DNA of 64,000 nucleotides from Desulfosarcinaceae bacterium (lineage in GTDB: Bacteria; Desulfobacterota; Desulfobacteria; Desulfobacterales; Desulfosarcinaceae): NCBI GenBank assembly GCA_030066015.1, contig JASJCL010000038.1, forward strand, positions 1 through 64,000, given 5' to 3'. Position 1 is the first letter of the stretch, and every line of letters begins with the position of its first letter. The notes under the pieces were generated by a model that was given only the letters and a program-made list of their open reading frames with translations, did not search any database and had not been told where the DNA came from. Positions 1-64,000 of this stretch are shown one piece after another. A program made the position numbers and the translations under genes.

Positions 1-1367
1 GAGGCCAGATCCAGATCAATGGCCGCGCCGTCCGCATCAAGTCGCCCATCGACAGCATCCAGCAGGGGATTGGCATGGTGCACCAACACTTCATGCTGGT
101 CCAGAACCACACCGTCGTGGAAAACATCGCCCTGGGATACAAAGCGACGCCCCTGTTGTTCCCCCACCGCCAGCTGGAGAAGAAGATCGCGGCGTTCTCC
201 CGCCAGTTCAACTTCGCCATCGAAACCCATAAGAAAATCTGGGAACTCTCCGCCGGCGAACAGCAGCGCGTCGAGATCACCAAAGCCCTGCTCAATGGAG
301 CCGATCTGCTCATTCTGGACGAACCCACCAGCGTTCTGACGCCGCAGGAAAGCCGCGATCTCTTTGGAATGCTCAAGGAGATGAAGGCCCAGGGCCATTG
401 CGTGATCCTCATCAGCCACAAGCTTGATGAGATTCTGGATCTCTGCGACCGGGTCACTGTTCTTCAGAAGGGCCGCATCGTGGGGCACGCAGAGACTACC
501 GAGGTGGACAAGAAAGATCTGGCCCGCATGATGATCGGCCGTGAGGTGATCTTCAACATCTCCCGCGAAGCGATGCCCCGCAAGGAGAAGGTGCTCAGGG
601 TCGACGCCGTATCGGTGCTGGGCGACAAGGGCCTGCCGGCCGTAAAGGGGATCTCCTTCGATGTGTATCGCAACGAGATTTTCGGTATCGCCGGTGTGTC
701 GGGCAACGGCCAGCGTGAGCTGGTGGAGGCCATTACGGGCCTGCGCCGTGTCGAATCGGGCCGGATCACCATTGACGGGGCGGACATCACCAACCAGAGT
801 CCTCGCTGCGTCTATGACAGCGGGATCTCTCACGTGCCAGAGGAGCGCATCAAGTTCGGTATCGCTCCCGGGCTCTGTCTCTACGACAACGCTATCCTCA
901 AGCAGCAGCATCTCAGCAAGTATAGCCGCATGTCCTTTCTGGCCTATCGGCGCATCAAGCACCACGCACAGCAGTTGATACAGGATTTCAAAGTGCTGGC
1001 CCCCAACATCCACGTCCAGACGAAGAATTTGTCCGGCGGCAATATCCAGAAATTGATTCTGGGGCGTGAAATCAGCGAGCAGCCCTCCCTTCTGGTCGCC
1101 TCCCATCCCACCTACGGGCTGGATGTGGGCGCAACCGAGTATCTGCGTCATCAGTTACTCCAGCGGCGTCGCGAGGGGGGCGGGGTCCTGCTGGTCTCCG
1201 AGGATTTGGAGGAGATCTTCGAACTTTGCGACCGCGTGGCCGTGATATTTCAAGGGGCGTTCATGGGGATTTTGAGCCCGGAGGACCCGCGCGCCAAGGA
1301 TATCGGGTTGATGATGGCCGGTTCACTGCGTCTGGAAGGGGAGGAGGGGCGCAATGGTGCAAATTAA
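1..1367 (+). CDS. ABC importer ATP-binding protein, nucleoside/sugar type (5' end outside window)
   Basis: The gene is cut by the window start; its frame is open from base 3, leaving about 454 residues. It is a twin-ATPase subunit of the RbsA/NupO (BmpB) type that powers nucleoside or sugar import at the inner membrane. The first Walker A is off-window. Visible are a Q-loop (MVHQHF), signature LSAGEQQR and Walker B ILDEPTS. The second domain has the family's degenerate Walker A (GVSGNGQRE), signature LSGGNIQK and the usual GLDVGA. It overlaps the following permease gene by 14 bases, so the two are translationally coupled. The two-permease arrangement favours a nucleoside-type system over ribose. 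A BMP-family binding lipoprotein would be expected just upstream of the window; that is inference. Confidence 0.9.
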   Translation, partial: GQIQINGRAVRIKSPIDSIQQGIGMVHQHFMLVQNHTVVENIALGYKATPLLFPHRQLEKKIAAFSRQFNFAIETHKKIWELSAGEQQRVEITKALLNGADLLILDEPTSVLTPQESRDLFGMLKEMKAQGHCVILISHKLDEILDLCDRVTVLQKGRIVGHAETTEVDKKDLARMMIGREVIFNISREAMPRKEKVLRVDAVSVLGDKGLPAVKGISFDVYRNEIFGIAGVSGNGQRELVEAITGLRRVESGRITIDGADITNQSPRCVYDSGISHVPEERIKFGIAPGLCLYDNAILKQQHLSKYSRMSFLAYRRIKHHAQQLIQDFKVLAPNIHVQTKNLSGGNIQKLILGREISEQPSLLVASHPTYGLDVGATEYLRHQLLQRRREGGGVLLVSEDLEEIFELCDRVAVIFQGAFMGILSPEDPRAKDIGLMMAGSLRLEGEEGRNGAN

Positions 1368-2451
1368 GGTCACGGATCGCTCTCAGGTGTCACCCTGGCA
1401 TACGGTCGCGACCCTGGTGTTGTCCCTTGTCGCCGGGCTCGCCGCCATCAGCGTTATCTTCCTGTTCTTCGGCGTCAACCCGCTATTTGCGTTGAAGAAG
1501 ATCTTCGTCGGATCCTTCGGCAGTGCATATGGATTCAAGGAGACGGTTACCAAGGCGATTCCCCTGATGCTCGTCGGGTCGGGTCTGGCGTTGGCCTTTC
1601 GGGCCAAGTTCTGGAACATCGGCGCTGAGAGCCAACTCCTCATGGGCGCCATTTTCGCCACCTGGGTCGGCCTCAACTGGTGCCCCCAACTGCCCGCACC
1701 CGTCGCCGTGCCGCTGATCTTCCTCGCCGGCTTTGTCGGTGGCGCGCTGTGGGGCGTCATCCCAGCGCTGCTCAGGATCCGTTTTGCCATCAACGAGGTG
1801 ATATCGACCCTTATGCTCAACTACATCTGTGCCGAATTTCTCACCCTCCTCATTGTCGGGCCTTGGAAGGGCAAGACCAAATTCGGCTTCCCCTACACCG
1901 ACGATCTTCCCGCCTCCGCCATCCTCGGTGTCCTACCCGGCTCCCGCATCCACTATGTGACCCTTTTCGTCGCGCTGGCGGTGGCAGTGGTGCTGGCAAT
2001 GGTGGTGTATTGGACGCGCTTCGGGTACGAGGTGCGCGTTATTGGCGAGAACCCGGAGGCGGGCAAGTATGCCGGTATCAATTTCTTCCGAACCACCCTG
2101 ATTATCATGGCGATCAGCGGCGGCGTGGCTGGACTGGCGGGGGTCGGCGAGGTGGCCGGCATTCACCACTACCTCAGCTATCCTGACTCCATCTCCTCCG
2201 GTTATGGGTATACGGGCATCATCGTGGCATGGCTGGCCAAACTCAACCCTCTATTCGTGATATTGTCGGGGCTCTTCTTCGCCGGCATTCTTGTGGGCGG
2301 AGATGCCATCCAGATATCGCTGGGTCTGCCGGCCGCGACAGTTCAGGTGTTCAACGGTACCTTGCTGATCTTTCTCATAATGGGGGATTACTTCTTGAAG
2401 AATAAGGTTTCCTTTCATTTCACTACCCGCCTGCAGGCCGGCGCAAATTAA
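1354..2451 (+). CDS. ABC importer permease, first of a pair (NupP/YufP-like)
   Basis: This 365-residue, highly hydrophobic protein matches the BPD_transp_2 permease family. It carries multiple membrane segments from about residue 20 to the end and the conserved cytoplasmic coupling stretch RVIGENPEAGKYAGI, which contacts the ATPase. The ATG at 1354 lies inside the end of the ATPase gene and is preceded by GGAAGGGGAGG as ribosome binding site. The length fits the longer permease of YufOPQ/NupOPQ-type nucleoside importers. It is followed after 9 bases by the second permease. The substrate cannot be read from the sequence. Confidence 0.9.
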   Translation: MVQIKVTDRSQVSPWHTVATLVLSLVAGLAAISVIFLFFGVNPLFALKKIFVGSFGSAYGFKETVTKAIPLMLVGSGLALAFRAKFWNIGAESQLLMGAIFATWVGLNWCPQLPAPVAVPLIFLAGFVGGALWGVIPALLRIRFAINEVISTLMLNYICAEFLTLLIVGPWKGKTKFGFPYTDDLPASAILGVLPGSRIHYVTLFVALAVAVVLAMVVYWTRFGYEVRVIGENPEAGKYAGINFFRTTLIIMAISGGVAGLAGVGEVAGIHHYLSYPDSISSGYGYTGIIVAWLAKLNPLFVILSGLFFAGILVGGDAIQISLGLPAATVQVFNGTLLIFLIMGDYFLKNKVSFHFTTRLQAGAN

Positions 2452-2460
2452 GGGAGAATC

Positions 2461-3381
2461 GTGGAAGAGATCTTCATTTCGGTGGCCCAACGCACCCTGG
2501 TGGCCGGCACCCCACTGCTTCTGGGCACCATCGGCGAAGTGATTTGCGAACGCGCCGGGATCCTCAACCTGGGCGTCGAAGGGGTCATGGCCGTTGGTGC
2601 GGTCACGGCCTTCATCGTGACCTTCACAACCGGTAATCCCTGGCTGGGATTGGCCGCCGCTCTGATCGCCGGCATCCTCATCTCCATGACCCACGCCTTC
2701 AGTGCCATCACGCTGCAGGCCAACCAGGTCGTCTCCGGTCTGGCCCTCACCATGCTGGGATTGGGCATCTCCGGGTTGATGGGCAAACCCTATGTGGGCA
2801 AACCGCTTGCCATAAAGCTGGACGATCTTTCCATTCCGCTCCTTGCCGACATTCCCTATGTCGGCCCCATCTTTTTTCAACAAAGTCCCTACTTCTACCT
2901 GGCCGTCATCTTGGCCCTGTTGGCCTGGTTTGTCCTTCAATACACCCGGGTGGGCATCATGATCCGCTCCACCGGCGAAAATCCACGGGCCACCGAAACC
3001 CAGGGGATCAACGTGACCCGTATCCGCTACTTCTGCGTATTGGTGGGGGGCGCTTTCTCCGCCATGGCCGGCGCCCATCTCTCCACCTCCTACAGCAAGT
3101 CGTGGATCGAAGGGATGACGGCCGGTCGCGGCTGGATCGTCATCGCCCTGACCATCTTCGCCCTCTGGAACCCGGTGCGGGCCATGCTGGGCGCTTTTCT
3201 CTTCGGCGGTATTTTTGTGCTTCAGTACCTCCTCCAGCCGCTGGGCATTCCCCCCAACTTTCTGGCGATGATGCCCTATATCGCCACGCTGTTGGTCCTC
3301 CTCCTGGGCGGCCTGCGCGACGCCCGCAAGCTCAACGCGCCGGCCATGCTCGGCGAGCCGTATCGTCGCGGAGAGCGCTAA
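2461..3381 (+). CDS. ABC importer permease, second of a pair (NupQ/YufQ-like)
   Basis: This 306-residue integral membrane protein is the shorter permease partner. It starts with GTG at 2461 behind GGGAGA. Typical family features are the N-terminal GTIGEVICERAGILNLGVEG stretch and a coupling motif RSTGENPRATETQGI near residue 175. With the ATPase and the preceding permease it makes a complete membrane part of a nucleoside-type ABC importer. The gene ends at 3381 and overlaps by about 50 bases, tail to tail, the convergent lipoprotein gene on the other strand. No terminator is obvious between them. Confidence 0.9.
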   Translation: MEEIFISVAQRTLVAGTPLLLGTIGEVICERAGILNLGVEGVMAVGAVTAFIVTFTTGNPWLGLAAALIAGILISMTHAFSAITLQANQVVSGLALTMLGLGISGLMGKPYVGKPLAIKLDDLSIPLLADIPYVGPIFFQQSPYFYLAVILALLAWFVLQYTRVGIMIRSTGENPRATETQGINVTRIRYFCVLVGGAFSAMAGAHLSTSYSKSWIEGMTAGRGWIVIALTIFALWNPVRAMLGAFLFGGIFVLQYLLQPLGIPPNFLAMMPYIATLLVLLLGGLRDARKLNAPAMLGEPYRRGER

Positions 3382-4642
3382 CGGGATGACTTGCCGAAAT
3401 TGAGCCCGGCACCAGCGCTCGTGCGCCGGTCCAGCGGCGGGCCAGAACCTGCCGGTTGTAGGCCAAAACCGGCCCGAAGTCGGCCTTGATGAAGCCTTTG
3501 ACGTGGGTTTCGAACAGGTCGATACCGGCACTATCCCCGGGCAGCACATAGTAGGCGGCGGCCGTGTCGGTGTACCGCCGGATCTGTGGGTGGGTGTTGA
3601 TGTGCATGCCGGGCGGGCCTTCGCGATAGAAACTATCGATGACCCCCATGAGCTTCTGTTTGTCTCCCAGGGGGATCCAGCTGGTGAAGAGCGGGTCCTT
3701 GGTGCGCAAGAAGATCAACTGATAGGGGATCTCCACCGCGCCCGACTGCGGACCGTGGACCACATCGTATCCTCCCGTCAGGGGCTTGCCCCTTCCCGTA
3801 AGAATAAATCGAAAATGAGAGGGGTTGCCGGCAGTGGGATGCCGGACGGGGGTAGCACCGCGGGGGGAGAGATAGGGTTCGTTAGAGCGACGGGCGTAGC
3901 TGATGCGCAACCGATCGTCCGCAGGCCATTCCAGATCTCTGCCCACCAGAAAGGAGCGGAAGTGGTTGTGCTGGGCCAAAAGCACCATGAGGGGCCTTCG
4001 GTGCGCTGCATCGATGATCACGTGCACGGCACCGTGAATGTCGAGTTCGTGCCAACGGCGCGGGTCGCCCATCAGGCGGGCCGCAGCTGATCTGAGCCAG
4101 CCGATTTCATACGGCAGACCGCTGGCGGCGAAAACCGCAGCGTACTTGAGAACGATAACATCGATCGGTTCCCGTCCCGGCAGGCGGAGCTGCTCGCGGT
4201 AGACGGAAGGATAGAGAACCGCGTCTTCTGGCGGATCGCCGCCCAGGGCAAAGGTCGCCAGATCGCCACCGAAATCGAGATATTTGCCGTGGTCCCGCTC
4301 AATGCGCTTGAGATAGGCGGGGTCCACGGCGCGCGGGATGACCGTGCCTTTGCGATTCTTGACCACCGTTTGGGGCAAAAAGCGATCGTAAAAATCGATG
4401 GGATAGAGCTCCCCCGGGGTGATGTGGATCCGCGGCCGGAAGCGGGTCAGCAAGCCTCGATCCTTGGCCGATATGGGCCGACCAAAATCGTCATGCCGCC
4501 ACTCTGACTGGGGATAGGTCAATTGGCTCAGGATCCGGGCGTACTCCTCCGGCCAGTCCGATCCGCCGCCGTCCCATGTCAGCAGACGGCAGCCCACCAG
4601 CGCCATCGCGGATAGCACCAGGAAGCCTTTGAGTCTCACCAT
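3332..4642 (-). CDS. Lipoprotein of unknown function
   Basis: A 436-residue protein that I do not recognise. The N-terminus is a short basic stretch, then a hydrophobic segment ending in a lipobox (ALVGC, Cys at about residue 18), so it is probably a lipid-anchored envelope protein. The body is soluble and rich in Tyr, Arg and Pro. Notable stretches are ITPGELYPIDFYDRFLPQ, HVIIDAAHRRP, LTGRGKPLTGGYDVVHG and YYVLPGDSAGIDLFETHVKG. No catalytic motif is convincing. The start at 4642 has a strong purine-rich ribosome binding site (GGGGAGGGGG). The C-terminus runs 50 bases into the convergent permease gene; the last 40 or so residues are low-complexity and may be a poorly conserved tail. It is a single-gene unit between convergent and codirectional neighbours. 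Confidence 0.7.
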   Translation of the reverse strand: MVRLKGFLVLSAMALVGCRLLTWDGGGSDWPEEYARILSQLTYPQSEWRHDDFGRPISAKDRGLLTRFRPRIHITPGELYPIDFYDRFLPQTVVKNRKGTVIPRAVDPAYLKRIERDHGKYLDFGGDLATFALGGDPPEDAVLYPSVYREQLRLPGREPIDVIVLKYAAVFAASGLPYEIGWLRSAAARLMGDPRRWHELDIHGAVHVIIDAAHRRPLMVLLAQHNHFRSFLVGRDLEWPADDRLRISYARRSNEPYLSPRGATPVRHPTAGNPSHFRFILTGRGKPLTGGYDVVHGPQSGAVEIPYQLIFLRTKDPLFTSWIPLGDKQKLMGVIDSFYREGPPGMHINTHPQIRRYTDTAAAYYVLPGDSAGIDLFETHVKGFIKADFGPVLAYNRQVLARRWTGARALVPGSISASHPVSALRDDTARRAWPAR

Positions 4643-4837
4643 CGATGTACCCCCTCCCCTAGGTCGCCCCGGACCTACCGCTCAAATGGGTGGAGCGGAC
4701 TTCCGGCAACTCACCATAGGCTTCAACATAGGAACGCCCCACCCGCCTGGCAAACCGTGGGCGACGCGACACCCGCTCTCCGGCATGACCGGTCTGCTAG
4801 GCGGTGTGGGCGGTGCGCACACGAGAGACAATCGGCT

Positions 4838-6241
4838 TCAGTCGACCCCATAGCGCTGGAGTTTGCGCCGCAGGGTGTTGATGCCGATCTCGAGGGTCTT
4901 GGCGGTTTTGGCCTTGTTTTTGCCCAAACGGGCATAGGCTTCCAGGATATACGCCTTTTCGATCTCGGCCAGGGGGCGCAAGGGACGCCCCCCATCCTCA
5001 CGTACCGGCCGCGGCGATGGTTGGTCCACTTCCTCCGACACCTGCAAGCTGCGCAGGTGCTCGGGCAGATGACGGATGGCGATGGGGCGACCCTGGGCGA
5101 GGTTGGCGGCGCTGTGCAGCAGGGTAGCGAGCTCGCGCACATTGCCTGGGAAATCATAGCGCTGCAGCGCCGCCAGCGCCGCCGGCGTCAGGGGATTCTC
5201 CCCATGGCCGGCCTCGTAGCGCGCCAGAAAGGTTTTGGCCAGTAGGGGGATGTCCTCCCGACGTTCCCGCAGCGGCGGCAGGTGCAGCCAGCTGCCGCGG
5301 ATGCGGTAGTAGAGATCCTGCCGGAAGCGCTGCTGGGCCAGCATCTGCTCGAGGTTGGCGTTGGTGGCGGCGATGAAGCGGATGTCCACCTGAATCTGCT
5401 GACTGCTGCCCAGGCGGGTGTACTCTCCCTCCTGGAGTACCCGCAGGAGCTTCCCCTGGAGCTCCAGCGGCAAATCGCCGATCTCGTCGAGGAAGAGGGT
5501 GCCTTTGTCGGTGTGGCGCAGGTATCCACTGCGCTGGGATTCTGCGCCGGTAAAGGCACCGCGGGTATGACCGAAGAACTCGGCCTCGAAAAGGGTGGGG
5601 GTCAGGGAGGCCATATTGACCGGAGTGAAGGGGTTCTGGGCCCGTGGGCTGGCCTTGTGGATGGCCCGGGCGAGCAGCTCCTTGCCGGTCCCGCTCTCCC
5701 CGGTGATGAGAACGGGCACGTCACTGGCGGCATGGAGCTCGGCCTCCATCAGCACCCGCAACATGGTGCGGGAGCGGGTGATGATGGGCCGGAAAGGGGC
5801 TTTGGCGGTGATGGGCGGGGGGGTGTCCCGCTTCTCCATATCGAGAATGTCGCGCAGACGCTTGCGCTCCAGGGCGCGCTGGACTGCGAGGGCCAGCGCC
5901 TCCTTGGTGACCGGTTTGACCAGGTAGTCGTAGGCCCCTTTGCGCAGGCACTCCACTGCGACGCGCGCCTCATTGATGGCCGTCACCATGAGACACTCGG
6001 TGTTCGGGCTGACGGTTTTGATCACCCCCAGCAGTTCCACACCACTCATCTCCGGCATGGTCATGTCGATAAGGGCCAAATCGTAGTCCGCACCCTGGCG
6101 AAAACGCTCGGCCGCCTTACGGGACTGCACCTCCGCTTTTACGTCAGGGTAGCCGATCTGCTGCAGCTTGTGGCGCAGCACCTCGATATAGTCGGCATCA
6201 TCGTCGATGATCAGAATTCGTTCCTCCACGAAACCCCCCAT
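4838..6241 (-). CDS. Sigma54-dependent response regulator (NtrC family)
   Basis: A 467-residue activator with a receiver domain (residues 6-120; acidic pocket IDDD, phospho-Asp in LIDMTMP, Lys in VKP), an AAA+ domain (about 145-380) and a C-terminal Fis-type helix-turn-helix (about 425-467). The AAA+ domain has Walker A GESGTGKE, the sigma54-contact loop GAFTGA and Walker B FLDEIGDL, so it should be a genuine activator of sigma54 polymerase. The ATG at 6241 has no clear ribosome binding site; GTG at 6229, behind GGGGGG, is an alternative start. No kinase gene is adjacent. It is divergent from the hdrA-mvhD-metVF operon, and the shared upstream region holds a sigma54 promoter, so that operon is its likely target. 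The three-PAS kinase at 17652 is a possible partner (inference). Confidence 0.93.
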
Positions 6242-6343
6242 TTTGGCATGTATTCCAAATTGGATTATTATATAAAAACAAATAATCTAAAATGGTTATC
6301 CTGTTTATATCCCAAAATGGGATGGAACTCCATTCCAATATGG
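6238..6343. promoter_or_regulatory. Cluster of CCA-WWW-TGG palindromes, probable activator binding sites
   Basis: Four 9-base sites of related sequence lie within 106 bases: CCATTTTGG at 6238, CCAAATTGG at 6255, CCAAAATGG at 6312 and CCAATATGG at 6335. A near match, CTAAAATGG, is at 6287. The outermost overlaps the ATG of the sigma54 activator gene; the innermost is about 90 bases upstream of the -24/-12 promoter. That is the usual distance for enhancer sites of NtrC-type proteins. I infer binding by the divergently encoded regulator and possible autoregulation. This is seen by eye and not statistically tested. Confidence 0.55.
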
Positions 6344-6433
6344 TCGTTTTGGTGACCCAGACCCCTCCGGCGACGCGGATGATATTTTAGAATTTATCAT
6401 TATTTCAAATGGTTTCATAATTTGCACTTAAGG

Positions 6434-6448
6434 TGGCATTCTCTTTGC
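6434..6448 (+). promoter_or_regulatory. Sigma54 (-24/-12) promoter
   Basis: TGGCATTCTCTTTGC matches the sigma54 consensus: the GG and GC doublets are 12 bases apart, in the contexts TGGCA and TTTGC. It points towards the hdrA operon and lies downstream of the palindrome cluster. Transcription would begin near 6460, leaving a leader of about 500 bases before the hdrA start. Confidence 0.65.
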
Positions 6449-6962
6449 TGATCAAACCGGCGAACTGGCAAGTTCTCCGCGGTCCACCGCACATCGTTTC
6501 CATGTGCCGCCTTCCCCGCTGCACCTTCTCACTGACCATCTGCAGGGGGCCCGGGCGCGGCGCTGAATCAACTGCTTCAGAACAGATGCGATTCGGGAGC
6601 CTTCGCTCCAGTGGTCGAACGGCAATTCCCGAAGGGATGGACATTTGGTGAAAGGGCCTCCGGGCTGTCCCCACTCTCAAGCGATGTAATTCGATTGGCA
6701 TGCGACGGTACATTCACCCCTACAGGCCCCCCATGTGCCCGATCCTGGTGGCGACCCCCCGCTTCCAGGCCCCCCGCCGTGATACCCGGGGCGGCCCTGT
6801 GAACCGTCCGCGGATCCATCTGCACGACGCGCGCGTGGCGGTTGCGGATTTGGGGGCACCGCGGCCGCCCCCATGGGCCAAGCGAATCACCTGTTGGAAT
6901 TGGTATACGTAACGGCATTAACCTGGGCACCCCAGTGGTGTCTCATAACCGAGGGACAAGGA
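6449..6962 (+). other. Long untranslated leader upstream of hdrA
   Basis: About 510 bases without a convincing gene. Short open frames are present but lack good start signals and family resemblance. The region is GC-rich after 6500 and has no recognisable riboswitch. The hdrA ribosome binding site (GAGGGACAAGGA) ends it. An additional sigma70 promoter close to hdrA cannot be excluded. Confidence 0.5.
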
Positions 6963-9900
6963 ATGGATTCCAAGACAGACGCTGCAAAACCAAAAGAGGG
7001 CGTGGGTTCGGTAATGGTGGTCGGCGGTGGTATCGCCGGCATTCAGGCCGCCCTGGATCTGGCGGACTCCGGCTATCTGGTACAGATGGTGGAGAGCAAG
7101 AGCGCCATCGGCGGGGTCATGGCCCAGCTGGACAAGACCTTTCCCACCAACGACTGCTCCATGTGTGTCATCTCCCCCAAACTGGTGGAGGCTGGCCGCC
7201 ATCTCAACATTGACCTGCACACCCTCAGCGAGGTCACCCAGGTCACCGGCGAGCCGGGCAATTTCGAGGTGACCATCACCAAGCAACCGCGTTTCATCGA
7301 CCTGGAGAAGTGCACTGCCTGCGGTGAGTGCGCCAAGGTCTGCCCCATCGGCGTGGACAACCAGTTTGACGAGAATCTGCGTGAGCGCAAGGCGGCTTTC
7401 AAGCTCTATCCCCAGGGGATGCCCAGCGGCTACACCATCGACAAGAAGGGCACCGCCCCCTGTAAGGCCACCTGTCCGGCCCACGTGAGCATCCAGGGCT
7501 ACATCGCCCTCATCAACGATGGCCGCTATCAAGAGGCCCTCAAGCTCTTCCGCGACGCCCATCCCTTCCCGGCGGTCTGCGGCCGCGTCTGCCATCATCC
7601 CTGTGAAGAGGCGTGCAGCAGAGGCGACGTGGACCAACCCCTGGCGATCCGTGAACTGCACCGTTTCCTCCACGACTACGCCCGCGAACACGGCGAGGAG
7701 CTGCCCATCGAGACCGCCGAAAAGCGCGCCGAGAAGGTGGCCGTCATCGGTTCGGGTCCGGCCGGCCTCTCCGCCGCCTATTTCCTCGTGCGGGAGGGAT
7801 TCCAGGTCACCATCTTTGAGAAACTGGACGAGCCCGGCGGCATGATGCGGGTGGGCATCCCCGAGTACCGGCTGCCCCGCGACATCCTCAGCGAGGAGAT
7901 CGCCTTTATCGAGCAGCTCGGGGTGACCATCAAGACCGGGGTCACCTTCGGCAGCGACATCACCCTCGACACCCTCAAGGCCGACGGTTTCGGCGCGGTC
8001 TTCATGGCCGTCGGACTCCATGGCGGCCGCAACCTGGGCGTGGCCAACGAAGATATCGAGGGCGTTCTGCAGGGGGTCGATTTTCTGCGGGACGCCGCCC
8101 TGGGCAAAGAGGTCACCCTCGGCGATGAGGTGCTGGTCGTTGGCGGCGGCAACGTGGCCATAGACGTCGCCCTCACCGCCAAGCGCAAGGGGGCCGAGAA
8201 GGTCACCCTGGTATGCCTCGAGCGACGCGAAGAGATGCCGGCCTGGGAGCACGAGATCGAGGAGGCCCTCGAAGGCGACATCGAGATCGTCAACTCCTTC
8301 GGTCCCAAAGAGTTCTTCATCGACAAGAGCAACCGCGTGTCGGGGATCGAGTTCAAGACGTGTACGGCGGTCTTCGACGAGGAGGGGCGCTTCAATCCCG
8401 CCTACGATGAGAGTGCCTGTACGCCCATGTTCGGCGACACCGTCATTGTGGCCATCGGTCAGAGCACCGACACCACCGGCCTGGCCGAGATGGGCGTGGG
8501 CCTGACGCGCGTGGGCGGGCTCGAGGCCGACCCGGTGACCCTGCAGACCCCCATTCCTGGGGTCTTCGCCGGCGGGGATGCCCATCACGGCCCCAAGTCG
8601 GTTGTCGAAGCGGTGGCGGCCGGCAGGACCGCCGCGGAGAGTATCCGGCGCTACCTGCTGGGCGAAGACCTCCTCGAGGGGCGCGAAGAGAACTGGGAGT
8701 TCGTCAAGCCCGACAATATGATCTACCCCATTCAGAAGCGGGTCCCGGTACGCTGTCTCGACCCCGAGGCGCGCGAGTGCAACTTCCTGGAAGTATCTTA
8801 CGGCTACAACGAGGAGGAGGCCAAAACAGAGGCGGACCGTTGCCTCAAGTGCGGCATCTGTTCCGAGTGCTACCAGTGTGTGGACGCCTGCCTGGCCGAA
8901 GCCGTAGACCACGAGATGACGGTGGAGGAGGTCACGGTCAATGTAGGGTCCATCATCATGGCACCGGGCTTCGAGGCCTACGACCCCAGCCAGCATGACC
9001 ACTACTCTTACGCCAAACACCCCAACGTGGTCACCAGCTTGGAGTTTGAGCGTCTGCTCTCCGCCTCCGGTCCCAACCAGGGGCACTTGATCCGCCCATC
9101 GGACCACAAGGAGCCCGAGAAGATCGCTTGGCTGCAGTGCATCGGTTCCCGCGACATCAACAAATGCGACCACAGCTACTGCTCCAATGTGTGCTGCATG
9201 TACGCCGCCAAACAGACCGTTATCGCCAAGGAGCATTGCGACTACGAGCTGGACACGGCCATTTTCTACATGGATATGCGCACCCACGGCAAGGAGTTCG
9301 AGCGCTACTACATGCGGGCCGAAGAGGAGCGCGGCGTGCGCTTCGTCCGCACGCGGGTGCATACCATCGACCCCGCCGCCGACGATCAGCTCAGCCTGCG
9401 GTACGTCACCGAGGACGGTGATATCGTGGACGAGCTCTTCGACATGGTGGTCCTTTCGGTGGGCCTCAGCCCCATGAAAGATGCCGTCAAACTGGCCGAC
9501 ACCCTGGGCATCGCCCTGAACGATCACCAGTTCGCCGACACCAAGAGCTTGACTCCGGTGGCCTCCAGCCGCGAAGGGATATTTGTCTGCGGCGCCTTCC
9601 AGGGCCCCAAGGATATCCCCCAGTCGGTGATGGAGGCCTCGGCCGCGGCCTCATCGGCCACCAAAGCCCTCGCCGACGCCCGCGGGACCATGATCCGCAC
9701 CAAACAGCTGCCGCCGGAGCTGGATGTCAGCGAAGAGGATCCGCGCATCGGTGTGTTTGTCTGCAACTGCGGCATCAATATCGGCGGCGTGGCCGATGTG
9801 CCCGCGGTCAGGGAGTACGCCAAGACCCTGCCGTACGTGGTGCATGTGGAAGACAACCTCTTCACCTGTTCACAAGATACCCAGGACAAGATGAAAGAGG

Positions 9901-11420
9901 TGATCCTGGAGAACAACCTCAACCGGGTCGTGGTGGCCTCCTGTTCGCCGCGCACCCACGAGCCCCTCTTCCAGGAGACGATCCGGGAGGCGGGTCTCAA
10001 CAAGTACCTCTTCGAGATGGCCAACATCCGCGACCAGAACACCTGGGTGCACATGAACAATCCCGATCTGGCCACGGCCAAGGCCAAGGACCTGGTGCGC
10101 ATGGCGATTGCCAAGGCCGCCTATGTGGAGCCGCTGCATCAGGTGAGCATGGACGTCAACGGCGCGGCCCTGGTGGTGGGTGGCGGTGTGGCCGGTATGG
10201 AAGCCGCCCTGGGGGTGGCTGAACAAGGCTATAAAGCCTACCTGGTGGAGCGGGGCGATCAGCTCGGCGGCAACGCCCTCTGGATGAAGGAGAGCTGGGA
10301 TGGAGAAGCCATCGGACCCTATGTCGAAGGTCTGATCGAAAAGATCCGCCAGCATCCGAACGTGCGGATCTTCTTCAATACGGAGGCCATTGAAACCGCC
10401 GGTATCCTGGGGAATTTCACCACCACCCTGGCCACTGGCGGAGGGACCATGACCACCACCGTGGTGGAGCATGGCGCCACCATTCTGGCCACCGGCGGCA
10501 AGGAGTACAAGCCAACCGAGTATCTCTACGGCGAACACCCCGACGTGCTCACGCACAAGGACTTCGATGAAGCCCTGGCCGCGGGAGACGAGCGAATCGA
10601 AGCCGCCGAGACAGTGGCCTTTGTCCAGTGTGTGGGATCGCGCATTCCGGAACGGCCTTCCTGCAGCCGGGTCTGCTGCACCCACAGCCTCAAGTCGGCC
10701 ATCAAGCTTAAAACGGCCAAACCCGACATGAGCGTCTTCATCCTCTACCGTGACATGCGCTCCTACGGCTTCCGCGAAGACCTGTACAAGCAGGCCCGCG
10801 AAGTGGGGGTGATCTTCACCCGCTATGACCTCGACAAACTGCCCACGGCGACACTGGACGACGACAATCGTCTGACCCTCACGGTGCGGGACCACGTGCT
10901 CGGCCGGCCGGTGGCCTTCAATCCCGACCTGCTGGTTCTGGCGGCGGCCGTTCTGCCCAACGAGAACCAGGATCTCTTCGAGCTGTTCAAGGTGCCGATC
11001 AACGGCGAAGGCTTCCTGGTGGAGGCTCACGCCAAGCTGCGACCGGTGGACTTTGCTTCCGAAGGGGTGTTCATGGCCGGGTTGGCCCACTACCCCAAGA
11101 GTATCGACGAAACCATCGCCCAGGCCCAGGCGGCCGTCTCCCGGGCGGTAACGGTGCTCAGCAAGGACGCCATTCTGGTGGGCGGTGTGGTGGCCGAGGT
11201 CAACCCAGACCGCTGCGCCGTCTGCCTGACCTGTGTACGCACCTGTCCTTACAACACCCCCTACATCGGCGAAGAGGGCTACGCCGTGATCGAACCGTCC
11301 GGCTGTCATGGCTGCGGCTGCTGTGTGGCCGAGTGCCCCGGCAAGGCGATCACCCTCAAGCACTTCACCGATGAGCAGTTGATCGCTAAAACCGGTGCGC
11401 TCTTTACCGAGTGCGCTTAA
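6963..11420 (+). CDS. HdrA-GltD-HdrA fusion, putative electron-bifurcating flavoprotein
   Basis: A 1485-residue protein starting at ATG 6963 behind GAGGGACAAGGA; an in-frame ATG at 6873 has no such site. Domains in order: HdrA-type FAD fold (GGGIAG, about 20), HdrA ferredoxin cysteines (CTACGECAKVCP, about 117), a complete GltD/NfnB-like unit (Fe-S part CKATCP and CGRVCHHPCEEAC about 165-230, FAD GSGPAG about 260, NAD(P) site GGGNVA about 392), ferredoxin-like CLKCGICSEC (about 627), remaining HdrA fold, HdrA start-like motif VFVCNCGINIGG (about 930), a second HdrA FAD fold (GGGVAG about 1072), and two C-terminal 4Fe-4S motifs (about 1417-1465). HdrA proteins bifurcate electrons from flavin; GltD-type modules exchange electrons with NAD(P)H. 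The neighbours MvhD and MetVF suggest a soluble complex linking NAD(P)H, ferredoxin and methylene-THF reduction or its reverse. Confidence 0.9.
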   Translation: MDSKTDAAKPKEGVGSVMVVGGGIAGIQAALDLADSGYLVQMVESKSAIGGVMAQLDKTFPTNDCSMCVISPKLVEAGRHLNIDLHTLSEVTQVTGEPGNFEVTITKQPRFIDLEKCTACGECAKVCPIGVDNQFDENLRERKAAFKLYPQGMPSGYTIDKKGTAPCKATCPAHVSIQGYIALINDGRYQEALKLFRDAHPFPAVCGRVCHHPCEEACSRGDVDQPLAIRELHRFLHDYAREHGEELPIETAEKRAEKVAVIGSGPAGLSAAYFLVREGFQVTIFEKLDEPGGMMRVGIPEYRLPRDILSEEIAFIEQLGVTIKTGVTFGSDITLDTLKADGFGAVFMAVGLHGGRNLGVANEDIEGVLQGVDFLRDAALGKEVTLGDEVLVVGGGNVAIDVALTAKRKGAEKVTLVCLERREEMPAWEHEIEEALEGDIEIVNSFGPKEFFIDKSNRVSGIEFKTCTAVFDEEGRFNPAYDESACTPMFGDTVIVAIGQSTDTTGLAEMGVGLTRVGGLEADPVTLQTPIPGVFAGGDAHHGPKSVVEAVAAGRTAAESIRRYLLGEDLLEGREENWEFVKPDNMIYPIQKRVPVRCLDPEARECNFLEVSYGYNEEEAKTEADRCLKCGICSECYQCVDACLAEAVDHEMTVEEVTVNVGSIIMAPGFEAYDPSQHDHYSYAKHPNVVTSLEFERLLSASGPNQGHLIRPSDHKEPEKIAWLQCIGSRDINKCDHSYCSNVCCMYAAKQTVIAKEHCDYELDTAIFYMDMRTHGKEFERYYMRAEEERGVRFVRTRVHTIDPAADDQLSLRYVTEDGDIVDELFDMVVLSVGLSPMKDAVKLADTLGIALNDHQFADTKSLTPVASSREGIFVCGAFQGPKDIPQSVMEASAAASSATKALADARGTMIRTKQLPPELDVSEEDPRIGVFVCNCGINIGGVADVPAVREYAKTLPYVVHVEDNLFTCSQDTQDKMKEVILENNLNRVVVASCSPRTHEPLFQETIREAGLNKYLFEMANIRDQNTWVHMNNPDLATAKAKDLVRMAIAKAAYVEPLHQVSMDVNGAALVVGGGVAGMEAALGVAEQGYKAYLVERGDQLGGNALWMKESWDGEAIGPYVEGLIEKIRQHPNVRIFFNTEAIETAGILGNFTTTLATGGGTMTTTVVEHGATILATGGKEYKPTEYLYGEHPDVLTHKDFDEALAAGDERIEAAETVAFVQCVGSRIPERPSCSRVCCTHSLKSAIKLKTAKPDMSVFILYRDMRSYGFREDLYKQAREVGVIFTRYDLDKLPTATLDDDNRLTLTVRDHVLGRPVAFNPDLLVLAAAVLPNENQDLFELFKVPINGEGFLVEAHAKLRPVDFASEGVFMAGLAHYPKSIDETIAQAQAAVSRAVTVLSKDAILVGGVVAEVNPDRCAVCLTCVRTCPYNTPYIGEEGYAVIEPSGCHGCGCCVAECPGKAITLKHFTDEQLIAKTGALFTECA

Positions 11421-11431
11421 GTCTAATGATG

Positions 11432-11457
11432 GCCCAAGGAGGCACGCCTCCTTGGGC
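11432..11457 (+). other. Perfect 12-bp hairpin between hdrA and mvhD
   Basis: GCCCAAGGAGGC and its exact complement are separated by 2 bases (AC), 11 bases after the hdrA stop. There is no T-run after it, so a classical terminator is unlikely. It may be an RNA processing or stability element that sets different levels of hdrA and mvhD message. Confidence 0.55.
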
Positions 11458-11481
11458 TCGGACGAAAGGAAGAGGTAACCC

Positions 11482-11907
11482 ATGAGCGATGCATATGAAC
11501 CGCAAGTACTGGCATTCTGCTGTAAGTATTGCGCCTATGCCGCCGGTGACCTGGCCGGATCCATGCGCCTGTCATATCCGGCCAATGTCAAGGTCGTGCA
11601 GGTACCTTGTTCAGGGCGCGTAGATATCCTCCACATGCTCAAAGCGATCGAGGACGGGGCCGACGCGCTATACGTGGCCGGCTGACTGGAGGGTGAATGC
11701 CATTTCCTGGAAGGAAATCTTAAAACCCGCCGTAAAGTCGAATATGTCCAGCGCACCCTCAAGGAGTTGGGGATGGAGCCCGAACGCGTGCAGATGTACA
11801 ACCTCAGCTCGGCCCAGGGGCCCCGTTTCGCCGAGATCGCGGAAGAGATGACGGCCAAGGCGAAAGAGTTGGGACCAAGCCCGCTGAATCCAGGAACCTG
11901 TGCTTGA
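11482..11907 (+). CDS. mvhD: MvhD-type electron-transfer subunit, selenoprotein (UGA = Sec68)
   Basis: Read with the UGA at 11683-11685 as selenocysteine, the gene gives a 141-residue MvhD/VhuD protein ending at the TGA at 11905. MvhD carries a [2Fe-2S] cluster and passes electrons to HdrA. Before the UGA lie the family cysteines (FCCKYCAYAAGD, PCSGRVD); after it the frame continues as family-typical LEGECHFLEGN, and family members usually have Cys at the Sec position (VAGC-LEGEC). Methanogen VhuD is a known selenoprotein. A hairpin of SECIS form follows the UGA. The start at 11482 has AGGAAGAGG. Gene order hdrA, mvhD, metV, metF resembles the acetogen MetFV-Hdr-MvhD complex. A normal gene caller would report only a truncated 67-residue product. 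Confidence 0.9.
11702..11718 (+). promoter_or_regulatory. Bacterial SECIS hairpin of mvhD
   Basis: ATTTCC and GGAAAT form a perfect 6-bp stem around the loop TGGAA. The stem begins 17 bases after the UGA, and the loop G at 11709 lies 24 bases after it. Known bacterial SECIS elements are hairpins just 3' of the UGA with a G among the first two loop bases; this fits. It lies within the coding sequence. Confidence 0.75.
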
Positions 11908-11914
11908 TCCAAAT

Positions 11915-11990
11915 GGCGATAAGAATCCCCTTGGCGTGCCGATTTGACTGGCACCGACGCACGGTGACGTAAAAAATATCGCCAAGGGAT
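11915..11990 (+). ncRNA. Possible structured RNA between mvhD and metV
   Basis: GGCGATA (11915) can pair with TATCGCC (11977). Alternatively ATCCCCTTGGCG (11925-11936) can pair with CGCCAAGGGAT (11980-11990) with one bulge. The two pairings exclude each other. Inside are two small hairpins, TGCC/GGCA and CACCG/CGGTG. This looks like a branched, switch-like fold. I do not recognise a known riboswitch class, and no covariation evidence is available. Confidence 0.35.
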
Positions 11991-12064
11991 CATCTGGGTG
12001 AAGCAAATAGCGAAGAAATGATCAAAGAAGTTCTTTTCGACAATAATACTTCAAGAGGTGAGAG

Positions 12065-12733
12065 ATGATAATTGCCGATCGAAAACCCCTGGAGGAGATC
12101 CTCGAGATGATCGCCGACGTGGACAATATCATGCTCGTCGGCTGCAAGGGGTGTGTCACGGTGTGCAACGTGGGTGGCTTGAAAGAGGTCCAGATCCTCT
12201 CTTCGTCCCTCAAGATTGCCCGCAAGAAAGCCGACCGTCCCCTCCAGATCGAAGAAGTACTGCTGGAACGCCAGTGCGACCCCGAGTATATCGAGCAGAT
12301 CCGCGACACCTACGACCGATATGATGCCGTGCTTTCCATGGCCTGCGGCGTCGGGCCCCAGTTCCTCTCCGAAGCATACCCCGGTCAGCGCTTCTTCCCC
12401 ACGGTCAACACCAAGTTTATGGGGGGCGCGGTAACCCACGGGATCTGGGAGGAGCGCTGTGCCGGCTGCGGTACCTGCGTTATCCATCATTATGACGGGT
12501 TATGTCCCATAGCGCGCTGTTCCAAGAGTCTGTTGCACGGCCCCTGCGGTGGCAGCGCCGACGGTAAATGCGAAGTCTCCCAGGAGATCGTTTGTATCTG
12601 GGACAAGATCGTCCTGAAGAAGATGGAACAGGGGCGCCTGGAAGACCTGCGCACCTTCAAACCGGCCAAGGACTGGCGTTCGGCCCGAGACGGTGGCCCA
12701 CGCACAAGCATTAGGGAGGAGTTGGTGCAATGA
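12065..12733 (+). CDS. metV: MetV, iron-sulfur/zinc subunit of methylene-THF reductase
   Basis: A 222-residue protein of the MetV (methylenetetrahydrofolate reductase C-terminal) family. The N-terminal half has the typical GCKGCVTVCNVGG motif; the C-terminal half has a cysteine-rich cluster (CAGCGTC, CPIARC, GPCGG, CEV) that binds Fe-S or zinc. MetV pairs with MetF in acetogens and many anaerobes and allows the flavoprotein to take electrons from partner complexes instead of free NADH. The start at 12065 follows AGAGGTGAG. The stop overlaps the metF start (ATGA), so the two are translationally coupled. It is separated from mvhD by 157 bases that can form an RNA structure. Confidence 0.9.
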   Translation: MIIADRKPLEEILEMIADVDNIMLVGCKGCVTVCNVGGLKEVQILSSSLKIARKKADRPLQIEEVLLERQCDPEYIEQIRDTYDRYDAVLSMACGVGPQFLSEAYPGQRFFPTVNTKFMGGAVTHGIWEERCAGCGTCVIHHYDGLCPIARCSKSLLHGPCGGSADGKCEVSQEIVCIWDKIVLKKMEQGRLEDLRTFKPAKDWRSARDGGPRTSIREELVQ

Positions 12734-13668
12734 GCGAAAACGGCTACAAATCAGGCAGCAATCTCGAAAAAGTTCTCGAAGCCGGTCACTTTGCCTTCAC
12801 CGGCGAGTGCGGCCCCCCCAAGGGGGCCAACGTAGAGCATCTCAAGGAGAAGATGGAACACCTGCGCGGCCAGGTGGACGCCATCAACGTCACCGACAAT
12901 CAGACCGCTGTGGTGCGCATGTCCAGCGCCGCCGCCAGTGCCATTATGGTGCAGGCCGGTCTGGAGCCCAACTTTCAGATGGTTTGCCGCGACCGCAACC
13001 GTCTGGCCATGCAGGCGGACATCCTGGGGGCCTACTCCATGGGGATCCGCAACATGCTCTGCCTCTCGGGTGACCACCAGCATTTCGGCAACCATCCCCA
13101 GAGCAAGAACGTTTACGATATCGACAGCATGCAGCTCATCGCCATGGTGAAGAAAATGCGCGACGAGGGCAAATTTCTCAATGATGAAGATATCGACGAA
13201 TCACCCAAAATGTTTATCGGCGCAGCGGCAAATCCCTTCGCCGATCCGGTAGAGTTCCGCATCTATCGGCTGGCCAGTAAGATCGACGCCGGGGCGGACT
13301 TTATCCAGACCCAGTGCATCTACAACATGCCGCGATTCCGAGAGTTCATGAAGAAAGCGGTGGACATGGGGCTGACCGAAAATGCCTACATTCTCGCCGG
13401 GGTAACCCCCATGAAGAGCGCCCGCATGGCCAAATATATGGCCAAATTTGTACCCGGCATGGATGTGCCCGAAGCGTTGATCAAGCGCTTGGAGGGCGCC
13501 GGAAAGGGCAAGCAAGCCGAGGAGGGGATCCGTTTCGCCATCGAACAGATCGACGAATTCAAGGAGATGGCGGGCGTCGCCGGCGTGCACCTGATGGCCA
13601 TCGAGTGGGAGCACAAGGTGCCCGAAATCGCCGAACGGGCAGGCGTACTGCCGCGACCGCAAGTGTGA
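12730..13668 (+). CDS. metF: MetF, methylene-tetrahydrofolate reductase
   Basis: A 312-residue flavin TIM-barrel enzyme that interconverts 5,10-methylene-THF and 5-methyl-THF in the methyl branch of the Wood-Ljungdahl pathway. Family features are an early acidic motif (FTGECGPP, with the Glu in the usual catalytic position), the folate/FAD segment INVTDNQ, the region LCLSGDH, IGAAANPF, and FIQTQCIYN. The ATG overlaps the metV stop by 4 bases, and GGAGGAG precedes it. Together with MetV, the MvhD selenoprotein and the HdrA fusion it should form an NAD(P)H- or ferredoxin-coupled complex; in sulfate reducers that oxidise acetate or CO it may run in either direction. Confidence 0.93.
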   Translation: MSENGYKSGSNLEKVLEAGHFAFTGECGPPKGANVEHLKEKMEHLRGQVDAINVTDNQTAVVRMSSAAASAIMVQAGLEPNFQMVCRDRNRLAMQADILGAYSMGIRNMLCLSGDHQHFGNHPQSKNVYDIDSMQLIAMVKKMRDEGKFLNDEDIDESPKMFIGAAANPFADPVEFRIYRLASKIDAGADFIQTQCIYNMPRFREFMKKAVDMGLTENAYILAGVTPMKSARMAKYMAKFVPGMDVPEALIKRLEGAGKGKQAEEGIRFAIEQIDEFKEMAGVAGVHLMAIEWEHKVPEIAERAGVLPRPQV

Positions 13669-13808
13669 CATCGGGCCCCTTAAACGGGCCGTGCTGTTTG
13701 GGAGGCGCGCGACGCCATCAAGGCATCCGAAGGCGGTAGCGTTGCAGCGTGGCATCACTCGTCCACTGTGCGCAGACCCTGATACCCGTCGCCAAAAAGG
13801 ATGCGCTC

Positions 13809-14195
13809 ATGAGCGAAAAAAAGAGAATACTGGTGGTTGACGACGAACCCGATTTCTGCGCCATCGTCCAGGGCAATCTGGAGAGGGAGGGCTTTGAAGT
13901 AGAGGTGGCCTACGACGGCGTAGAGGGGATCGAGAAGGTCGAAGCCAACCCACCAGATGCCATCGTCCTGGACGTGATAATGCCCGAGAAGGATGGCTAC
14001 GCGGTGTGCAAGGCGCTCAAGGCGGATGAAAAGTATTGCGATATCCCCATCGTCATGCTGACGGCCGCTGCCTCCCACGTCTCCTCCACGCGATACTCCC
14101 ATTACGACGGCATGAGTATGGAGGCCGATGACTATCTGCCCAAGCCGGCCTCGGCCGAGGAGATCGCCGACAGCCTCAAAGGGCTTCTGGGCTAA
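13809..14195 (+). CDS. Single-domain response regulator receiver
   Basis: A 128-residue stand-alone receiver. It has the acidic pair in VVDDEPD, phospho-Asp in IVLDVIMP, Thr in MLTAAA and Lys in PKPAS. The loop after beta-4 is longer than usual (SHVSSTRYSHYDGMSMEADD), a form seen in some deltaproteobacterial single-domain regulators. I chose ATG 13809, behind AAAGGA, over an in-frame ATG at 13749 because the fold begins directly at KKRILVV. It lies 140 bases after metF and could be transcribed with that operon. With no output domain it probably acts through protein contact, perhaps in phosphorelay with one of the local kinases. Confidence 0.88.
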   Translation: MSEKKRILVVDDEPDFCAIVQGNLEREGFEVEVAYDGVEGIEKVEANPPDAIVLDVIMPEKDGYAVCKALKADEKYCDIPIVMLTAAASHVSSTRYSHYDGMSMEADDYLPKPASAEEIADSLKGLLG

Positions 14196-14214
14196 TTCAC
14201 ATCCAGACCGAACT

Positions 14215-14253
14215 GGCGGGCGCGCCCCATCGCATATCGGTGGCGCGCCCGCC
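14215..14253 (+). terminator. GC-rich hairpin after the receiver gene
   Basis: GGCGGGCGCGCC pairs perfectly with GGCGCGCCCGCC around a 15-base loop, 20 bases after the stop codon. There is no T-tract, so termination would be imperfect or depend on other factors. It marks the likely end of the hdrA-metF-receiver transcript. Confidence 0.5.
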
Positions 14254-14369
14254 ATTCAACGGCAGGCGCACCGCCAGGGATATCCATCGGTATAGATCCG
14301 CGGACGCCTTGCCCGACACCCGTCTCAGCGTGATCCTACCGTTTTCGGGCAGTTGAAGAGATTGCTGTC

Positions 14370-15218
14370 ATGACCGCTGTTCCCAGCGCCAAATTCGATT
14401 TTCAGCGCAAGGTCTTTTGCATCATCAGTGACGCCCGTGTACACTGCTCCCCTTCACCGGAGATGTTCAACCACGTCCTGGCACGGGTCGGCCTTAAAGC
14501 CAGCTACGTACCCTTTTGCGTCGATCCCGAGTGCCTCGGCGAGGCGCTTCGCAGCCTGCGCGTGCTGCATATCTCCGGCGCCAATGTGACCATCCCCTAC
14601 AAGGAGCGGGTGGTTCCGCACCTGGACCGCCTCTCCGAGGGCGCCAGCGTCATTGGCGCCGTCGACACCATCGTCTGCACGACGGCGGGGCTTAAGGGCT
14701 ACAACACCAACGCCATCGGGGTGATGGACGCCCTGGCGGAAGCCGGATTCCAGGTGCCCGGCTGCCGGGCGCTGGTTTTCGGCACAGGCGGCGCCGCGCG
14801 CGCCGTCGTTTTCATTCTCAACTGGCTGCGGGCCGAGAAGATATTCATCACCGGCCGCAACCCCGACCGGGTGCGCGACCTCACCGAGCATATCGGTGGC
14901 GAGGCCATCGAGGTCCATCGCTTGGAAAGCGGACCCCTGCCCGTAAACCTGGTGGTCAACGCCACCGCCGCCAGCGGTCCGGATGAATCCCCCCACCTGG
15001 CGCGCTTGACGGAACGCCTCACCACGCCGGGCTGCCGGCTCACGCTGGACCTGAATTACGGCCGCAGCGCCAATTTCTGGCGGGAATGGTCTCTGCGGCA
15101 CACAATCCCCTTCATGGACGGTCTCTCTCCACTGGCCCACCAGGCCAAGCGCACCCTCGCCCTCTGGACCGGCATCGACGTCACTTCCCAGGAATTCATC
15201 AGGGCATTGAGCCGGTAA
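14370..15218 (+). CDS. Shikimate dehydrogenase-like protein (AroE family) with altered active site
   Basis: A 282-residue AroE-family oxidoreductase. The substrate domain shows SPSPEMFN and the catalytic Lys in VTIPYKE; the nucleotide domain has GTGGAARA near residue 147; the C-terminal Gln helix is HQAKRTLALWTG. In true shikimate dehydrogenases the motif is NTD, whose Asp is the second catalytic residue; here it is NTN (Asn114). The enzyme may therefore be slow, act on another substrate or be a regulatory paralogue. The surrounding genes give no shikimate-pathway context. The start at 14370 has a weak site (GAAGAGA). Confidence 0.8.
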   Translation: MTAVPSAKFDFQRKVFCIISDARVHCSPSPEMFNHVLARVGLKASYVPFCVDPECLGEALRSLRVLHISGANVTIPYKERVVPHLDRLSEGASVIGAVDTIVCTTAGLKGYNTNAIGVMDALAEAGFQVPGCRALVFGTGGAARAVVFILNWLRAEKIFITGRNPDRVRDLTEHIGGEAIEVHRLESGPLPVNLVVNATAASGPDESPHLARLTERLTTPGCRLTLDLNYGRSANFWREWSLRHTIPFMDGLSPLAHQAKRTLALWTGIDVTSQEFIRALSR

Positions 15219-15525
15219 ACCCATTAGCCGGTTTCCTCGGGGTACGCCGGGCCCATCGGCCGGCATTCCCCGCAGCTACCGTACTATCCGTCATCTGGTG
15301 CCGTCTGCGGTGAGCACCGCCACACCTTCCTGACGGCATCCGCAGCCAGACCCCAATTGCCTTCTAATACGGATGCATGGCCCATCGAATGGGGAATTTA
15401 ACCTACCACCAATCCCCTGGGTTCTCCCCATTGAAGCCGCCACCTTCGTACCTAATTTTCCAATAATTTTAATCGATCAACCCATTTAGGGGTGTGGCAA
15501 TACCATCATCTCGAAAGGAAATCCC
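15219..15525. other. Intergenic region upstream of the fasciclin gene
   Basis: No gene seen. The last 100 bases become AT-rich (around 15450-15480) and probably hold the promoter of the fasciclin lipoprotein; no box is convincing enough to name. Confidence 0.4.
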
Positions 15526-16524
15526 ATGAAGCTTTTTCCCCATAAACCGCTCCTCCTCCTCCTCACCGTCGCCCTCAGCCTTTTTCTGATTGGCTGCGGT
15601 GACTCCGACGATGACGACGACAACAACCGCGCCGGTGGCGGGCCAACGGAAGACATCGTTGAAACGGCGGTGGCCGACGGTCGCTTCACCACCCTGGTGG
15701 CCGCCCTCCAGGCCGCCGATCTGGACGACGATTTACAGGGCGATGGCCCCTTCACTGTCCTCGCACCTACTGATGACGCCTTCGCCGCTTTGCCGCCCGG
15801 CACTGTCGATGCACTCCTCGAACCCGCCGCCAAGGATGAGTTGGTCGAAATTCTCAGCTACCATGTGATCGCCGGAGACGATCTGACCGCCGCCGATGTG
15901 ATTGCGTTGGCCGGTAATGCCATCGAAGCCCTCAACGGAGGTCTTTTGAACATCTCGGTGGACAACGGATCCGTGATCATCAACGTTGGCGGCAATCGTC
16001 CGGCAACGGTCATCATTACCGACATTGTGACCAGCAATGGTATCATCCACGTGATTGACGCCGTTTTGGATCCTAATGATGGCCTGCGTGACATCGTCGA
16101 CACGGCGGTGACCGACGGTCGCTTCACCACCCTTGTCACGGCGCTTCAAGCCGCCGGATTGGATGACGATCTTCGCGGTACTGGTCCCTTTACGGTGTTC
16201 GCGCCCACCGACGACGCGTTCGCCGCCTTGCCGGCCGGCACGGTGGACACCTTGCTGGACCCAGCCAACCAGGCCCTTCTCAGCGATATACTGCTCTACC
16301 ACGTGGTGTCGGGCGCCTTTTTCGCCACCGACGTCATCGCATTGGACGGCGGTGAGGTGACGGCCCTCAACGGGGACGACATCGATATCGACATCGAGAA
16401 CGGCAACGTCATCCTCAATGACGACGGCAACCGTGAGGCGATGGTCATCATCACCGATATCGAGGCAACCAACGGCGTGATCCATGTGATCGATGCTGTC
16501 TTGGATCCCGCCGACGACGTATAA
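15526..16524 (+). CDS. Lipoprotein with two fasciclin (FAS1) domains
   Basis: A 332-residue exported protein. A hydrophobic signal ends in a lipobox (FLIGC, Cys at about 24), followed by an acidic linker rich in Asp. Then come two tandem FAS1 domains of about 140 residues each, both starting [16 protein letters not shown] and carrying the FAS1 H1 motif [17 protein letters not shown] and the H2 region YHV, ending with [12 protein letters not shown]. The two repeats are very similar, indicating recent internal duplication. FAS1 proteins act in adhesion or extracellular matrix. The start has GAAAGGAAAT. The protein is acidic, as is common in marine or saline species. Confidence 0.9.
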
Positions 16525-16826
16525 CGCAGTGCGCGCTGATATCACTCGGGGCTGCTGGGCCGCTGGCGTCCGGCAGTCCTGGGTTTGTCTCCATGGGGGA
16601 CGCTTCACAGGGACTCGGGCAACCCCTCCTTCCGCCACCACCGTTGGCGGCATCCCGCAATCCACCAAATGCACCGCGGCGGTCAGAACGGTCCATCCCG
16701 CCAGACGCCACCGCCAAGGAGATCTCCCCTTGCCACCGACGCTCGAGTGCGATAGGGACAGAAACATCCAGGAATGATGTGCGATCTGTACCGAATGCTG
16801 GTTCCAATCCTCCATGAGACGACTTC
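16525..16826. other. Intergenic region, nothing recognised
   Basis: About 300 GC-rich bases between the fasciclin gene and the PAS/Cys gene. No hairpin with a T-run, no promoter boxes and no supported open frame were seen. Confidence 0.4.
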
Positions 16827-17486
16827 ATGCACGCTGCCACGGTTGCCCCCGATCAGTTAATCCAACAAGTTTTTGATGCACTGCCCGCCATGGTTTTCGT
16901 CGTAGATGCCGATGTCCGTGTCCAGGCTTTCAACACGGCGGCGGCCGAACTCCTCTCCGCCAAACAGGGTGCCATCCTCAAAAAGCCCGGTGGCGAAGCC
17001 TTGGGCTGCCTCAACGCCGCCATCAGCCCCGCCGGCTGCGGACACGCTCCCGCCTGTTCCCAATGCGTGGTCCGTATGGCCGTGGGGGCGGTATTCGCGG
17101 GAGGGCGTGCGGTTCGGCGGCGCACCCGCCTGGAGCTGCATCTGGCGGGAGAGACGATCGAATTCTTCGCGCTGGTGACCGCTTCCGCCATTACCTACGA
17201 GGGGCGGGATCTGGCCCTGCTGGTGATCGAAGACTTCTCCGAAATAGCCGCCCTGAAGCGCATGATTCCCATCTGCTGCGTCTGCAAGAAGATTCGGGAG
17301 GATGTCACCACCGAAACGGCTTCACCGGATACCGTCACTACGGGTGAGACCAGCGGCTGGTCGCGGCTGGAAGCCTATTTCAAAGCCCAGTGGGGGGTGG
17401 ACTTCTCCCACGGCTACTGTCCGGAATGCTACCGCTCGGCCTTTGACCACCAGGAGACGGCGTCGTCCAGCAGCCAAGTGGCCTGA
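16827..17486 (+). CDS. PAS-domain protein with two cysteine-rich motifs
   Basis: A 219-residue soluble protein. Residues 10-150 form a PAS-like fold containing a cysteine motif, C-N-A-x3-P-x-GCG-x4-C-x2-C. The C-terminal part has IPICCVCKKIR and FSHGYCPECY, a CxxC...CxxC tail found after PAS or receiver domains in many anaerobes and likely to bind metal. There is no kinase or DNA-binding domain, so it may be a redox or metal-responsive sensor that acts through a partner, plausibly the kinase encoded next (inference). It has a close relative at 53750-54337. The ribosome binding site before ATG 16827 is weak (GAGACG). Confidence 0.75.
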   Translation: MHAATVAPDQLIQQVFDALPAMVFVVDADVRVQAFNTAAAELLSAKQGAILKKPGGEALGCLNAAISPAGCGHAPACSQCVVRMAVGAVFAGGRAVRRRTRLELHLAGETIEFFALVTASAITYEGRDLALLVIEDFSEIAALKRMIPICCVCKKIREDVTTETASPDTVTTGETSGWSRLEAYFKAQWGVDFSHGYCPECYRSAFDHQETASSSSQVA

Positions 17487-17651
17487 GATGTGCCACACAG
17501 GTGCATGGCCATCCGCTGGCCACCCCCTCTCCTTGACAGCCCCCCATCCATCCCCTTAAGCTGTTGCTGACGTTCGCTTCCCCCGTTGCGGTGGCGCGTG
17601 GGGCACCGCGTGTCACACCTGCCGCCGGTAACCTGCCTGAAAGAGGTGGCC

Positions 17652-19481
17652 ATGGCCCCTGTTGAACCAAACGACCTGCTGGCCGTATTGGATGCCATGA
17701 ACGACGGCATCTACATTGTCCGTCATGACTACACCGTTGAGTACATGAACCGCGCCATGGTTGAACGCTTCGGCGAGGGTGTGGGCAAAAAGTGCTACGA
17801 GGTGATCAACCGCACCGAGGTGCTCTGTCCCTGGTGCCGCGCCGAAGAGGTGTTCCGAGACGGCGACAGCACCGAATCCGAGATCTACATTCCCCATCAG
17901 GACAAAACCTACCGCATCATCGAGCTGCCGGTCCAGAACAAGGACGGGACCCTCTCCAAACTCAATATCTATCGCGACATCACGGCCACGCGCGACCAGG
18001 CCTTGCGTCTGGCGGCCACCGAGAAGGACTATCGGCGCCTGTTCGAGCATGTGGGGGTTGGGGTGTATGTGAGCAGCAAGGAGGGCCACTTCCTGGATGC
18101 GAATCCCGCCCTGCTCAACATGCTCGGGTATGATGACAAGGAGGCCTTTCTGCAAATCCGCATTCCGGAGGATCTCTACCGCAAGCCGGAAGACCGCCTG
18201 GCCTTTCAGCGCATGATCGAAGAGGACGGCCGCGTGGAGAGCTATGCGGTCGATTTCAAGCGCAAAGATGGTACCACCTTGCCGGTGCTCCTCACCAGCC
18301 ACCTGCGTCGCGACCACGCCGGCCAGATCACCGGGTATGAGGGGCTCTGTGTGGACCAGAGCCAGGTGGTGCGCCTGACCCAGGAGATCCGCGAAGCCCA
18401 CGACTACCTTCACAACATCGTCCAGAGTTCACCCAATGCCATCATCGGTGCAGATATGGCCGGCCGCATCATCACTTGGAATCCCGGCGCGGAAGAAACG
18501 CTGGGATACAGCGCCGCCGAAGTGATCGGCAAGATGGACGTCCGCGAGCTCTACGAGGGTGAGCAGGCCTACGAGGTGATGGCCAGCATGCGCGGGTCTG
18601 ACTTCGGCGGCCAGGGCAGGCTGCGGGCCTACCCCATGACGTTCAAACACAAGGCCGGCCATCTGGTGGAAGGAAATCTATCGGCCAGCCTCATCTACGA
18701 CGAGGACGGCAGCGAGGCCGCCTCGGTGGGCTTTTTCGTGGATCTGGGCGAACGTCTGGCGATGGAGCGTCAGCTCAGTCGCACCCAGGAGCAGCTCCTC
18801 CAGTCCGAGAAACTGGCCGCCATGGGGCGCCTCACCTCTCAGCTGGCCCATGAGCTCAACAATCCCCTCTATGGCATCATGAACACTTTGGAGCTCATGA
18901 AAACCGAAATCCCGCCGCAGAACAAGCGCCGGCGCCTCCTCGAGATGGCCCTCAGTGAAACCGATCGACTCACCGACATGCTGCGCAAAATGCTCAGCTT
19001 CTCCAAGCCGGATCAAGAGGCCCGCAGTGCGGTGGATATGAATGTTATTCTCGACGAGATCCTGCTGCTGCACGAGAAGCAGTTGCGCGAACACGACATC
19101 AAGATCAACGCCGCCTACGCCGAGCAGATGCCGCCGGTTTGGGGATCCAAAAACCAGTTGCGTCAGGTCTTCCTCAATTTGGTTTCCAATGCCAGGGACG
19201 CCATGCCCGATGGGGGAACCCTGTCGGTGAGCACCCACACCGGCAACGGTCAGGTCCGCATTCAGGTTCAGGACGATGGCACCGGCATCCGCTCCGAACA
19301 CTTGGACCAGATCTTTGATACCTTTTTCACCACCAAGGTCGACAGCGCCCGCGGCGTGGGATTGGGCCTGTCGGTGTGCTACGGCTTTATCAAGGACCAT
19401 GGCGGCGATATTCAGGTCGCCAGCCAGCTGGGGGAGGGGACCACCTTCACCATCTCGCTGCCGATTCACGCGGCCGCTTGA
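17652..19481 (+). CDS. Cytoplasmic histidine kinase with three PAS domains (NtrB-like)
   Basis: A 609-residue kinase without membrane segments. PAS1 (about 10-115) includes a cysteine pattern (KKCYEVI, CPWCR) that may hold a metal or act as a thiol sensor; PAS2 (about 125-240) and PAS3 (about 260-375) follow. The HisKA domain has the phospho-His in LAHELNNPLYG (about 400); the ATPase domain has N-box NLVSNARDA, DDGTGI and GVGLGLSV. I use ATG 17652, behind AAAGAGGTG; an in-frame ATG at 17586 adds a non-domain stretch. The HELNNPL H-box is typical of kinases that pair with sigma54 activators, so the orphan regulator at 4838-6241 is a candidate partner, as are the receivers at 13809 and 20075. 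Confidence 0.88.
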   Translation: MAPVEPNDLLAVLDAMNDGIYIVRHDYTVEYMNRAMVERFGEGVGKKCYEVINRTEVLCPWCRAEEVFRDGDSTESEIYIPHQDKTYRIIELPVQNKDGTLSKLNIYRDITATRDQALRLAATEKDYRRLFEHVGVGVYVSSKEGHFLDANPALLNMLGYDDKEAFLQIRIPEDLYRKPEDRLAFQRMIEEDGRVESYAVDFKRKDGTTLPVLLTSHLRRDHAGQITGYEGLCVDQSQVVRLTQEIREAHDYLHNIVQSSPNAIIGADMAGRIITWNPGAEETLGYSAAEVIGKMDVRELYEGEQAYEVMASMRGSDFGGQGRLRAYPMTFKHKAGHLVEGNLSASLIYDEDGSEAASVGFFVDLGERLAMERQLSRTQEQLLQSEKLAAMGRLTSQLAHELNNPLYGIMNTLELMKTEIPPQNKRRRLLEMALSETDRLTDMLRKMLSFSKPDQEARSAVDMNVILDEILLLHEKQLREHDIKINAAYAEQMPPVWGSKNQLRQVFLNLVSNARDAMPDGGTLSVSTHTGNGQVRIQVQDDGTGIRSEHLDQIFDTFFTTKVDSARGVGLGLSVCYGFIKDHGGDIQVASQLGEGTTFTISLPIHAAA

Positions 19482-20074
19482 CGCGCCTCGTGCGCCGGTG
19501 GCCGGACCCCATCCCGCGACCGCCCCTTCCGCTCCCCGTTCTCGCCCTACACCCGCCCTGCGGTTTCCGCGCTTCGCTCAGATCGCGATCAGCACTTTCC
19601 GCCCGTACCCGGGCGGCACCCAGAGCCCTTCTCTGCCGTCACCCATGCACGCCGACCGCCTTGGCTTCTGTCAGGCCCTCCCAACCCATCTCACAGTCTG
19701 GGACAGAACCCGCACATTTTTAATAATAACTATAATAACTAAAATAAATAAAAATTGAGCAAGGGTTATTGGGGGCGTTTCCGGCAGGTGTCGTACAGGG
19801 CGCTTAATTTATTGAAGTTATTTGTGTGCGTTCGTCCGTCTAAGCGATGGCTTTGACCCGCCAGGTGTATATGCGTGGGAATAATTTTTCAGATTTTTCT
19901 GATTTTTTTGTTGACTTCTGCCGATCTATTGTGTCTGCTGAATTCAACACCCCCAGTTCCGGCACCGGCGCGCCACTACCGCTCTCGGTGATCGACCCCC
20001 TTCGATACCCGTCCCGCTGTCGATACTGGTGGAAGCTCCCCTTCGGAACCTCATCAAACCAAGGAGGTGAACAT
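19482..20074. other. AT-rich regulatory gap before the HTH-receiver gene
   Basis: Nearly 600 bases. An AT-rich run lies at about 19718-19757 and another at 19880-19910, unlike the GC-rich flanks, suggesting promoter and upstream elements. TTGACT at 19911 is a possible -35, with no good -10. A reading frame in phase with the next gene runs through here from 19847 but lacks a plausible start and shows no domain. Confidence 0.4.
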
Positions 20075-20647
20075 ATGGATGACACCCTGACGGTCTACAA
20101 GGCCAGCCAGATGTGCAAGGTTTCTTCCAAGTCGATCATTAATTGGATCGAAGCCGGCCACATCAAGGCGTACAAGACGGTGGGCGGTCACCGTCGCATC
20201 AAGCGGGCCGATCTCGAAGATTTCATGCGGCGCCAGGGAATTCCCATCCCGGCCGAGGAGACCGGCGCCAACGGCCGCAAACGGATCCTGGTGGTGGATG
20301 ACGACCCCATCATTGTGGAAACCATCGTGCAGAGCCTCGAGGAGGATGAGAACGACTATGAGGTGATCAGTGCGGGGGACGGCTTCGAGGCCGGCCTGCA
20401 GGTCAACCATTTCAAACCGGACCTCATGATTCTCGATATCATGATGCCCGACATCAAGGGCAACGAGGTGTGCCGCAAGATCAAGTGCACCCCCGAAACC
20501 TGTGACACCAAGATCATCGTGCTATCCGCCTATCTGGACGAGGAGAAGTTCGCCGAGATGAAGAAGTTCGGGGCCGATGTCTGTTTCTCCAAGCCCCTGC
20601 CGCTGCCCCAGCTCAAGAAAGAGGTGGCCCGTCTATTGGCGACCTGA
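20075..20647 (+). CDS. HTH-receiver protein (excisionase/MerR-type HTH followed by REC)
   Basis: A 190-residue regulator with an unusual order: an N-terminal winged helix-turn-helix of the excisionase/MerR type (about residues 5-50, VYKASQMCKVSSKSIINWIE and the wing TVGGHRRIKR) and then a receiver domain (about 68-190; VVDDDP, phospho-Asp in MILDIMMP, Ser in VLSAY, Lys in SKPLP). The start at 20075 has an ideal ribosome binding site, AAGGAGGTGA. It sits 76 bases before the second MetF-like gene and is a good candidate for local control of that module (inference). Confidence 0.88.
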   Translation: MDDTLTVYKASQMCKVSSKSIINWIEAGHIKAYKTVGGHRRIKRADLEDFMRRQGIPIPAEETGANGRKRILVVDDDPIIVETIVQSLEEDENDYEVISAGDGFEAGLQVNHFKPDLMILDIMMPDIKGNEVCRKIKCTPETCDTKIIVLSAYLDEEKFAEMKKFGADVCFSKPLPLPQLKKEVARLLAT

Positions 20648-20723
20648 ATTTGATCACGAACCGCCTCGCGCCGACGGTCGACAACCGCCGGCGATCGAGC
20701 GTCAAGTGTGAGAGGAGGTCAAC

Positions 20724-21602
20724 ATGAAACTCAAGGATGCGCTGGGCAGCAAGCGCTTTGTGGTCACGTCTGAAATCCAGGCCCCCCTGGGCGACATCTC
20801 CCCGGAGGAGATGGTGTCGTCGCTTCGGCGGGTCCGGGGCCGCGTGGATGGGGTCGCCGTACTGGATGCCGAACTGGAGGGGATCGTGGGCGACAGCATC
20901 CACACCTGTGAGCTGCTCACCCAGAATCAGTTCAACGCCATCTACCAGACCACCACCCGCGACAAGAACCGCATTCAGCTTCAGCAGGATCTTCTCCAAG
21001 CCCACGACGCCGGTGTGGACAACGTGCTGGTCTTTACCGAGGACTACCGCATCAGCGGCGACAGTCTCCAGGAGGAGCTCTTCTTCCACGTGGACTCCGG
21101 CAAACTGGGCTCCGTTCTCGATCACACCCGCGACGGCCGGACCGTGGACGGGGGAGAGCTGGAAGCGCCCCTCGATTTCACCCTCGGTTCGGGGGTGGAG
21201 AGCCCCTGGGGCAGGCCGGTACCCAAGCCGGGCATGCTGGCCCTCGAGACAATGGTCAGCATGGGGACGGGCTATTTTCTTACCACCCCCATCTTCGACC
21301 TGGACCAGTTCCGGCGCTTCATGGAACAGGTGAACACCTTCGGGACACCCGTCATCGCAGAAGTTCTTCTACTCCGCAACGCGCCCATGGCACGCTTCAT
21401 CAACCGCCATTTCAGGGCGGGTATGGTGCCCGAGTGGGTGGTCCAAAAACTGGCCAAAGCCCCGGATAAAAAACGCGCCAGCATCGAGCTCTTCGCCGAT
21501 CTGGTCAAAGGCCTCAGGGAGCTCTGCCAAGGGGTTCACATCATCACCCTGGGGGGAGAGGACAAGCTGCAGCCCTACTTGGACGCGGCCAATCTCAGAT
21601 AG
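20724..21602 (+). CDS. MetF-like protein (methylene-THF reductase family)
   Basis: A 292-residue TIM-barrel protein related to MetF but clearly divergent from the metF at 12730. It begins KRFVVTSEIQAPLGD, with Glu in the usual position, and continues with NAIYQTTTRDKNRIQLQQDL and DNVLVFTEDY, which match the folate/flavin region. The middle FLTTPIFDL and VIAEVLLLRNAPMARF are family-like. There is no MetV beside it. The following HdrC-HdrB selenoprotein and HdrA fusion suggest it is the folate-side component of a second redox complex, or that it acts on another pterin or C1 carrier. The start is clear (GAGAGGAGGTCAAC). Confidence 0.82.
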   Translation: MKLKDALGSKRFVVTSEIQAPLGDISPEEMVSSLRRVRGRVDGVAVLDAELEGIVGDSIHTCELLTQNQFNAIYQTTTRDKNRIQLQQDLLQAHDAGVDNVLVFTEDYRISGDSLQEELFFHVDSGKLGSVLDHTRDGRTVDGGELEAPLDFTLGSGVESPWGRPVPKPGMLALETMVSMGTGYFLTTPIFDLDQFRRFMEQVNTFGTPVIAEVLLLRNAPMARFINRHFRAGMVPEWVVQKLAKAPDKKRASIELFADLVKGLRELCQGVHIITLGGEDKLQPYLDAANLR

Positions 21603-21788
21603 GCATGCGGATCGGGTCACTGCCAAACATCGACGCGGCATCTCGCACTGATTGAGCGTTTCTCCTGCACCGCCGCCCCCCGAACCCTCCGGCGCTGGCC
21701 CTAGGAGCCACATGCCCCGTTATCAACCGGCGCTCGGCCGGGCGCTCGCCCCCGGTCGTCCGCCCCGCTATCGGAGGAGGTAAGTCTC

Positions 21789-23075
21789 ATGGCATCCGTC
21801 ATCGAACTGGATGATCTGGATCGTGCCTTTCACGACACGGTCTCGGAGCGCCTGCCCCAGGCCAACTTCGACCTGTGCCTCACCTGCGGTACCTGTGCGG
21901 GTGGTTGCCCAGCATCGGCCCAATTCGATATGGACCCCCGCAAGCTGGTGCGCATGCTGGCCTACGGCCTGGACGAGGAGGTCAAAAAGACCCCTTGGGC
22001 CTGGGTCTGCACCATGTGCGCCCGCTGCTACTGGTCCTGTCCCATGAAAGTGGATATTCCCAAGCTGGTCTATCAGATGCGGCAGAGCTGGCCCCGCGAC
22101 AAACGTCCCAAGGGGATCCGTGGCTCCTGCGACCAGCACATTCGCGCCGGCAACGCCATGGGCGTCCCCACCGAGGACTTCATTTGGACGGTGGAAGATG
22201 TGGCCGAAGAGATCCGCGAAACCGATCCCAGATTCAAGGATATGCATGTGACGGTGGACCGCAAGGGCGCCAAGATGGCCATCAACCAGAATTCCCGCGA
22301 GCCGGTCACCGAACCGGACGAGCTGGGGCCCCTGTGGAAGATCCTGCACATCGTGGAGGCCGACTGGACCTACCCCTCGGTGATGTGGGCCGGCGAGAAC
22401 TACTGCCTCTTCCTGGCCGATGACGAGGGGTGGCGCTACATTCTGGAGGAGTTCGTCCAGCACATCGACAACAACCTGGGCTGCGAGACCGTCGTCAACA
22501 CCGAGTGAGGGCACAGCTACTTTGCGATCCTGGAAGGATTGCGCAAGTACAACATTCCCCACAACTTCGAATTCACCACCATCATCCAGCTCTACGCCAA
22601 GTGGATTCGCTCGGGCAAGCTCCCCGTATCGTCCGATTGGAACCGTGACCTCCAGGTCAAGTTCACCATCCAAGACCCCTGCAACATCGTTCGCAAGACC
22701 CTGCGTCACGAGATGGCCGATGAACTGCGCTTCGTCTGCAAATCCATCATCGGGGAGGAGAACCTGGTGGACATGGTGCCCTGCGGCAGCAACAACTACT
22801 GCTGCGGCGGCGGCGGCGGGGCCCTCCAAGGGGGGTATACCGAACAGCGGCGGGCCTACGGTAAGGTCAAGTTCGATCAGATCCAGGAGACCGAGGCCAC
22901 CTATGTCATCGCCCCTTGCCACAACTGCCACACCCAGATCGAGGATATCGGCAAGCACTATGGCGGCAACTACCACGTGGTCCACATTTGGACCCTCATG
23001 TGCCTGGCCATGGGCGTCCTGGGTGAGAACGAACGCACCTACCTGGGACCCGATCTGGAGAACCTGGGTCTGTGA
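21789..23075 (+). CDS. HdrC-HdrB (HdrD-type) heterodisulfide reductase-like selenoprotein (UGA = Sec240)
   Basis: Read through the UGA at 22506-22508 as selenocysteine, this is a 428-residue HdrD-like protein. Residues 30-90 hold two 4Fe-4S motifs (C30xxCxxCxxxC and C-T-M-C-A-R-C near 74); residues 190-420 hold two CCG-type domains. The UGA lies in the first, in the context NTE-U-GHSYFAIL, where relatives have NTECGH. The second CCG domain has DPCN, NYCCGGGGG and APCHNCH, intact. In HdrB/HdrD the CCG cysteines bind the catalytic [4Fe-4S] clusters, so Sec would sit at the active site. A SECIS-like hairpin follows the UGA. The start at 21789 follows GGAGGAGG. It precedes the second HdrA fusion by 38 bases and should hand electrons to or from it. 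Ordinary annotation would split it into two pieces. Confidence 0.9.
22524..22542 (+). promoter_or_regulatory. Bacterial SECIS hairpin of the hdrCB gene
   Basis: GCGATCC and GGATTGC form a 7-bp stem (one G-U pair) around the loop TGGAA. The stem starts 16 bases after the UGA, and the first loop G (22532) is 24 bases after it. Loop sequence and distance are identical to those of mvhD. Confidence 0.75.
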
Positions 23076-23113
23076 AACCGCAATCTCCATGCAGCGAGAG
23101 CGAGGAGGACGTC

Positions 23114-26100
23114 ATGAAGTCAGATGGTAAGACAGGCGCCGTGATGGTGGTAGGCGGCGGCATCTCCGGCATCCAGGCCTCCCTGGATCTGGCCGAGAGT
23201 GGTTTGAAAGTGTATCTGGTCGAACGCCAGGCGGCCATCGGCGGCAAAATGGCCCAGTTGGACAAGACGTTTCCCACCAATGACTGCGCCATGTGTATTA
23301 TCAGTCCCAAGCTGGTGGAGGCGGGCCGCCATCTCAATATCGAGCTGCTGACCCTCACCGAGGTTGAGGGGATCGCCGGCGAACCGGGGAATTTTGAGGT
23401 GACCGTCAAACGGCACCCCCGCTATATCGACACGGAAAAATGCACCGCCTGTGGCGAGTGCGCCAAGGTCTGTCCGGTACCCTTGGCCGACGGTTTCAAT
23501 GAAGGCCTCGACCAACGCCGGGCGGCCTATAAGCAATACCCCCAGGCCATGCCGGGGGCCTACGCCATCGACAAGAAAGGACGTGCCCCTTGCAAGGCGG
23601 GCTGCCCCTTGGGTCCCAGCGTCCAGGGCTGCTTCGCCCTGATCCAACAGGGAGACTACGCCGGTGCCTACCGCCTCTTTCGCCAGGAGCACCCCTTTCC
23701 CGCCATCTGCGGACGGGTCTGTAACCACCCCTGCGAGATCGCCTGCACCCGCGGCGAGCTGGATGAGCCCCTTAGCATCCGTCACATGCACCGTTTTCTA
23801 TCCGACTGGGTTCAGGAAAACGGCATCGAACCGGTGACACCACCCGCCGATAAATTCCCGGAAAAGGTGGCCGTGATCGGTTCGGGCCCCGGCGGTCTGG
23901 CATGCGCCTATTTCCTGGCCCTGAAGGGCTATGCCGTGACGGTTTTTGAGAAGGAAGATACGATCGGCGGCATGCTGACCTTGGGCATCCCGGCCTACCG
24001 CCTGCCGCGCGCCATTATCGATAGCGAAGTCCAGCCCCTGATCGACCTGGGGGTCGTGTTTAAAACCGGGGTCGATATCGGCAAGGACACCACCATCGGT
24101 GACCTGCGCCAGGATGGCTACGGCGCCTTTTTCCTGGCCGTCGGTAGCCAGGAGTGCAAGCTTCTCGGTCTCGAGGGCGAAGATCTGGAAGGTGTCTTGG
24201 GCGGGCTGGACTACCTGCGGCGCGTCAACGCCGGCGAATCGGTGGACCTGGGGGACCGCGTGGCCGTCATCGGAGGCGGCAACGTGGCTATGGACGCCGT
24301 ACGCACCGCTCTGCGGGGCGGGGCCAAGCAGCCTTTCATTCTCTATCGCCGGTCGGAGGCGGAGATGCCGGCCGGTATGGACGAGGTGGCCGAGTGCCGC
24401 GAGGAGGGGATCGAGATCATGCCCCTCACCAATCCCATTGGCATCATTCGCGAAGCGGGGCGCGTAACGGCCATTGAGTGCCAGAAGATGGAACTGGGCG
24501 AGCCGGACGCGAGCGGCCGTCGTCGGCCGGTGCCCATCCCCGGCAGCGAGTTCACCCTGGAGATCGACACCCTCATGCCGTCCATCGGCCAGGAGTCGGA
24601 CTGGGCCTGCCTCACCGACGAGTGCGCCTGCACCCTCAGCGACTGGGGCACTTTGGAGGTCGATGCCCTCACCCTACAGACGGCCGATCCTGACATCTTC
24701 GCCGGCGGCGACGCCGTCACCGGTCCCCGCACCGTGGTGGAGGCGCTGGCCGCCGGTAAGGAGGCCGCCTACTCCATCGAGCGCTTCCTGCAGGGGGAGG
24801 ATCTCAAGGCCGGCCGGGGTGAGCAGCCCCCCCTGGCCGTGGTGGCACTCGGCGACCAGCCCCTCCTGCCCCGACAGAAGATGCCCCTGCGGCCCGGTGC
24901 CGAACGGGTGGGCGATTTCGAAGAGGTCGCCCTGGGCTTTGACGAGGCCCGCATGCAGGCCGAGGCCGAACGCTGTCTGCAGTGCGGTCTGTGCAGCGAG
25001 TGCTACCTCTGCGAGCAGGCCTGTCTGGCCGAGGCGGTCAACCATGCCGAGGCGGTCCGCACCGAAACCCTCCGCGTGGGCGCCATGGTCCTGGCCCCCG
25101 GTTTCAAAGCATTCGACCCCCTGGTCTATGAGAACTACGCTTACGCCCACCACCCCAACGTGGTCACCAGTCTTGAGTTCGAGCGCCTGCTGTCTGCCTC
25201 CGGGCCCAACGAGGGCCATCTGATCCGTCCCACCGATGGCCAGCCCCCCAAGAAAATCGCCTGGCTGCAGTGCGTGGGCTCCCGCGATATCCAGAACTGC
25301 GACAATGCCTACTGCAGTTCCGTATGCTGCATGTACGCCTGCAAACAGGCCGTCATCGCCAAGGAGCACAGCGACGCTCCCCTGGACACGGCCATCTTCT
25401 TCATGGATCTGCGCACCTTCGGCAAGGACTTCGACCGCTACCAGATCAGCAGTATGGAGGACCACGGGGTGCGCTTTGTCCGCTCGCGTATCCACAGCAT
25501 CCTGCCAAAGGGCGATCACGCCCTGCGGATCGTATACGCCACCGAGATGGGCACGCCCGTGGAGGAGGTCTTCGATATGGTGGTGCTCAGTGTGGGACTC
25601 TCGGCCGATCCCGCCGCAGTCAGTCTGGCCGGCCGCCTGGGGATAAACCTCAACGGCTACGGCTTCGTCGAGGGAGAGGACACCGCCCCGACGGCCACCA
25701 ACCGGGAGGGGATCTACGTTTGCGGCGCCTTCAAGGAACCCAAAGACATCCCCTACGCCGTCATGGAGGCCTCGGCCGCGGCGGCACAGGCGGCACGCCC
25801 TCTGGCCGGGGTGCGCTGGTCCCTCACCAGTGAGAAAGAAACGCCCGTCGAGCGCGACATCGCCGCCGAAGCACCCCGCATCGGGGTTTTCGTCTGCAAC
25901 TGCGGGATCAACATCGGCGGTGTGGCCGACGTGCCAGCGGTGCGGGACTACGCCCGGGATCTGCCCCACGTCGTCCACGTGGAGGACAACCTCTTCGCCT
26001 GCAGCCAGGACAATATCGCCCACCTCAAGGAGGTGATTGACGAGCAGGGTCTCAATCGCGTGGTGGTGGCCTCATGTTCGCCGCGTACCCACGAGCCCCT

Positions 26101-27547
26101 CTTCCAGGAGACCATCCGCGAAGCGGGCCTCAACGCCTACCTCTTCGAGATGGCCAACATCCGCGACCAGAACACCTGGGTTCACATGGACCAGCCCGAA
26201 AAAGCCACCGAAAAGGCCAAGGCCTTGGTACGCATGGCGGTGGCCAAGGTGGTGCACCAGCGCCCCCTCTATCCCGTGGAGGTCCCCATCACCCCGGCCG
26301 CCCTGGTGGTGGGGGGCGGGGCTGCCGGCATGGCAGCGGCCCTGGAGCTGGCCGAACAGGGTCCCGAAGTGCATCTGGTGGAGAAGGGCCCGCGTCTGGG
26401 GGGACATCTCAACCAGTTGCAGAGCACCTGGCAGGGCGCCTCGCTGGACGACTATCGCCGCGATCAGGTGGCCCGGATCGAGGCCCACCCCCGCATCCAT
26501 CTCCACCTGGGGGCCGAAGTGACGCGCACCGGTGGCTCACTGGGTCAGTTCTCCACCGAGATCGCCACGGTCGATGGTTCTACCCAGGAGATCACCCATG
26601 CCGTCACCCTCCTGGCGACGGGTGGCGGGGAGTACGTCCCCGAGGAATATCTCTACGGCAAACACCCGCAGGTACTGACCCATCTGGACCTGGATCAGGC
26701 GATGATGCGCGAACCCGAGCGTCTGGAGGGGTTGAAAAGTGTGGTCTTCATCCAGTGTGTGGGATCGCGCAGCGAGGAACGGCCCTATTGCTCCAAGGTC
26801 TGCTGCACCCACAGCCTCAAGGCCGCCCTGGCCCTCAAGCGCAAAAATCCCGCCGCACGGGTGACCATTCTCTACCGGGATATCCGCGCCTATGGTCTCC
26901 GCGAGACCCTCTATCAGGAGTGCCGTCGACAGGGGATTCTGTTCATCCGCTACACCCAAAAACAGCCCCCCAGCGTCGCCATGGCCACCGACGAGACCCT
27001 GCTTCTCACGGTGGTGGACCCCGTCCTGGACCGCCCTGTGCGGATCCGGCCGGATATGCTGGTGCTGGCCGCGGCCATCCTGCCCAACGCCAACCAGAAG
27101 CTCTTCGAACTGTTCAAGGTGCCGGTGAATGCCGCCGGTTTCCTGGTGGAGGCCCACGCCAAGCTGCGGCCGGTGGAGATGGCCAGCGAAGGGGTCTTCC
27201 TGGCCGGCCTGGCCCACTACCCCAAACCGTTGGAGGAGAGCGTTGCCCAGGCGCAAGCCGCCGCTGCCCGGGCCATGACCCTGCTCTCCAAACCCTTCCT
27301 TTTGGCTGGCGGGGTGGTGGCCGAGGTGGAGCGGGGACGTTGTGCCGCCTGTCTCACCTGCGTGCGCACCTGTCCCTACAACATTCCACAGGTGGACGAG
27401 CACAGCCATGCCGTTATCGACCCCGCCCTCTGCCACGGCTGCGGCACCTGTGCGGCCGAATGCCCCGGCAAGGCGATTACCCTGTCGCATTTCACCGATG
27501 ATCAACTGATCGCCAAGGGCGCCGCCCTGGTGTCCAATCCCACCTAA
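23114..27547 (+). CDS. Second HdrA-GltD-HdrA fusion flavoprotein
   Basis: A 1477-residue paralogue of the protein at 6963, collinear over its whole length. It has HdrA FAD (GGGISG about 13), ferredoxin cysteines (CTACGECAKVCP about 112), a GltD unit (CKAGCP about 158, CGRVCNHPCEIAC about 200, FAD GSGPGG about 255, NAD(P) site GGGNVA about 385), CLQCGLCSEC (about 620), VFVCNCGINIGG (about 923), second HdrA FAD (GGGAAG about 1065), and paired C-terminal 4Fe-4S motifs (about 1410-1460). I use ATG 23114, behind GCGAGGAGGAC; an in-frame ATG at 23072 is possible. The upstream HdrC-HdrB selenoprotein supplies the disulfide-reductase side of a classical HdrABC, and the GltD unit supplies NAD(P)H access. 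A strong terminator follows directly. Confidence 0.9.
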   Translation: MKSDGKTGAVMVVGGGISGIQASLDLAESGLKVYLVERQAAIGGKMAQLDKTFPTNDCAMCIISPKLVEAGRHLNIELLTLTEVEGIAGEPGNFEVTVKRHPRYIDTEKCTACGECAKVCPVPLADGFNEGLDQRRAAYKQYPQAMPGAYAIDKKGRAPCKAGCPLGPSVQGCFALIQQGDYAGAYRLFRQEHPFPAICGRVCNHPCEIACTRGELDEPLSIRHMHRFLSDWVQENGIEPVTPPADKFPEKVAVIGSGPGGLACAYFLALKGYAVTVFEKEDTIGGMLTLGIPAYRLPRAIIDSEVQPLIDLGVVFKTGVDIGKDTTIGDLRQDGYGAFFLAVGSQECKLLGLEGEDLEGVLGGLDYLRRVNAGESVDLGDRVAVIGGGNVAMDAVRTALRGGAKQPFILYRRSEAEMPAGMDEVAECREEGIEIMPLTNPIGIIREAGRVTAIECQKMELGEPDASGRRRPVPIPGSEFTLEIDTLMPSIGQESDWACLTDECACTLSDWGTLEVDALTLQTADPDIFAGGDAVTGPRTVVEALAAGKEAAYSIERFLQGEDLKAGRGEQPPLAVVALGDQPLLPRQKMPLRPGAERVGDFEEVALGFDEARMQAEAERCLQCGLCSECYLCEQACLAEAVNHAEAVRTETLRVGAMVLAPGFKAFDPLVYENYAYAHHPNVVTSLEFERLLSASGPNEGHLIRPTDGQPPKKIAWLQCVGSRDIQNCDNAYCSSVCCMYACKQAVIAKEHSDAPLDTAIFFMDLRTFGKDFDRYQISSMEDHGVRFVRSRIHSILPKGDHALRIVYATEMGTPVEEVFDMVVLSVGLSADPAAVSLAGRLGINLNGYGFVEGEDTAPTATNREGIYVCGAFKEPKDIPYAVMEASAAAAQAARPLAGVRWSLTSEKETPVERDIAAEAPRIGVFVCNCGINIGGVADVPAVRDYARDLPHVVHVEDNLFACSQDNIAHLKEVIDEQGLNRVVVASCSPRTHEPLFQETIREAGLNAYLFEMANIRDQNTWVHMDQPEKATEKAKALVRMAVAKVVHQRPLYPVEVPITPAALVVGGGAAGMAAALELAEQGPEVHLVEKGPRLGGHLNQLQSTWQGASLDDYRRDQVARIEAHPRIHLHLGAEVTRTGGSLGQFSTEIATVDGSTQEITHAVTLLATGGGEYVPEEYLYGKHPQVLTHLDLDQAMMREPERLEGLKSVVFIQCVGSRSEERPYCSKVCCTHSLKAALALKRKNPAARVTILYRDIRAYGLRETLYQECRRQGILFIRYTQKQPPSVAMATDETLLLTVVDPVLDRPVRIRPDMLVLAAAILPNANQKLFELFKVPVNAAGFLVEAHAKLRPVEMASEGVFLAGLAHYPKPLEESVAQAQAAAARAMTLLSKPFLLAGGVVAEVERGRCAACLTCVRTCPYNIPQVDEHSHAVIDPALCHGCGTCAAECPGKAITLSHFTDDQLIAKGAALVSNPT

Positions 27548-27566
27548 GGCGCACTTTTGGTCAACA

Positions 27567-27603
27567 GACCGCCGACCGGTCCCCGGTCGGCGGTCATTTT
27601 TTT
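27567..27603 (+). terminator. Rho-independent terminator after the second hdrA fusion
   Basis: A 13-bp perfect stem (GACCGCCGACCGG and its complement) with a 3-base loop is followed by A and seven T. It begins 20 bases after the stop codon. This is the clearest terminator in the window and ends the metF-like/hdrCB/hdrA operon. Confidence 0.92.
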
Positions 27604-28047
27604 CAAGAATGCGGCATCTGAGATCTGAAATGGCCATCTGATTGAAACAGCCCTACTTCACCCGCCGGGGTCCGTTTTTGATCGCCATGGCCAACAGGTT
27701 GGCGATCGCCCCGTCACCCCACCCACCGGCGGCGGTCTGGCCCGGCGCCCCTGATGCATCCGCAACCCTCCCTTCGGTCCATGCCGGCCCACCGCTTGAC
27801 GCATTTGACGCTGCTGCCCCTGTTGTGCCAAAAAGGGTCCTGTGCCACCGCGACAGTGATCCTGCCCGGCCGATTCCTCGGCGCAATCCATTTCGTCATT
27901 CGGCGCGTCGTCAGCGTCCGCCATGAGGTTTGCACACAAGCGGGTGCAGGGCGGCCAGCATCAGGCCGCGGCGAGCTGAGTCCTGATCGCTTCGGGTCAA
28001 TCGGATGCATGATCCGCTCCGATGGTGGGAGAGGGAGGTTCAACGTG
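27604..28047. other. Intergenic region before the PrcB-like gene
   Basis: No supported gene. An open frame in phase with the next gene begins at 27754, but it lacks a ribosome binding site and a domain. A promoter is presumed but not recognised. Confidence 0.4.
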
Positions 28048-28584
28048 ATGGTAACAACAAGAGCGCAAATGCACGCTGGCATGATCGCACTTTTGTGGAT
28101 CGTCTGGCTGACAGGCTGCTGGACACCGCTGACAGCCAACCGAAGTGCGGATGCGCAGGTGCCGCTGACGCGGCTGGAGACCGGCCAGGCATCCCGCTTG
28201 CCGGGGACGGAGATGCGGTTTCGGCTCTACACCGATGCGGGCCGGTTCTCCTCGGCGTACGGCCGGATTCACGCGGCAACCCTGCCGCCGCCCGAGACGC
28301 CGACGGTGAATTTCGCACGCTGGTGGGTCCTCGGCGCCTTCCTGGGCCAGCGACCCACCGCCGGCTATGGGATCGACCTAGGACCGGCCGCCGTCACCCG
28401 TGTCGGCGGTGAATCCATCCTGGTCGTGCAGGTGCGTGCCGCGGCGCCCCCGGCCGGTGTCCCTGTCGCCCAGGTGATGACCGCTCCCTTCGTGCTGTAT
28501 AAACTGCCAGTCGGAGAGTGGCGCAGGATACGCTTTTTGGACGACAACGCAGTCGTCCTGGGGGAGATTCAGATCGAACGGTGA
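28048..28584 (+). CDS. PrcB-like lipoprotein
   Basis: A 178-residue exported protein with a signal ending in a lipobox (VWLTGC, Cys at about 24). The C-terminal 90 residues resemble the PrcB C-terminal domain: NFARWWVLGAFLGQRPTAGYGI, a paired-strand region with QVRAAAPPAGVPVAQVMTAPF, and a terminal YKLPVGEW. Proteins of this family include the Treponema dentilisin complex lipoprotein and many uncharacterised bacterial lipoproteins; a protease partner is not visible nearby. I chose ATG 28048, behind GAGGGAGG, rather than the earlier in-frame ATG at 27754, because the signal peptide begins there. It stands alone between the redox operon and a convergent kinase gene. Confidence 0.75.
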   Translation: MVTTRAQMHAGMIALLWIVWLTGCWTPLTANRSADAQVPLTRLETGQASRLPGTEMRFRLYTDAGRFSSAYGRIHAATLPPPETPTVNFARWWVLGAFLGQRPTAGYGIDLGPAAVTRVGGESILVVQVRAAAPPAGVPVAQVMTAPFVLYKLPVGEWRRIRFLDDNAVVLGEIQIER

Positions 28585-28687
28585 CCATTTCCGGCACCGC
28601 AGAAGAGCGGCTGCCGGTGGTGCCGCTGGAGCAGTCGCTCCACGTGGGCGATCTCACCCCGCCAATGGGGATGCCGCTGCCGGGCGG

Positions 28688-30187
28688 TTACTGCGCCACC
28701 GGCAGCAGAACCGTGAAGCTGCTGCCCTCGTCCGCTACGCTCTCCACACTGACGTGACCGCCCAGAGAATCTACCAGCCCCTTGACGATGGGCAGCCCCA
28801 GGCCCGTTCCGGTGATGAAGCGCGTTTTATCAGTCTTGACACGATAGAAGCGCTCGAAGATCTTTTCCAGGTGACGCGCTTCCATGCCAAATCCATTGTC
28901 CGTGACCGTGACACAGAGGTTGACAGCGCTAATGGCGACCGTCACCTGGATGCGGCCTCCCGCTTGGGTATAGTTGATGGCGTTGGCGATCAGGTTGCCG
29001 AAGATGCTCTCCAGGGCCAGCGGGTCGGCCTTGATCTGGGGCAGGGGGGTGTCGGGGGTGTGGAGGGTTAGGGTCTGATCCTTGGCCTGGGCGCGGGCCT
29101 GCATGAACTCGACGATATTGCCCAGAAGCGCTTCCAACTGGATGGGCTTGATCTCCTGGCTGACCGCTCCGGCTTCGATGCGGGAGATGTCCAGGAGATC
29201 GCCGATGAGGGAGATGAGGCCCTTGGTTTTCTCCTTGGCGCGCGCGAGCAGATGGGCGTCGCTTTCCGATACTTGATCAACCACGTCGCTGAGCACCAGC
29301 GCGAGCTGCTCGTGAATCGTGGAGAGGGGTGAGCGCAGTTCGTGGGAGACTTTGGCCACGAACTCGGACTTGAGACGGTCCAGGACCCGGATAGCGGTGA
29401 CGTCCACGATGTTGGTGACCGCTCCCAGGCACTCCCGGTTTTCGCCCAGGACGGGTCGCCCCCGGGCCATGAGAAAGGCGTCCTCCTGCAGGTTGAACTC
29501 ATAGGTGGGGATGTCATCGTAATCCACGTAGCGTCCGGTGGAGATCTCCATGACGAGCGTGCAGAGCCCCTTGTCGGCGATGACATCGCAGACCTTCTCG
29601 CCAACGCCGGCCGTCAGGGATTCTTCCAGGTTCAGGTGGCGTCGCAGCGCCGCGTTCATCAGGACCACCTCGCCGTCGGCGTTGGTGACGAGCACCCCGT
29701 TGGGCAGGCTGTCGACAACGGCGGCCATGCGGCTTTTTTCCATGTTCAGGTCACGGAGGGTACGCCGGTTCTCCGCCGCGAGGTGCTCGGATTTGCGGCG
29801 CTGCTGAACCATCTCGGCGGCCTGGGTGCAGACGAGGCGCAGTCGATCGGGGTCGACGGGCTCGGGCATGACGTCGTGAGCGCCCCGTTTCATGGCCTCG
29901 ATGGCGGTTTCCACCGTGGCGGCGCCGGTGGTGACGATGACCAGTATGTGGGGATGGGATGCCTTGACCCGAGAGAGGACCTCCAAGCCGTCGATTCCCG
30001 GAATTTTCAGGTCCAGCAGGAGGATGTCGATCGCCCCGTCGGCGACGATCTCCAGGCCCGCAGCGCCGTGATTGGCGGTGAAAACGGCGAGGCCCATCTC
30101 TCTCAGAAACCGTTCCGTGCGATCGCGAAACCCCTCTTCATCGGCCACGACCAGAACGCTGATCTCGTCCAGTTGCGCGTTAGCCAT
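28688..30187 (-). CDS. Receiver-PAS-histidine kinase with a degenerate receiver
   Basis: A 499-residue soluble sensor kinase. The N-terminal receiver (about 9-125) keeps the phospho-Asp (Asp59, LLLDLKIP), but the acidic pair is VVADEE and the conserved Lys is Glu109 (MPEPVD), so phosphorylation chemistry may be impaired. A coiled region leads to a PAS domain (about 155-270), HisKA (phospho-His in KVSHELRSPLS, about 283) and ATPase (N-box NLIANAINYT, DNGFGM, GTGLGLPIV). The HELRSPL H-box and FYRVKTDKTR segment are typical of class I kinases. Convergent with the PrcB-like gene; no partner regulator is adjacent. Confidence 0.88.
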   Translation of the reverse strand: MANAQLDEISVLVVADEEGFRDRTERFLREMGLAVFTANHGAAGLEIVADGAIDILLLDLKIPGIDGLEVLSRVKASHPHILVIVTTGAATVETAIEAMKRGAHDVMPEPVDPDRLRLVCTQAAEMVQQRRKSEHLAAENRRTLRDLNMEKSRMAAVVDSLPNGVLVTNADGEVVLMNAALRRHLNLEESLTAGVGEKVCDVIADKGLCTLVMEISTGRYVDYDDIPTYEFNLQEDAFLMARGRPVLGENRECLGAVTNIVDVTAIRVLDRLKSEFVAKVSHELRSPLSTIHEQLALVLSDVVDQVSESDAHLLARAKEKTKGLISLIGDLLDISRIEAGAVSQEIKPIQLEALLGNIVEFMQARAQAKDQTLTLHTPDTPLPQIKADPLALESIFGNLIANAINYTQAGGRIQVTVAISAVNLCVTVTDNGFGMEARHLEKIFERFYRVKTDKTRFITGTGLGLPIVKGLVDSLGGHVSVESVADEGSSFTVLLPVAQ

Positions 30188-30399
30188 GCAGGTCGTCTCC
30201 TCGTGCGTCGTCCAATATCAGCGGGGGGTGATGGTGAAGCGGGCGCCGCTGCCGCCGCCGTCGGAAGAGCGGGCCAATTAAAGGCCAATCGCTGCAATGG
30301 TGTCAACCCATTATAGCGGCACGCTGGGTGGGTGGATTGCGGACCCCATGGCGGGGCTGGTGTGGTGGGATCCGGCGGTCTCCCGCGCGACCCCACGAA

Positions 30400-30696
30400 T
30401 CAACGCTTTGAGAGGCGCTCCAGGTATGCCTCCCATTCGATGGGCAGCATCTGTCTCTTCTGGGTGTTGCAGCGTTTGCAGGCCGGGACCAGGTTGCCTT
30501 TGGTCGACTTGCCGCCGCGGGCCAGGGGAACGATGTGGTCCATGGTTAGTTCGCGCGGGGCCGTGGCCGCCCCGCAGTAATGACAGATTCCTTTGGCGCA
30601 GCGCCGCTTCCACCATTGAGAGTGCCGCAGGTCTCGGGCTTTGTGACGTTCGCGACGAATGTCGGCATCGTCGATTGTATCGAACCAGTGCGCCAT
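30400..30696 (-). CDS. HNH endonuclease family protein
   Basis: A 98-residue protein with a single HNH domain: zinc-binding CHYC and CKRC pairs frame the catalytic segment MDHIVPLARGG and GNLVPA. The N-terminal 35 residues are basic and helical. Small stand-alone HNH proteins occur widely in bacterial chromosomes; some act in restriction or mobile elements, others have unknown roles. No phage or intron genes are near. It is a single gene in an otherwise housekeeping neighbourhood, upstream of the kinase gene on the same strand with a 212-base gap that holds nothing recognisable. Confidence 0.85.
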   Translation of the reverse strand: MAHWFDTIDDADIRRERHKARDLRHSQWWKRRCAKGICHYCGAATAPRELTMDHIVPLARGGKSTKGNLVPACKRCNTQKRQMLPIEWEAYLERLSKR

Positions 30697-30741
30697 GACG
30701 GAAGCTATACCACAATCGCTGCCGGGTGGGAAAATCCCGCT

Positions 30742-31578
30742 TCAGCGTCCGCTGCCGAGCCCCAATTGCGCCAGCCACCGGTCAATCTCTGCGGTAAGGA
30801 TGGCATAGAAAGCTTCAGAGCCGCCCAACCCTCTGCGTCCGAAGTAGTAGTTGATCTCGAGAAAAAGGGGACGATGATCGCCAGCGGCGAAGAGAAAGTC
30901 GAAACCCGCCACGTTGATGCCGCTTCGCCGGCAGAAGTCACGGGTGGCGCTACGGGCCCGCTGCTGGAGATGGGGATCGGTCCGCTGGTCGATCGCAGCA
31001 CCTTTGCCCGCGCTGGTGCCGAAGCGATCGCCATCGGGATTGATGCGCCAATAGGAGATCAGTCGCTCACCAATCACCACCACCCGCAAGGAACGCTGGT
31101 TGCTGGGCACCAGTTGTTGGAGGAGAAAGGCGCCCTGGTAACGATCCGCGGCCCACTGCCGGTATTCCTGGAGGTGGCCGGCGCTCTCGATGAGGGCCAC
31201 GGTGTCGCCCTCTCCCCCGAAGTCAAGCTTGAACACCAGCGGATAACCGAGTTCAACGGCGATCTCGGGCGCTTCGCACCTGAAGTCGAAATTCGCCAGA
31301 TCGTCATATAACCGGGTTGGCGGATGGGGCACGCCTAGCTCATGGAAGAGGCGTGTCTGACCTGATTTTCCCGGGTAGTCGAAGCGGGCATCGTAGTTGG
31401 GAAAAAGGTGGGCGGCGTTCGCTCTGGCAATGGCATAGAGATCGGGTTTGCAGCCCTGCGGCAGGATGACGGCATCCGCCGCCCGGATGCGGGCCAGATC
31501 CTCGGCGCCGGGCGGCCGCTCGGCGCTGAGGCGATTCTCATCCGCCACGTAGCAGGGATGAAAGGAGAGTATCATCAA
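30742..31578 (-). CDS. ATP-grasp family protein (RimK-like)
   Basis: A 278-residue protein with an ATP-grasp fold. N-terminal residues 1-80 form the preATP-grasp region; Lys in YPLVFKLDFGGEGD (about 125) and the acidic metal ligands in FDFLF and FLEINYYFG (about 240-250) match RimK/glutathione-synthetase-like ligases. Such enzymes form amide or peptide bonds using ATP. Its start overlaps the end of era by 4 bases, so it is coexpressed with era and engB. The substrate is unknown; a modification role linked to the ribosome (as for RimK on S6) is only an association through era. Confidence 0.75.
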   Translation of the reverse strand: MMILSFHPCYVADENRLSAERPPGAEDLARIRAADAVILPQGCKPDLYAIARANAAHLFPNYDARFDYPGKSGQTRLFHELGVPHPPTRLYDDLANFDFRCEAPEIAVELGYPLVFKLDFGGEGDTVALIESAGHLQEYRQWAADRYQGAFLLQQLVPSNQRSLRVVVIGERLISYWRINPDGDRFGTSAGKGAAIDQRTDPHLQQRARSATRDFCRRSGINVAGFDFLFAAGDHRPLFLEINYYFGRRGLGGSEAFYAILTAEIDRWLAQLGLGSGR

Positions 31579-32489
31579 TATCCGAACCGCTGCAGGGCTT
31601 TCGTATCCTTGCTCCAGTTCTTTTCGACCCGTACGAATAGCTTCAGAAAGACCTTGGTACCCAGTAGTCCCTGGATCTCCTTGCGGGCCGCCTCGCCGAT
31701 CTGACGCAGTTTAGCGCCCCCTTTACCGATGAGAATCCCCTTTTGGGAGTCGCGCTCCACGTGCAAGGTGGCGTGAATACGCACCAATTTGCCATCCCTA
31801 TCCTCATCGAACGCATCCACGGTGACCGCCGTGGCGTAAGGAATCTCCTGCCCGGTGAGGCGGAAGGCTTTCTCGCGCACCATCTCGCCGGCGATGAAGC
31901 GTTCGGGCAGGTCGGTGATATCCTCGCTGCCGTAGAACGGATAGCCGGTGGGGAGGCGCTTCACCATGTCTGCCAGGAGCTGATCCACCTGGGTTCGGTG
32001 TTTGGCCGAGATGGGGACGATGGCGGCAAAGTTGAAGCGCTCGGTCCAACGCTGAATGATGGGCAGCAGGCTGCTTTTGGGGATGCGGTCGATCTTGTTG
32101 AGGGCCAGAATGATGGGTTTTTTCACCGCCGCCAGCTTCTTGAGCAGCAGCGCTTCCGCATCGGGATCGGGGGCGCTGACGTCGGCCATCAGCAGCACCT
32201 GATCCACATCGCCGACGACCGACAGGGCCACCTCAACGATCCGCACGTTGAGGGGCTGTTTGGCGCGGTGGACCCCGGGCGTGTCGAGGAAGACTATCTG
32301 GGCGTCTTCGCGATTGTAGATGCCCAGGATCCGGTTGCGGGTGGTCTGTGGCTTTTTGGAGGTGATGGAGATCTTCTCCCCCAGAACGGTGTTGAGCAGT
32401 GTGGATTTGCCCGCATTGGGGGCTCCCAGAATGGCCACAAAGCCCGATTTGAAGTTGGGCCCGGTCGCGCTGCGGTGGCTCTCGTTCAT
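31575..32489 (-). CDS. era: Era, ribosome-assembly GTPase
   Basis: A 304-residue GTPase that assists 16S rRNA processing and 30S assembly. G1 is GAPNAGKS, G3 DTPGVH, G4 NKID; the C-terminal KH domain includes GILIGKGGAKLRQIG. The length is normal for Era. It overlaps engB upstream by 4 bases and the ATP-grasp gene downstream by 4 bases, forming one tight operon. Another component usual in such clusters, rnc, is found in a different run at 55436. Confidence 0.97.
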   Translation of the reverse strand: MNESHRSATGPNFKSGFVAILGAPNAGKSTLLNTVLGEKISITSKKPQTTRNRILGIYNREDAQIVFLDTPGVHRAKQPLNVRIVEVALSVVGDVDQVLLMADVSAPDPDAEALLLKKLAAVKKPIILALNKIDRIPKSSLLPIIQRWTERFNFAAIVPISAKHRTQVDQLLADMVKRLPTGYPFYGSEDITDLPERFIAGEMVREKAFRLTGQEIPYATAVTVDAFDEDRDGKLVRIHATLHVERDSQKGILIGKGGAKLRQIGEAARKEIQGLLGTKVFLKLFVRVEKNWSKDTKALQRFGY

Positions 32490-33127
32490 GTCGCGTTCTC
32501 CTCAAAGGGTGCTCCCATGGCTGCGTCCCTGCTGGACACGACGGCCGGCAGCACCAGCTCTTCGATGGCGGCCCAGACCTGCTCCTTTCCCAGACGGGTC
32601 TTGGCGGAAAAACGGATCAGGTCCGTCCGATCAAGCGCCAAGTGTTGGGCGATCGCCTGGGCACGCAGCTTCTGCTTGTGTTTGGACAATTTATCCGCCT
32701 TGGTGAGCACCGGCAGGCAGGGAATTGCCTTTTCGAGGAGCCAGTCCAGGAGGTCGATCTCCTCCTCTCGAGGGGTGCGGCGGATATCCATGAGCAACAC
32801 CACGCCTTTCAGGGCGGTGCGACTGCTCAGATAGCGCCTCACCATGGGCCCCCACTGACGGCGGATCTTTTCGGGCACCTTGGCGTAGCCGTAACCGGGC
32901 AGATCCACCAGATTGAAGGCGGCATTGATGCGGAAGAAGTTGATCAACTGGGTGCGGCCGGGGGTGGCACTGGTTTTGACGAGCCGCCTGCGGTTTACAA
33001 GACAATTGATCAGCGAGGACTTGCCCACGTTGGAGCGTCCAGCGAAGGCGATCTCGGGCCCCTCATCGGGGGGGTACTGCTCTGGTGTGACGGCGCTGGT
33101 GATGAAATCTGCGGATTTGACAATCAT
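32486..33127 (-). CDS. engB: EngB/YsxC ribosome-biogenesis GTP-binding protein
   Basis: A 213-residue small GTPase needed for large-subunit assembly. G1 is GRSNVGKSS, G3 DLPGYG, G4 TKADK, with the family-typical FFRINAAFNLVDLPGYGYAK region. Length is at the normal EngB size plus about 12 C-terminal residues. It is first in the engB-era-ATP-grasp operon; the promoter should lie in the 174-base gap upstream (33128-33301), where I could not identify boxes. Confidence 0.96.
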   Translation of the reverse strand: MIVKSADFITSAVTPEQYPPDEGPEIAFAGRSNVGKSSLINCLVNRRRLVKTSATPGRTQLINFFRINAAFNLVDLPGYGYAKVPEKIRRQWGPMVRRYLSSRTALKGVVLLMDIRRTPREEEIDLLDWLLEKAIPCLPVLTKADKLSKHKQKLRAQAIAQHLALDRTDLIRFSAKTRLGKEQVWAAIEELVLPAVVSSRDAAMGAPFEENAT

Positions 33128-33301
33128 CTCGGCTAAAGTCGATCTTGGTCAGAAGGGATCCGGCGGCCAGAGCGTCCGCAACATCGGTCCGCCCCCATAC
33201 CGCCAGTGCGTTGCCAACGGCTTCACGATGCCGCCCGCGGCACCCTGGCGCCTCTCACTATATCCCACTGATGGCGAGAAGCAAAGGGCGGTTGCTGCTC
33301 T

Positions 33302-34366
33302 TTAAATGTGGTTATCCGGCGCCGCGGCCGCAGGCCTGTCGAGCAGGCAGGTGAGAGCGTTACGGGCGTGGTTGGCATAGCGAACCGCATCGGCCGGGTC
33401 CAGGCGGTGGCCGGTGGTCGGCGCCTGGACCCAGTCCAGCGTGAGCAGGTGTGCCAGGGCCAGGTAGTCGAACAGGGCCGCACGCTCGGTTTGCTGAAGC
33501 GGCGGTAGGGCGCCGCGGGGACCCATCTTCGCGGCGACGGTGCTGTCATAGCCCGCCAGAAAGGCCGCCAGCAGCTGCGGATCAACGCCGCCCTTGGCCG
33601 TCCCACCGCAGGCATCCCCTTGCCAGCGAGTGGCCAAACAGGCGGCCGCCAGTCCCACATCGTACAGGCGCCAGTTGTGGTCGGCGTACTCGAAATCGAA
33701 GATACCGCATATGGTCTCACGGATGGGATCGTCGTCGGGGTCGGTCCACCGCACGTTGGCGGCGTGAAAGTCGCCGTGAACCATCAAATCGGGCCAGGCA
33801 CTGCGGTCATGTCCGGCAAGGCTGGTGGTCAGCTGGTCGAGGGTGGCCGCAGCCAGGGGCTCATCTTTCAATCGCACCCTGAGACCCTCTAGCCGCTGGG
33901 CCTCATCAGCGGCCACATTCCGTCGCGCCGGCTTCCACCCCCATACGGCCAGGTGATACAGGGCCAGGGCCCTGCCCAGAACCGTCGCGGTGTGTGGCGT
34001 GCCGGGAGGCCTGTCCCAGGTGTAGCGATCCTCACCGGGCAGGAGGGTCAACAGGGCCAGGTATCGGTGGTGGCGGAAGGGCGGTACCAGGGTCCGCCAG
34101 GTCGGCGGCTCAGCCGGGGGGATCAGGCGGGGAGAAAGGGGAAAGTCCACCTCGGCCAGTCGGTTAAGGAGATCGTGTTCCCGCCCAATACGCTCCGACG
34201 AGATCGCCGGGTGGTAGAGACGCAGGATGTAGGCGGCGCCGTCGAGGGTCTCGACCCGAATGCTTCGGTTGACCAGGCCCCGGTCGATGCGCCGGAGCGC
34301 TACCACGGCGCCGATGGACCAGTGGCGCCCGATCGTCTCGATCAGCCGGTCTTCAGGCCCGTTCAC
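33302..34366 (-). CDS. APH-family phosphotransferase (choline/homoserine kinase-like)
   Basis: A 354-residue protein kinase-like small-molecule or protein kinase of the APH family. The Brenner motif MVHGDFHAANV (about 195) carries the catalytic Asp, and IFDFEYADHNW (about 220) the metal-binding Asp. The N-lobe shows VNRSIRVET and YILRLYHP, like SrkA/HomK-type kinases. The start at 34366 overlaps the end of the aminotransferase gene by 14 bases. The combination with an aminotransferase could hint at an amino-acid substrate such as homoserine; the sequence does not settle it. Confidence 0.82.
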   Translation of the reverse strand: MNGPEDRLIETIGRHWSIGAVVALRRIDRGLVNRSIRVETLDGAAYILRLYHPAISSERIGREHDLLNRLAEVDFPLSPRLIPPAEPPTWRTLVPPFRHHRYLALLTLLPGEDRYTWDRPPGTPHTATVLGRALALYHLAVWGWKPARRNVAADEAQRLEGLRVRLKDEPLAAATLDQLTTSLAGHDRSAWPDLMVHGDFHAANVRWTDPDDDPIRETICGIFDFEYADHNWRLYDVGLAAACLATRWQGDACGGTAKGGVDPQLLAAFLAGYDSTVAAKMGPRGALPPLQQTERAALFDYLALAHLLTLDWVQAPTTGHRLDPADAVRYANHARNALTCLLDRPAAAAPDNHI

Positions 34367-35498
34367 CCAAATAGCGCTCCAGACGGTTCATCCCCTCCTC
34401 TATGTTGGCCAGGCTGTTGGCATAGGAGAAGCGCAGGTAGCCTTCGCCGCCCGGGCCGAAATCGATCCCGGGGGTTACCCCGACGCAGGCCTCCTCCAAA
34501 ATATCGAAGGCCAGTTTGTAGGAGTCCCCGCTGATGTGGTTGGCATTGGCGAAGACATAGAAGGCGCCTGTGGGTTCCACCGTTATCCCCAGACCCATTC
34601 GGCGCAGGCGGTCGATCATGTAGCGGCGGCGTTTGTCGTATCGGGTGCGCATCGCCACCACGTCGGCTTGGGCGTGTTTGAGGGCCGCGATGCCGGCCTT
34701 CTGAACCATGGCGTTGGCCGAGATGAAGAAGTTCTGCTGGACCTTCTGCATGGGTCGGATAAATTCTTTTGGCGCGATGACGTACCCCAGGCGCATGCCG
34801 GTCATGGCGAATTGCTTGGAGAAACCGTTGAGGACGAAGGCCTTGTCCGTATATTCGAGGATGGAGTGTTCGGCGCCCTCGTCGTAGACCAGGCCATGGT
34901 AAATCTCGTCGGAGACCACGTAGGGCCGCATGTCGGCGATGGCCTGCATGCGCTCCGGGCTGAGCAGGTTGCCCGTGGGGTTGGAGGGCGAGTTGATGAA
35001 GATCGCCATGCTGCGATCGCTGAGCATGGCCTCGATCGCCTCGGGGCGGTACTGGAAGCCGTCCTCCTCCAACACCGGTACGGTGACCGTCTTGCCATCC
35101 ACGAAGTTGATGAAGTTGGGGTAGCAGGCGTAGTGGGGGTCGCTGATGATCACCTCGTCCCCGGGATCCAGAAGGGCGGCGAACGTCATAAAAATGGCCG
35201 GTGAGCTGCCAGAGGTGACGATCACTTGATCCGGATCCACCGTGACCCCGTAGGTGCGGTGGTAGTAGGCCGAAATCTCTTCGCGCAGCGCCAACATCCC
35301 CAGGCTGTGGGTATAGTGGGTAAAGCCGTCGCGCATCGCCTTGCAGGCCGCTTCCGTGACGCAAGGGGGGGTGTCGAAATCCGGTTCACCCACTTCCAGG
35401 TGGATGATGTGCTTGCCTTCACACTCCAGATCGCAGGCCCGTTCGAGGACGTCCATGACGATAAACGAGGTCATTTCGCGGGTGCGTTTTGAGACCAT
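34353..35498 (-). CDS. Class I/II pyridoxal-phosphate aminotransferase
   Basis: A 381-residue fold-type I aminotransferase. Visible are the N-terminal LEVGEPDFDTP, the PLP ring-stacking YACYPNF, NSPSNPTGN, DEIYHGL, the PLP Lys in NGFSKQFAMTGMRLGY (about 235) and RFSYAN. It resembles the aspartate/alanine aminotransferase subgroup Ib; the amino acid specificity cannot be fixed. I chose ATG 35498, behind AGGGGAG, since the 41 residues upstream from the ATG at 35621 are low-complexity and lie outside the fold. It is the upstream gene of a pair with the APH-type kinase. Confidence 0.9.
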   Translation of the reverse strand: MVSKRTREMTSFIVMDVLERACDLECEGKHIIHLEVGEPDFDTPPCVTEAACKAMRDGFTHYTHSLGMLALREEISAYYHRTYGVTVDPDQVIVTSGSSPAIFMTFAALLDPGDEVIISDPHYACYPNFINFVDGKTVTVPVLEEDGFQYRPEAIEAMLSDRSMAIFINSPSNPTGNLLSPERMQAIADMRPYVVSDEIYHGLVYDEGAEHSILEYTDKAFVLNGFSKQFAMTGMRLGYVIAPKEFIRPMQKVQQNFFISANAMVQKAGIAALKHAQADVVAMRTRYDKRRRYMIDRLRRMGLGITVEPTGAFYVFANANHISGDSYKLAFDILEEACVGVTPGIDFGPGGEGYLRFSYANSLANIEEGMNRLERYLGERA

Positions 35499-35634
35499 CG
35501 CGATACTCCCCTGGGGCAACGGCCCGGCCCCATTTGATGATGGTGAAGAGATACCCTGCCGTTGTGTTCTGTCGGCCCTGTCCGCCGGATCGCCAGTCGC
35601 TTCAACACCACAAACGGCCAAGCGGCGTGCGGAT

Positions 35635-36510
35635 CTACACCACTTTGTTCAGCGGGTATTCGATGATCCCCTCCGCTCCGGCGGTGAGCAGATCGGGGAT
35701 CAGGTCGCGCACCACGCTGGTGTTCACCACCGTCTCCACCGAAAGCCACTCCGACTGGTAGAGGTGTGCCACGGTGGGGGCGTTGAGACTGGGCAGGAGG
35801 GCCACGACAGCCTCAAGGCGCTCCTTGGGCACGTTCATCTTCAGACCCACCAATTTTTCCCCCAGCAGGGCGCCTTTGAGCAACAGGGCGATCTGTTCGA
35901 TTTTAGCGCGTTTGGCCGCATCCTGCCAGGCGGTGTGGTTGGCGATGAGCTGGGTGTTGGTCTGCATGAGCTCATGGATGATGCGCAGACCGTGTGCTTT
36001 GATGGTGGAGCCCGTTTCGGTGACCTCGACTACGGCATCGGCCAGGCCTGAGACCACCTTGGCCTCGGTGGCCCCCCAGGAAAATTCGACCTGTACGTTG
36101 ATCTTCCGCTCTGCGAAGTAGCGCTTGGTGAACTGCAACAGCTCGGTGGATATTTTTTTTCCGTCGAGGTCTTCGAGGGTCCTGATCTCGCTGTCGAAGG
36201 GCACCGCCAAGATCCAACGGGCCGGACGTGCGCTGACCTTGGAGTAGACCAGGTCGCTGACCACGTGAATATCGGAGTGATTTTCGGCGATCCAGTCCTT
36301 ACCGGTGAGTCCGGCGTCCAGGGTACCATTTTCCACATAGACCGACATCTCCTGAGCCCGGCAAATGGCGCAGTCGATGCTGGTATCGTTGATCTCTGGA
36401 AAGTAGCTGCGACCATTGACCTCGATATTCCAGCCCGAGCGCTTGAAGAGGGCGATGGTCGCGGACTGCAGGCTGCCCTTGGGGATTCCGATTTTGAGGG
36501 GCGGGTTCAT
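35635..36510 (-). CDS. hisG: HisG, ATP phosphoribosyltransferase (long form)
   Basis: A 291-residue enzyme for the first step of histidine synthesis (ATP + PRPP to phosphoribosyl-ATP). The catalytic PRPP loop region [16 protein letters not shown] (about 165-180) and N-terminal IGIPKGSLQ are typical. The length and a C-terminal ACT-like regulatory domain (about 215-291) identify the long form, which is inhibited by histidine and needs no HisZ. It overlaps the upstream hisI by 4 bases. Only these two his genes are here; the rest of the pathway must be elsewhere. Confidence 0.95.
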
Positions 36511-36884
36511 GAACGATAGACCTCCTTTGGATCGAAGAGGGGCTCACCCTCCACCGCCAGCGTCTCGCCGGCCACCCGCAGGTGGAAGCAGCTACGGTGG
36601 CCGGTGTGGCAGGCCGCATTGCCCACCTGCTCCACTTTGAGCAAAATGGTGTCTTTGTCGCAGTCGACGCGAATCTCTTTTACTTTCTGGGTGTTGCCCG
36701 AGGTAAGTCCCTTCACCCAAAGGGTTTTACGGCTGCGACTGTAGTAGGTGGCCATGCCGGTCTCGAGCGTTTTTTGCCAGGCCTTGGCGTTCATATACGC
36801 CAGCATGAGCACTTCGCCGCTCTCCCAATCCTGGGCAATGGCGGGCAACAGGCCGCCGGTTTTTTCGAAATCGAGTTCAATCAT
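36507..36884 (-). CDS. hisI: HisI, phosphoribosyl-AMP cyclohydrolase
   Basis: A 125-residue stand-alone cyclohydrolase (third step of histidine synthesis), without a HisE fusion. It shows the metal-binding motif DCDKDT (about 85) and the catalytic [10 protein letters not shown]. An early MLAYMN and [14 protein letters not shown] are characteristic. The stop codon overlaps the hisG start, so hisI and hisG are translationally coupled. A possible promoter (TTGACT at 36956-36951, 17-base spacer, weak -10) lies 45-70 bases upstream. Confidence 0.96.
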
Positions 36885-37224
36885 GCTGACCTTCGTTCTG
36901 ATCAGTGGTGGTGATTTTCAGAGCTGGGACTTATTGGCAATTTGGAATAAAGTCAATTTGTTTTTGGGTCCCTGCGTCCGCCTTGGCGCTTGCCTGGCGC
37001 CCGCACTTTTGCTAATTGCTCAAGTTTATGCCTAAGTTGAACGATGGCGCACTTTGGGGCATATTTAAGATGAGGTGCCGCCGGCTTCGCCCTCGGGCGT
37101 GGCCCACGGCCCAGACCCCGGCGAGGAAACCAGGGATACGGTTACGCCAATGCGCTGACCCGCCACCCCCACCTGAAGCAACCGCTCCACGCCGACCCGG
37201 TCATCGATTTGAGGAGAACCACAC
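36885..37224. other. Divergent intergenic region between hisI and the PBP1A gene
   Basis: About 340 bases. On the minus strand TTGACT (36956-36951) with TAAGTC (36933-36928) at a 17-base spacing is a modest promoter candidate for hisI. The PBP1A side ends in TTGAGGAGAACC just before the ATG. No RNA element or small gene recognised. Confidence 0.4.
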
Positions 37225-39630
37225 ATGACCAAGGACGATACCACCACCAAAATTCTCCAACGGCGCGCCCGCAAGTCCGGCCGGGGCCCCTGGCGCTGGT
37301 TCAAGTGGCTGGCCGTGCTGGCCTTTCTCTGCCTGCTGCTGGCGGCTGGCGCCGCCATTGGTGGCTATCTTATCTATAGTCGCGATCTTCCCCGGATCAC
37401 CTCCCTGCGGGATTACCACCCGGCCACGGTGACCACCGTTTACGCCGACGACAATACCAAGATCGGCGAGTTTTACAAGGAGCGGCGCATCGTCGTTCCC
37501 CTGGAGAAGATTCCCGAGCAGCTCAAACAAGCCTTCATCGCCGCCGAGGATGCACGCTTCTACAAGCACCGTGGGGTGGATTTGGTCAGCATCGTGCGGG
37601 CCTTCTTCAAGAATCTGGAGGCGGGCACCATCGTCCAAGGGGGCAGCACCATCACGCAACAGGTGACGAAAAGCTTCCTGCTGACCCCTGAACGCAGTTA
37701 CAACCGCAAGATAAAGGAGGCCATTCTGGCCTTCCGCATTGACAAGGTGTTCACCAAGGACGAGATCCTCTACCTCTACCTCAATCAGATCTACCTAGGC
37801 CATGGCGCCTACGGGGTCGAGGCGGCCGCGGAGAACTATTTCGGCAAGCACGTGGAGGACCTCAACCTCGCAGAGTGCGCCATCCTCGCCGGGCTGCCCC
37901 AGGCGCCCAGCCGCTACTCGCCATTCCATTTTCCGGAGCGCGCCAAACAACGCCAAATTTACGTGCTCCGGCGAATGGCGGCCGAGGCGTTCATCAGCGA
38001 GACCGAAGCGGGTGCCGCGATTCAGGTCGATCTGGACATCAAGCCGCGTCGCAACTGGTACATGGAGGCGGTGCCCATCTACACCGAGCACGTCCGCCGC
38101 TACGTGGAGCAGAAGTATGGTGCAGACGCCCTCTACACCGGCGGGCTGCGGATCTACACAGCGGTGAATATCGAAATGCAGAAGGCCGCCCGGCGGCAAA
38201 TTACCGCCGGCCTGCGGGAGCTGGACCGCCGTCAGGGGTATCGTGGGCCGGTCAAACAGCTGGCACCCGCCGAGATCGAAGCCTTCGTGGCTGAACGCTA
38301 CGCTCAGCGCGGGGAGGTCCCCCTCGCCGTGGGCGAACAGGTTCAGGCCGTGGTGGTGGACGTGGACGACGAGAAGGCGGTCGCCACGCTGCGTCTCGCT
38401 GGCGCCACGGGCAATCTGCCCCTGGACGAGGTGCGCTGGGCACGCAAACCCAATCCGAAGCTTGGTCCCTGGCAGGCCAAGGTGAAAAAGCTCTCGGCCG
38501 TGCTGGCGGTGGGCGACGTGGTGACCGTGGGGCTCAAAGCCGCGCCGGAAACGGGCACCGATGGCTGGTCGTTGACCCTCGAGCAGACCCCGGCGGCCGA
38601 AGCGGCCCTGCTCTGTCTGGAGGCCGGCACCGGCCTGGTCAAGGCCATGGTGGGGGGCAAGGATTTCAAGCAGAGTCAGTTCAACCGGGCCACCCAATCG
38701 CGGCGTCAGCCGGGATCGGCCTTCAAGCCCGTCATTTACGCCGCCGCACTGGATAAAGGCTACACCCCGGCCACCGAGATCATCGATTCGCCCATCGTCT
38801 TCAAGGACCAGCAGACCGATTTCACCTGGAAGCCCAAAAACTACGGCAAGAAATTCTATGGACCGACCCTATTGCGTAAAGCCTTGGCCAAATCGCGCAA
38901 TGTGGTCACCATCAAGGTGCTCCAGGATATCGGCATCGACTACGTCATCGACTATGCCCGCAAACTGGGGATCGTCAGTCACCTGAACAACGACCTCTCG
39001 TTGGCCCTGGGCTCCTCCGGGGTCTCCCTACTGGAGGCGGTTCAGGCCTATTCGGTCTTCGCCAATCTGGGATACCGGGTGGAGCCGACCTTTATCACCA
39101 AGATCGAGGACCGCTACGGCAACATCCTCGAGGAGATGAATCCCAAACGGGAGCCGGTGATCGACAAGAGCACGGCTTACGTGATGACCAGTATGATGGA
39201 GGAGGTGGTGCAGACCGGGACGGCCACGCGCATCAAGGCCCTGGGACGACCGTCGGCCGGCAAGACCGGTACCACCAACAATGTCTACGATGCCTGGTAT
39301 GTGGGTTTCACGCCCCGTTATGTCACCGGCGTATGGGTGGGATACGACCAGGAGCAATCCCTGGGTCGCGGCGAGGGCGGCGGCCGGGCGGCCAGCCCCA
39401 TCTGGCTGGGATATATGCAGGAGATCCTCGCAGAGAAGCCGGAACGGGTTTTCCAGGTTCCCGAAGGGGTGGTATTTGCCAAAATCGACGCCCAGACCGG
39501 CCTGCTGCCCATCCCCGAATCCGCTGAAACGCGATTCGAGTGCTTCAAGGAGGGTACCGTCCCCACCGAGTTTACCAAGAAACCGGACGTCATCACCGAG
39601 CCGGGAGAGTTTTTCAAGTCCGATATGTAG
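37225..39630 (+). CDS. Penicillin-binding protein 1A, bifunctional transglycosylase/transpeptidase
   Basis: An 801-residue class A PBP that polymerises and cross-links peptidoglycan in the periplasm. One N-terminal membrane anchor (about 30-52) is followed by the GT51 domain (EDARFYKHRGVD, GGSTITQQ, KIKEAILAFRID, NQIYLGHGAYGVEAAA; about 100-260), an OB-like insert, and the transpeptidase domain with SxxK (GSAFK, about 500), SRN (about 558) and KTG (GKTGTTNN, about 682). The length fits PBP1A (MrcA/PonA). The start has TTGAGGAGAACC. It is transcribed alone, ahead of a sensor kinase gene that begins 132 bases after its stop. Confidence 0.95.
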   Translation: MTKDDTTTKILQRRARKSGRGPWRWFKWLAVLAFLCLLLAAGAAIGGYLIYSRDLPRITSLRDYHPATVTTVYADDNTKIGEFYKERRIVVPLEKIPEQLKQAFIAAEDARFYKHRGVDLVSIVRAFFKNLEAGTIVQGGSTITQQVTKSFLLTPERSYNRKIKEAILAFRIDKVFTKDEILYLYLNQIYLGHGAYGVEAAAENYFGKHVEDLNLAECAILAGLPQAPSRYSPFHFPERAKQRQIYVLRRMAAEAFISETEAGAAIQVDLDIKPRRNWYMEAVPIYTEHVRRYVEQKYGADALYTGGLRIYTAVNIEMQKAARRQITAGLRELDRRQGYRGPVKQLAPAEIEAFVAERYAQRGEVPLAVGEQVQAVVVDVDDEKAVATLRLAGATGNLPLDEVRWARKPNPKLGPWQAKVKKLSAVLAVGDVVTVGLKAAPETGTDGWSLTLEQTPAAEAALLCLEAGTGLVKAMVGGKDFKQSQFNRATQSRRQPGSAFKPVIYAAALDKGYTPATEIIDSPIVFKDQQTDFTWKPKNYGKKFYGPTLLRKALAKSRNVVTIKVLQDIGIDYVIDYARKLGIVSHLNNDLSLALGSSGVSLLEAVQAYSVFANLGYRVEPTFITKIEDRYGNILEEMNPKREPVIDKSTAYVMTSMMEEVVQTGTATRIKALGRPSAGKTGTTNNVYDAWYVGFTPRYVTGVWVGYDQEQSLGRGEGGGRAASPIWLGYMQEILAEKPERVFQVPEGVVFAKIDAQTGLLPIPESAETRFECFKEGTVPTEFTKKPDVITEPGEFFKSDM

Positions 39631-39762
39631 GGCTTTTCTCTGTGTATCGGTCACCCGGCGACGTCCCCCGTAAAGGGGTATCGGAGGTGCGGCGGAGCTG
39701 GAGCCGCCCTTCAGTGGGTCCCGTCACGGGCGGGCTCCGCGCTAAAGTATTCCCATAGTTCT

Positions 39763-42252
39763 ATGAAGCTGCGCGCCATTCTCAGAATCATCTCGGTCAT
39801 CGCCGTGGTGAGCGCCTCCACCGCCGGATACCTGGTCTACGCCAAACTGCGCACCTACGCTTTAGAGGAGGCCCGCTTGGAGGGCCTCCGCCAGGTGGAG
39901 ACGATTGCCAAGAACCTCTCCGCCTACTTGTCTGAGAACCTTCGGCCGGTGCGGGTGCTGGCCGGTATGGAGGCGGTGCAGGCCTACCTGAGCACGCCTT
40001 TGACGGTCAATCTCGATGCCGTCCACAAGGTGCTCGATCATTTTCAGACCACCCTGGCCGTGGACGTCTGTTACCTCATGGACGTCAACGGCATCACCGT
40101 TGCCACCAGCAATCGTGAAGCGACAGACAGCTTCATGGGCAAGGACTTCAGCTTCCGTCCCTACTACCAGAAGGCGATCCAGGGACTGCCGGCCACCTAC
40201 CTGGCGCTGGGCACCACCTCCAATGTCCGCGGGGCCTACTACAGCTACCCGGTCTATCTCGGCAACCTGGACGTTCCATCGGGAATCGTCGTGATCAAGG
40301 CCTCCATCTTCTTCGTTGAGCGGGAGCTGCCGCCGGCCGAAGAGCGCATCGTACTGGTCACCGATCCCAACGGCGTCGTCTTCATCAGCAACCTGGACGA
40401 TTGGCGCTACAAGCTGCTGTGGCGTCAGCCGCCGGCCACCCTTCAGGCCATTGAAAATTCGCGCCAATTCGGCAGCGGCCCCTGGCAGTGGGCCGGCATG
40501 CGGCGCGACGGCCCCGAACGGGCCATCGATCAAAATGGGGACGCTTACCAGCTGCACGAAATCGCCATCGACAACTATCCGGGTTGGAAGGTGGTCCATC
40601 TGCGGCGGGTCGCGGCGATCTCCAAGGCCGTCTCCAGGCCCCTGACCCGCATCCTCGGACCGGTGGTGCTGCTCTTCTGCCTGCTGGTGGGCGGTGGGGT
40701 GTATCTGCTCTATCTCAGGGCCAGCGACGAGATCCTGCAGCGCAAGGAGGCCCAGCGGGCCCTGCGGGCCAGCGAGGAGCGGTATCGCTCGCTGTACGAA
40801 AACACGCCGGCCCTGCTGCACTCCGTCAACCCGGAGTTTCGCCTGGTGAGCGTTTCACGCTTCTGGGCCCAGGCGCTGGGCTACCGCCGGGAGGAGGTGA
40901 TCGGGCGGCCCCTCACCGACTTCATGACCCCGGAGTCCCGCCATCGGGCGGAAAATCAGGTGATGCCCCGCTTCTTCGAGCGGGGCTCGTGTAAGGATGT
41001 CCCCTATCAGCTGGTCAAAAAGGACGGCACGGTAATGGACGTGCTGCTATCGGCCATCAGCGAAGTGGATGACGATGACCGGCCGTTGCGCTCCCTGGCG
41101 GTCTCCATGAACGTGACCCGCCAAAAAAGGGCCGAGGCCGACCTGCGCCAGGCTAAGGAGGAGCTCAGCCGATACTCCCGCGATCTGGAGCGCCAGGTAC
41201 GACATCGCACGCGCGAGATCAGCGGCATTCTGCGCTACACGCCGGCGGTGATCTACATGAAGGACCATGAGGGCCGCTATCGTCTGGTGAACTATCGGTT
41301 TGAGCAGCTTTTCGGGGTGCGCAACGATGCGGTGCGGGGCAGATGCGACCATGAGATTCTGCCGGCCGCCGTGGCCGATCAATTCCAGCGCAACGACCAC
41401 CACGTGCTCACCGCCAAGACACCCTACCAGGTGGAGGAGCACATCCCCCACGCCGACGGTGAACATACCTATCTGAGTGTCAAGTTTCCCATCTACAATC
41501 AGCATGGTGAGGTCAGCGGGCTCTGTGGAATCGCCTCCGACATCACGGTGATGAAGAAAGCCCAAAACCAGCTGCGCCGCCTGTCCGGCAGGATCATGGA
41601 GAGTCAGGAGAAGGAGCGCACCGCCCTGGCCCGTGAGCTTCACGATGAACTCGGCCAAGTGCTGACCGCTCTGCGCATGGATGCCGTCTGGCTCCGTAAA
41701 CGGATCGCCGCCGCGGATCCCGCCGCAGAGGAGCGCACCCGCGGCATGCGGGATTTGATCGACCAGACCATTGAGGAGGTGCGCGGTCTGGCGATCCGAC
41801 TGCGGCCGGGCGTACTGGACCATCTGGGTCTCATGGAGGCGCTGGAGTGGTACACGGCCGACTTTGAACGGCGCACCGGCATCGCCTGCGTCTTCAAACA
41901 CACGCCCGTCGGCCAGCTGCCCGACACCGTGGCCACCGCCGCCTATCGGATCGTTCAGGAGGCCCTTACCAACGTGGCCCGCCACGCGGCCGCCACCACT
42001 GCGGCGGTGCGCCTCGCCGCGGAGGGGGATGCGCTGCTGGTGACCGTGGCCGACAACGGCTGCGGCTTCGTTGCCGATGATTTGGACAAGGTGCCCGGCT
42101 TGGGGGTGGCCGGCATGCGCGAACGCGCGACCCTCATCGGTGCCGATTTGGCCGTGCTGTCGCTGCCGGGTAAGGGAACCCGAGTGGTCTTGACGGTGCC
42201 GTTGACGGATCGCTTCGACGGCGTTTCCCGTGAGCTGGGCTTCGGGATGTGA
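39763..42252 (+). CDS. Membrane sensor histidine kinase, Cache-PAS-PAS-HisKA_3 (NarX/DegS type)
   Basis: An 829-residue kinase. A membrane segment (about 8-28), a periplasmic region of about 270 residues with double-Cache features (VDVCYLMDVNGITVATSN, SFRPYYQKAIQG, LVTDPNGVVFISN), and a second membrane segment (about 300-322) precede two PAS domains (about 340-450 and 485-600). The kinase core is the HisKA_3 type with phospho-His in ARELHDELGQVLTALRMD (about 625), and an ATPase with EALTNVARHA, DNGCGF and GLGVAGMRERA. dCache domains bind small organic acids or amino acids. The regulator gene follows after 169 bases and the TAXI-TRAP genes after that, suggesting it senses the transported substrate (inference). 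Confidence 0.9.
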   Translation: MKLRAILRIISVIAVVSASTAGYLVYAKLRTYALEEARLEGLRQVETIAKNLSAYLSENLRPVRVLAGMEAVQAYLSTPLTVNLDAVHKVLDHFQTTLAVDVCYLMDVNGITVATSNREATDSFMGKDFSFRPYYQKAIQGLPATYLALGTTSNVRGAYYSYPVYLGNLDVPSGIVVIKASIFFVERELPPAEERIVLVTDPNGVVFISNLDDWRYKLLWRQPPATLQAIENSRQFGSGPWQWAGMRRDGPERAIDQNGDAYQLHEIAIDNYPGWKVVHLRRVAAISKAVSRPLTRILGPVVLLFCLLVGGGVYLLYLRASDEILQRKEAQRALRASEERYRSLYENTPALLHSVNPEFRLVSVSRFWAQALGYRREEVIGRPLTDFMTPESRHRAENQVMPRFFERGSCKDVPYQLVKKDGTVMDVLLSAISEVDDDDRPLRSLAVSMNVTRQKRAEADLRQAKEELSRYSRDLERQVRHRTREISGILRYTPAVIYMKDHEGRYRLVNYRFEQLFGVRNDAVRGRCDHEILPAAVADQFQRNDHHVLTAKTPYQVEEHIPHADGEHTYLSVKFPIYNQHGEVSGLCGIASDITVMKKAQNQLRRLSGRIMESQEKERTALARELHDELGQVLTALRMDAVWLRKRIAAADPAAEERTRGMRDLIDQTIEEVRGLAIRLRPGVLDHLGLMEALEWYTADFERRTGIACVFKHTPVGQLPDTVATAAYRIVQEALTNVARHAAATTAAVRLAAEGDALLVTVADNGCGFVADDLDKVPGLGVAGMRERATLIGADLAVLSLPGKGTRVVLTVPLTDRFDGVSRELGFGM

Positions 42253-42421
42253 GCCGCCGCTGTCCGATGGCCCCCGCCCGCACTCGGAGACGGCCCCGTC
42301 GGGGCGGTCGGCTGCCGCTGATCCTGGTTGACGACAGGGTGTGGCTGATACTCATGGATAGCGGCTGTTTCGGGCCATCTGCTCGGCCCCGGTGGGTCGC
42401 ACCTAGCTTGGGGAGGATGTC

Positions 42422-43060
42422 ATGATTCGGGTCTTGTTGGCCGACGACCACAGCATCGTACGCGCCGGGCTGCGACGCATCGTGGAGGAGAGTGAGGACA
42501 TGACGGTGGTGAATGAGGCTGCCGACGGTCGTGAGGCGATCCGTCTGGTGCGGGAAACACCGCCGGATGTGGCCGTGGTCGACATCTCCATGCCCCAGTT
42601 GGACGGCCTGGAGGTGATCAGCCGACTGAAGAGCGAGTTTCCCGATCTGCCCATTATTATTCTCACCATGCACGATGAGGAGCAGTACGTGGTGCGGGCC
42701 ATCGAAGCGGGCGCCATGGGGTATCTGACGAAACAGTCGGCCCCTGAGCAGCTGGTGGTGGCCATTCGCAAGGTGCACGCCGGTGCCCGCTTTCTCAGCG
42801 AAACCGCCTCCGAAACCCTCGCCCTGCGCGTGGCCAAGGGCAAGAAGGGCCGCTCACCGCTGGACAGCCTCTCCACCCGTGAACTCCAAGTGCTCCGCAA
42901 GCTGGCCCTCGGACACACCAACCGCGAGATCGCCTCCGCCTACAACATCAGTATCAAGACCGTGGACACCTACCGCTTCCGGCTACTCAAAAAGCTACAG
43001 CTGCGCAACAACGCCGAGATCTCCCGCTTCGCCATCCAGAATCACCTGGTCGAATCTTGA
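42422..43060 (+). CDS. NarL/LuxR-family response regulator
   Basis: A 212-residue regulator with a receiver (ADDHSIVRAG, phospho-Asp in VVDISMP at about 55, Thr in ILTMHD, Lys in LTKQS) and a C-terminal LuxR helix-turn-helix (LSTRELQVLRKLALGHTNREIAS...SIKTVDTYRFRLLKKL). It starts at 42422 behind GGGGAGGATGTC. It is the cognate partner of the HisKA_3 kinase encoded just upstream. A perfect 19-base palindrome lies 20 bases after its stop and in front of the TAXI gene, so the transporter is the likely target. Confidence 0.95.
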   Translation: MIRVLLADDHSIVRAGLRRIVEESEDMTVVNEAADGREAIRLVRETPPDVAVVDISMPQLDGLEVISRLKSEFPDLPIIILTMHDEEQYVVRAIEAGAMGYLTKQSAPEQLVVAIRKVHAGARFLSETASETLALRVAKGKKGRSPLDSLSTRELQVLRKLALGHTNREIASAYNISIKTVDTYRFRLLKKLQLRNNAEISRFAIQNHLVES

Positions 43061-43079
43061 CGGGTTGACCGCTTCAATT

Positions 43080-43098
43080 TGTAAGAAATTTTCTTACA
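43080..43098. promoter_or_regulatory. Perfect palindrome upstream of the TAXI-TRAP genes
   Basis: TGTAAGAAATTTTCTTACA: 9-bp arms with one central base. It sits 190 bases before the TAXI start, directly after the regulator gene. Dimeric NarL-type regulators bind such sites; it could also be a small hairpin for the regulator transcript, although no T-tract follows. Confidence 0.5.
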
Positions 43099-43288
43099 GC
43101 AGAATCAGAAATGTACGAATTGTTCAGGCGGTTTCGGGCTGATAGGTAGATAATTGCCGATCAAGCCCTGCTGGGGTGCGGCCCAATGCCGCACCGGCAC
43201 CGAGTGAAGCGTTCATCCGGTGTGCCCTGCGGGACCGATGCAACGGCAGGGAGAAGGATTTACACCACTACCTACAGAGGAGGCGAGT

Positions 43289-44266
43289 ATGCGTAACAAG
43301 TACTTCATGACCCTGGTTGGCCTGTTTGCGGTTCTGGCCCTGTGTGTGACCCTCGGCGCCGGCGACGCGACCGCCAAGACGATCTACAAGTTTGGCGGCG
43401 GACCTGCCGGTGGTACCTTTCAGTTCATGGCGGGCGGTATCGCCACCTACCCCGCGGTTAAGGATATCAAGGAGTTCCGCGTATTGGCCGGCGCTTCCGG
43501 CGGCAGCGTGGAAAATCTCCGCAAAACCAACAGCGGTCAGTACGCCATGGGCGTCGTCTACTCCGGTCATGTCTACCTGGGGCGCAACGGCCTCATGAAG
43601 AACGACACCAAAAAATATGAAGACGTTCTGGGGGTGGCCTACTTCTACGGCGCTCCGGCCCAGCTGGTCATTAAAAAAGGCTCCGGCATCAAGAGCGTCA
43701 AGGACCTGGAGGGTAAAAAAGTGGGCGTGGGCAACGCCGGCTCCGGCGCCTTCGCCAACTGCGAGCTCTTTTTCACCCATATGGGAATCTGGGACAAGAT
43801 CGAGCGCAACGCCATGGGGTACAATGACGCCGCGGCCGCCTTCGGCAACAACCAGCTGGATGCCTTCTGGCTGTTCACCGCCTTCCCCTCCGGCGCCGTC
43901 ATCATGGCCGCCCAGCAGAACGACATCGACATGGTCGACCTGGGGGCCGATGCCGAGGCTTCCGGCTTCTTTGACAAGTATCCCTACTTTGCCACCTTGG
44001 CCGTTCCGGCGGGGACCTACAAGGGCGTCGAGCGCGACATCCCCTCGTTTCAGGACTCCGCCCTGTGGGTGGCCAACAGCAAGGTACCGGCCGACGTGGT
44101 CTACACCTTGCTCTCCAAGATCTACACGCCAGAGGGACTGGCCCACATGGTCAACGTGAAGAAGACCGCCAAGGCGATGAGTGTTGAAGACGGCGTCAAA
44201 GGGATCGTGACCCCCCTGCATCCTGGTGCGGAGAAGTTCTGGAAAGAGAAAGGCGTGCTGAAATAA
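43289..44266 (+). CDS. TAXI-family TRAP transporter solute-binding protein
   Basis: A 325-residue periplasmic binding protein. A signal peptide (about 1-29, cleavage near DATA-KTI) precedes the TAXI fold with IYKFGGGPAGGTFQFMAGGIA, ASGGSVENLRKTNSGQY, and GKKVGVGNAGSGAFANCELF. TAXI proteins capture small carboxylates or amino acids (glutamate, 2-oxoglutarate and similar) for a fused TRAP permease, which follows. I chose ATG 43289, behind AGAGGAGGCGAG, since the signal starts there; the frame is open upstream to 43220. A GC-rich hairpin with a T-run lies between it and the permease. Confidence 0.95.
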   Translation: MRNKYFMTLVGLFAVLALCVTLGAGDATAKTIYKFGGGPAGGTFQFMAGGIATYPAVKDIKEFRVLAGASGGSVENLRKTNSGQYAMGVVYSGHVYLGRNGLMKNDTKKYEDVLGVAYFYGAPAQLVIKKGSGIKSVKDLEGKKVGVGNAGSGAFANCELFFTHMGIWDKIERNAMGYNDAAAAFGNNQLDAFWLFTAFPSGAVIMAAQQNDIDMVDLGADAEASGFFDKYPYFATLAVPAGTYKGVERDIPSFQDSALWVANSKVPADVVYTLLSKIYTPEGLAHMVNVKKTAKAMSVEDGVKGIVTPLHPGAEKFWKEKGVLK

Positions 44267-44330
44267 GGCCTGAGCGTGTGTACGGTGCTGGAACATAGAC
44301 CTGAGTTCAGCTATACTGAAGTGTAGTGCG

Positions 44331-44385
44331 GCCGGGGGCGGATGCTGACCAGCACGCCGCCGCCCCCGGCTCTTCGGCTTTTTTC
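44331..44385 (+). terminator. Attenuator-like terminator between TAXI and TRAP permease genes
   Basis: GCCGGGGGCGG (44331-44341) pairs with CCGCCCCCGGC (44360-44370), with an inner GCTG/CAGC stem, followed after a few bases by a run of six T. It probably limits read-through so that more binding protein than permease is made. Confidence 0.7.
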
Positions 44386-44424
44386 TTAACATGCTGCATT
44401 GAATACAGATGAGCGGGTAGAAAC

Positions 44425-46356
44425 GTGTATAAGCGACTCACAGACATCGAAAAAAAGATCTTTGACCTCTGTTCGGTCTTCTTGGTTCTTTTTTACTCTT
44501 ACGCGGCTGTGGTCAAGCCTGCTGCCACCCAGTACCATCGGGGGATCTACGTCCTGATCACCTACGTGCTGGTCTTCCTGCTCTACAAATCCAGATCCAA
44601 GATCATGCGGGTGGTGGACTATGTCCTGCTGCTGCTCTCCATCGGTTGCATCGGCTACTGGATACTCAACTTCGAGGCGATTAACTACCGCACCGGGGCG
44701 GAGAACACGGTGGACAAGACCGTCGCCGTTGTCTGCGTTCTCATCGGCATCGAGCTGGCCCGTCGGGTGGTGGGCAACGCCTTTGTGATCATCGGCTGCT
44801 GTATGCTGCTGTATGGGGTCTTCGGCCCCTACGCGCCCGACCTCTTTGCCCATCCCGGAGACACCTTTCCCAACCTCTGCACCACCATCTATTACATGAG
44901 CGACGGGGTTTTCGGGATCATGGCCAACGTGCTGGCCACCTACGTGATTCTCTTCGTGCTCTTCGGCGCCTTTTTAGAGAAGAGCGGCGCACAGAAATTT
45001 TTCATCGACTTCCCCCTGGCCGCCGTGGGCCACAAGATCGGCGGCCCCGCAAAGGTCTCGGTCATCGCCAGCGGCCTCTTCGGCTCCATCAGTGGTTCAG
45101 CCATCGCCAACACCGTCTCCACCGGCGCTTTCACCATCCCCATGATGAAGAAGGCCGGTTTCCGCCCCCATATCGCCGGCGGTATCGAGCCGGCGGCTTC
45201 CATCGGCGGCATGTTCATGCCCCCCATCATGGGCGCCGGGGGCTTCATCATGGCCGAGCTTACCGGTGTGCCTTACTCGCGCATCATGCTGGTGGGCCTT
45301 TTCCCCGCCTTCATGTACTTCTTCAGTGTTTTCGTCATGGTGCACTATGAGGCCAAGATGCACAACGTGGTGGGCGAGCGCTACGAGCACAGCGCTTCGG
45401 AGATTCTCAAGAAGGAGTGGTTCTACACCTTGCCGCTGATCATCATCACCATCTTCATGCTCACCGGCTACTCTCCCGGTTACTCGGCCATCCTGGGGCT
45501 GGCCACCTGTATTGTGGTGAGCTACAAGTACAAGGAGAACCGCATCGATTACACCCTGGCCGTCGTGATGGCCCTGGTGGTGATTGTCTCCCTGATCAAA
45601 ATGATCGTGGGGAATGTCGCCGGACCCGACAGCGCCCAGACCTTTGGCAATATCCTTTCACCTGACCGCATGGTCCTTGTGGGCATCGCCCTCTGCGTCA
45701 TCTGGTATATCGTCAAGAAGGACAAACGCGCCGACATCCACTATGGGCTGCGCCAGTTCGTGGAGGCGTCCCGACAGGGTACCGAAAACAGCCTCAAGAT
45801 CGGGGCCACCATCGGCGTCATCGGCATCATCATCGGGGTATTGACCTTCACCGGTCTCGTGTTGACCTTCGCCGACATCGTCATCGAGCTGGCGGGCGGC
45901 TCCCTGGTGCTGACCATCTTTCTCATCGCCCTGGCCTCCCTGGTTCTTGGAATGGGGGTACCGGTCACAGCTGCCTACCTGATCACCGCCGTGGTGGCCG
46001 TGCCCGCCTTGACCCACCTGGGGGTCAACCCCATTGCGTCCCACATGATCGTCTATTGGCTCTCTCAGGATTCCAACATCACCCCGCCGGTGTGCATCGC
46101 CGCCTTTGCGGGGGCCACCATCGCCAAGGCCAACATGTGGCGAACCGCCTTTTCAGCCTTCAAGTTCGCCAAGTTTCTCTACCTGGGGCCCTTTTTGTTC
46201 GGTTTCGTACCCGGCTTCAGTCTGGACGGCAGCGCCATGGACATCATCAAGGCCTTCGTCTTCATCATCCTGGGTACCTACGCCTACTCGTGGTTCCTCA
46301 GCGGCATCTGGATCGGTTCCATCAAGCGCATGTTCAAACGCGCCCCGGCGCATTAA
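44425..46356 (+). CDS. TRAP transporter permease, fused small and large subunits
   Basis: A 643-residue protein with about 16 membrane segments, the fused 4TM/12TM TRAP permease that goes with TAXI binding proteins. The N-terminal 170 residues correspond to the small (DctQ-like) part, the rest to the DctM-like channel with GAFLEKSGAQKFFID, SGSAIANTVSTGAFTIP, and IMGAGGFIMAELTG. It drives sodium- or proton-coupled import. The start codon is GTG at 44425 with a modest site (GAGCGGG). A hairpin follows the stop. Confidence 0.94.
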   Translation: MYKRLTDIEKKIFDLCSVFLVLFYSYAAVVKPAATQYHRGIYVLITYVLVFLLYKSRSKIMRVVDYVLLLLSIGCIGYWILNFEAINYRTGAENTVDKTVAVVCVLIGIELARRVVGNAFVIIGCCMLLYGVFGPYAPDLFAHPGDTFPNLCTTIYYMSDGVFGIMANVLATYVILFVLFGAFLEKSGAQKFFIDFPLAAVGHKIGGPAKVSVIASGLFGSISGSAIANTVSTGAFTIPMMKKAGFRPHIAGGIEPAASIGGMFMPPIMGAGGFIMAELTGVPYSRIMLVGLFPAFMYFFSVFVMVHYEAKMHNVVGERYEHSASEILKKEWFYTLPLIIITIFMLTGYSPGYSAILGLATCIVVSYKYKENRIDYTLAVVMALVVIVSLIKMIVGNVAGPDSAQTFGNILSPDRMVLVGIALCVIWYIVKKDKRADIHYGLRQFVEASRQGTENSLKIGATIGVIGIIIGVLTFTGLVLTFADIVIELAGGSLVLTIFLIALASLVLGMGVPVTAAYLITAVVAVPALTHLGVNPIASHMIVYWLSQDSNITPPVCIAAFAGATIAKANMWRTAFSAFKFAKFLYLGPFLFGFVPGFSLDGSAMDIIKAFVFIILGTYAYSWFLSGIWIGSIKRMFKRAPAH

Positions 46357-46375
46357 TCGATACAATCTTTAAGTT

Positions 46376-46402
46376 GCGACCCCGCCCCCAGGGCGGGGTC
46401 GC
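46376..46402 (+). terminator. Hairpin after the TRAP permease gene
   Basis: GCGACCCCGCCC pairs perfectly with GGGCGGGGTCGC around a 3-base loop, 19 bases after the stop. No T-run follows, so termination may be partial or factor-dependent. Confidence 0.6.
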
Positions 46403-46794
46403 TGACGTTTGCGGCCTGCGGCGAAGCACCGTAGCGGATTGAATTCTGGGGCGTTCGAAATTCGCTTTATGTCGCCGGCCAAATGTGAAAGAATAGATCC
46501 GTAGCTCGCAAAAAACGTGTTGGCATCGTTGGGCAAAATGCCTGTTTCCGCAGCCGCCGGCCCGAAAGCACCTCGAATTCGCCCGCATCCACCCGCGCAT
46601 CGCCGCCTTTGACGGCGCACCGACGAGTATAATTGTGGCGCTCTCCCGCTAACCGTCTCCCGTCGCTCTGAAACACCACCCGCGTCCGAACATGCCAATC
46701 CCTCCCGTAAGGACCGTGCCATGGGCGCCAGCCGCCGGCGACCATGGCCACCCGTATGAAACCACCCGCAAGCCGTGAGATGGAGGTGCCCGCC
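46403..46794. other. Intergenic region before the binding-protein gene
   Basis: About 390 bases with no supported gene. A frame in phase with the next gene runs from 46744 but lacks a good start. TTGGCATCGTTGGGC (around 46519) superficially resembles a sigma54 promoter, but its GG-GC distance is one base too short. Confidence 0.4.
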
Positions 46795-47982
46795 ATGTGT
46801 CGTCCAAGTCATCGAATCGCCTGTGTCATCGTGTGCATTTTCACAGTGGTCGTCGCCGGGGTCGGCCCAGTGACGGCAGCGGAGCCGCCCATCACGATCG
46901 GCGTCCTTCACCGGGCCGATTTTGCCTACGCAGAGATGATGGCACATGCCTTGAGCATGGCGCTCGAACAGATCAATGCCGCCGGGGGCGTCAAGGGACG
47001 TCCGCTGCAGATGAGCTTCGCAGACGACCGGGGAGAGCCGGAAGCCGGTACCCAGGCGGTCAAGATGCTGATTCGGCAGGAGCAAGCCGTCATGCTGGTG
47101 GGGGGCTATTCCAGCAGCAATACCTTGAACATGGCCTTTGCGGCCAACGGGCTGAACACGCCCTTTCTGGTGTGCACCGCCGCGGATGACCATATCACCC
47201 AGCACGACCTGGAAAATGTCTTTCGTCTGAATCCCCCCGCCAGCGAATATACGAAGGCGCTCGAGTCCTTCCTGCTCGAAAAGGTGAAACCGACATCGAT
47301 CTCGATCGTATACGAAAACAGTCCCTATGGTACGGGCGGCGCGCGGCGGATGATGGCCTTCTGCCGCTCCAACGAGATCGCGCTCAACAGCATTCACCCC
47401 TATTTCAAGGACGCCACCAGTGCCGACTACATCGCGCGGGTACTCGACCCCATCCGCGACAACCCGCCCGATGTCATCTTCATGGTGTCCTACCTGAAAG
47501 ATGCCGTTCTTCTGACCCAGAAAGCGAAAGAGATGCAGCTCGATGCCCTGCTGAGCGGCGGCGCCGGCGGTTTTACCCACGAGTCCTTCAGTCGCCTGGC
47601 CGGGCCGGCATCGGAACACCTCGTGACGGCCACCCTTTGGTCCACCTCCGGCCAGAACCCCTTGGCAGGCGCGTTCCGCGATGGGTTCGTCGAGCAATTT
47701 GGGAAGGAGCCCGACTATCACGCCGCCGAGGCCTATTCGGCGCTGTTGGTGTGTGCCGATGCCCTCCGGCGCGCCGCGTCGCTGGTGCCGGCCGACATCC
47801 GCCGCGCCCTGCGGGAAACACAGTTGAAGACACCCTTCGGGCTGATCGCGTTCAAGGATTACGGGCATTTCAAGCGCCAGAACGACGCCGAGACCCAGGT
47901 TTTTCAGATTCGCAACGGACGCTATGAGACCATTTGGCCGGCGCAATTGGCCACCGCGCCCTATATCCCGCCGGCGCAATGA
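46795..47982 (+). CDS. Orphan periplasmic binding protein (LivJ/ABC type)
   Basis: A 395-residue exported protein of the branched-chain amino acid-type periplasmic binding family. The signal peptide spans about residues 1-29 (IACVIVCIFTVVVAGVG). The mature part starts PITIGVLHRADFAYAE and shows INAAGGVKGRPLQ, MLVGGYSSSNTLN and VYENSPYGTGGARRM. I use ATG 46795, behind GGAGGTG. No permease or ATPase gene is adjacent, and terminators lie on both sides, so the protein either serves a transporter encoded elsewhere or acts as a sensor component. The ligand is unknown. Confidence 0.88.
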   Translation: MCRPSHRIACVIVCIFTVVVAGVGPVTAAEPPITIGVLHRADFAYAEMMAHALSMALEQINAAGGVKGRPLQMSFADDRGEPEAGTQAVKMLIRQEQAVMLVGGYSSSNTLNMAFAANGLNTPFLVCTAADDHITQHDLENVFRLNPPASEYTKALESFLLEKVKPTSISIVYENSPYGTGGARRMMAFCRSNEIALNSIHPYFKDATSADYIARVLDPIRDNPPDVIFMVSYLKDAVLLTQKAKEMQLDALLSGGAGGFTHESFSRLAGPASEHLVTATLWSTSGQNPLAGAFRDGFVEQFGKEPDYHAAEAYSALLVCADALRRAASLVPADIRRALRETQLKTPFGLIAFKDYGHFKRQNDAETQVFQIRNGRYETIWPAQLATAPYIPPAQ

Positions 47983-48042
47983 CCGTCTCGCTGGCGCCGA
48001 GGCCGCCCAGCGAATAGCGCCGTCGAACCTGCCACCACGACC

Positions 48043-48074
48043 AAAAGGCCCGTCCGCTGTCGAACAGGCCTTTT
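48043..48074. terminator. Bidirectional terminator
   Basis: AAAAGGCC and GGCCTTTT are separated by 16 bases, between two converging genes. The A-run on one side and the T-run on the other allow it to serve both strands. Confidence 0.6.
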
Positions 48075-48136
48075 GCTTATTGCACAACCACCCCACCCCT
48101 CAGAGGGATGACGCAATTGGCACCTGGGGTAACGTT

Positions 48137-49285
48137 TTAGGAAACGGCGCGCAGACTGGCGGCGCACTCGTTTTTACCGATGTCCATGATCTCCTGCTGA
48201 TCCGCGTCCACCTGTACCAGACCGGCGTTGATCTCACGGATCTTGGCGTACTCCTCGGGCTGCGGCCGCAGGTTGGATTTGATGAAGGCGTAGAAGTCGA
48301 CCGGGTTGTCGATGGCGTAGATGTCGGCGTTGCGCTCGCGGATGGCCGCCATGGGGGCGGCGAAGATCAGGTTCTCGTCGGCCTCCTCCCAATCCATGTA
48401 GTGGCCCGGCAGAATAATGGTCTCCGGCGGTAGGTCGCTGAGGATCGTGGTCATGGTGGTGAACAGCATCCGCGACCAGGCCTCGGCCATGCCCCCCAGG
48501 TCGGGCCGTCCGATGGATTGGATGAAGACAGTGTCGCCGGTGATCAGATAGCGGCCGTCGATGCGGTAGCAGGTGGAGCCGGGGGTGTGACCGGGGGTAT
48601 GGATCACCTCGATCTCGGGGCCGCCGCTGCCCAGGCGGTGGCGATCCCCGTGCCGAGCGGGGGTGTAGGGGAAGACCGCCTCCTTGAAATCACCTTCCGG
48701 CGCCACGATCTCCGCACCGACGCGCCGATGCAACCCCTCGCTGCCCGAGATGTAATCGGCCTGGCGGTGGGTTTCGAAGCTCTTGGTGAGCCGGCTGCCC
48801 TGCTCTCGGGCGAAATCGAGATACGCATCGATATTTTTGGCGGGATCGAAAAGCGCCATCTCCCCGCCGCTGACCAGGCCGTAGCTGCAGGAGGCCTTGC
48901 CGGGTCGTCGGAATTGGATGAGGTCGTAGGCTTCAGATTGGACGATGGATGCCGGCGCCAATAAGTTTCCCCAGGACTTGATGCCGACCGTAAGGTGGGC
49001 CACATCCGCAAAGCCGTGGTTGACCAGGATCTCGCCCACAAACTTGGAGGAACCCTCTTTGGCGCAGACGATGCGCACTTTTTTGTCGCGGGGGATCTTG
49101 GCCACGCTTTCGGCCTCCATTTCGATGAACTCCATGTAGGGCACATTGAGCATCTCGATGGGGTGGGGACCCTCCACTTTGAAGCGGCCGAACTCCTCGT
49201 CGTTGCGCACGTCCAGCAGCAGAAAATCCTCCTGGTTGACAAGCCAGGTGAACATCTCCGCGGCGGTAAATGATCCGAGTGTCAT
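48137..49285 (-). CDS. Rhodanese-metallo-beta-lactamase fusion protein (persulfide metabolism)
   Basis: A 382-residue protein with an N-terminal rhodanese domain (about 5-110; active-site Cys in VCAKEGSS) and a metallo-beta-lactamase domain resembling persulfide dioxygenases (about 125-330). The metal motif usually written HxHxDH is HRQADY here, so two His are replaced; later ligands GHTPGS, TGDTVF and LPGHY are present. It may therefore bind metal differently or have lost dioxygenase activity, which would suit an anaerobe. The start has AAGGAGG. It is the third gene of the dsrE2-tusA cluster, which handles protein-bound persulfide sulfur. Confidence 0.88.
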   Translation of the reverse strand: MTLGSFTAAEMFTWLVNQEDFLLLDVRNDEEFGRFKVEGPHPIEMLNVPYMEFIEMEAESVAKIPRDKKVRIVCAKEGSSKFVGEILVNHGFADVAHLTVGIKSWGNLLAPASIVQSEAYDLIQFRRPGKASCSYGLVSGGEMALFDPAKNIDAYLDFAREQGSRLTKSFETHRQADYISGSEGLHRRVGAEIVAPEGDFKEAVFPYTPARHGDRHRLGSGGPEIEVIHTPGHTPGSTCYRIDGRYLITGDTVFIQSIGRPDLGGMAEAWSRMLFTTMTTILSDLPPETIILPGHYMDWEEADENLIFAAPMAAIRERNADIYAIDNPVDFYAFIKSNLRPQPEEYAKIREINAGLVQVDADQQEIMDIGKNECAASLRAVS

Positions 49286-49324
49286 CCCTTTTCCTCCTTC
49301 TTCAATGCGGGTTCGGTGCGACGC

Positions 49325-49567
49325 TTAGGACGTCCGTCTGATCAAGAACCGGATATTCTCGCCATCCTGGCTGGCGTCGACAATCTCGTGGCCGGTGGTG
49401 CGCCCCCAGGCCGGAATGTCGGTCAGCGAACCGGGATCTGTGGTGTGGGCCTCTAGAATTTCGCCGACGGCCACCTCCTTGATGCCCTTGCTGATCTTGA
49501 CCACCGGCATGGGGCAGGCCAGTCCCTTCAGATCCAAGGATTTGCTGATCTTGGTCGCATCACTCAT
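49325..49567 (-). CDS. TusA-family sulfur carrier protein
   Basis: An 80-residue TusA/SirA-like protein with the CPxP motif (LKGLACPMPVVKISKGI, Cys about 18), whose cysteine carries a persulfide. The length is normal. It lies between the dsrE2 and the rhodanese-MBL genes, with gaps of 30-40 bases, so all three are probably one transcript. With its neighbours it should shuttle sulfane sulfur for detoxification or dissimilatory sulfur metabolism. The start has AAGAAGGAGG. Confidence 0.94.
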   Translation of the reverse strand: MSDATKISKSLDLKGLACPMPVVKISKGIKEVAVGEILEAHTTDPGSLTDIPAWGRTTGHEIVDASQDGENIRFLIRRTS

Positions 49568-49597
49568 CTGGAATCCTCCTTCTTGCGGTAAATCGCG

Positions 49598-50143
49598 TTA
49601 AATGAAGAGCTGGACCTTGCTCGTGCCCGCCTCTTCCAGGAACTTCGCCACACCGCCGAACTCGAGGTGTTCGTATTCGATCATCTCCTCCCGCTTGAAA
49701 CCCATCAGGTCCATGGACATCTCGCAAATCACCATGCGGACGCCCAACTCCTCGGCCAGGCGGACCATCTCCTCCAGGGAGGCCACATTCTTCTTTTTCA
49801 TCAGGGATTTCATCATGGCGGTGCCCAGGCCGCCCATGTTCATCTGGGATAGGGTGACCGCATCGGCGCCCTTGGGCAGCATGGCGGCGAACATGTTGCC
49901 CATGATGTCCTTGCCGCCAACGCGCTTGTCTTTGTCGCGCAGGACCGGGGTCCCCCAGAAGGTGAAGAACATCACCACCTCCATTCCCATGGCCACGGCG
50001 CCGGTGGCGATGACGAGGGAGGCCAACACCTTGTCCATGTCTCCGCTGAACACCACCATGGCCAGTTTGTTCTCCGGCTGGCGACCCTGTAGTGTCGCTA
50101 CCTGTGACGTGAGCGCTTCGAGCTGTGCTTCAAGCTGCTGCAT
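49598..50143 (-). CDS. DsrE2-like (DsrE/DsrF/DrsH family) sulfur-relay protein
   Basis: A 181-residue protein of the DsrE2 type. A short N-terminal coiled segment (about 1-22) leads to the fold with LAMVVFSGDMDKVLASLVIATGA, MFFTFWGTPVLR and the cysteine site VICEMSMDLMGF. The membrane segments of the DsrE2A subtype are absent, so it is the soluble form. DsrE2 with TusA and rhodanese occurs in many sulfur-oxidising and sulfate-reducing prokaryotes and moves persulfide sulfur between proteins. The start has GAGAGGAGG. A motif shared with the promoter of the nearby marR gene lies 46 bases upstream. Confidence 0.93.
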   Translation of the reverse strand: MQQLEAQLEALTSQVATLQGRQPENKLAMVVFSGDMDKVLASLVIATGAVAMGMEVVMFFTFWGTPVLRDKDKRVGGKDIMGNMFAAMLPKGADAVTLSQMNMGGLGTAMMKSLMKKKNVASLEEMVRLAEELGVRMVICEMSMDLMGFKREEMIEYEHLEFGGVAKFLEEAGTSKVQLFI

Positions 50144-50188
50144 CCTTCGCCTCCTCTCCGTTGATGGGACATCATGTTGTTTATGGTG

Positions 50189-50203
50189 TGAACTATACTG
50201 CCG
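50189..50203. promoter_or_regulatory. Candidate MarR operator upstream of dsrE2
   Basis: TGAACTATACTGCCG matches, at 13 of 15 positions, the sequence TGAACTATATAGCCG at 50708. It lies in the promoter position of the dsrE2-tusA-rhodanese operon. Confidence 0.5.
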
Positions 50204-50235
50204 ATGACGGCCGCTTGTCTATCCCCATTGGGGCG

Positions 50236-50703
50236 TCACACGACGGCTTCCATGGAGGCTTTCAGCACCTCCAGGTGGCGCAGCAAGGCGGTCCGTTGCG
50301 CCGGTGTCATTCGGGCGAGAATCATCTCGTTCGAGGCCGCCAGCGATTGGTTGATGGCCGCCAGCTTCCCGGCGCCCCTGGTGGTGACGCGCAGGCGTGA
50401 AACACGCGAATCGTCGGGATCCCTTGAGCGGTGGATGAGGCCTTTGCTCACCAGACCGTCGATGATTTTGGTGATGCGGCTCTTGACGACCCCCATCTGA
50501 AGCGCGATCTCCTTGGGGGTGAGGTCGTTCTTCCCATCGAAGAGGCGCAGACAGCGCAGCTCGGCGTCGGGCAGATCAAAGGCCAGGGCTTGTCGCTGGA
50601 TGCGGTTCTGACAGCATTGGTAGAGGCCGAGAATCAGCCGCTGGAAGCGTTCGGTCTGATCGGGTGCGATCGATGATGGCGGATGGAGGGCAAATTGATT
50701 CAT
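50236..50703 (-). CDS. MarR-family transcriptional regulator
   Basis: A 155-residue winged-helix repressor. The DNA-binding part (about 45-115) reads LTPKEIALQMGVVKSRITKIIDGLVSKGLIHR, with the wing SRDPDDSRVSRLRVT. Cysteines near the N-terminus (YQCCQNRIQ and LRCLRLF) could act as sulfur or redox sensors, as in other MarR proteins that control sulfur operons. I use ATG 50703; a frame extension to 50787 has no start support. It is 92 bases upstream of dsrE2 on the same strand, and a shared motif occurs before both, pointing to autoregulation and control of the sulfur-relay genes. Confidence 0.9.
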   Translation of the reverse strand: MNQFALHPPSSIAPDQTERFQRLILGLYQCCQNRIQRQALAFDLPDAELRCLRLFDGKNDLTPKEIALQMGVVKSRITKIIDGLVSKGLIHRSRDPDDSRVSRLRVTTRGAGKLAAINQSLAASNEMILARMTPAQRTALLRHLEVLKASMEAVV

Positions 50704-50707
50704 ACTA

Positions 50708-50722
50708 TGAACTATATAGCCG
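50708..50722. promoter_or_regulatory. Candidate MarR operator upstream of marR
   Basis: TGAACTATATAGCCG immediately precedes the marR start codon, where a bound repressor would block expression. It is the partner copy of the site at 50189. Confidence 0.5.
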
Positions 50723-50956
50723 TGCCACCGATTGTCAAGCGACAAAACCGAAGCGGGTGTCCACCGCGGATGCCATCCCCTGGGCAAGCCCGCGGTCAGG
50801 GGCTAGAAGAGGCCGCTCTCGGTTCTCTCGGGTCGACATCCTACCCTTATTAAAGGTTTTAAGTTCGGCATCCGATACTACCGTATACCGACCGCGACCG
50901 CGACTTTAACTGCCCTCGACCTCTTCTGAGCAACCCATATCCCAATAGGTGGATCG

Positions 50957-51838
50957 ATGCCCGCTTACCTGAAATGGGGCTCCTTTGTCCTGTGTTGCAT
51001 TCTATTTGGCTGGACCGCGCCCTGCGCGGCGCTTCAGGATGTCGTGGCCGTCAAGGTCACGGCGCCGCCGATAATCGACGGCGTGCCGGACGACGCCGCA
51101 TGGGCGCAAATCCCGTTCACGCGAACCCGCGATGTCGTGGCCCACATCGATATGGCATTGAAGGTCGCCCACGATCGCCAGCGGATCTACTTTCTGGTTC
51201 GCTATCCCGATTCGGATGAATCCCGGCTGCACAAGCCCTGGGTCTGGAACGCCGCCAAGGCCATGTACGAGGTCGGCAACGAGCGCGAGGACACCTGCGT
51301 GCTCAAGTGGGCGATGCAGCCGGATACCAACGATCTGAGCGTGTTCGCGAATCGGGGCTACCGGGCCGATCTCTGGTTCTGGAAGGCCCATCGCACCGAT
51401 CCCAGCGGGTTTGCCGACGACAAATATCAGGTTCTGTCCGCCAGGGAGAGCGCCAAGGCCAAAGCGGTGACCTCGCGAGGGGGACGCACCATGTATCTGC
51501 AGCGCAAGGGCGATGCGGGCGACGCCGCCTACGCGGTCAATCTGCTGCTGACCTTCGCGGGCGATAAGCGGCCTCAATTCAAGGCCAAGACGCCCACAGG
51601 CAGCCGGGCCGACGTTCGTGCCAAGGGGCGGTGGCAGGACGGATACTGGACCATCGAATGGTCCCGACCGCTGATGACGGCCAACGAGGATGACGTTCAG
51701 TTCGATCTGGACCAAACATACACCTTCGGGGTGTCGCGCTATGAGATCGCCGCGCGCGATGCCGACCCGAGGCTCTCCCAACCCCTCTACGGCGCAGGCG
51801 ACGTGGGCGAAGTGCTGACGCTGAGCTTCGCTCCCTAA
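50957..51838 (+). CDS. Exported EB_dh-domain (ethylbenzene dehydrogenase-like haem-binding) protein
   Basis: A 293-residue protein with a signal peptide (about 1-25, cleavage near CAA-LQD). The mature part is one EB_dh/DOMON-like beta-sandwich as in the gamma subunit of ethylbenzene dehydrogenase and in c-type cytochrome partners: IDGVPDDAAWAQIPF, YFLVRYPDSDES, ADLWFWKAHRTDP, WTIEWSRPL. In relatives this fold binds haem b. No CxxCH motif is present. The histidine kinase gene starts 10 bases after its stop, so the two are cotranscribed and the protein may be the periplasmic sensing partner (inference). The ribosome binding site (AATAGGTGGATCG) is modest. Confidence 0.83.
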   Translation: MPAYLKWGSFVLCCILFGWTAPCAALQDVVAVKVTAPPIIDGVPDDAAWAQIPFTRTRDVVAHIDMALKVAHDRQRIYFLVRYPDSDESRLHKPWVWNAAKAMYEVGNEREDTCVLKWAMQPDTNDLSVFANRGYRADLWFWKAHRTDPSGFADDKYQVLSARESAKAKAVTSRGGRTMYLQRKGDAGDAAYAVNLLLTFAGDKRPQFKAKTPTGSRADVRAKGRWQDGYWTIEWSRPLMTANEDDVQFDLDQTYTFGVSRYEIAARDADPRLSQPLYGAGDVGEVLTLSFAP

Positions 51839-51848
51839 CTAGAACCCC

Positions 51849-53492
51849 ATGCGACTGAGCTTCAGAACAACGCGGAATCTCGGCATGGGCATCTTCCTGA
51901 TGCTGCTGGTCCTGGTGGGCTGCCTGCCCACCCTGGCATTGGTGTATCTGTCCAACAGCAATGACGCCTTTTCCGGCGAGATGCACCGGATAGAGGGCCT
52001 CTCCAAGCTCAATGCCCTCTTCTGGTCGGCGGCCATCGACTTCAACGAGATTATCGCCTACGGAGACGGCGATTTTGGCGCCGTCATGGACCGGATCGCG
52101 GCGGCGCAGGATCTCCTTGCCCTCATCGACACACCGGCGCAGGCTTCTCAAAAAAGCCCCGAGCTCGACGACGCGCTGGCAGCGCTGAAACAGCAGATCC
52201 AAACCTTCAAGGTGGCCGCCTACCACTACCGGCATGAACTGGCGGTTGATCCCGCCGCTGATCAGGCCCATCAGCTGGAGCAGTTGACCCATCGCGCCTT
52301 CGAGGCCACCAACGACGCCCTCCTCGAGGTCAGCAGGCTGGCGTCGTCCGAGGCGCATGCCAGCTACCGGACCATCAATCTGCTGCTGGGCAGACTGCAA
52401 GAGCTTTCCCTCATTGGCGTCGGCCTGGGCATCGTCCTGGGCATCATCGCCATGCTCAAACTCAATCGGGCCATCACCCACCCTGTTCAGCGCCTGGTCG
52501 ACCGTGTTCGATTTATCGAGGATGGCGACTTGGAGCAACCGGTTCAGCTGGCGTCGACCGATGAGTTCGGGACCATCGCCGACGCTCTGGACAAGATGCG
52601 CCGGACATTGAAGGAGCAAATCAAACAGCAGGCGCTCCTGACGGAACAGGCACGCCGATCGGCAAATGCCGAAAAGGAGCGGGCCGCCGAACTGGCCGAC
52701 GCCGTCGAACGGGCGGAGACGGCGAACCGCGCCAAGAGCGATTTTCTCTCCAACATGAGCCATGAGCTGCGGACGCCGCTGAACCACATCATCGGTTTCA
52801 CCCAGCTCGTGGTGGATGAGAGCTTCGGCGAGCTGAACGCAAGCCAAACAGAGTACCTGCAAGATGTCCTCGACAGCAGCAACCATCTCCTCTCCTTGAT
52901 CAACGACATCCTGGACTTGGCCAAAGTGGAATCGGGCAAGATGGACCTGAAGGTCGATGCCGTCTATCTGGCACCCCTGCTGGAGAACAGCCTGATCATG
53001 GTCAAGGAGAAGGCCCAGAAACACCGCATCACGCTCGTTACCGAGGTGGGCGATGTTCCCCCGTCGATCATGGCCGACGAACGAAAGCTCAAGCAAATTC
53101 TATACAATCTTCTGGCCAACGCGGTGAAGTTCACGCCGCCCGGCGGTCGGGTGACGCTCTCGGCCATGGCCGGCGAAACGAAGGGGGAGCCGGCCGGCGG
53201 CGAGGTGCCCATGATTACTATCGCGGTCAGCGACAGCGGCATCGGCATCGCCGCCGAACACCTGGCATCGATTTTCAATCCCTTTATCCAGGTGGATGCC
53301 TCAACGGGCCGACACTACGAGGGAACGGGGCTCGGCCTTTCCCTGACCCAACGGATGGTGTGTCTCCACGGCGGCCAGATATGGGCGGAGAGCGCTGGCG
53401 AGGGCCAGGGCAGCTGCTTTCGTTTCACCCTTCCCGTCGGTGGACCGCAGGTGTTGGCGGAGCCCCCCGCCGAGGCGCTAGCCGCAACCTGA
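51849..53492 (+). CDS. Membrane histidine kinase (HAMP-HisKA-HATPase)
   Basis: A 547-residue class I sensor kinase. TM1 (about 11-35), a roughly 155-residue periplasmic helical-bundle domain, TM2 (about 193-214), HAMP (about 215-270), a coiled linker, HisKA with [13 protein letters not shown] (about 302) and an ATPase domain ([26 protein letters not shown]). It follows the EB_dh protein gene by 10 bases. No response regulator is adjacent; the PAS/Cys gene after it has no receiver. The helical periplasmic domain could read the haem-domain protein (speculative). Confidence 0.9.
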
Positions 53493-53749
53493 CAACGAGC
53501 CCAGCTGGCACGGTCCCCAGTCGACGGCCGTCATTCCCACGCGGTACTGCTTGCCGGCGGCCGTGGTGTTTCGCACCCGCGCCGCGCCTCAAGGTCGACA
53601 CCCGGCAATATCCCACCCCACCAAGTCAGGAACAGCGTCCATCTGCGCCCGAGGGCGGTTGTTGACCTGATCCGACACCATGGTTACCCTTTGTCGTTGC
53701 GGGTAATTCATTTCTTTATGGCCATCTGTTCGGCGACAGGAGCTCCCCC

Positions 53750-54337
53750 ATGCGCAAACCCCCCTTGCTCAACGCACCCCACCTGCGTTCGTTGATCGAC
53801 GCCTTCCCCTCGCCCATGTTCATCGTAGACGAGGATCTGGTCATCCACGACGCCAATCGGTCCTCGCTGGCCCTGTTCGAGAACGATCTGGAGGAGAGCC
53901 TGGACCGGCTCTGCGGCGACAGCCTCAAATGCGTCCACGCCCAAACCTTCCCCAAGGGCTGCGGGGCGACCCCGTGGTGTCCACAGTGTGTCATCCGCCA
54001 ATCGACCAAGGCGGTGCTGAGCGGCGAGACCGCCTTCAAGCAGGTCACCAGCATGACCCTCATGCGAGACGGCCACCCGAAGGACTTGAACTTTCTGGTC
54101 ACCGGCGCCCCTTTTCCCTATGCCGATCGGCAGTATATTCTGTTGACATTTGAGGACATTACCGAACTCTCGACGCTGCGCAAGATCATTCCCATCTGCT
54201 CCTTTTGTCGCAAGGTGAGGGATGACAAAAACTATTGGCAGCAGGTCGAGGCCTACCTCGAAAAATACGCGGACATCCGATTCAGTCACGGCCTCTGCCC
54301 AGAGTGCATCGAGAAACACTACGCCGACGACATCTGA
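53750..54337 (+). CDS. PAS-domain protein with two cysteine-rich motifs (second copy)
   Basis: A 195-residue relative of the protein at 16827. The PAS-like fold (about 10-145) contains LKCVHAQTFPKGCGATPWCPQCVIR, and the C-terminal tail shows IPICSFCRKVRDD, a YWQQVEAYLEK helix and FSHGLCPECIEKHY. The conserved spacing of the two cysteine sets suggests one or two metal sites in a sensor with no output domain of its own. The start has GGAGC after AGGAGC-rich sequence, at ATG 53750. It follows a kinase gene by 257 bases, as its relative precedes one, so linkage to kinases is a shared feature. Confidence 0.75.
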   Translation: MRKPPLLNAPHLRSLIDAFPSPMFIVDEDLVIHDANRSSLALFENDLEESLDRLCGDSLKCVHAQTFPKGCGATPWCPQCVIRQSTKAVLSGETAFKQVTSMTLMRDGHPKDLNFLVTGAPFPYADRQYILLTFEDITELSTLRKIIPICSFCRKVRDDKNYWQQVEAYLEKYADIRFSHGLCPECIEKHYADDI

Positions 54338-54382
54338 GGCCGCACCACCGTCAGCGAGAGCGGTTTGGTGCTTTGGGTTCGA

Positions 54383-55432
54383 TCAATCCGGTTGCCAGAT
54401 CGATTGGGTGCGGTCAGCGCAACGGAGCGTTTCGCACGCCAGGCCTTCTTGGGCCGCAAGGCGCAGACGAGGTCGCGCGAACATCCGCCGAAGGCTGTCC
54501 AGGTTGGCTTTTTTGTGTCCCAAAAGGCGGGAAATTTCGTGGGGTGGGGCATAGATGGTGGGCGCCTGCGGCAGTGGTTGCAGCTGCGCCAGCAGCCGAT
54601 GCGCCGCCGCTCGGTACAGTTGGGCGTAGACCAGATGGCCAAAGGCCGGATGATGGGGCCCCCCGAGGACGACGGCAGGGTCTTCTAACCCCTCGGCCGC
54701 CTGCAGGCCAATGCGAATAACGCCGATACGGTGTTGATGGAAGAGGCGCACCAACATGGCGGCCTGATCCAGGGCCTCGGTCAACGTCAGCGGGGTGTAT
54801 TCTCCGGCCGTGAAGGCGCTGGCCAGGGCGCTGCCGGCAAGCACCAGGGTCGGGTAGATGCGCACGAAATCGGGCCCCAGCGCCGCGACGGCCCGGGCGC
54901 TGGTCAGTGCCCTGCGGGCGGTGTCGCCCGGCAGCCCCAGCATGAGCTGAATGCCGGTTTGGTAACCCTTGGTCTGAAGCTGTTCCATGGCCCTGCGGGC
55001 GTCGGCGGCCGTATGCCCCCGTTTGGACCGGTCGAGCACCACTTCGTTCATGGATTGAACGCCCAGCTCGACGGTCTCGATGGGGTAGGGCGCGATCCAG
55101 GCGAGACGCTCGGCGGTGATGGTGTCGGGTCGGGTGGAGAAGCGGATGCCGGCGATCTGCCCCCTGTCGAGCCAGGGCTGCAGACCCTCCAGCAGGGCCG
55201 TCAGGGTCCTCCGCGGCAGCCCCAAAAAATTGCCCCCGTAGAAGGCCACTTGGGCCGGGCCGCGGTCACGACCGGCGGTGGCCAGGTGTTCAGCGATACG
55301 GGTTTCCAGTTGTATCTGCGTTGATGCTGGGGCGGTTTCGGCCGTAATGGCGTGCTGGTCGCAGAAGATACAGCGGTGCGGGCACCCCTGGTGGGGGATA
55401 AAGATGGGGATGATGAGGGGCCTGGGGGGCAT
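54383..55432 (-). CDS. Radical SAM protein (Elp3/YhcC-like)
   Basis: A 349-residue radical SAM enzyme. The cluster motif is CPHRCIFC (about 16-23), followed by FYGGNF, STRPDTI and ETVELGVQSM, features of the Elp3-like subgroup that includes coproporphyrinogen and tRNA-modifying relatives. No acetyltransferase domain is present. It lies just downstream of rnc (3 bases between them), so it is probably cotranscribed. The substrate is not known. Confidence 0.85.
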   Translation of the reverse strand: MPPRPLIIPIFIPHQGCPHRCIFCDQHAITAETAPASTQIQLETRIAEHLATAGRDRGPAQVAFYGGNFLGLPRRTLTALLEGLQPWLDRGQIAGIRFSTRPDTITAERLAWIAPYPIETVELGVQSMNEVVLDRSKRGHTAADARRAMEQLQTKGYQTGIQLMLGLPGDTARRALTSARAVAALGPDFVRIYPTLVLAGSALASAFTAGEYTPLTLTEALDQAAMLVRLFHQHRIGVIRIGLQAAEGLEDPAVVLGGPHHPAFGHLVYAQLYRAAAHRLLAQLQPLPQAPTIYAPPHEISRLLGHKKANLDSLRRMFARPRLRLAAQEGLACETLRCADRTQSIWQPD

Positions 55433-55435
55433 GGG

Positions 55436-56158
55436 TCAGGATCCGGGATGGATCAGGCCCGCCTCCTTGAGGCGTGCTAACCCCATCTGTGCGGCTGCCT
55501 GTTCGGCCTTTTTTTTGCTGCCGCCCTCACCCTCGGCCGTCAGCCCGCAGATCCTGACTGCAACGCGAAAGATCTTGCGATGGTCCGGTCCGCTCTCTCC
55601 AACCACCTGGTAGCTGGGTACCGCTTGGTGGCGCAGTTGCACCGCCTCCTGTAGACGGGATTTGTAATCCGAATGGTGGTGATGGGAGGGAATGTCGCGC
55701 AACAGCGTCTGATAGAGCTGCTGGACGACGTGCGCGGCAGTGTCCAGCCCGCCGTCGAGGTAGAGGGCCGCCAAGGCCGCCTCGAAGGCATCGGCCAGGA
55801 GGGAGCTCTTGTCGCGACCGTCGGTCTGGGCTTCGCCTTTGCCCAATCTTAGGTGGCGTCCCAGATCCAGTTGGCGGGCCAGCGCCGCCAGCTGCGGTTC
55901 GCTGACCAGCTTGGCGCGGGTACGAGAGAGGTCCCCCTCCCGCATGTCGGGATAGGTCTGCATCAGCAGTTGACCGATGATGAGGTTGAGGACCGCATCG
56001 CCGAGGAATTCGAGCCGTTCGTTGTCCCGCCGGTTCTCCTGAGGATGTTCGTTGACCCAGGAGCTGTGACGCAGGGCTTCCACCAGAAGTGCCCTGTCAT
56101 TGAACCGGTAGCCCAGCCGATTTTCCAGGGCGGCGATGTCGTCCGATCGCGGTCGCAT
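55436..56158 (-). CDS. rnc: Ribonuclease III
   Basis: A 240-residue double-stranded RNA endonuclease for rRNA and mRNA processing. The signature ERLEFLGDAVLNL (about 47-59), the second acidic cluster (KSSLLADAFEA, about 120) and the C-terminal dsRNA-binding domain (about 163-235, GGSKKKAEQAAAQMGLARL) are intact. It lies between the PHP-domain gene upstream and the radical SAM gene downstream. Confidence 0.97.
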   Translation of the reverse strand: MRPRSDDIAALENRLGYRFNDRALLVEALRHSSWVNEHPQENRRDNERLEFLGDAVLNLIIGQLLMQTYPDMREGDLSRTRAKLVSEPQLAALARQLDLGRHLRLGKGEAQTDGRDKSSLLADAFEAALAALYLDGGLDTAAHVVQQLYQTLLRDIPSHHHHSDYKSRLQEAVQLRHQAVPSYQVVGESGPDHRKIFRVAVRICGLTAEGEGGSKKKAEQAAAQMGLARLKEAGLIHPGS

Positions 56159-56170
56159 CTTGAAGGTCCT

Positions 56171-57043
56171 TCAGGCGAGGGCGGCGTCGAGCGCCTCATA
56201 GATGGCGTAGGGCACATGGAAGCCGCCGCTACCGCAGCCCATCTCGATACCGGGCGAGTTCTGCCCATGGAAATCGGTGCCACCGCTGACCAGGAGATGG
56301 TGCGTGCCGGCCAGCGCCTCAAAGGCTGCCGTGTCCGCCGCGGAATGTTGGGGGTAATACGCCTCCACGCCCCCCAAGCCCATCTCGCACAACTCTGCAA
56401 TGAGGCGCGCGCGTGCTGCCGCCGTCACCTCCACCAATCCCGGATGGGCCAAAACGGCGATTCCGCCGGCATTGCGAATGAGGGCGATGGCGTCCTTGCT
56501 GGCGATCCGCTCCTTGTCCCGGTAGGCGGGTTTGCCTTTGCCCAAATAGCGGTCAAAGGCCTCGTCCATGGTGGCCACCACCCCTTTTTCCATGAGCACC
56601 TGCGCGATGTGGGGACGCCCCGCCATGCTGCCACCGACCTTGGCCGCCACCTCCGCCATCGTGATGCGGATGCCCAGCGCGTTGAGGGCGTCGACGATGC
56701 GGGGATTGCGGTTTTCACGGGCCGCCTTGAGCTGTGCCAAAGCGTCGTTCAGCGGTCTGTCATGGGGGTCGATGCCATAGCCCAGGATGTGAAGGCTGCC
56801 GGGGATGCCATACCCCTCCGGGGGAGCCGCACTGATTTCGATACCACTGAGCAGATGCAGACCGTCGGGCCGCTCCATGTCCAGAGCGGCGGCGGTCCCC
56901 GTCAGGGTGTCGTGATCGGTGATGGCGATGGCAGATAGGTTCAACTGAGCGGCGCGCTGGATGATGGCGGCTGGGCTCAGGGTGCCGTCCGAGGCGGTTG
57001 AGTGAATGTGCAGGTCAATCCCGGAGGCGGGTTTACAATCCAA
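56171..57043 (-). CDS. PHP-domain phosphoesterase (TTG start)
   Basis: A protein of about 290 residues with the PHP fold: metal-binding DLHIHSTASDGT at the N-terminus, ITDHDTL, SGIEI, AHPGLVE and GGTDFHG. It resembles RNase AM/YciV-type 3',5'-nucleoside bisphosphate phosphatases. An ATG in this frame at 57148 lies within dksA and would add residues foreign to the fold; the most likely start is TTG at 57043, which overlaps the last codons of dksA by 11 bases and has GAGAAAG upstream. The overlap implies translational coupling with dksA. Confidence 0.85.
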   Translation of the reverse strand: MDCKPASGIDLHIHSTASDGTLSPAAIIQRAAQLNLSAIAITDHDTLTGTAAALDMERPDGLHLLSGIEISAAPPEGYGIPGSLHILGYGIDPHDRPLNDALAQLKAARENRNPRIVDALNALGIRITMAEVAAKVGGSMAGRPHIAQVLMEKGVVATMDEAFDRYLGKGKPAYRDKERIASKDAIALIRNAGGIAVLAHPGLVEVTAAARARLIAELCEMGLGGVEAYYPQHSAADTAAFEALAGTHHLLVSGGTDFHGQNSPGIEMGCGSGGFHVPYAIYEALDAALA

Positions 57044-57395
57044 GGGCTTTCTCGAAGGCTTCCTCTTTGGTTTTGCAATCGATGCACTGGGTCGTAACGG
57101 GACGCGCCTTGAGGCGCTCCAGTGAGATGTCGTCCCCGCATTTTTCACAAATACCGAAAGTGTTGTTGTCGATGCGATCGAGAGCCTTCTTCACTTTCTT
57201 GATCAGCTTGTGTTCACGGTCGCGAATGCGCAGCATGAAGTTGCGATCAGATTCCAGAGTGGCGCGGTCAGTGGGGTCGGGAAAATTCTCTTTGGGGGCC
57301 GTCATGCCCGAAACCGTATCGTCGGCGTGGCTGAGGAGCTCTTCTAGCCTCTGTTTCAACAACTCTTCGAAATACTTGATGTCTTTTTCGTCCAT
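57033..57395 (-). CDS. dksA: DksA/TraR-family transcription factor
   Basis: A 120-residue DksA-like protein with the N-terminal coiled coil (about 1-75, including DPTDRATLESDRNF) and the C4 zinc finger (CEKCGDDISLERL...CIDC). DksA acts with ppGpp on RNA polymerase to adjust rRNA and amino-acid operon transcription. The coiled-coil tip shows D-x-x-D-R-A, fitting DksA rather than TraR. It is upstream of the PHP gene, whose start overlaps its stop. Confidence 0.94.
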   Translation of the reverse strand: MDEKDIKYFEELLKQRLEELLSHADDTVSGMTAPKENFPDPTDRATLESDRNFMLRIRDREHKLIKKVKKALDRIDNNTFGICEKCGDDISLERLKARPVTTQCIDCKTKEEAFEKALGL

Positions 57396-57561
57396 GGTAT
57401 GCGACCTCTACTGTCCTGATATGGGAAGTGTAGACTCATCCATAGTTTAGAGAAAAGAGTCTCCTAACACAAAAGAAAAATATAGTAAAGGCGTTTGGCC
57501 CGGTCTCGGCAGATGGGCTGTCGCGCCCCAATGGCGGCGTCCACCCGCCGGAACCACGCGC

Positions 57562-58518
57562 CTACCCCTCGATGGCGGAGAGGTACGCTTCCAGGCTGGC
57601 CTTGTCGGAAACGTTGAACAATTTTGGGGCATTGCCGTTGGGAGCGTACGCTTTGGGCAGGCTTTTCTTGACGAGCCCGGTGAGTACCTTACCAGGACCC
57701 AATTCGACGAAGTGCTCCACCTGTTCGGCCGCCATGCGCTGGACCGTATCATACCAGCGCACCGGGCTGCACAATTGACGGGCCATGAGATCGCGCACCG
57801 CTTCGGCCGCGCCGCAGGTGGCCGCCGTGACGTTGTGCAGCACGGGCAGCTTGGGCGTCGAGAAGGTCACCGTCTGCAAGAATTCGCTGAAATCCGCTTC
57901 GGCACCGCGAATCAGCTCGCTATGCCAGGCCCCGCTGACCTTGAGGGGGATCGCTTTGGCGCCCTGCGCCTTGGCCAGGGCGGATACGGCTTTGACCGCC
58001 GCCGGTGCACCGGTGGTGACGATCTGTTCGGCGGTGTTGTGGTTGGCCACGGAGACGGGGCCCTGGTCGGTGACCGCCGCCACGAGGGTGTCCAGCGTTT
58101 CCCTTGGGATGCCGATCACAGCGTGCATGGCGCCTTTGTGGCGGGTGGCTTCACGGTGCATGAGCTCACCACGCCGGTGCACCAGACGCAGGGTATCGGC
58201 ATCGCTGAGCACCTCGGCCGCCCTCAGGGCGCTGTATTCACCCAGACTGTGACCGGCGGCCAAGTCCGCCTCGATGCCCGCTTTGCGCACCGCTGCCAAA
58301 CAGATCAGGTTGATGGTGGTGACAGCGGGCTGCAGGTTCACCGTCTCGGTGAGGGTCTGCATGGGACCTTCGAAACAGAGCTGACGAATGGGGAGCCCGG
58401 TGACCGCCTCTGCGGTCTCCATAATGTCGCGGGCGAATGCGAAGCTCTCGTACAGATCGGCACCCATGCCGACCGTCTGGGAGCCCTGGCCGGGAAAGAG
58501 GAAGGCGGTTTTGGGCAC
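57562..58518 (-). CDS. fabD: Malonyl-CoA:ACP transacylase
   Basis: A 318-residue FabD enzyme that loads malonyl groups on ACP for fatty acid synthesis. The N-terminal FLFPGQGSQ, catalytic Ser in AGHSLGEYSAL (about 90) and the His in GAWHSELI are clear. GTG at 58518 is preferred because AAGGAGG precedes it; the ATG at 58551 has no such site. No other fab genes are next to it; the hemA gene upstream is 77 bases away. Confidence 0.96.
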   Translation of the reverse strand: MPKTAFLFPGQGSQTVGMGADLYESFAFARDIMETAEAVTGLPIRQLCFEGPMQTLTETVNLQPAVTTINLICLAAVRKAGIEADLAAGHSLGEYSALRAAEVLSDADTLRLVHRRGELMHREATRHKGAMHAVIGIPRETLDTLVAAVTDQGPVSVANHNTAEQIVTTGAPAAVKAVSALAKAQGAKAIPLKVSGAWHSELIRGAEADFSEFLQTVTFSTPKLPVLHNVTAATCGAAEAVRDLMARQLCSPVRWYDTVQRMAAEQVEHFVELGPGKVLTGLVKKSLPKAYAPNGNAPKLFNVSDKASLEAYLSAIEG

Positions 58519-58595
58519 GGTGGAACCTCCTTGGAACGGGTTGTCGGTCACTCGCCGAAGTCGGCTCGGACAAGGGTTGGGGGGTTGATGGCGAT

Positions 58596-59870
58596 TCAGG
58601 GATCGAGTTCAAACAGCTTTTGGGTAATGTCAATGACGGCGGCCCGGTTGCTTTCCGCCTGACACCCATCACTCTTCAAAAAGCGGGTCGGACCGTGAAG
58701 GAGCTTTTGGGTGATGGCGTGGGTCATGCGCGCGATGGCTTTGCGATCGGCATCCGAGAGATGCTCAAGGCCCTGAAGGGCCTTTTCGGTCTCTAACTTG
58801 GCCACGCCGTCAAAGCGAGCCCGCAGGGCCACGATGGTGGGCACCACCTCGAGGCTCTGGAGCCAGCGTCCGAAATGGATGGCGGCTTCGTCAATCATCC
58901 GCTCTGCGCGGATCGCCTCCCGCTGCCGGTCTTCGATGTTCTCGTCCACCACCCCTTTCAAATCGTCGATGTCATAGACGTAGGCGTTGTTGAGGCGATT
59001 GATGGCCGGGTCGATGTCCCGCGGCACGGCGATGTCGATGAAGAAGAGGGGCCGGTTACGGCGCTTGCGCATAACGCCTTTGACCTGGTCGCGCTCGATG
59101 ACCACCCCAGGGGCGCCGGTGGAGCTGATGATGATGTCAACCGTTTCCAATGCCGCGGGGATCTCCTCTATGCGCAGGGCAGCGCCCTTGTACTTCCCGG
59201 CCAGCTCCACGGCCCGCTCGAAGGTGCGGTTGGCCACATGGATGGTGCCCGACCGCTGCCGCAAGAGGTGCTCTACCGCCAATTCGGCCATCTCGCCGGC
59301 CCCGATGAGGAGTACCTGCTTCTCATCCAGCGTTCCAAAGATCTTCCGGGCCAGTTCGATGGCGGCGTAGCTGATGCTGACGGCGTGGTCGCCGATGCCC
59401 GTCTCGGTGCGGATCCGCTTGGCAACGAAGAAGGTGCGGTGCAGCAGGCGATTGAGGATGGGCCCGGAGGCCTTCTCAGTGGTGGCGGTGCGGTAGGCCG
59501 CTTTCATCTGACCCAGAATCTGGGGTTCGCCCACCACCAGGGAATCCAGGCTGGCGGCGACCCGAAAAACATGTTTGACCGCCGCTTCCCCACGGTGGAG
59601 ATAGAGATGGTCCGCGAAGTTTTCCAGGGCGATCTGTTTGTGTGTGGCGAGGAACGCTTTGGTGGCGGCAATGGCCGTTTCGGGTTGGGGACTGACCAGG
59701 AGCGCTTCCACCCGGTTGCAGGTGGAGATCAGAACCGCCTCGGCGACCCCATCGAGCCGCTTGAGGGCCGCCGTCGCGGCGACGCTCTCCTCGTCGTTGA
59801 AGGCCAGGCATTCGCGGACCGCCACCGGCGCGGTTTTATGGTTCAGTCCTATGAGCAGAATCTCGTGCAT
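58596..59870 (-). CDS. hemA: Glutamyl-tRNA reductase
   Basis: A 424-residue HemA that reduces glutamyl-tRNA to glutamate-1-semialdehyde, the first committed step of C5 tetrapyrrole synthesis. IGLNHKTAPVAVRE, the catalytic Cys in STCNRVE (about 50), VVGEPQILGQ and the NADPH domain (LLIGAGEMAE, about 190) are present. Genes for a CcsA-like protein and precorrin-2 dehydrogenase precede it in the same run, a usual heme/siroheme arrangement in sulfate reducers, where siroheme serves the sulfite reductase. Confidence 0.97.
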   Translation of the reverse strand: MHEILLIGLNHKTAPVAVRECLAFNDEESVAATAALKRLDGVAEAVLISTCNRVEALLVSPQPETAIAATKAFLATHKQIALENFADHLYLHRGEAAVKHVFRVAASLDSLVVGEPQILGQMKAAYRTATTEKASGPILNRLLHRTFFVAKRIRTETGIGDHAVSISYAAIELARKIFGTLDEKQVLLIGAGEMAELAVEHLLRQRSGTIHVANRTFERAVELAGKYKGAALRIEEIPAALETVDIIISSTGAPGVVIERDQVKGVMRKRRNRPLFFIDIAVPRDIDPAINRLNNAYVYDIDDLKGVVDENIEDRQREAIRAERMIDEAAIHFGRWLQSLEVVPTIVALRARFDGVAKLETEKALQGLEHLSDADRKAIARMTHAITQKLLHGPTRFLKSDGCQAESNRAAVIDITQKLFELDP

Positions 59871-59903
59871 GCGTTCGTACTAACAACCCAGTGATCGCCC
59901 GGC

Positions 59904-60725
59904 TCACCAGTTGGTGAACTGGCCGTGATGTCCCTTGAGTAAGAAGTTTACCCCCAGGAAGGTGAACAGCATCACCCCGAAGCCAATGATGCTCATCCAG
60001 GCGGCCCGTCGCCCGCGCCAGCCCACGGCGAGGCGCTCGTGGAGAAGAATGGCGTAGAACAGCCAGGTGATAGCCGACCACACCTCCTTGGGGTCCCAGC
60101 TCCAGAACCGTCCCCAGACCGATTTGGCGTAAACGATGCCGGTCACCAGCCCAACGGTGAGGAGGGTGAAGCCGGACACGATACACGCGTAGCCGGTGTT
60201 GTCAAGCAACTCCAGGGAGGGCAGGCGCTTGAAAAAGAAGCCCCGGCTCTTGCGTTTAATGGTGGACTCCTGGAGGAGATAGAGGATCCCCGCCCCGGCG
60301 GCCAGGGCCAGCGCTGCGTCTCCCAGGAAGATCGTGACGATGTGGGCCACCAGCCACATACTTTTCAGCAGCTCGGGGCGCGCCACGGATGTCTTGGGCA
60401 GATTGTACGCAACCAACAGAATAAAGACCGCCAAGGGAGCCGTGTAGACGCCCAATACGTTGAGCTTGTACCGGTAGTGCAGCCCCAGAAAGGCGGCCAC
60501 CAGAGCCCAGGCGGCCACACTGAGCGTCTCGTAAAGGTTGGTGACCGGGATATGGCCGCTCGTCCAGAAACCGGCCAACAACGCAGCGGTATGGATGCAG
60601 AAGCCTGCCAACAAGAAACCGTAGCCCCCTCTGTGCATGGGGGGGCGCTGCAGAAAAAGGAAAGCGAAGTAGCCTGCGCTGCTGGCCAGGTAGCAGAAGA
60701 TGGTCAAAACGATCAGCAGATCCAT
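59904..60725 (-). CDS. CcsA/ResC-like cytochrome c assembly protein
   Basis: An integral membrane protein of about 273 residues with about eight membrane segments and the haem-handling tryptophan-rich motif VWGRFWSWDPKEVWSAI. It resembles CcsA/HemX proteins that lie beside hemA and help deliver haem to apocytochrome c. I prefer ATG 60725, with AGGGAC ahead of it; ATG 60740 is possible. A long frame upstream to 61157 is antisense-like low-complexity sequence and is not part of the protein. It ends 33 bases before hemA. Confidence 0.9.
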   Translation of the reverse strand: MDLLIVLTIFCYLASSAGYFAFLFLQRPPMHRGGYGFLLAGFCIHTAALLAGFWTSGHIPVTNLYETLSVAAWALVAAFLGLHYRYKLNVLGVYTAPLAVFILLVAYNLPKTSVARPELLKSMWLVAHIVTIFLGDAALALAAGAGILYLLQESTIKRKSRGFFFKRLPSLELLDNTGYACIVSGFTLLTVGLVTGIVYAKSVWGRFWSWDPKEVWSAITWLFYAILLHERLAVGWRGRRAAWMSIIGFGVMLFTFLGVNFLLKGHHGQFTNW

Positions 60726-60820
60726 AAGTGTCCCTAACATCCGTGGCGGGCGATCTCGGTCAGGCGTTCTGCCCGGCTCGCCGGTTGATCCATGCGTGCG
60801 TCGTACGGCATGCTGGCCGC

Positions 60821-61480
60821 TCACTCGGCCAGAAGGCCCTCCAGGTCGTAGTCCGGTCCCAGGACCGCTGCCAGCAAGGCGTCCACCTCCGCCGTGCGGT
60901 TCTCCTTGAGCAGCTCCAGCAGGCCACCGTCCAGCAGGGCGTTGAAACGTTGCCGATGCCCATCGGGATCGTGGCCCTCCGCCAGCAAACGACGGCGAAT
61001 GGCCCCCAACAGCGCGGTTAGCCGGGCGTACTCTGGGCCGAACTGGGATGCCAACTGTCGGCGCAGGCGCTTGGCGAGGGCGGGACTGCTGCCCGCGGTA
61101 GTGATAGCCAAGGTCAGATCGCCTTGATTGACGACCGCCGGCAGGATAAAATCGCACAATTCCGGCTGATCGGCAATATTACAGAGGATACGTTGGCGGG
61201 CTGCCTCCTGTCGAATGCGCCGGTTCAAGGCGCCGTCGTTCGTGGCGGCAAAGACCAGAAAGGCGTCCTTCATGTCCAGGGCGCTGTAGGGGCGCTTCTC
61301 GAGCGTGAGGCGTTCGTGGGATCCCAGGGCCTCGAGGTCGGCGGTCATTTTGGGGCTGATCACCGTTACCCGCGCCCCGCTGGCCAGGAGCCGTTTGACC
61401 TTGCGGGCGCCGACCCTGCCGCCGCCCACGACCAGACAGGTGCGCCCGTCGAGGTCTATGCAGAGGGGATAGTAGCGCAT
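60821..61480 (-). CDS. Precorrin-2 dehydrogenase / sirohydrochlorin ferrochelatase-like (SirC/CysG N-terminal)
   Basis: A 219-residue protein with an NAD-binding fold (CLVVGGGRVGARKVKRLL, about 16) and the family segments VFAATND and FILPAVVNQGDLTLAITTAGSSPALAKRLR. It oxidises precorrin-2 to sirohydrochlorin and, in related proteins, inserts iron. This provides siroheme for sulfite reductases and supports the haem pathway of hemA. It overlaps the metallo-beta-lactamase gene upstream by 25 bases. Confidence 0.93.
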   Translation of the reverse strand: MRYYPLCIDLDGRTCLVVGGGRVGARKVKRLLASGARVTVISPKMTADLEALGSHERLTLEKRPYSALDMKDAFLVFAATNDGALNRRIRQEAARQRILCNIADQPELCDFILPAVVNQGDLTLAITTAGSSPALAKRLRRQLASQFGPEYARLTALLGAIRRRLLAEGHDPDGHRQRFNALLDGGLLELLKENRTAEVDALLAAVLGPDYDLEGLLAE

Positions 61481-62286
61481 CCGTTGGCACCTATCTCAAA
61501 GGTGAGCAGGTCGCGGGCCAGTGTTAGCGGTCCCTGATAGGTTTGCCGGCACTGGGCGGTGATATCCACGGTGTCGCATTCCGGATAGAAGTGGGTCAGC
61601 ACCAGATGGCCCACGCCCGCCTCACTGGCCATCCGGCCCGCTTCCGACGGGGTCAGATGGCCGGCGGTCTTCTCTTCGTCCGGCAGGGCACACTCACAGA
61701 TCAGCAGATTGGTTCCCGCAGCCAGGCGGACCAGTTCGGGCGTTACGTCGGTATCGCCCGAATAGACCAGGCTGGTGCCGTCGGGGGTTGAGAGACGGAA
61801 GCCGATGCTTTCCGGGGAATGGCGCATGGGGCGCGTGGCCAGTGAAAAGGTATCGCTACGAAATTGGCCCGGGCCCTCTGTCGGCATCTCGCGGATGGAG
61901 AAGGTGGCCGGTGGAAGGGCGATCCACTGACCGTATACCGCTGACAGCCCGTCGAAAAAGCGACGAAAACCCGCTCCTGCGATCACCGTCAAAGGCCGTT
62001 GGCGGCGCTCGCCGTCCGGATATTTGGTGGCAAACAGGAGAGGCACCAGCTCACTGGTGTGATCGGGGTGCAGGTGGCTGAAAAGCAGATGGCTGAGATC
62101 GAAGATGGTCGTTCCGGTTCTGAGCAGCCGCCGCATGGTCCCCGGCCCCAGGTCCAGCAGCAATTTGGTGGAACCGATGGCGGCCAGCACGGCGCATGAG
62201 CTGCGTGCCAAGGAGGGCACACAGGTGCCCGAGCCGAGAATCGTGACCCGCATCGCGGTCCCGCTGGTGTCCACGGCGCCCGTCAT
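61456..62286 (-). CDS. Metallo-beta-lactamase-fold hydrolase (RNase Z-like)
   Basis: A 276-residue protein. The metal-binding motif SHLHPDH (about 68) and later ligands in YSGDTDV and LTHFYPE are intact. The N-terminal VTILGSGTCVPS and ARSSCAV are typical of RNase Z-like enzymes, but the exosite of tRNase Z is not seen, so it may act on other phosphodiesters or cyclic compounds. The start overlaps the DHH gene end by 4 bases (ATGA), and the 3' end overlaps the siroheme gene. Confidence 0.85.
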   Translation of the reverse strand: MTGAVDTSGTAMRVTILGSGTCVPSLARSSCAVLAAIGSTKLLLDLGPGTMRRLLRTGTTIFDLSHLLFSHLHPDHTSELVPLLFATKYPDGERRQRPLTVIAGAGFRRFFDGLSAVYGQWIALPPATFSIREMPTEGPGQFRSDTFSLATRPMRHSPESIGFRLSTPDGTSLVYSGDTDVTPELVRLAAGTNLLICECALPDEEKTAGHLTPSEAGRMASEAGVGHLVLTHFYPECDTVDITAQCRQTYQGPLTLARDLLTFEIGANGCATIPSA

Positions 62287-63302
62287 CCCTTGCCTCCGCC
62301 GGCACTCCGTCGGGAGGCCTTGCCAGCCCGTTTCTCCACTTGCTGGATCAGCCAGCGCTGCACCTTGGGGTCGTCCTTGAGATCGAACAGCTCCTTGAAC
62401 ACCGATTGCGGAATCTCAGCACGGGCGGCACTTTTGTGCCCGCCGGCCGAGCCAAGGTTCCCGAAGGCTTCCTTGGCGACAGTACCGGCGTTCCTGCGCA
62501 AGCCGTCGTTGCGGAAGATGACGATCAGCTTGCGATCGTAGAGCCCGGAAACAACGCTCCAGGCCACCGACTCGATGCGCATGAAAAAATCGGCGATGAG
62601 GACGCACACGTCGGGGCTGTTGACCGCGCCCAGATGGGCAAAGAGACGCCCTTTGCGGCTCCGGCGCTGTTCGATGGCGCGCTTGAAGTATTTGAGGAAG
62701 TCTACCCGCAGCTCGGTCTGTTCAATGCGTCGTGCCAAAGCGGTGTTGGCGTGGCGAAACAGAAATTGAAAGGCGCGCAGATCCTCCATGAGGGTTTGGC
62801 GCTCGAAGTTGCTCGTGTCGGTCTTGATGGCCCAGAAGAGGGCGGTGGCCAGTTTGGCGGCCGGTTTGATTTTGGCCGCCTTTAGGTACTCGGTCAGGAT
62901 GGTGGCCGTGGCGCCGTAGCGTGGTCGGATATCGGTGTAGGGCGCCTGGCAGTCGGTGTCGGGGTGGTGATCGATCACCACATGGGGGCTGAGGGCTTCG
63001 AACCAGGGGTGGTGATTTGGCTGGCTGTCCACCATGACGACGCGATTGTAGTCGGCCGGTTCGATCTCGCGCACATGCTGCATGTTGACCTGGAGCAGTC
63101 GGATCATGGCCAGGTTGTCGGGCCGCTTGATCACGTTCACGTTGGCGATTGTGACGCCCGCGGTCTTGCGCCACAGCAGGCGTTTCACCGCCATGGCACT
63201 GGCGATGGCATCCGGATCCGCATTGATGGGGATCAAGACTTGGTCGTCGCTGGCGAACTGGGCGTAGAACAGCTGAACTCTCTCGCGGGCGGACAGACTC
63301 AT
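62283..63302 (-). CDS. DHH-family phosphoesterase (NrnA-like)
   Basis: A 339-residue protein with the DHH fold: first motif NADPDAIAS, VMVDSQPNH, the DHH motif VIDHHPD (about 112), and a C-terminal DHHA1 domain with GGHKSAARAEI. Members degrade nanoRNA or pAp, or hydrolyse cyclic dinucleotides. The C-terminal tail (about 320-339) is basic. It is the first gene of the minus-strand run; its promoter should lie in 63303-63692, shared with the diverging AtpZ/AtpI-like gene. Confidence 0.87.
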   Translation of the reverse strand: MSLSARERVQLFYAQFASDDQVLIPINADPDAIASAMAVKRLLWRKTAGVTIANVNVIKRPDNLAMIRLLQVNMQHVREIEPADYNRVVMVDSQPNHHPWFEALSPHVVIDHHPDTDCQAPYTDIRPRYGATATILTEYLKAAKIKPAAKLATALFWAIKTDTSNFERQTLMEDLRAFQFLFRHANTALARRIEQTELRVDFLKYFKRAIEQRRSRKGRLFAHLGAVNSPDVCVLIADFFMRIESVAWSVVSGLYDRKLIVIFRNDGLRRNAGTVAKEAFGNLGSAGGHKSAARAEIPQSVFKELFDLKDDPKVQRWLIQQVEKRAGKASRRSAGGGKG

Positions 63303-63692
63303 GCAGGAAGTTCCTTCCGACAGGCGCCGCTCCGGCAGCGGATCCCCCTACGGGGCGCGACCGGTGTCACGTCAGCGCTGACGACGCGTTGGGTGGCGAT
63401 GGAGCAAGTCTATAACAGATTGGCACATCGATCCACAACTTCTGGGGTCCTGACGCCGTTTTCAGGCGTGCTCTCCAAAAGATGCGTCTCCAAATCCTTG
63501 ACGGGATGAATGACATTTGCTATTTCAGAAGAGTTTTGCGTGATGAGTCTTCATCAACAAGTGAAAGATTCATAAAGTGAATAGGGGTTCGTCGCTCCGG
63601 CCGCACTCTTCGACCTGTCTCTTCGCTGCGCAGCCCACGTTCCATGGGCCTCCGCACGACCCCTCGCTTGCGATACCCGAAAGCCCGGGCCG
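63303..63692. other. Divergent intergenic region before the AtpZ/AtpI-like gene
   Basis: About 390 bases. AT-rich stretch near 63500-63580. No box is clear enough to name, no tRNA and no terminator with T-run seen. It should contain promoters for the DHH gene and for the possible atp operon. Confidence 0.4.
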
Positions 63693-64000
63693 GTGTTCAA
63701 TTATAAAAAAAACAGCGTTTGGGCTGAGAACCTCACCATCGTTCTACAAATCGGCCTCACCATGGCCGGCTGCATTTGTTTCTGCTTTTTCATCGGTCTT
63801 TATCTGGATCGCTGGGTGGGAACCCGCGGCATCTTCGTGACGATCATGACGCTTTGTGGCGTTTTCGGCGGCGCCAACGTGGTCTACCGACAGATTCTCG
63901 AGGTCACCCAGAAAACAGGCGAACAGCATGTCGATGGCAAAAACGACACCCCTGCGGCAGATGCAGAAGAGATTCGGCGCACGGGCTCTCACCATCGCCA
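63693..64000 (+). CDS. AtpZ/AtpI-family membrane protein (3' end outside window)
   Basis: The frame from GTG 63693 is open to the window end (about 102 residues). It reads a short basic start (FNYKKNSVWAENL), then two membrane helices with the family-typical loop FIGLYLDRWVGTRGIF and GVFGGANVVYRQI, which match small AtpZ/AtpI proteins encoded ahead of ATP synthase genes. The tail after about residue 75 is hydrophilic. GTG has only a weak ribosome binding site (GAAAGCCCGGG), so the start is tentative. It probably opens an atp operon that continues beyond the window. Confidence 0.72.
   Translation, partial: MFNYKKNSVWAENLTIVLQIGLTMAGCICFCFFIGLYLDRWVGTRGIFVTIMTLCGVFGGANVVYRQILEVTQKTGEQHVDGKNDTPAADAEEIRRTGSHHR

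Follow-up and report, generated by a model that had tools for sequence, protein, structure and literature searches.

Why does a sulfate-reducing bacterium place selenocysteine (Sec) at a single, strictly conserved position in an electron-transfer iron-sulfur protein whose gene lies beside that of a central one-carbon enzyme? The window analyzed here, a stretch of 64,000 nucleotides from a Desulfosarcinaceae bacterium (GenBank assembly GCA_030066015.1, contig JASJCL010000038.1, positions 1 to 64,000), holds such a gene (Table 1). The selenoprotein itself is already known; its interest lies in Sec being apparently all that remains of a lost cluster site. The question of why selenium is used thereby becomes concrete, as Sec occupies the one ligand position still kept by a CCG domain that very probably has no cluster. 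Overall, we lean, with considerable reserve, toward a reading in which this UGH selenoprotein acts in an Hdr-type methylene-THF reductase cluster, carries one cluster in its second CCG domain (CCG2), and uses Sec240 as a redox residue or nucleophile or as a displaceable outer ligand. The names HdrL, MetF2 and EtfD-like are labels of our own.

Table 1. Features of the window, with their positions and the evidence for each.
Feature	Position	Strand	Evidence
HdrL1, the region's second HdrL	6873..11420	+	Pfam/NCBIfam
MvhD with its own in-frame TGA (11683-11685)	11482..11910	+	Pfam FlpD 1.1e-46 when read through
MetV	12065..12733	+	Pfam PF12225, methylene-THF reductase C terminal
MetF1, methylene-THF reductase	12730..13668	+	Pfam MTHFR 1e-43
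HTH/response-regulator fusion just upstream of MetF2	19847..20647	+	Pfam; position conserved
MetF2, divergent methylene-THF reductase-like, directly upstream of the Sec gene	20724..21602	+	Pfam MTHFR 2.5e-18
Sec-containing HdrC-HdrB fusion (HdrD-like, HmcF/TmcB/DsrK-related), 428 aa	21789..23075	+	Open frame, one internal TGA
HdrC-like part, C30, 33, 36, 40, 74, 77, 80, 84; predicted two cubane [4Fe-4S]	21870..22055	+	Pfam Fer4_17/Fer4_8
Degenerate CCG domain 1, about residues 158-262; U240 sole remnant of five canonical Cys	22260..22574	+	Alignment, fold match to EtfD/HdrB
UGA codon = Sec240, motif E-U-G-H (N-T-E-U-G-H)	22506..22508	+	TGA/Cys codons across homologues
Bacterial-type SECIS core stem-loop, 17 nt, GG in apical loop	22525..22541	+	Fold and row comparison
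Complete CCG domain 2, residues 293-384; predicted one noncubane [4Fe-4S]	22665..22940	+	Pfam CCG 2.9e-10
HdrL2, HdrA with inserted glutamate-synthase-like NAD(P)H domain	23072..27547	+	NCBIfam HdrA2 (under cut-off), PRK12771 (over cut-off)

The preliminary description of this locus had read a UGA at 22506 as replacing a Cys of a CCG domain (NTE-U-GH). Within 21789-23075, this codon, at residue 240, and the terminal TGA are the only stops. Read by the standard code, the frame breaks at 22508, as it would if the sequence held an error, if the gene were a pseudogene, or if translation ended there to yield a short, HdrC-only protein. A scan of the sequence collection gave 68 related loci, many of them titled Desulfobacteraceae, Desulfosarcina, Desulfatitalea, Desulfobacula or Desulfotignum, and a tblastn search with the read-through protein aligned 70 regions in these loci and the window (two of them in L065); these are mutually related and stem largely from metagenome-assembled genomes, and the counts are those of sequences, not of events. 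Residue 240 is encoded by TGA in 61 of the 70 regions, among them those of the cultivated Desulfosarcina alkanivorans (L010) and D. widdelii (L017), and by TGC in the other nine, and no further stop was found within their aligned parts. The TGA is therefore not a chance occurrence, the pattern is the ordinary signature of Sec, and the reading of the UGA as standing in place of a CCG-domain Cys is borne out. Sequencing error and pseudogene are rejected on the same 61 of 70 regions; the high conservation downstream of the TGA and the SECIS-type hairpin that follows it, with both-side changes in two pairs, likewise speak against error or termination, which we regard as extremely improbable. A general recoding of TGA is ruled out by the Cys of the homologues and by the other in-frame TGAs of the wider set introduced below, which lie solely at the C-terminal end. 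The same genome holds a second copy of the gene (L158 8468-9763, the same gene as L087), with a TGA at the identical position; tblastn found no relatives of MetF, HdrL or MvhD around it in its 10.5-kb contig.

For broader comparisons, we collected the 143 matches obtained at E 1e-20 with a profile of 24 of the 70 regions (A3), a set that leans to the family of the Sec fusion. Without L087 and one identical sequence it comprises 141 rows; the window's own copy (L086) had been excluded beforehand.

The hairpin starts 19 nt after the U of the UGA (columns 20-36 counted from that U), and the 55-nt stretch after the UGA folds with -18 kcal/mol (z -2.8), a value equalled by one of 200 shuffles. Its stem was compared in 39 of the 61 TGA rows (A1) and in all nine Cys rows (A2). 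Seven pairs and a short apical loop are kept in the 39 TGA rows, and a SECIS-type stem was not found in the nine Cys rows. In two of the pairs, both partners have changed in two rows (L069, which is divergent, and the second L065 copy), and each such pair is broken in one of the 39 rows. The wider comparison, made on a 39-nt stretch in 140 of the 141 rows, agrees: the median minimum free energy is -11.8 in the 103 Sec rows versus -6.6 in the 37 Cys rows, the median z is -2.6 versus 0.13, and z falls below -1.5 in 91 of the 103 Sec rows and in four of the 37 Cys rows. The hairpins of these four Cys rows are possibly remnants, and many distant Sec rows (below about 420 bits) have z values weaker than -1.5. 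A lack of Sec machinery had been named beforehand as a ground for giving up the Sec reading; the genome itself encodes SelA, SelB, SelD and a tRNA-Sec with the anticodon TCA. Sequence comparison thus leaves us nearly certain that Sec is inserted at residue 240. We also observed an in-frame TGA inside the SelD match (L165), which means that SelD is probably a Sec protein itself.

At the domain level the protein is indeed the HdrC-HdrB fusion that it had been taken for, with Pfam Fer4_17/Fer4_8 (4Fe-4S dicluster) at residues 28-89 and Pfam CCG at 293-384. All eight Cys of the HdrC part occur in 69 of the 69 rows with letters there, and the five Cys of CCG2 (C298, C338, C339, C377 and C380) in all 140 wide rows with letters there, which upholds the earlier statement that this CCG domain keeps all its cysteines. 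The best NCBIfam models are HmcF, TmcB and DsrK with 171, 151 and 101 bits; none passes its cut-off (750, 735 and 400). All three score better than the HdrB model TIGR03288, which reaches 25.6 bits at a cut-off of 345.15. An AlphaFold model computed from 24 rows has a pLDDT of 83.4 and a pTM of 0.85. Its best fold match is EtfD (Z 23.2, rmsd 2.8, 367 residues), followed by HdrB chains (Z 19.3-20.3, 242-254 residues), a hypothetical protein of Helicobacter pylori (3kwl, Z 19.1) and LutA (9a6l, Z 19.0); the matches to EtfD and HdrB point to a second, sequence-degenerate CCG domain (CCG1) at about residues 158-262. No DsrK, HmcF or TmcB structure was among the matches listed in our sequence searches of solved structures (in one of them, the best 60 of 85).

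How degenerate is this domain? As yardsticks we used three proteins of the same genome with two CCG stretches each, namely the HdrB-like protein of L093, which reaches 193 bits with TIGR03288 and thus stays under the cut-off of 345, and those of L094 and L095. In all three alignments U240 pairs with the first Cys of the CxxC of CCG1, and the remaining CCG1 Cys pair with S169, A201/G202 and S243 (with G202/E203 for the pair in the HdrB-like row). Column 240, whose lack of conservation as Cys in homologues had been named beforehand as a ground for refutation, is Cys or Sec in 141 of 141 wide rows, and columns 169, 201, 202, 203 and 243 hold no Cys in any of the 141. Because the domain keeps one of five ligands, a noncubane [4Fe-4S] in CCG1 is unlikely; to judge from these alignments, CCG1 very probably has no cluster of its own, and the protein most likely carries one noncubane cluster rather than two. 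Two intact noncubane sites are rejected, as the CCG1 columns besides 240 hold Cys in none of the 141 rows. The preliminary description had pictured a single altered ligand in a two-cluster enzyme, with Sec changing the chemistry of a catalytic cluster. The placement of Sec at a conserved Cys position of a CCG domain stands; the catalytic noncubane site around it is not supported, with four of its five ligands lost. In L092, which is more distantly related and lies outside the wide set, the sequence here is Asp-Pro-His-Ala, with His and no Cys, so that Cys/Sec is not kept across the whole superfamily.

The comparison with EtfD suggests where the residue would lie. In phmmer, E-C-G-H-A of HmcF is paired with T-C-P-H-C of EtfD, which makes the Sec position equivalent to Cys581 and H242 to His583 of EtfD. 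Cys81 of HdrB is presumably the second Cys of the CxxC, which corresponds to position 243 here, a Ser. The HdrB residues described as bridging to the catalytic iron are Cys81 and Cys234 (PMC13083937). On the CCG1 side, EtfD is reported to hold a linear [3Fe-4S] cluster bound by Cys503, 538, 581 and 584, and on the CCG2 side a noncubane cluster with five Cys and His583 as ligands (PMC13083937). We infer that Sec240 is better read as a lone residue near the CCG2 cluster, beside His242, than as part of an altered two-cluster enzyme.

Sec240 could alternatively bind iron directly, either in a modified CCG1 cluster or as an extra ligand that shifts the potential of the CCG2 noncubane cluster. In the three rows from the same genome, after all, position 240 belongs to the complete set of CCG1 Cys, the equivalent Cys581 of EtfD is a cluster ligand (PMC13083937), H242 is close by, and C206, invariant in the two closest classes of relatives (98 of 98 and 11 of 11 rows), could add one ligand. 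Against this, the other canonical CCG1 positions are Cys in none of the 141 rows, C206 sits at a non-canonical position, four residues past that of the lost CC pair, and in the next class (310-480 bits) it is replaced by Gly or Ala in 17 of 17 rows, 15 of them with Sec; direct ligation therefore appears doubtful to us. The same residue brings up a further idea, a selenenylsulfide between Sec240 and C206 that would act as a thioredoxin-like redox pair unrelated to any cluster. The invariance of C206 in the 109 rows of the two closest classes and its place just past the lost CC pair would suit such a pair. Since 15 of the 17 rows of the next class have Sec without C206, however, such a pair cannot generally account for Sec and is rejected in that role; we consider it quite improbable altogether.

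Across the 141 wide rows, the codon of residue 240 is TGA in 104, TGC in 34 and TGT in three. Sec is always accompanied by E239 and H242 (E-U-G-H in 104 of 104 rows), and the 37 Cys rows read E-C-G-H (26), D-C-G-G (8), E-C-A-H (2) or D-C-A-G (1). The nine His-less DCGG/DCAG rows, all with Cys, are L144, L149, L150, L151, L153, L154, L155, L156 and L164. A quick tree was built from the 87 rows left after thinning at 85% identity; 26 of its 84 inner branches are open. On it, parsimony requires Sec and Cys to interchange 14 times, and starred branches force at least nine of these switches. In the phylum, 82 of 297 genomes have members at E 1e-70, the stop positions being read in the fetched rows only.

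The genes around the fusion indicate the process in which it may take part. In the window, they fall into two groups, HdrL1-MvhD-MetV-MetF1 (6873-13668) and MetF2-HdrD-HdrL2 (20724-27547); HdrL2 likely starts at the ATG at 23114. Two HdrL proteins of ~1500 aa are thus encoded in one region, each tied to a different half of the methylene-THF reductase module. MetF2 lies directly upstream of the Sec gene in 57 of 59 Sec loci (cut off in one, absent from one) and HdrL directly downstream in 56 (two cut, one without); MvhD follows in 37 (13 cut, nine without) and MetV in 30 (14 cut, 15 without). The nine Cys loci have MetF2 upstream in two (one cut, six without) and HdrL downstream in six (three without), and two of them, L071 and L072, are Cys forms of the Sec-hdrD gene in the same type of operon. 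The HTH/response-regulator fusion precedes MetF2-hdrD in 56 of the 68 loci (five cut, seven without) and is likely a dedicated regulator. Many more distant relatives also adjoin HdrA and MvhD parts. HdrA, HdrB/C, MvhD, MetV and MetF genes, by which an Hdr-type methylene-THF reductase is recognized, are all found together, and from this gene neighborhood the Sec protein probably belongs to the module of MetF2, hdrD, HdrL, MvhD, MetV and MetF. The TGA within the MvhD gene of the window corresponds to Cys in most homologues. It recurs in six of the 37 other fetched Sec-hdrD operons with a readable MvhD (>50% identity), so the module does not generally require Sec.

These data also bear on whether Sec matters at all, as it might be interchangeable with Cys at a structural or electron-transfer position and be kept by drift. 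Such neutrality would explain the repeated Sec/Cys changes on the tree and the Cys forms L071 and L072 in the same operon. Yet Sec recurs in several classes with a strict E-U-G-H and the hairpin in place, and the contrast in MetF2 between Sec loci (57 of 59) and Cys loci (two of nine), which are related and not independent, points the same way; we find neutrality improbable.

Which of these features are known from other systems? With an in-frame UGA in a U-G-H motif that aligns with Cys in homologues, a SECIS element and Sec machinery, the protein belongs by its sequence to the known UGH Fe-S oxidoreductase selenoproteins (GlpC/HdrD4-like). A 2006 count of the GlpC selenoprotein gave five members and an operon in Deltaproteobacteria (PMC1794560); the protein also appears in a 2007 readthrough list (PMC1914089) and among the Sec proteins of a marine deltaproteobacterium (PMC8318568), and was tabulated in 2026 with the motif UGH in a review that calls its link with its operon partners still unclear (PMC13188914). 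These GlpC proteins share the in-frame UGA, the U-G-H and the proximity to HdrA/FrhD-type genes in Deltaproteobacteria (PMC13188914; PMC1794560), but the reported operon is glpC-hdrA-frhD-frhG-frhA (PMC1794560), as opposed to MetF2-hdrD-hdrL-mvhD-metV-metF here. HdrD4 of Desulfobacterium autotrophicum HRM2 is similar by description, being a soluble, reported Sec protein with HdrC and HdrB domains; the available part of that account gives neither the Sec position nor an analysis of CCG ligands (PMC2702500).

Over most of its length, the protein matches HmcF, TmcB and DsrK best among the NCBIfam models. HmcF and TmcB of the same genome (L088 and L089, over the cut-off) have E-C-G-H-A, and thus the same Cys, at the Sec position of a CCG1 without other Cys; no DsrK was identified among the ten matches in this genome, two of which are named. 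By name, however, these proteins are respiratory-complex subunits, whereas the present one scores far below the curated cut-offs, carries Sec and lies in an HdrL/methylene-THF reductase context. HdrB/HdrD of methanogens share the order of HdrC and HdrB domains and the fold, and the five Cys of CCG2 are present here as there. HdrB, though, is described with two noncubane clusters (PMC13083937), whereas CCG1 here is short of four of five ligands and the TIGR03288 cut-off is missed. EtfD of Mycobacterium smegmatis (9OJN), the best fold match and the one in which a cluster ligand, His583, aligns with His242, differs in that it keeps four CCG1 Cys with their linear [3Fe-4S] and is a membrane protein (PMC13083937).

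The Hdr-type methylene-THF reductase proposed for Moorella and studied in Sporomusa (HdrCBA-MvhD-MetVF) has the same kinds of genes in one cluster, the likeness being one of gene content. The Moorella HdrA is large (162.8 kDa; PMC9430772), as is the HdrA of the window. Compared with these enzymes, HdrC and HdrB are fused here, CCG1 is degenerate with Sec, and there is an extra MetF2. In Sporomusa ovata, pulldowns are reported to show contacts among MetV/MetF, HdrA/HdrB and MvhD, and the rate was not raised by dihydrolipoate or glutathione (PMC9430772). For syntrophic sulfate reducers, metF has been described beside HdrABC in an article whose main text does not contain the word 'selenocysteine' (PMC10553843). 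Judged by titles and abstract openings, we recognized no treatment of Sec in a degenerate CCG domain in the literature, nor, with most matches judged in this way, a Sec form in the MetF2-hdrD-hdrL-mvhD-metV-metF cluster.

In the mechanism that we favour, electrons would pass between the flavin of HdrL, the two cubane clusters of the HdrC part and the one noncubane [4Fe-4S] of CCG2. CCG1 would have lost its cluster and retained Sec240 alone, beside His242, which by homology with EtfD would touch the CCG2 cluster, so that the selenol would point into the cavity of HdrB's second cluster. There, Sec240 might serve as a fast nucleophile or redox residue, or as a displaceable outer ligand, and, jointly with the CCG2 cluster, would make or break a bond of the disulfide type on a thiol partner, for instance a DsrC-like protein or another disulfide; the outcome would be a hybrid selenol/cluster site in place of two clusters. 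The constraint on Cys/Sec240 in all 141 rows, next to CCG1 ligand columns that are otherwise non-Cys, is in favour of this mechanism. Its parts are not equally firm: that the selenol is the redox partner of the CCG2 cluster is quite conceivable, and that it substitutes for a whole cluster, in a hybrid site (with Cys in HmcF/TmcB-type relatives) that in these sulfate reducers ties the methylene-THF reductase to a thiol/disulfide partner, is a more tentative proposal. To our knowledge, no disulfide substrate is known for Hdr-type methylene-THF reductases. The authors of the EtfD work consider its His-ligated cluster non-catalytic (PMC13083937), which favours pure electron transfer over disulfide chemistry. 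If the mechanism is true, the two-cluster, disulfide-cleaving site of heterodisulfide reductase would have been rebuilt as one noncubane [4Fe-4S] that faces a single Sec. As a Sec/noncubane subunit in an Hdr-type methylene-THF reductase operon, the protein would also be a candidate site in the search for the second electron acceptor, which is called unknown for the Moorella enzyme (PMC9430772).

Lastly, one locus (L157 4448-5707, minus strand) encodes an HmcF/TmcB-like protein, with 484 and 440 bits under the respective cut-offs, that has a TGA at the E-C-G-H position; by this sequence, the HmcF/TmcB branch may have acquired Sec as well.
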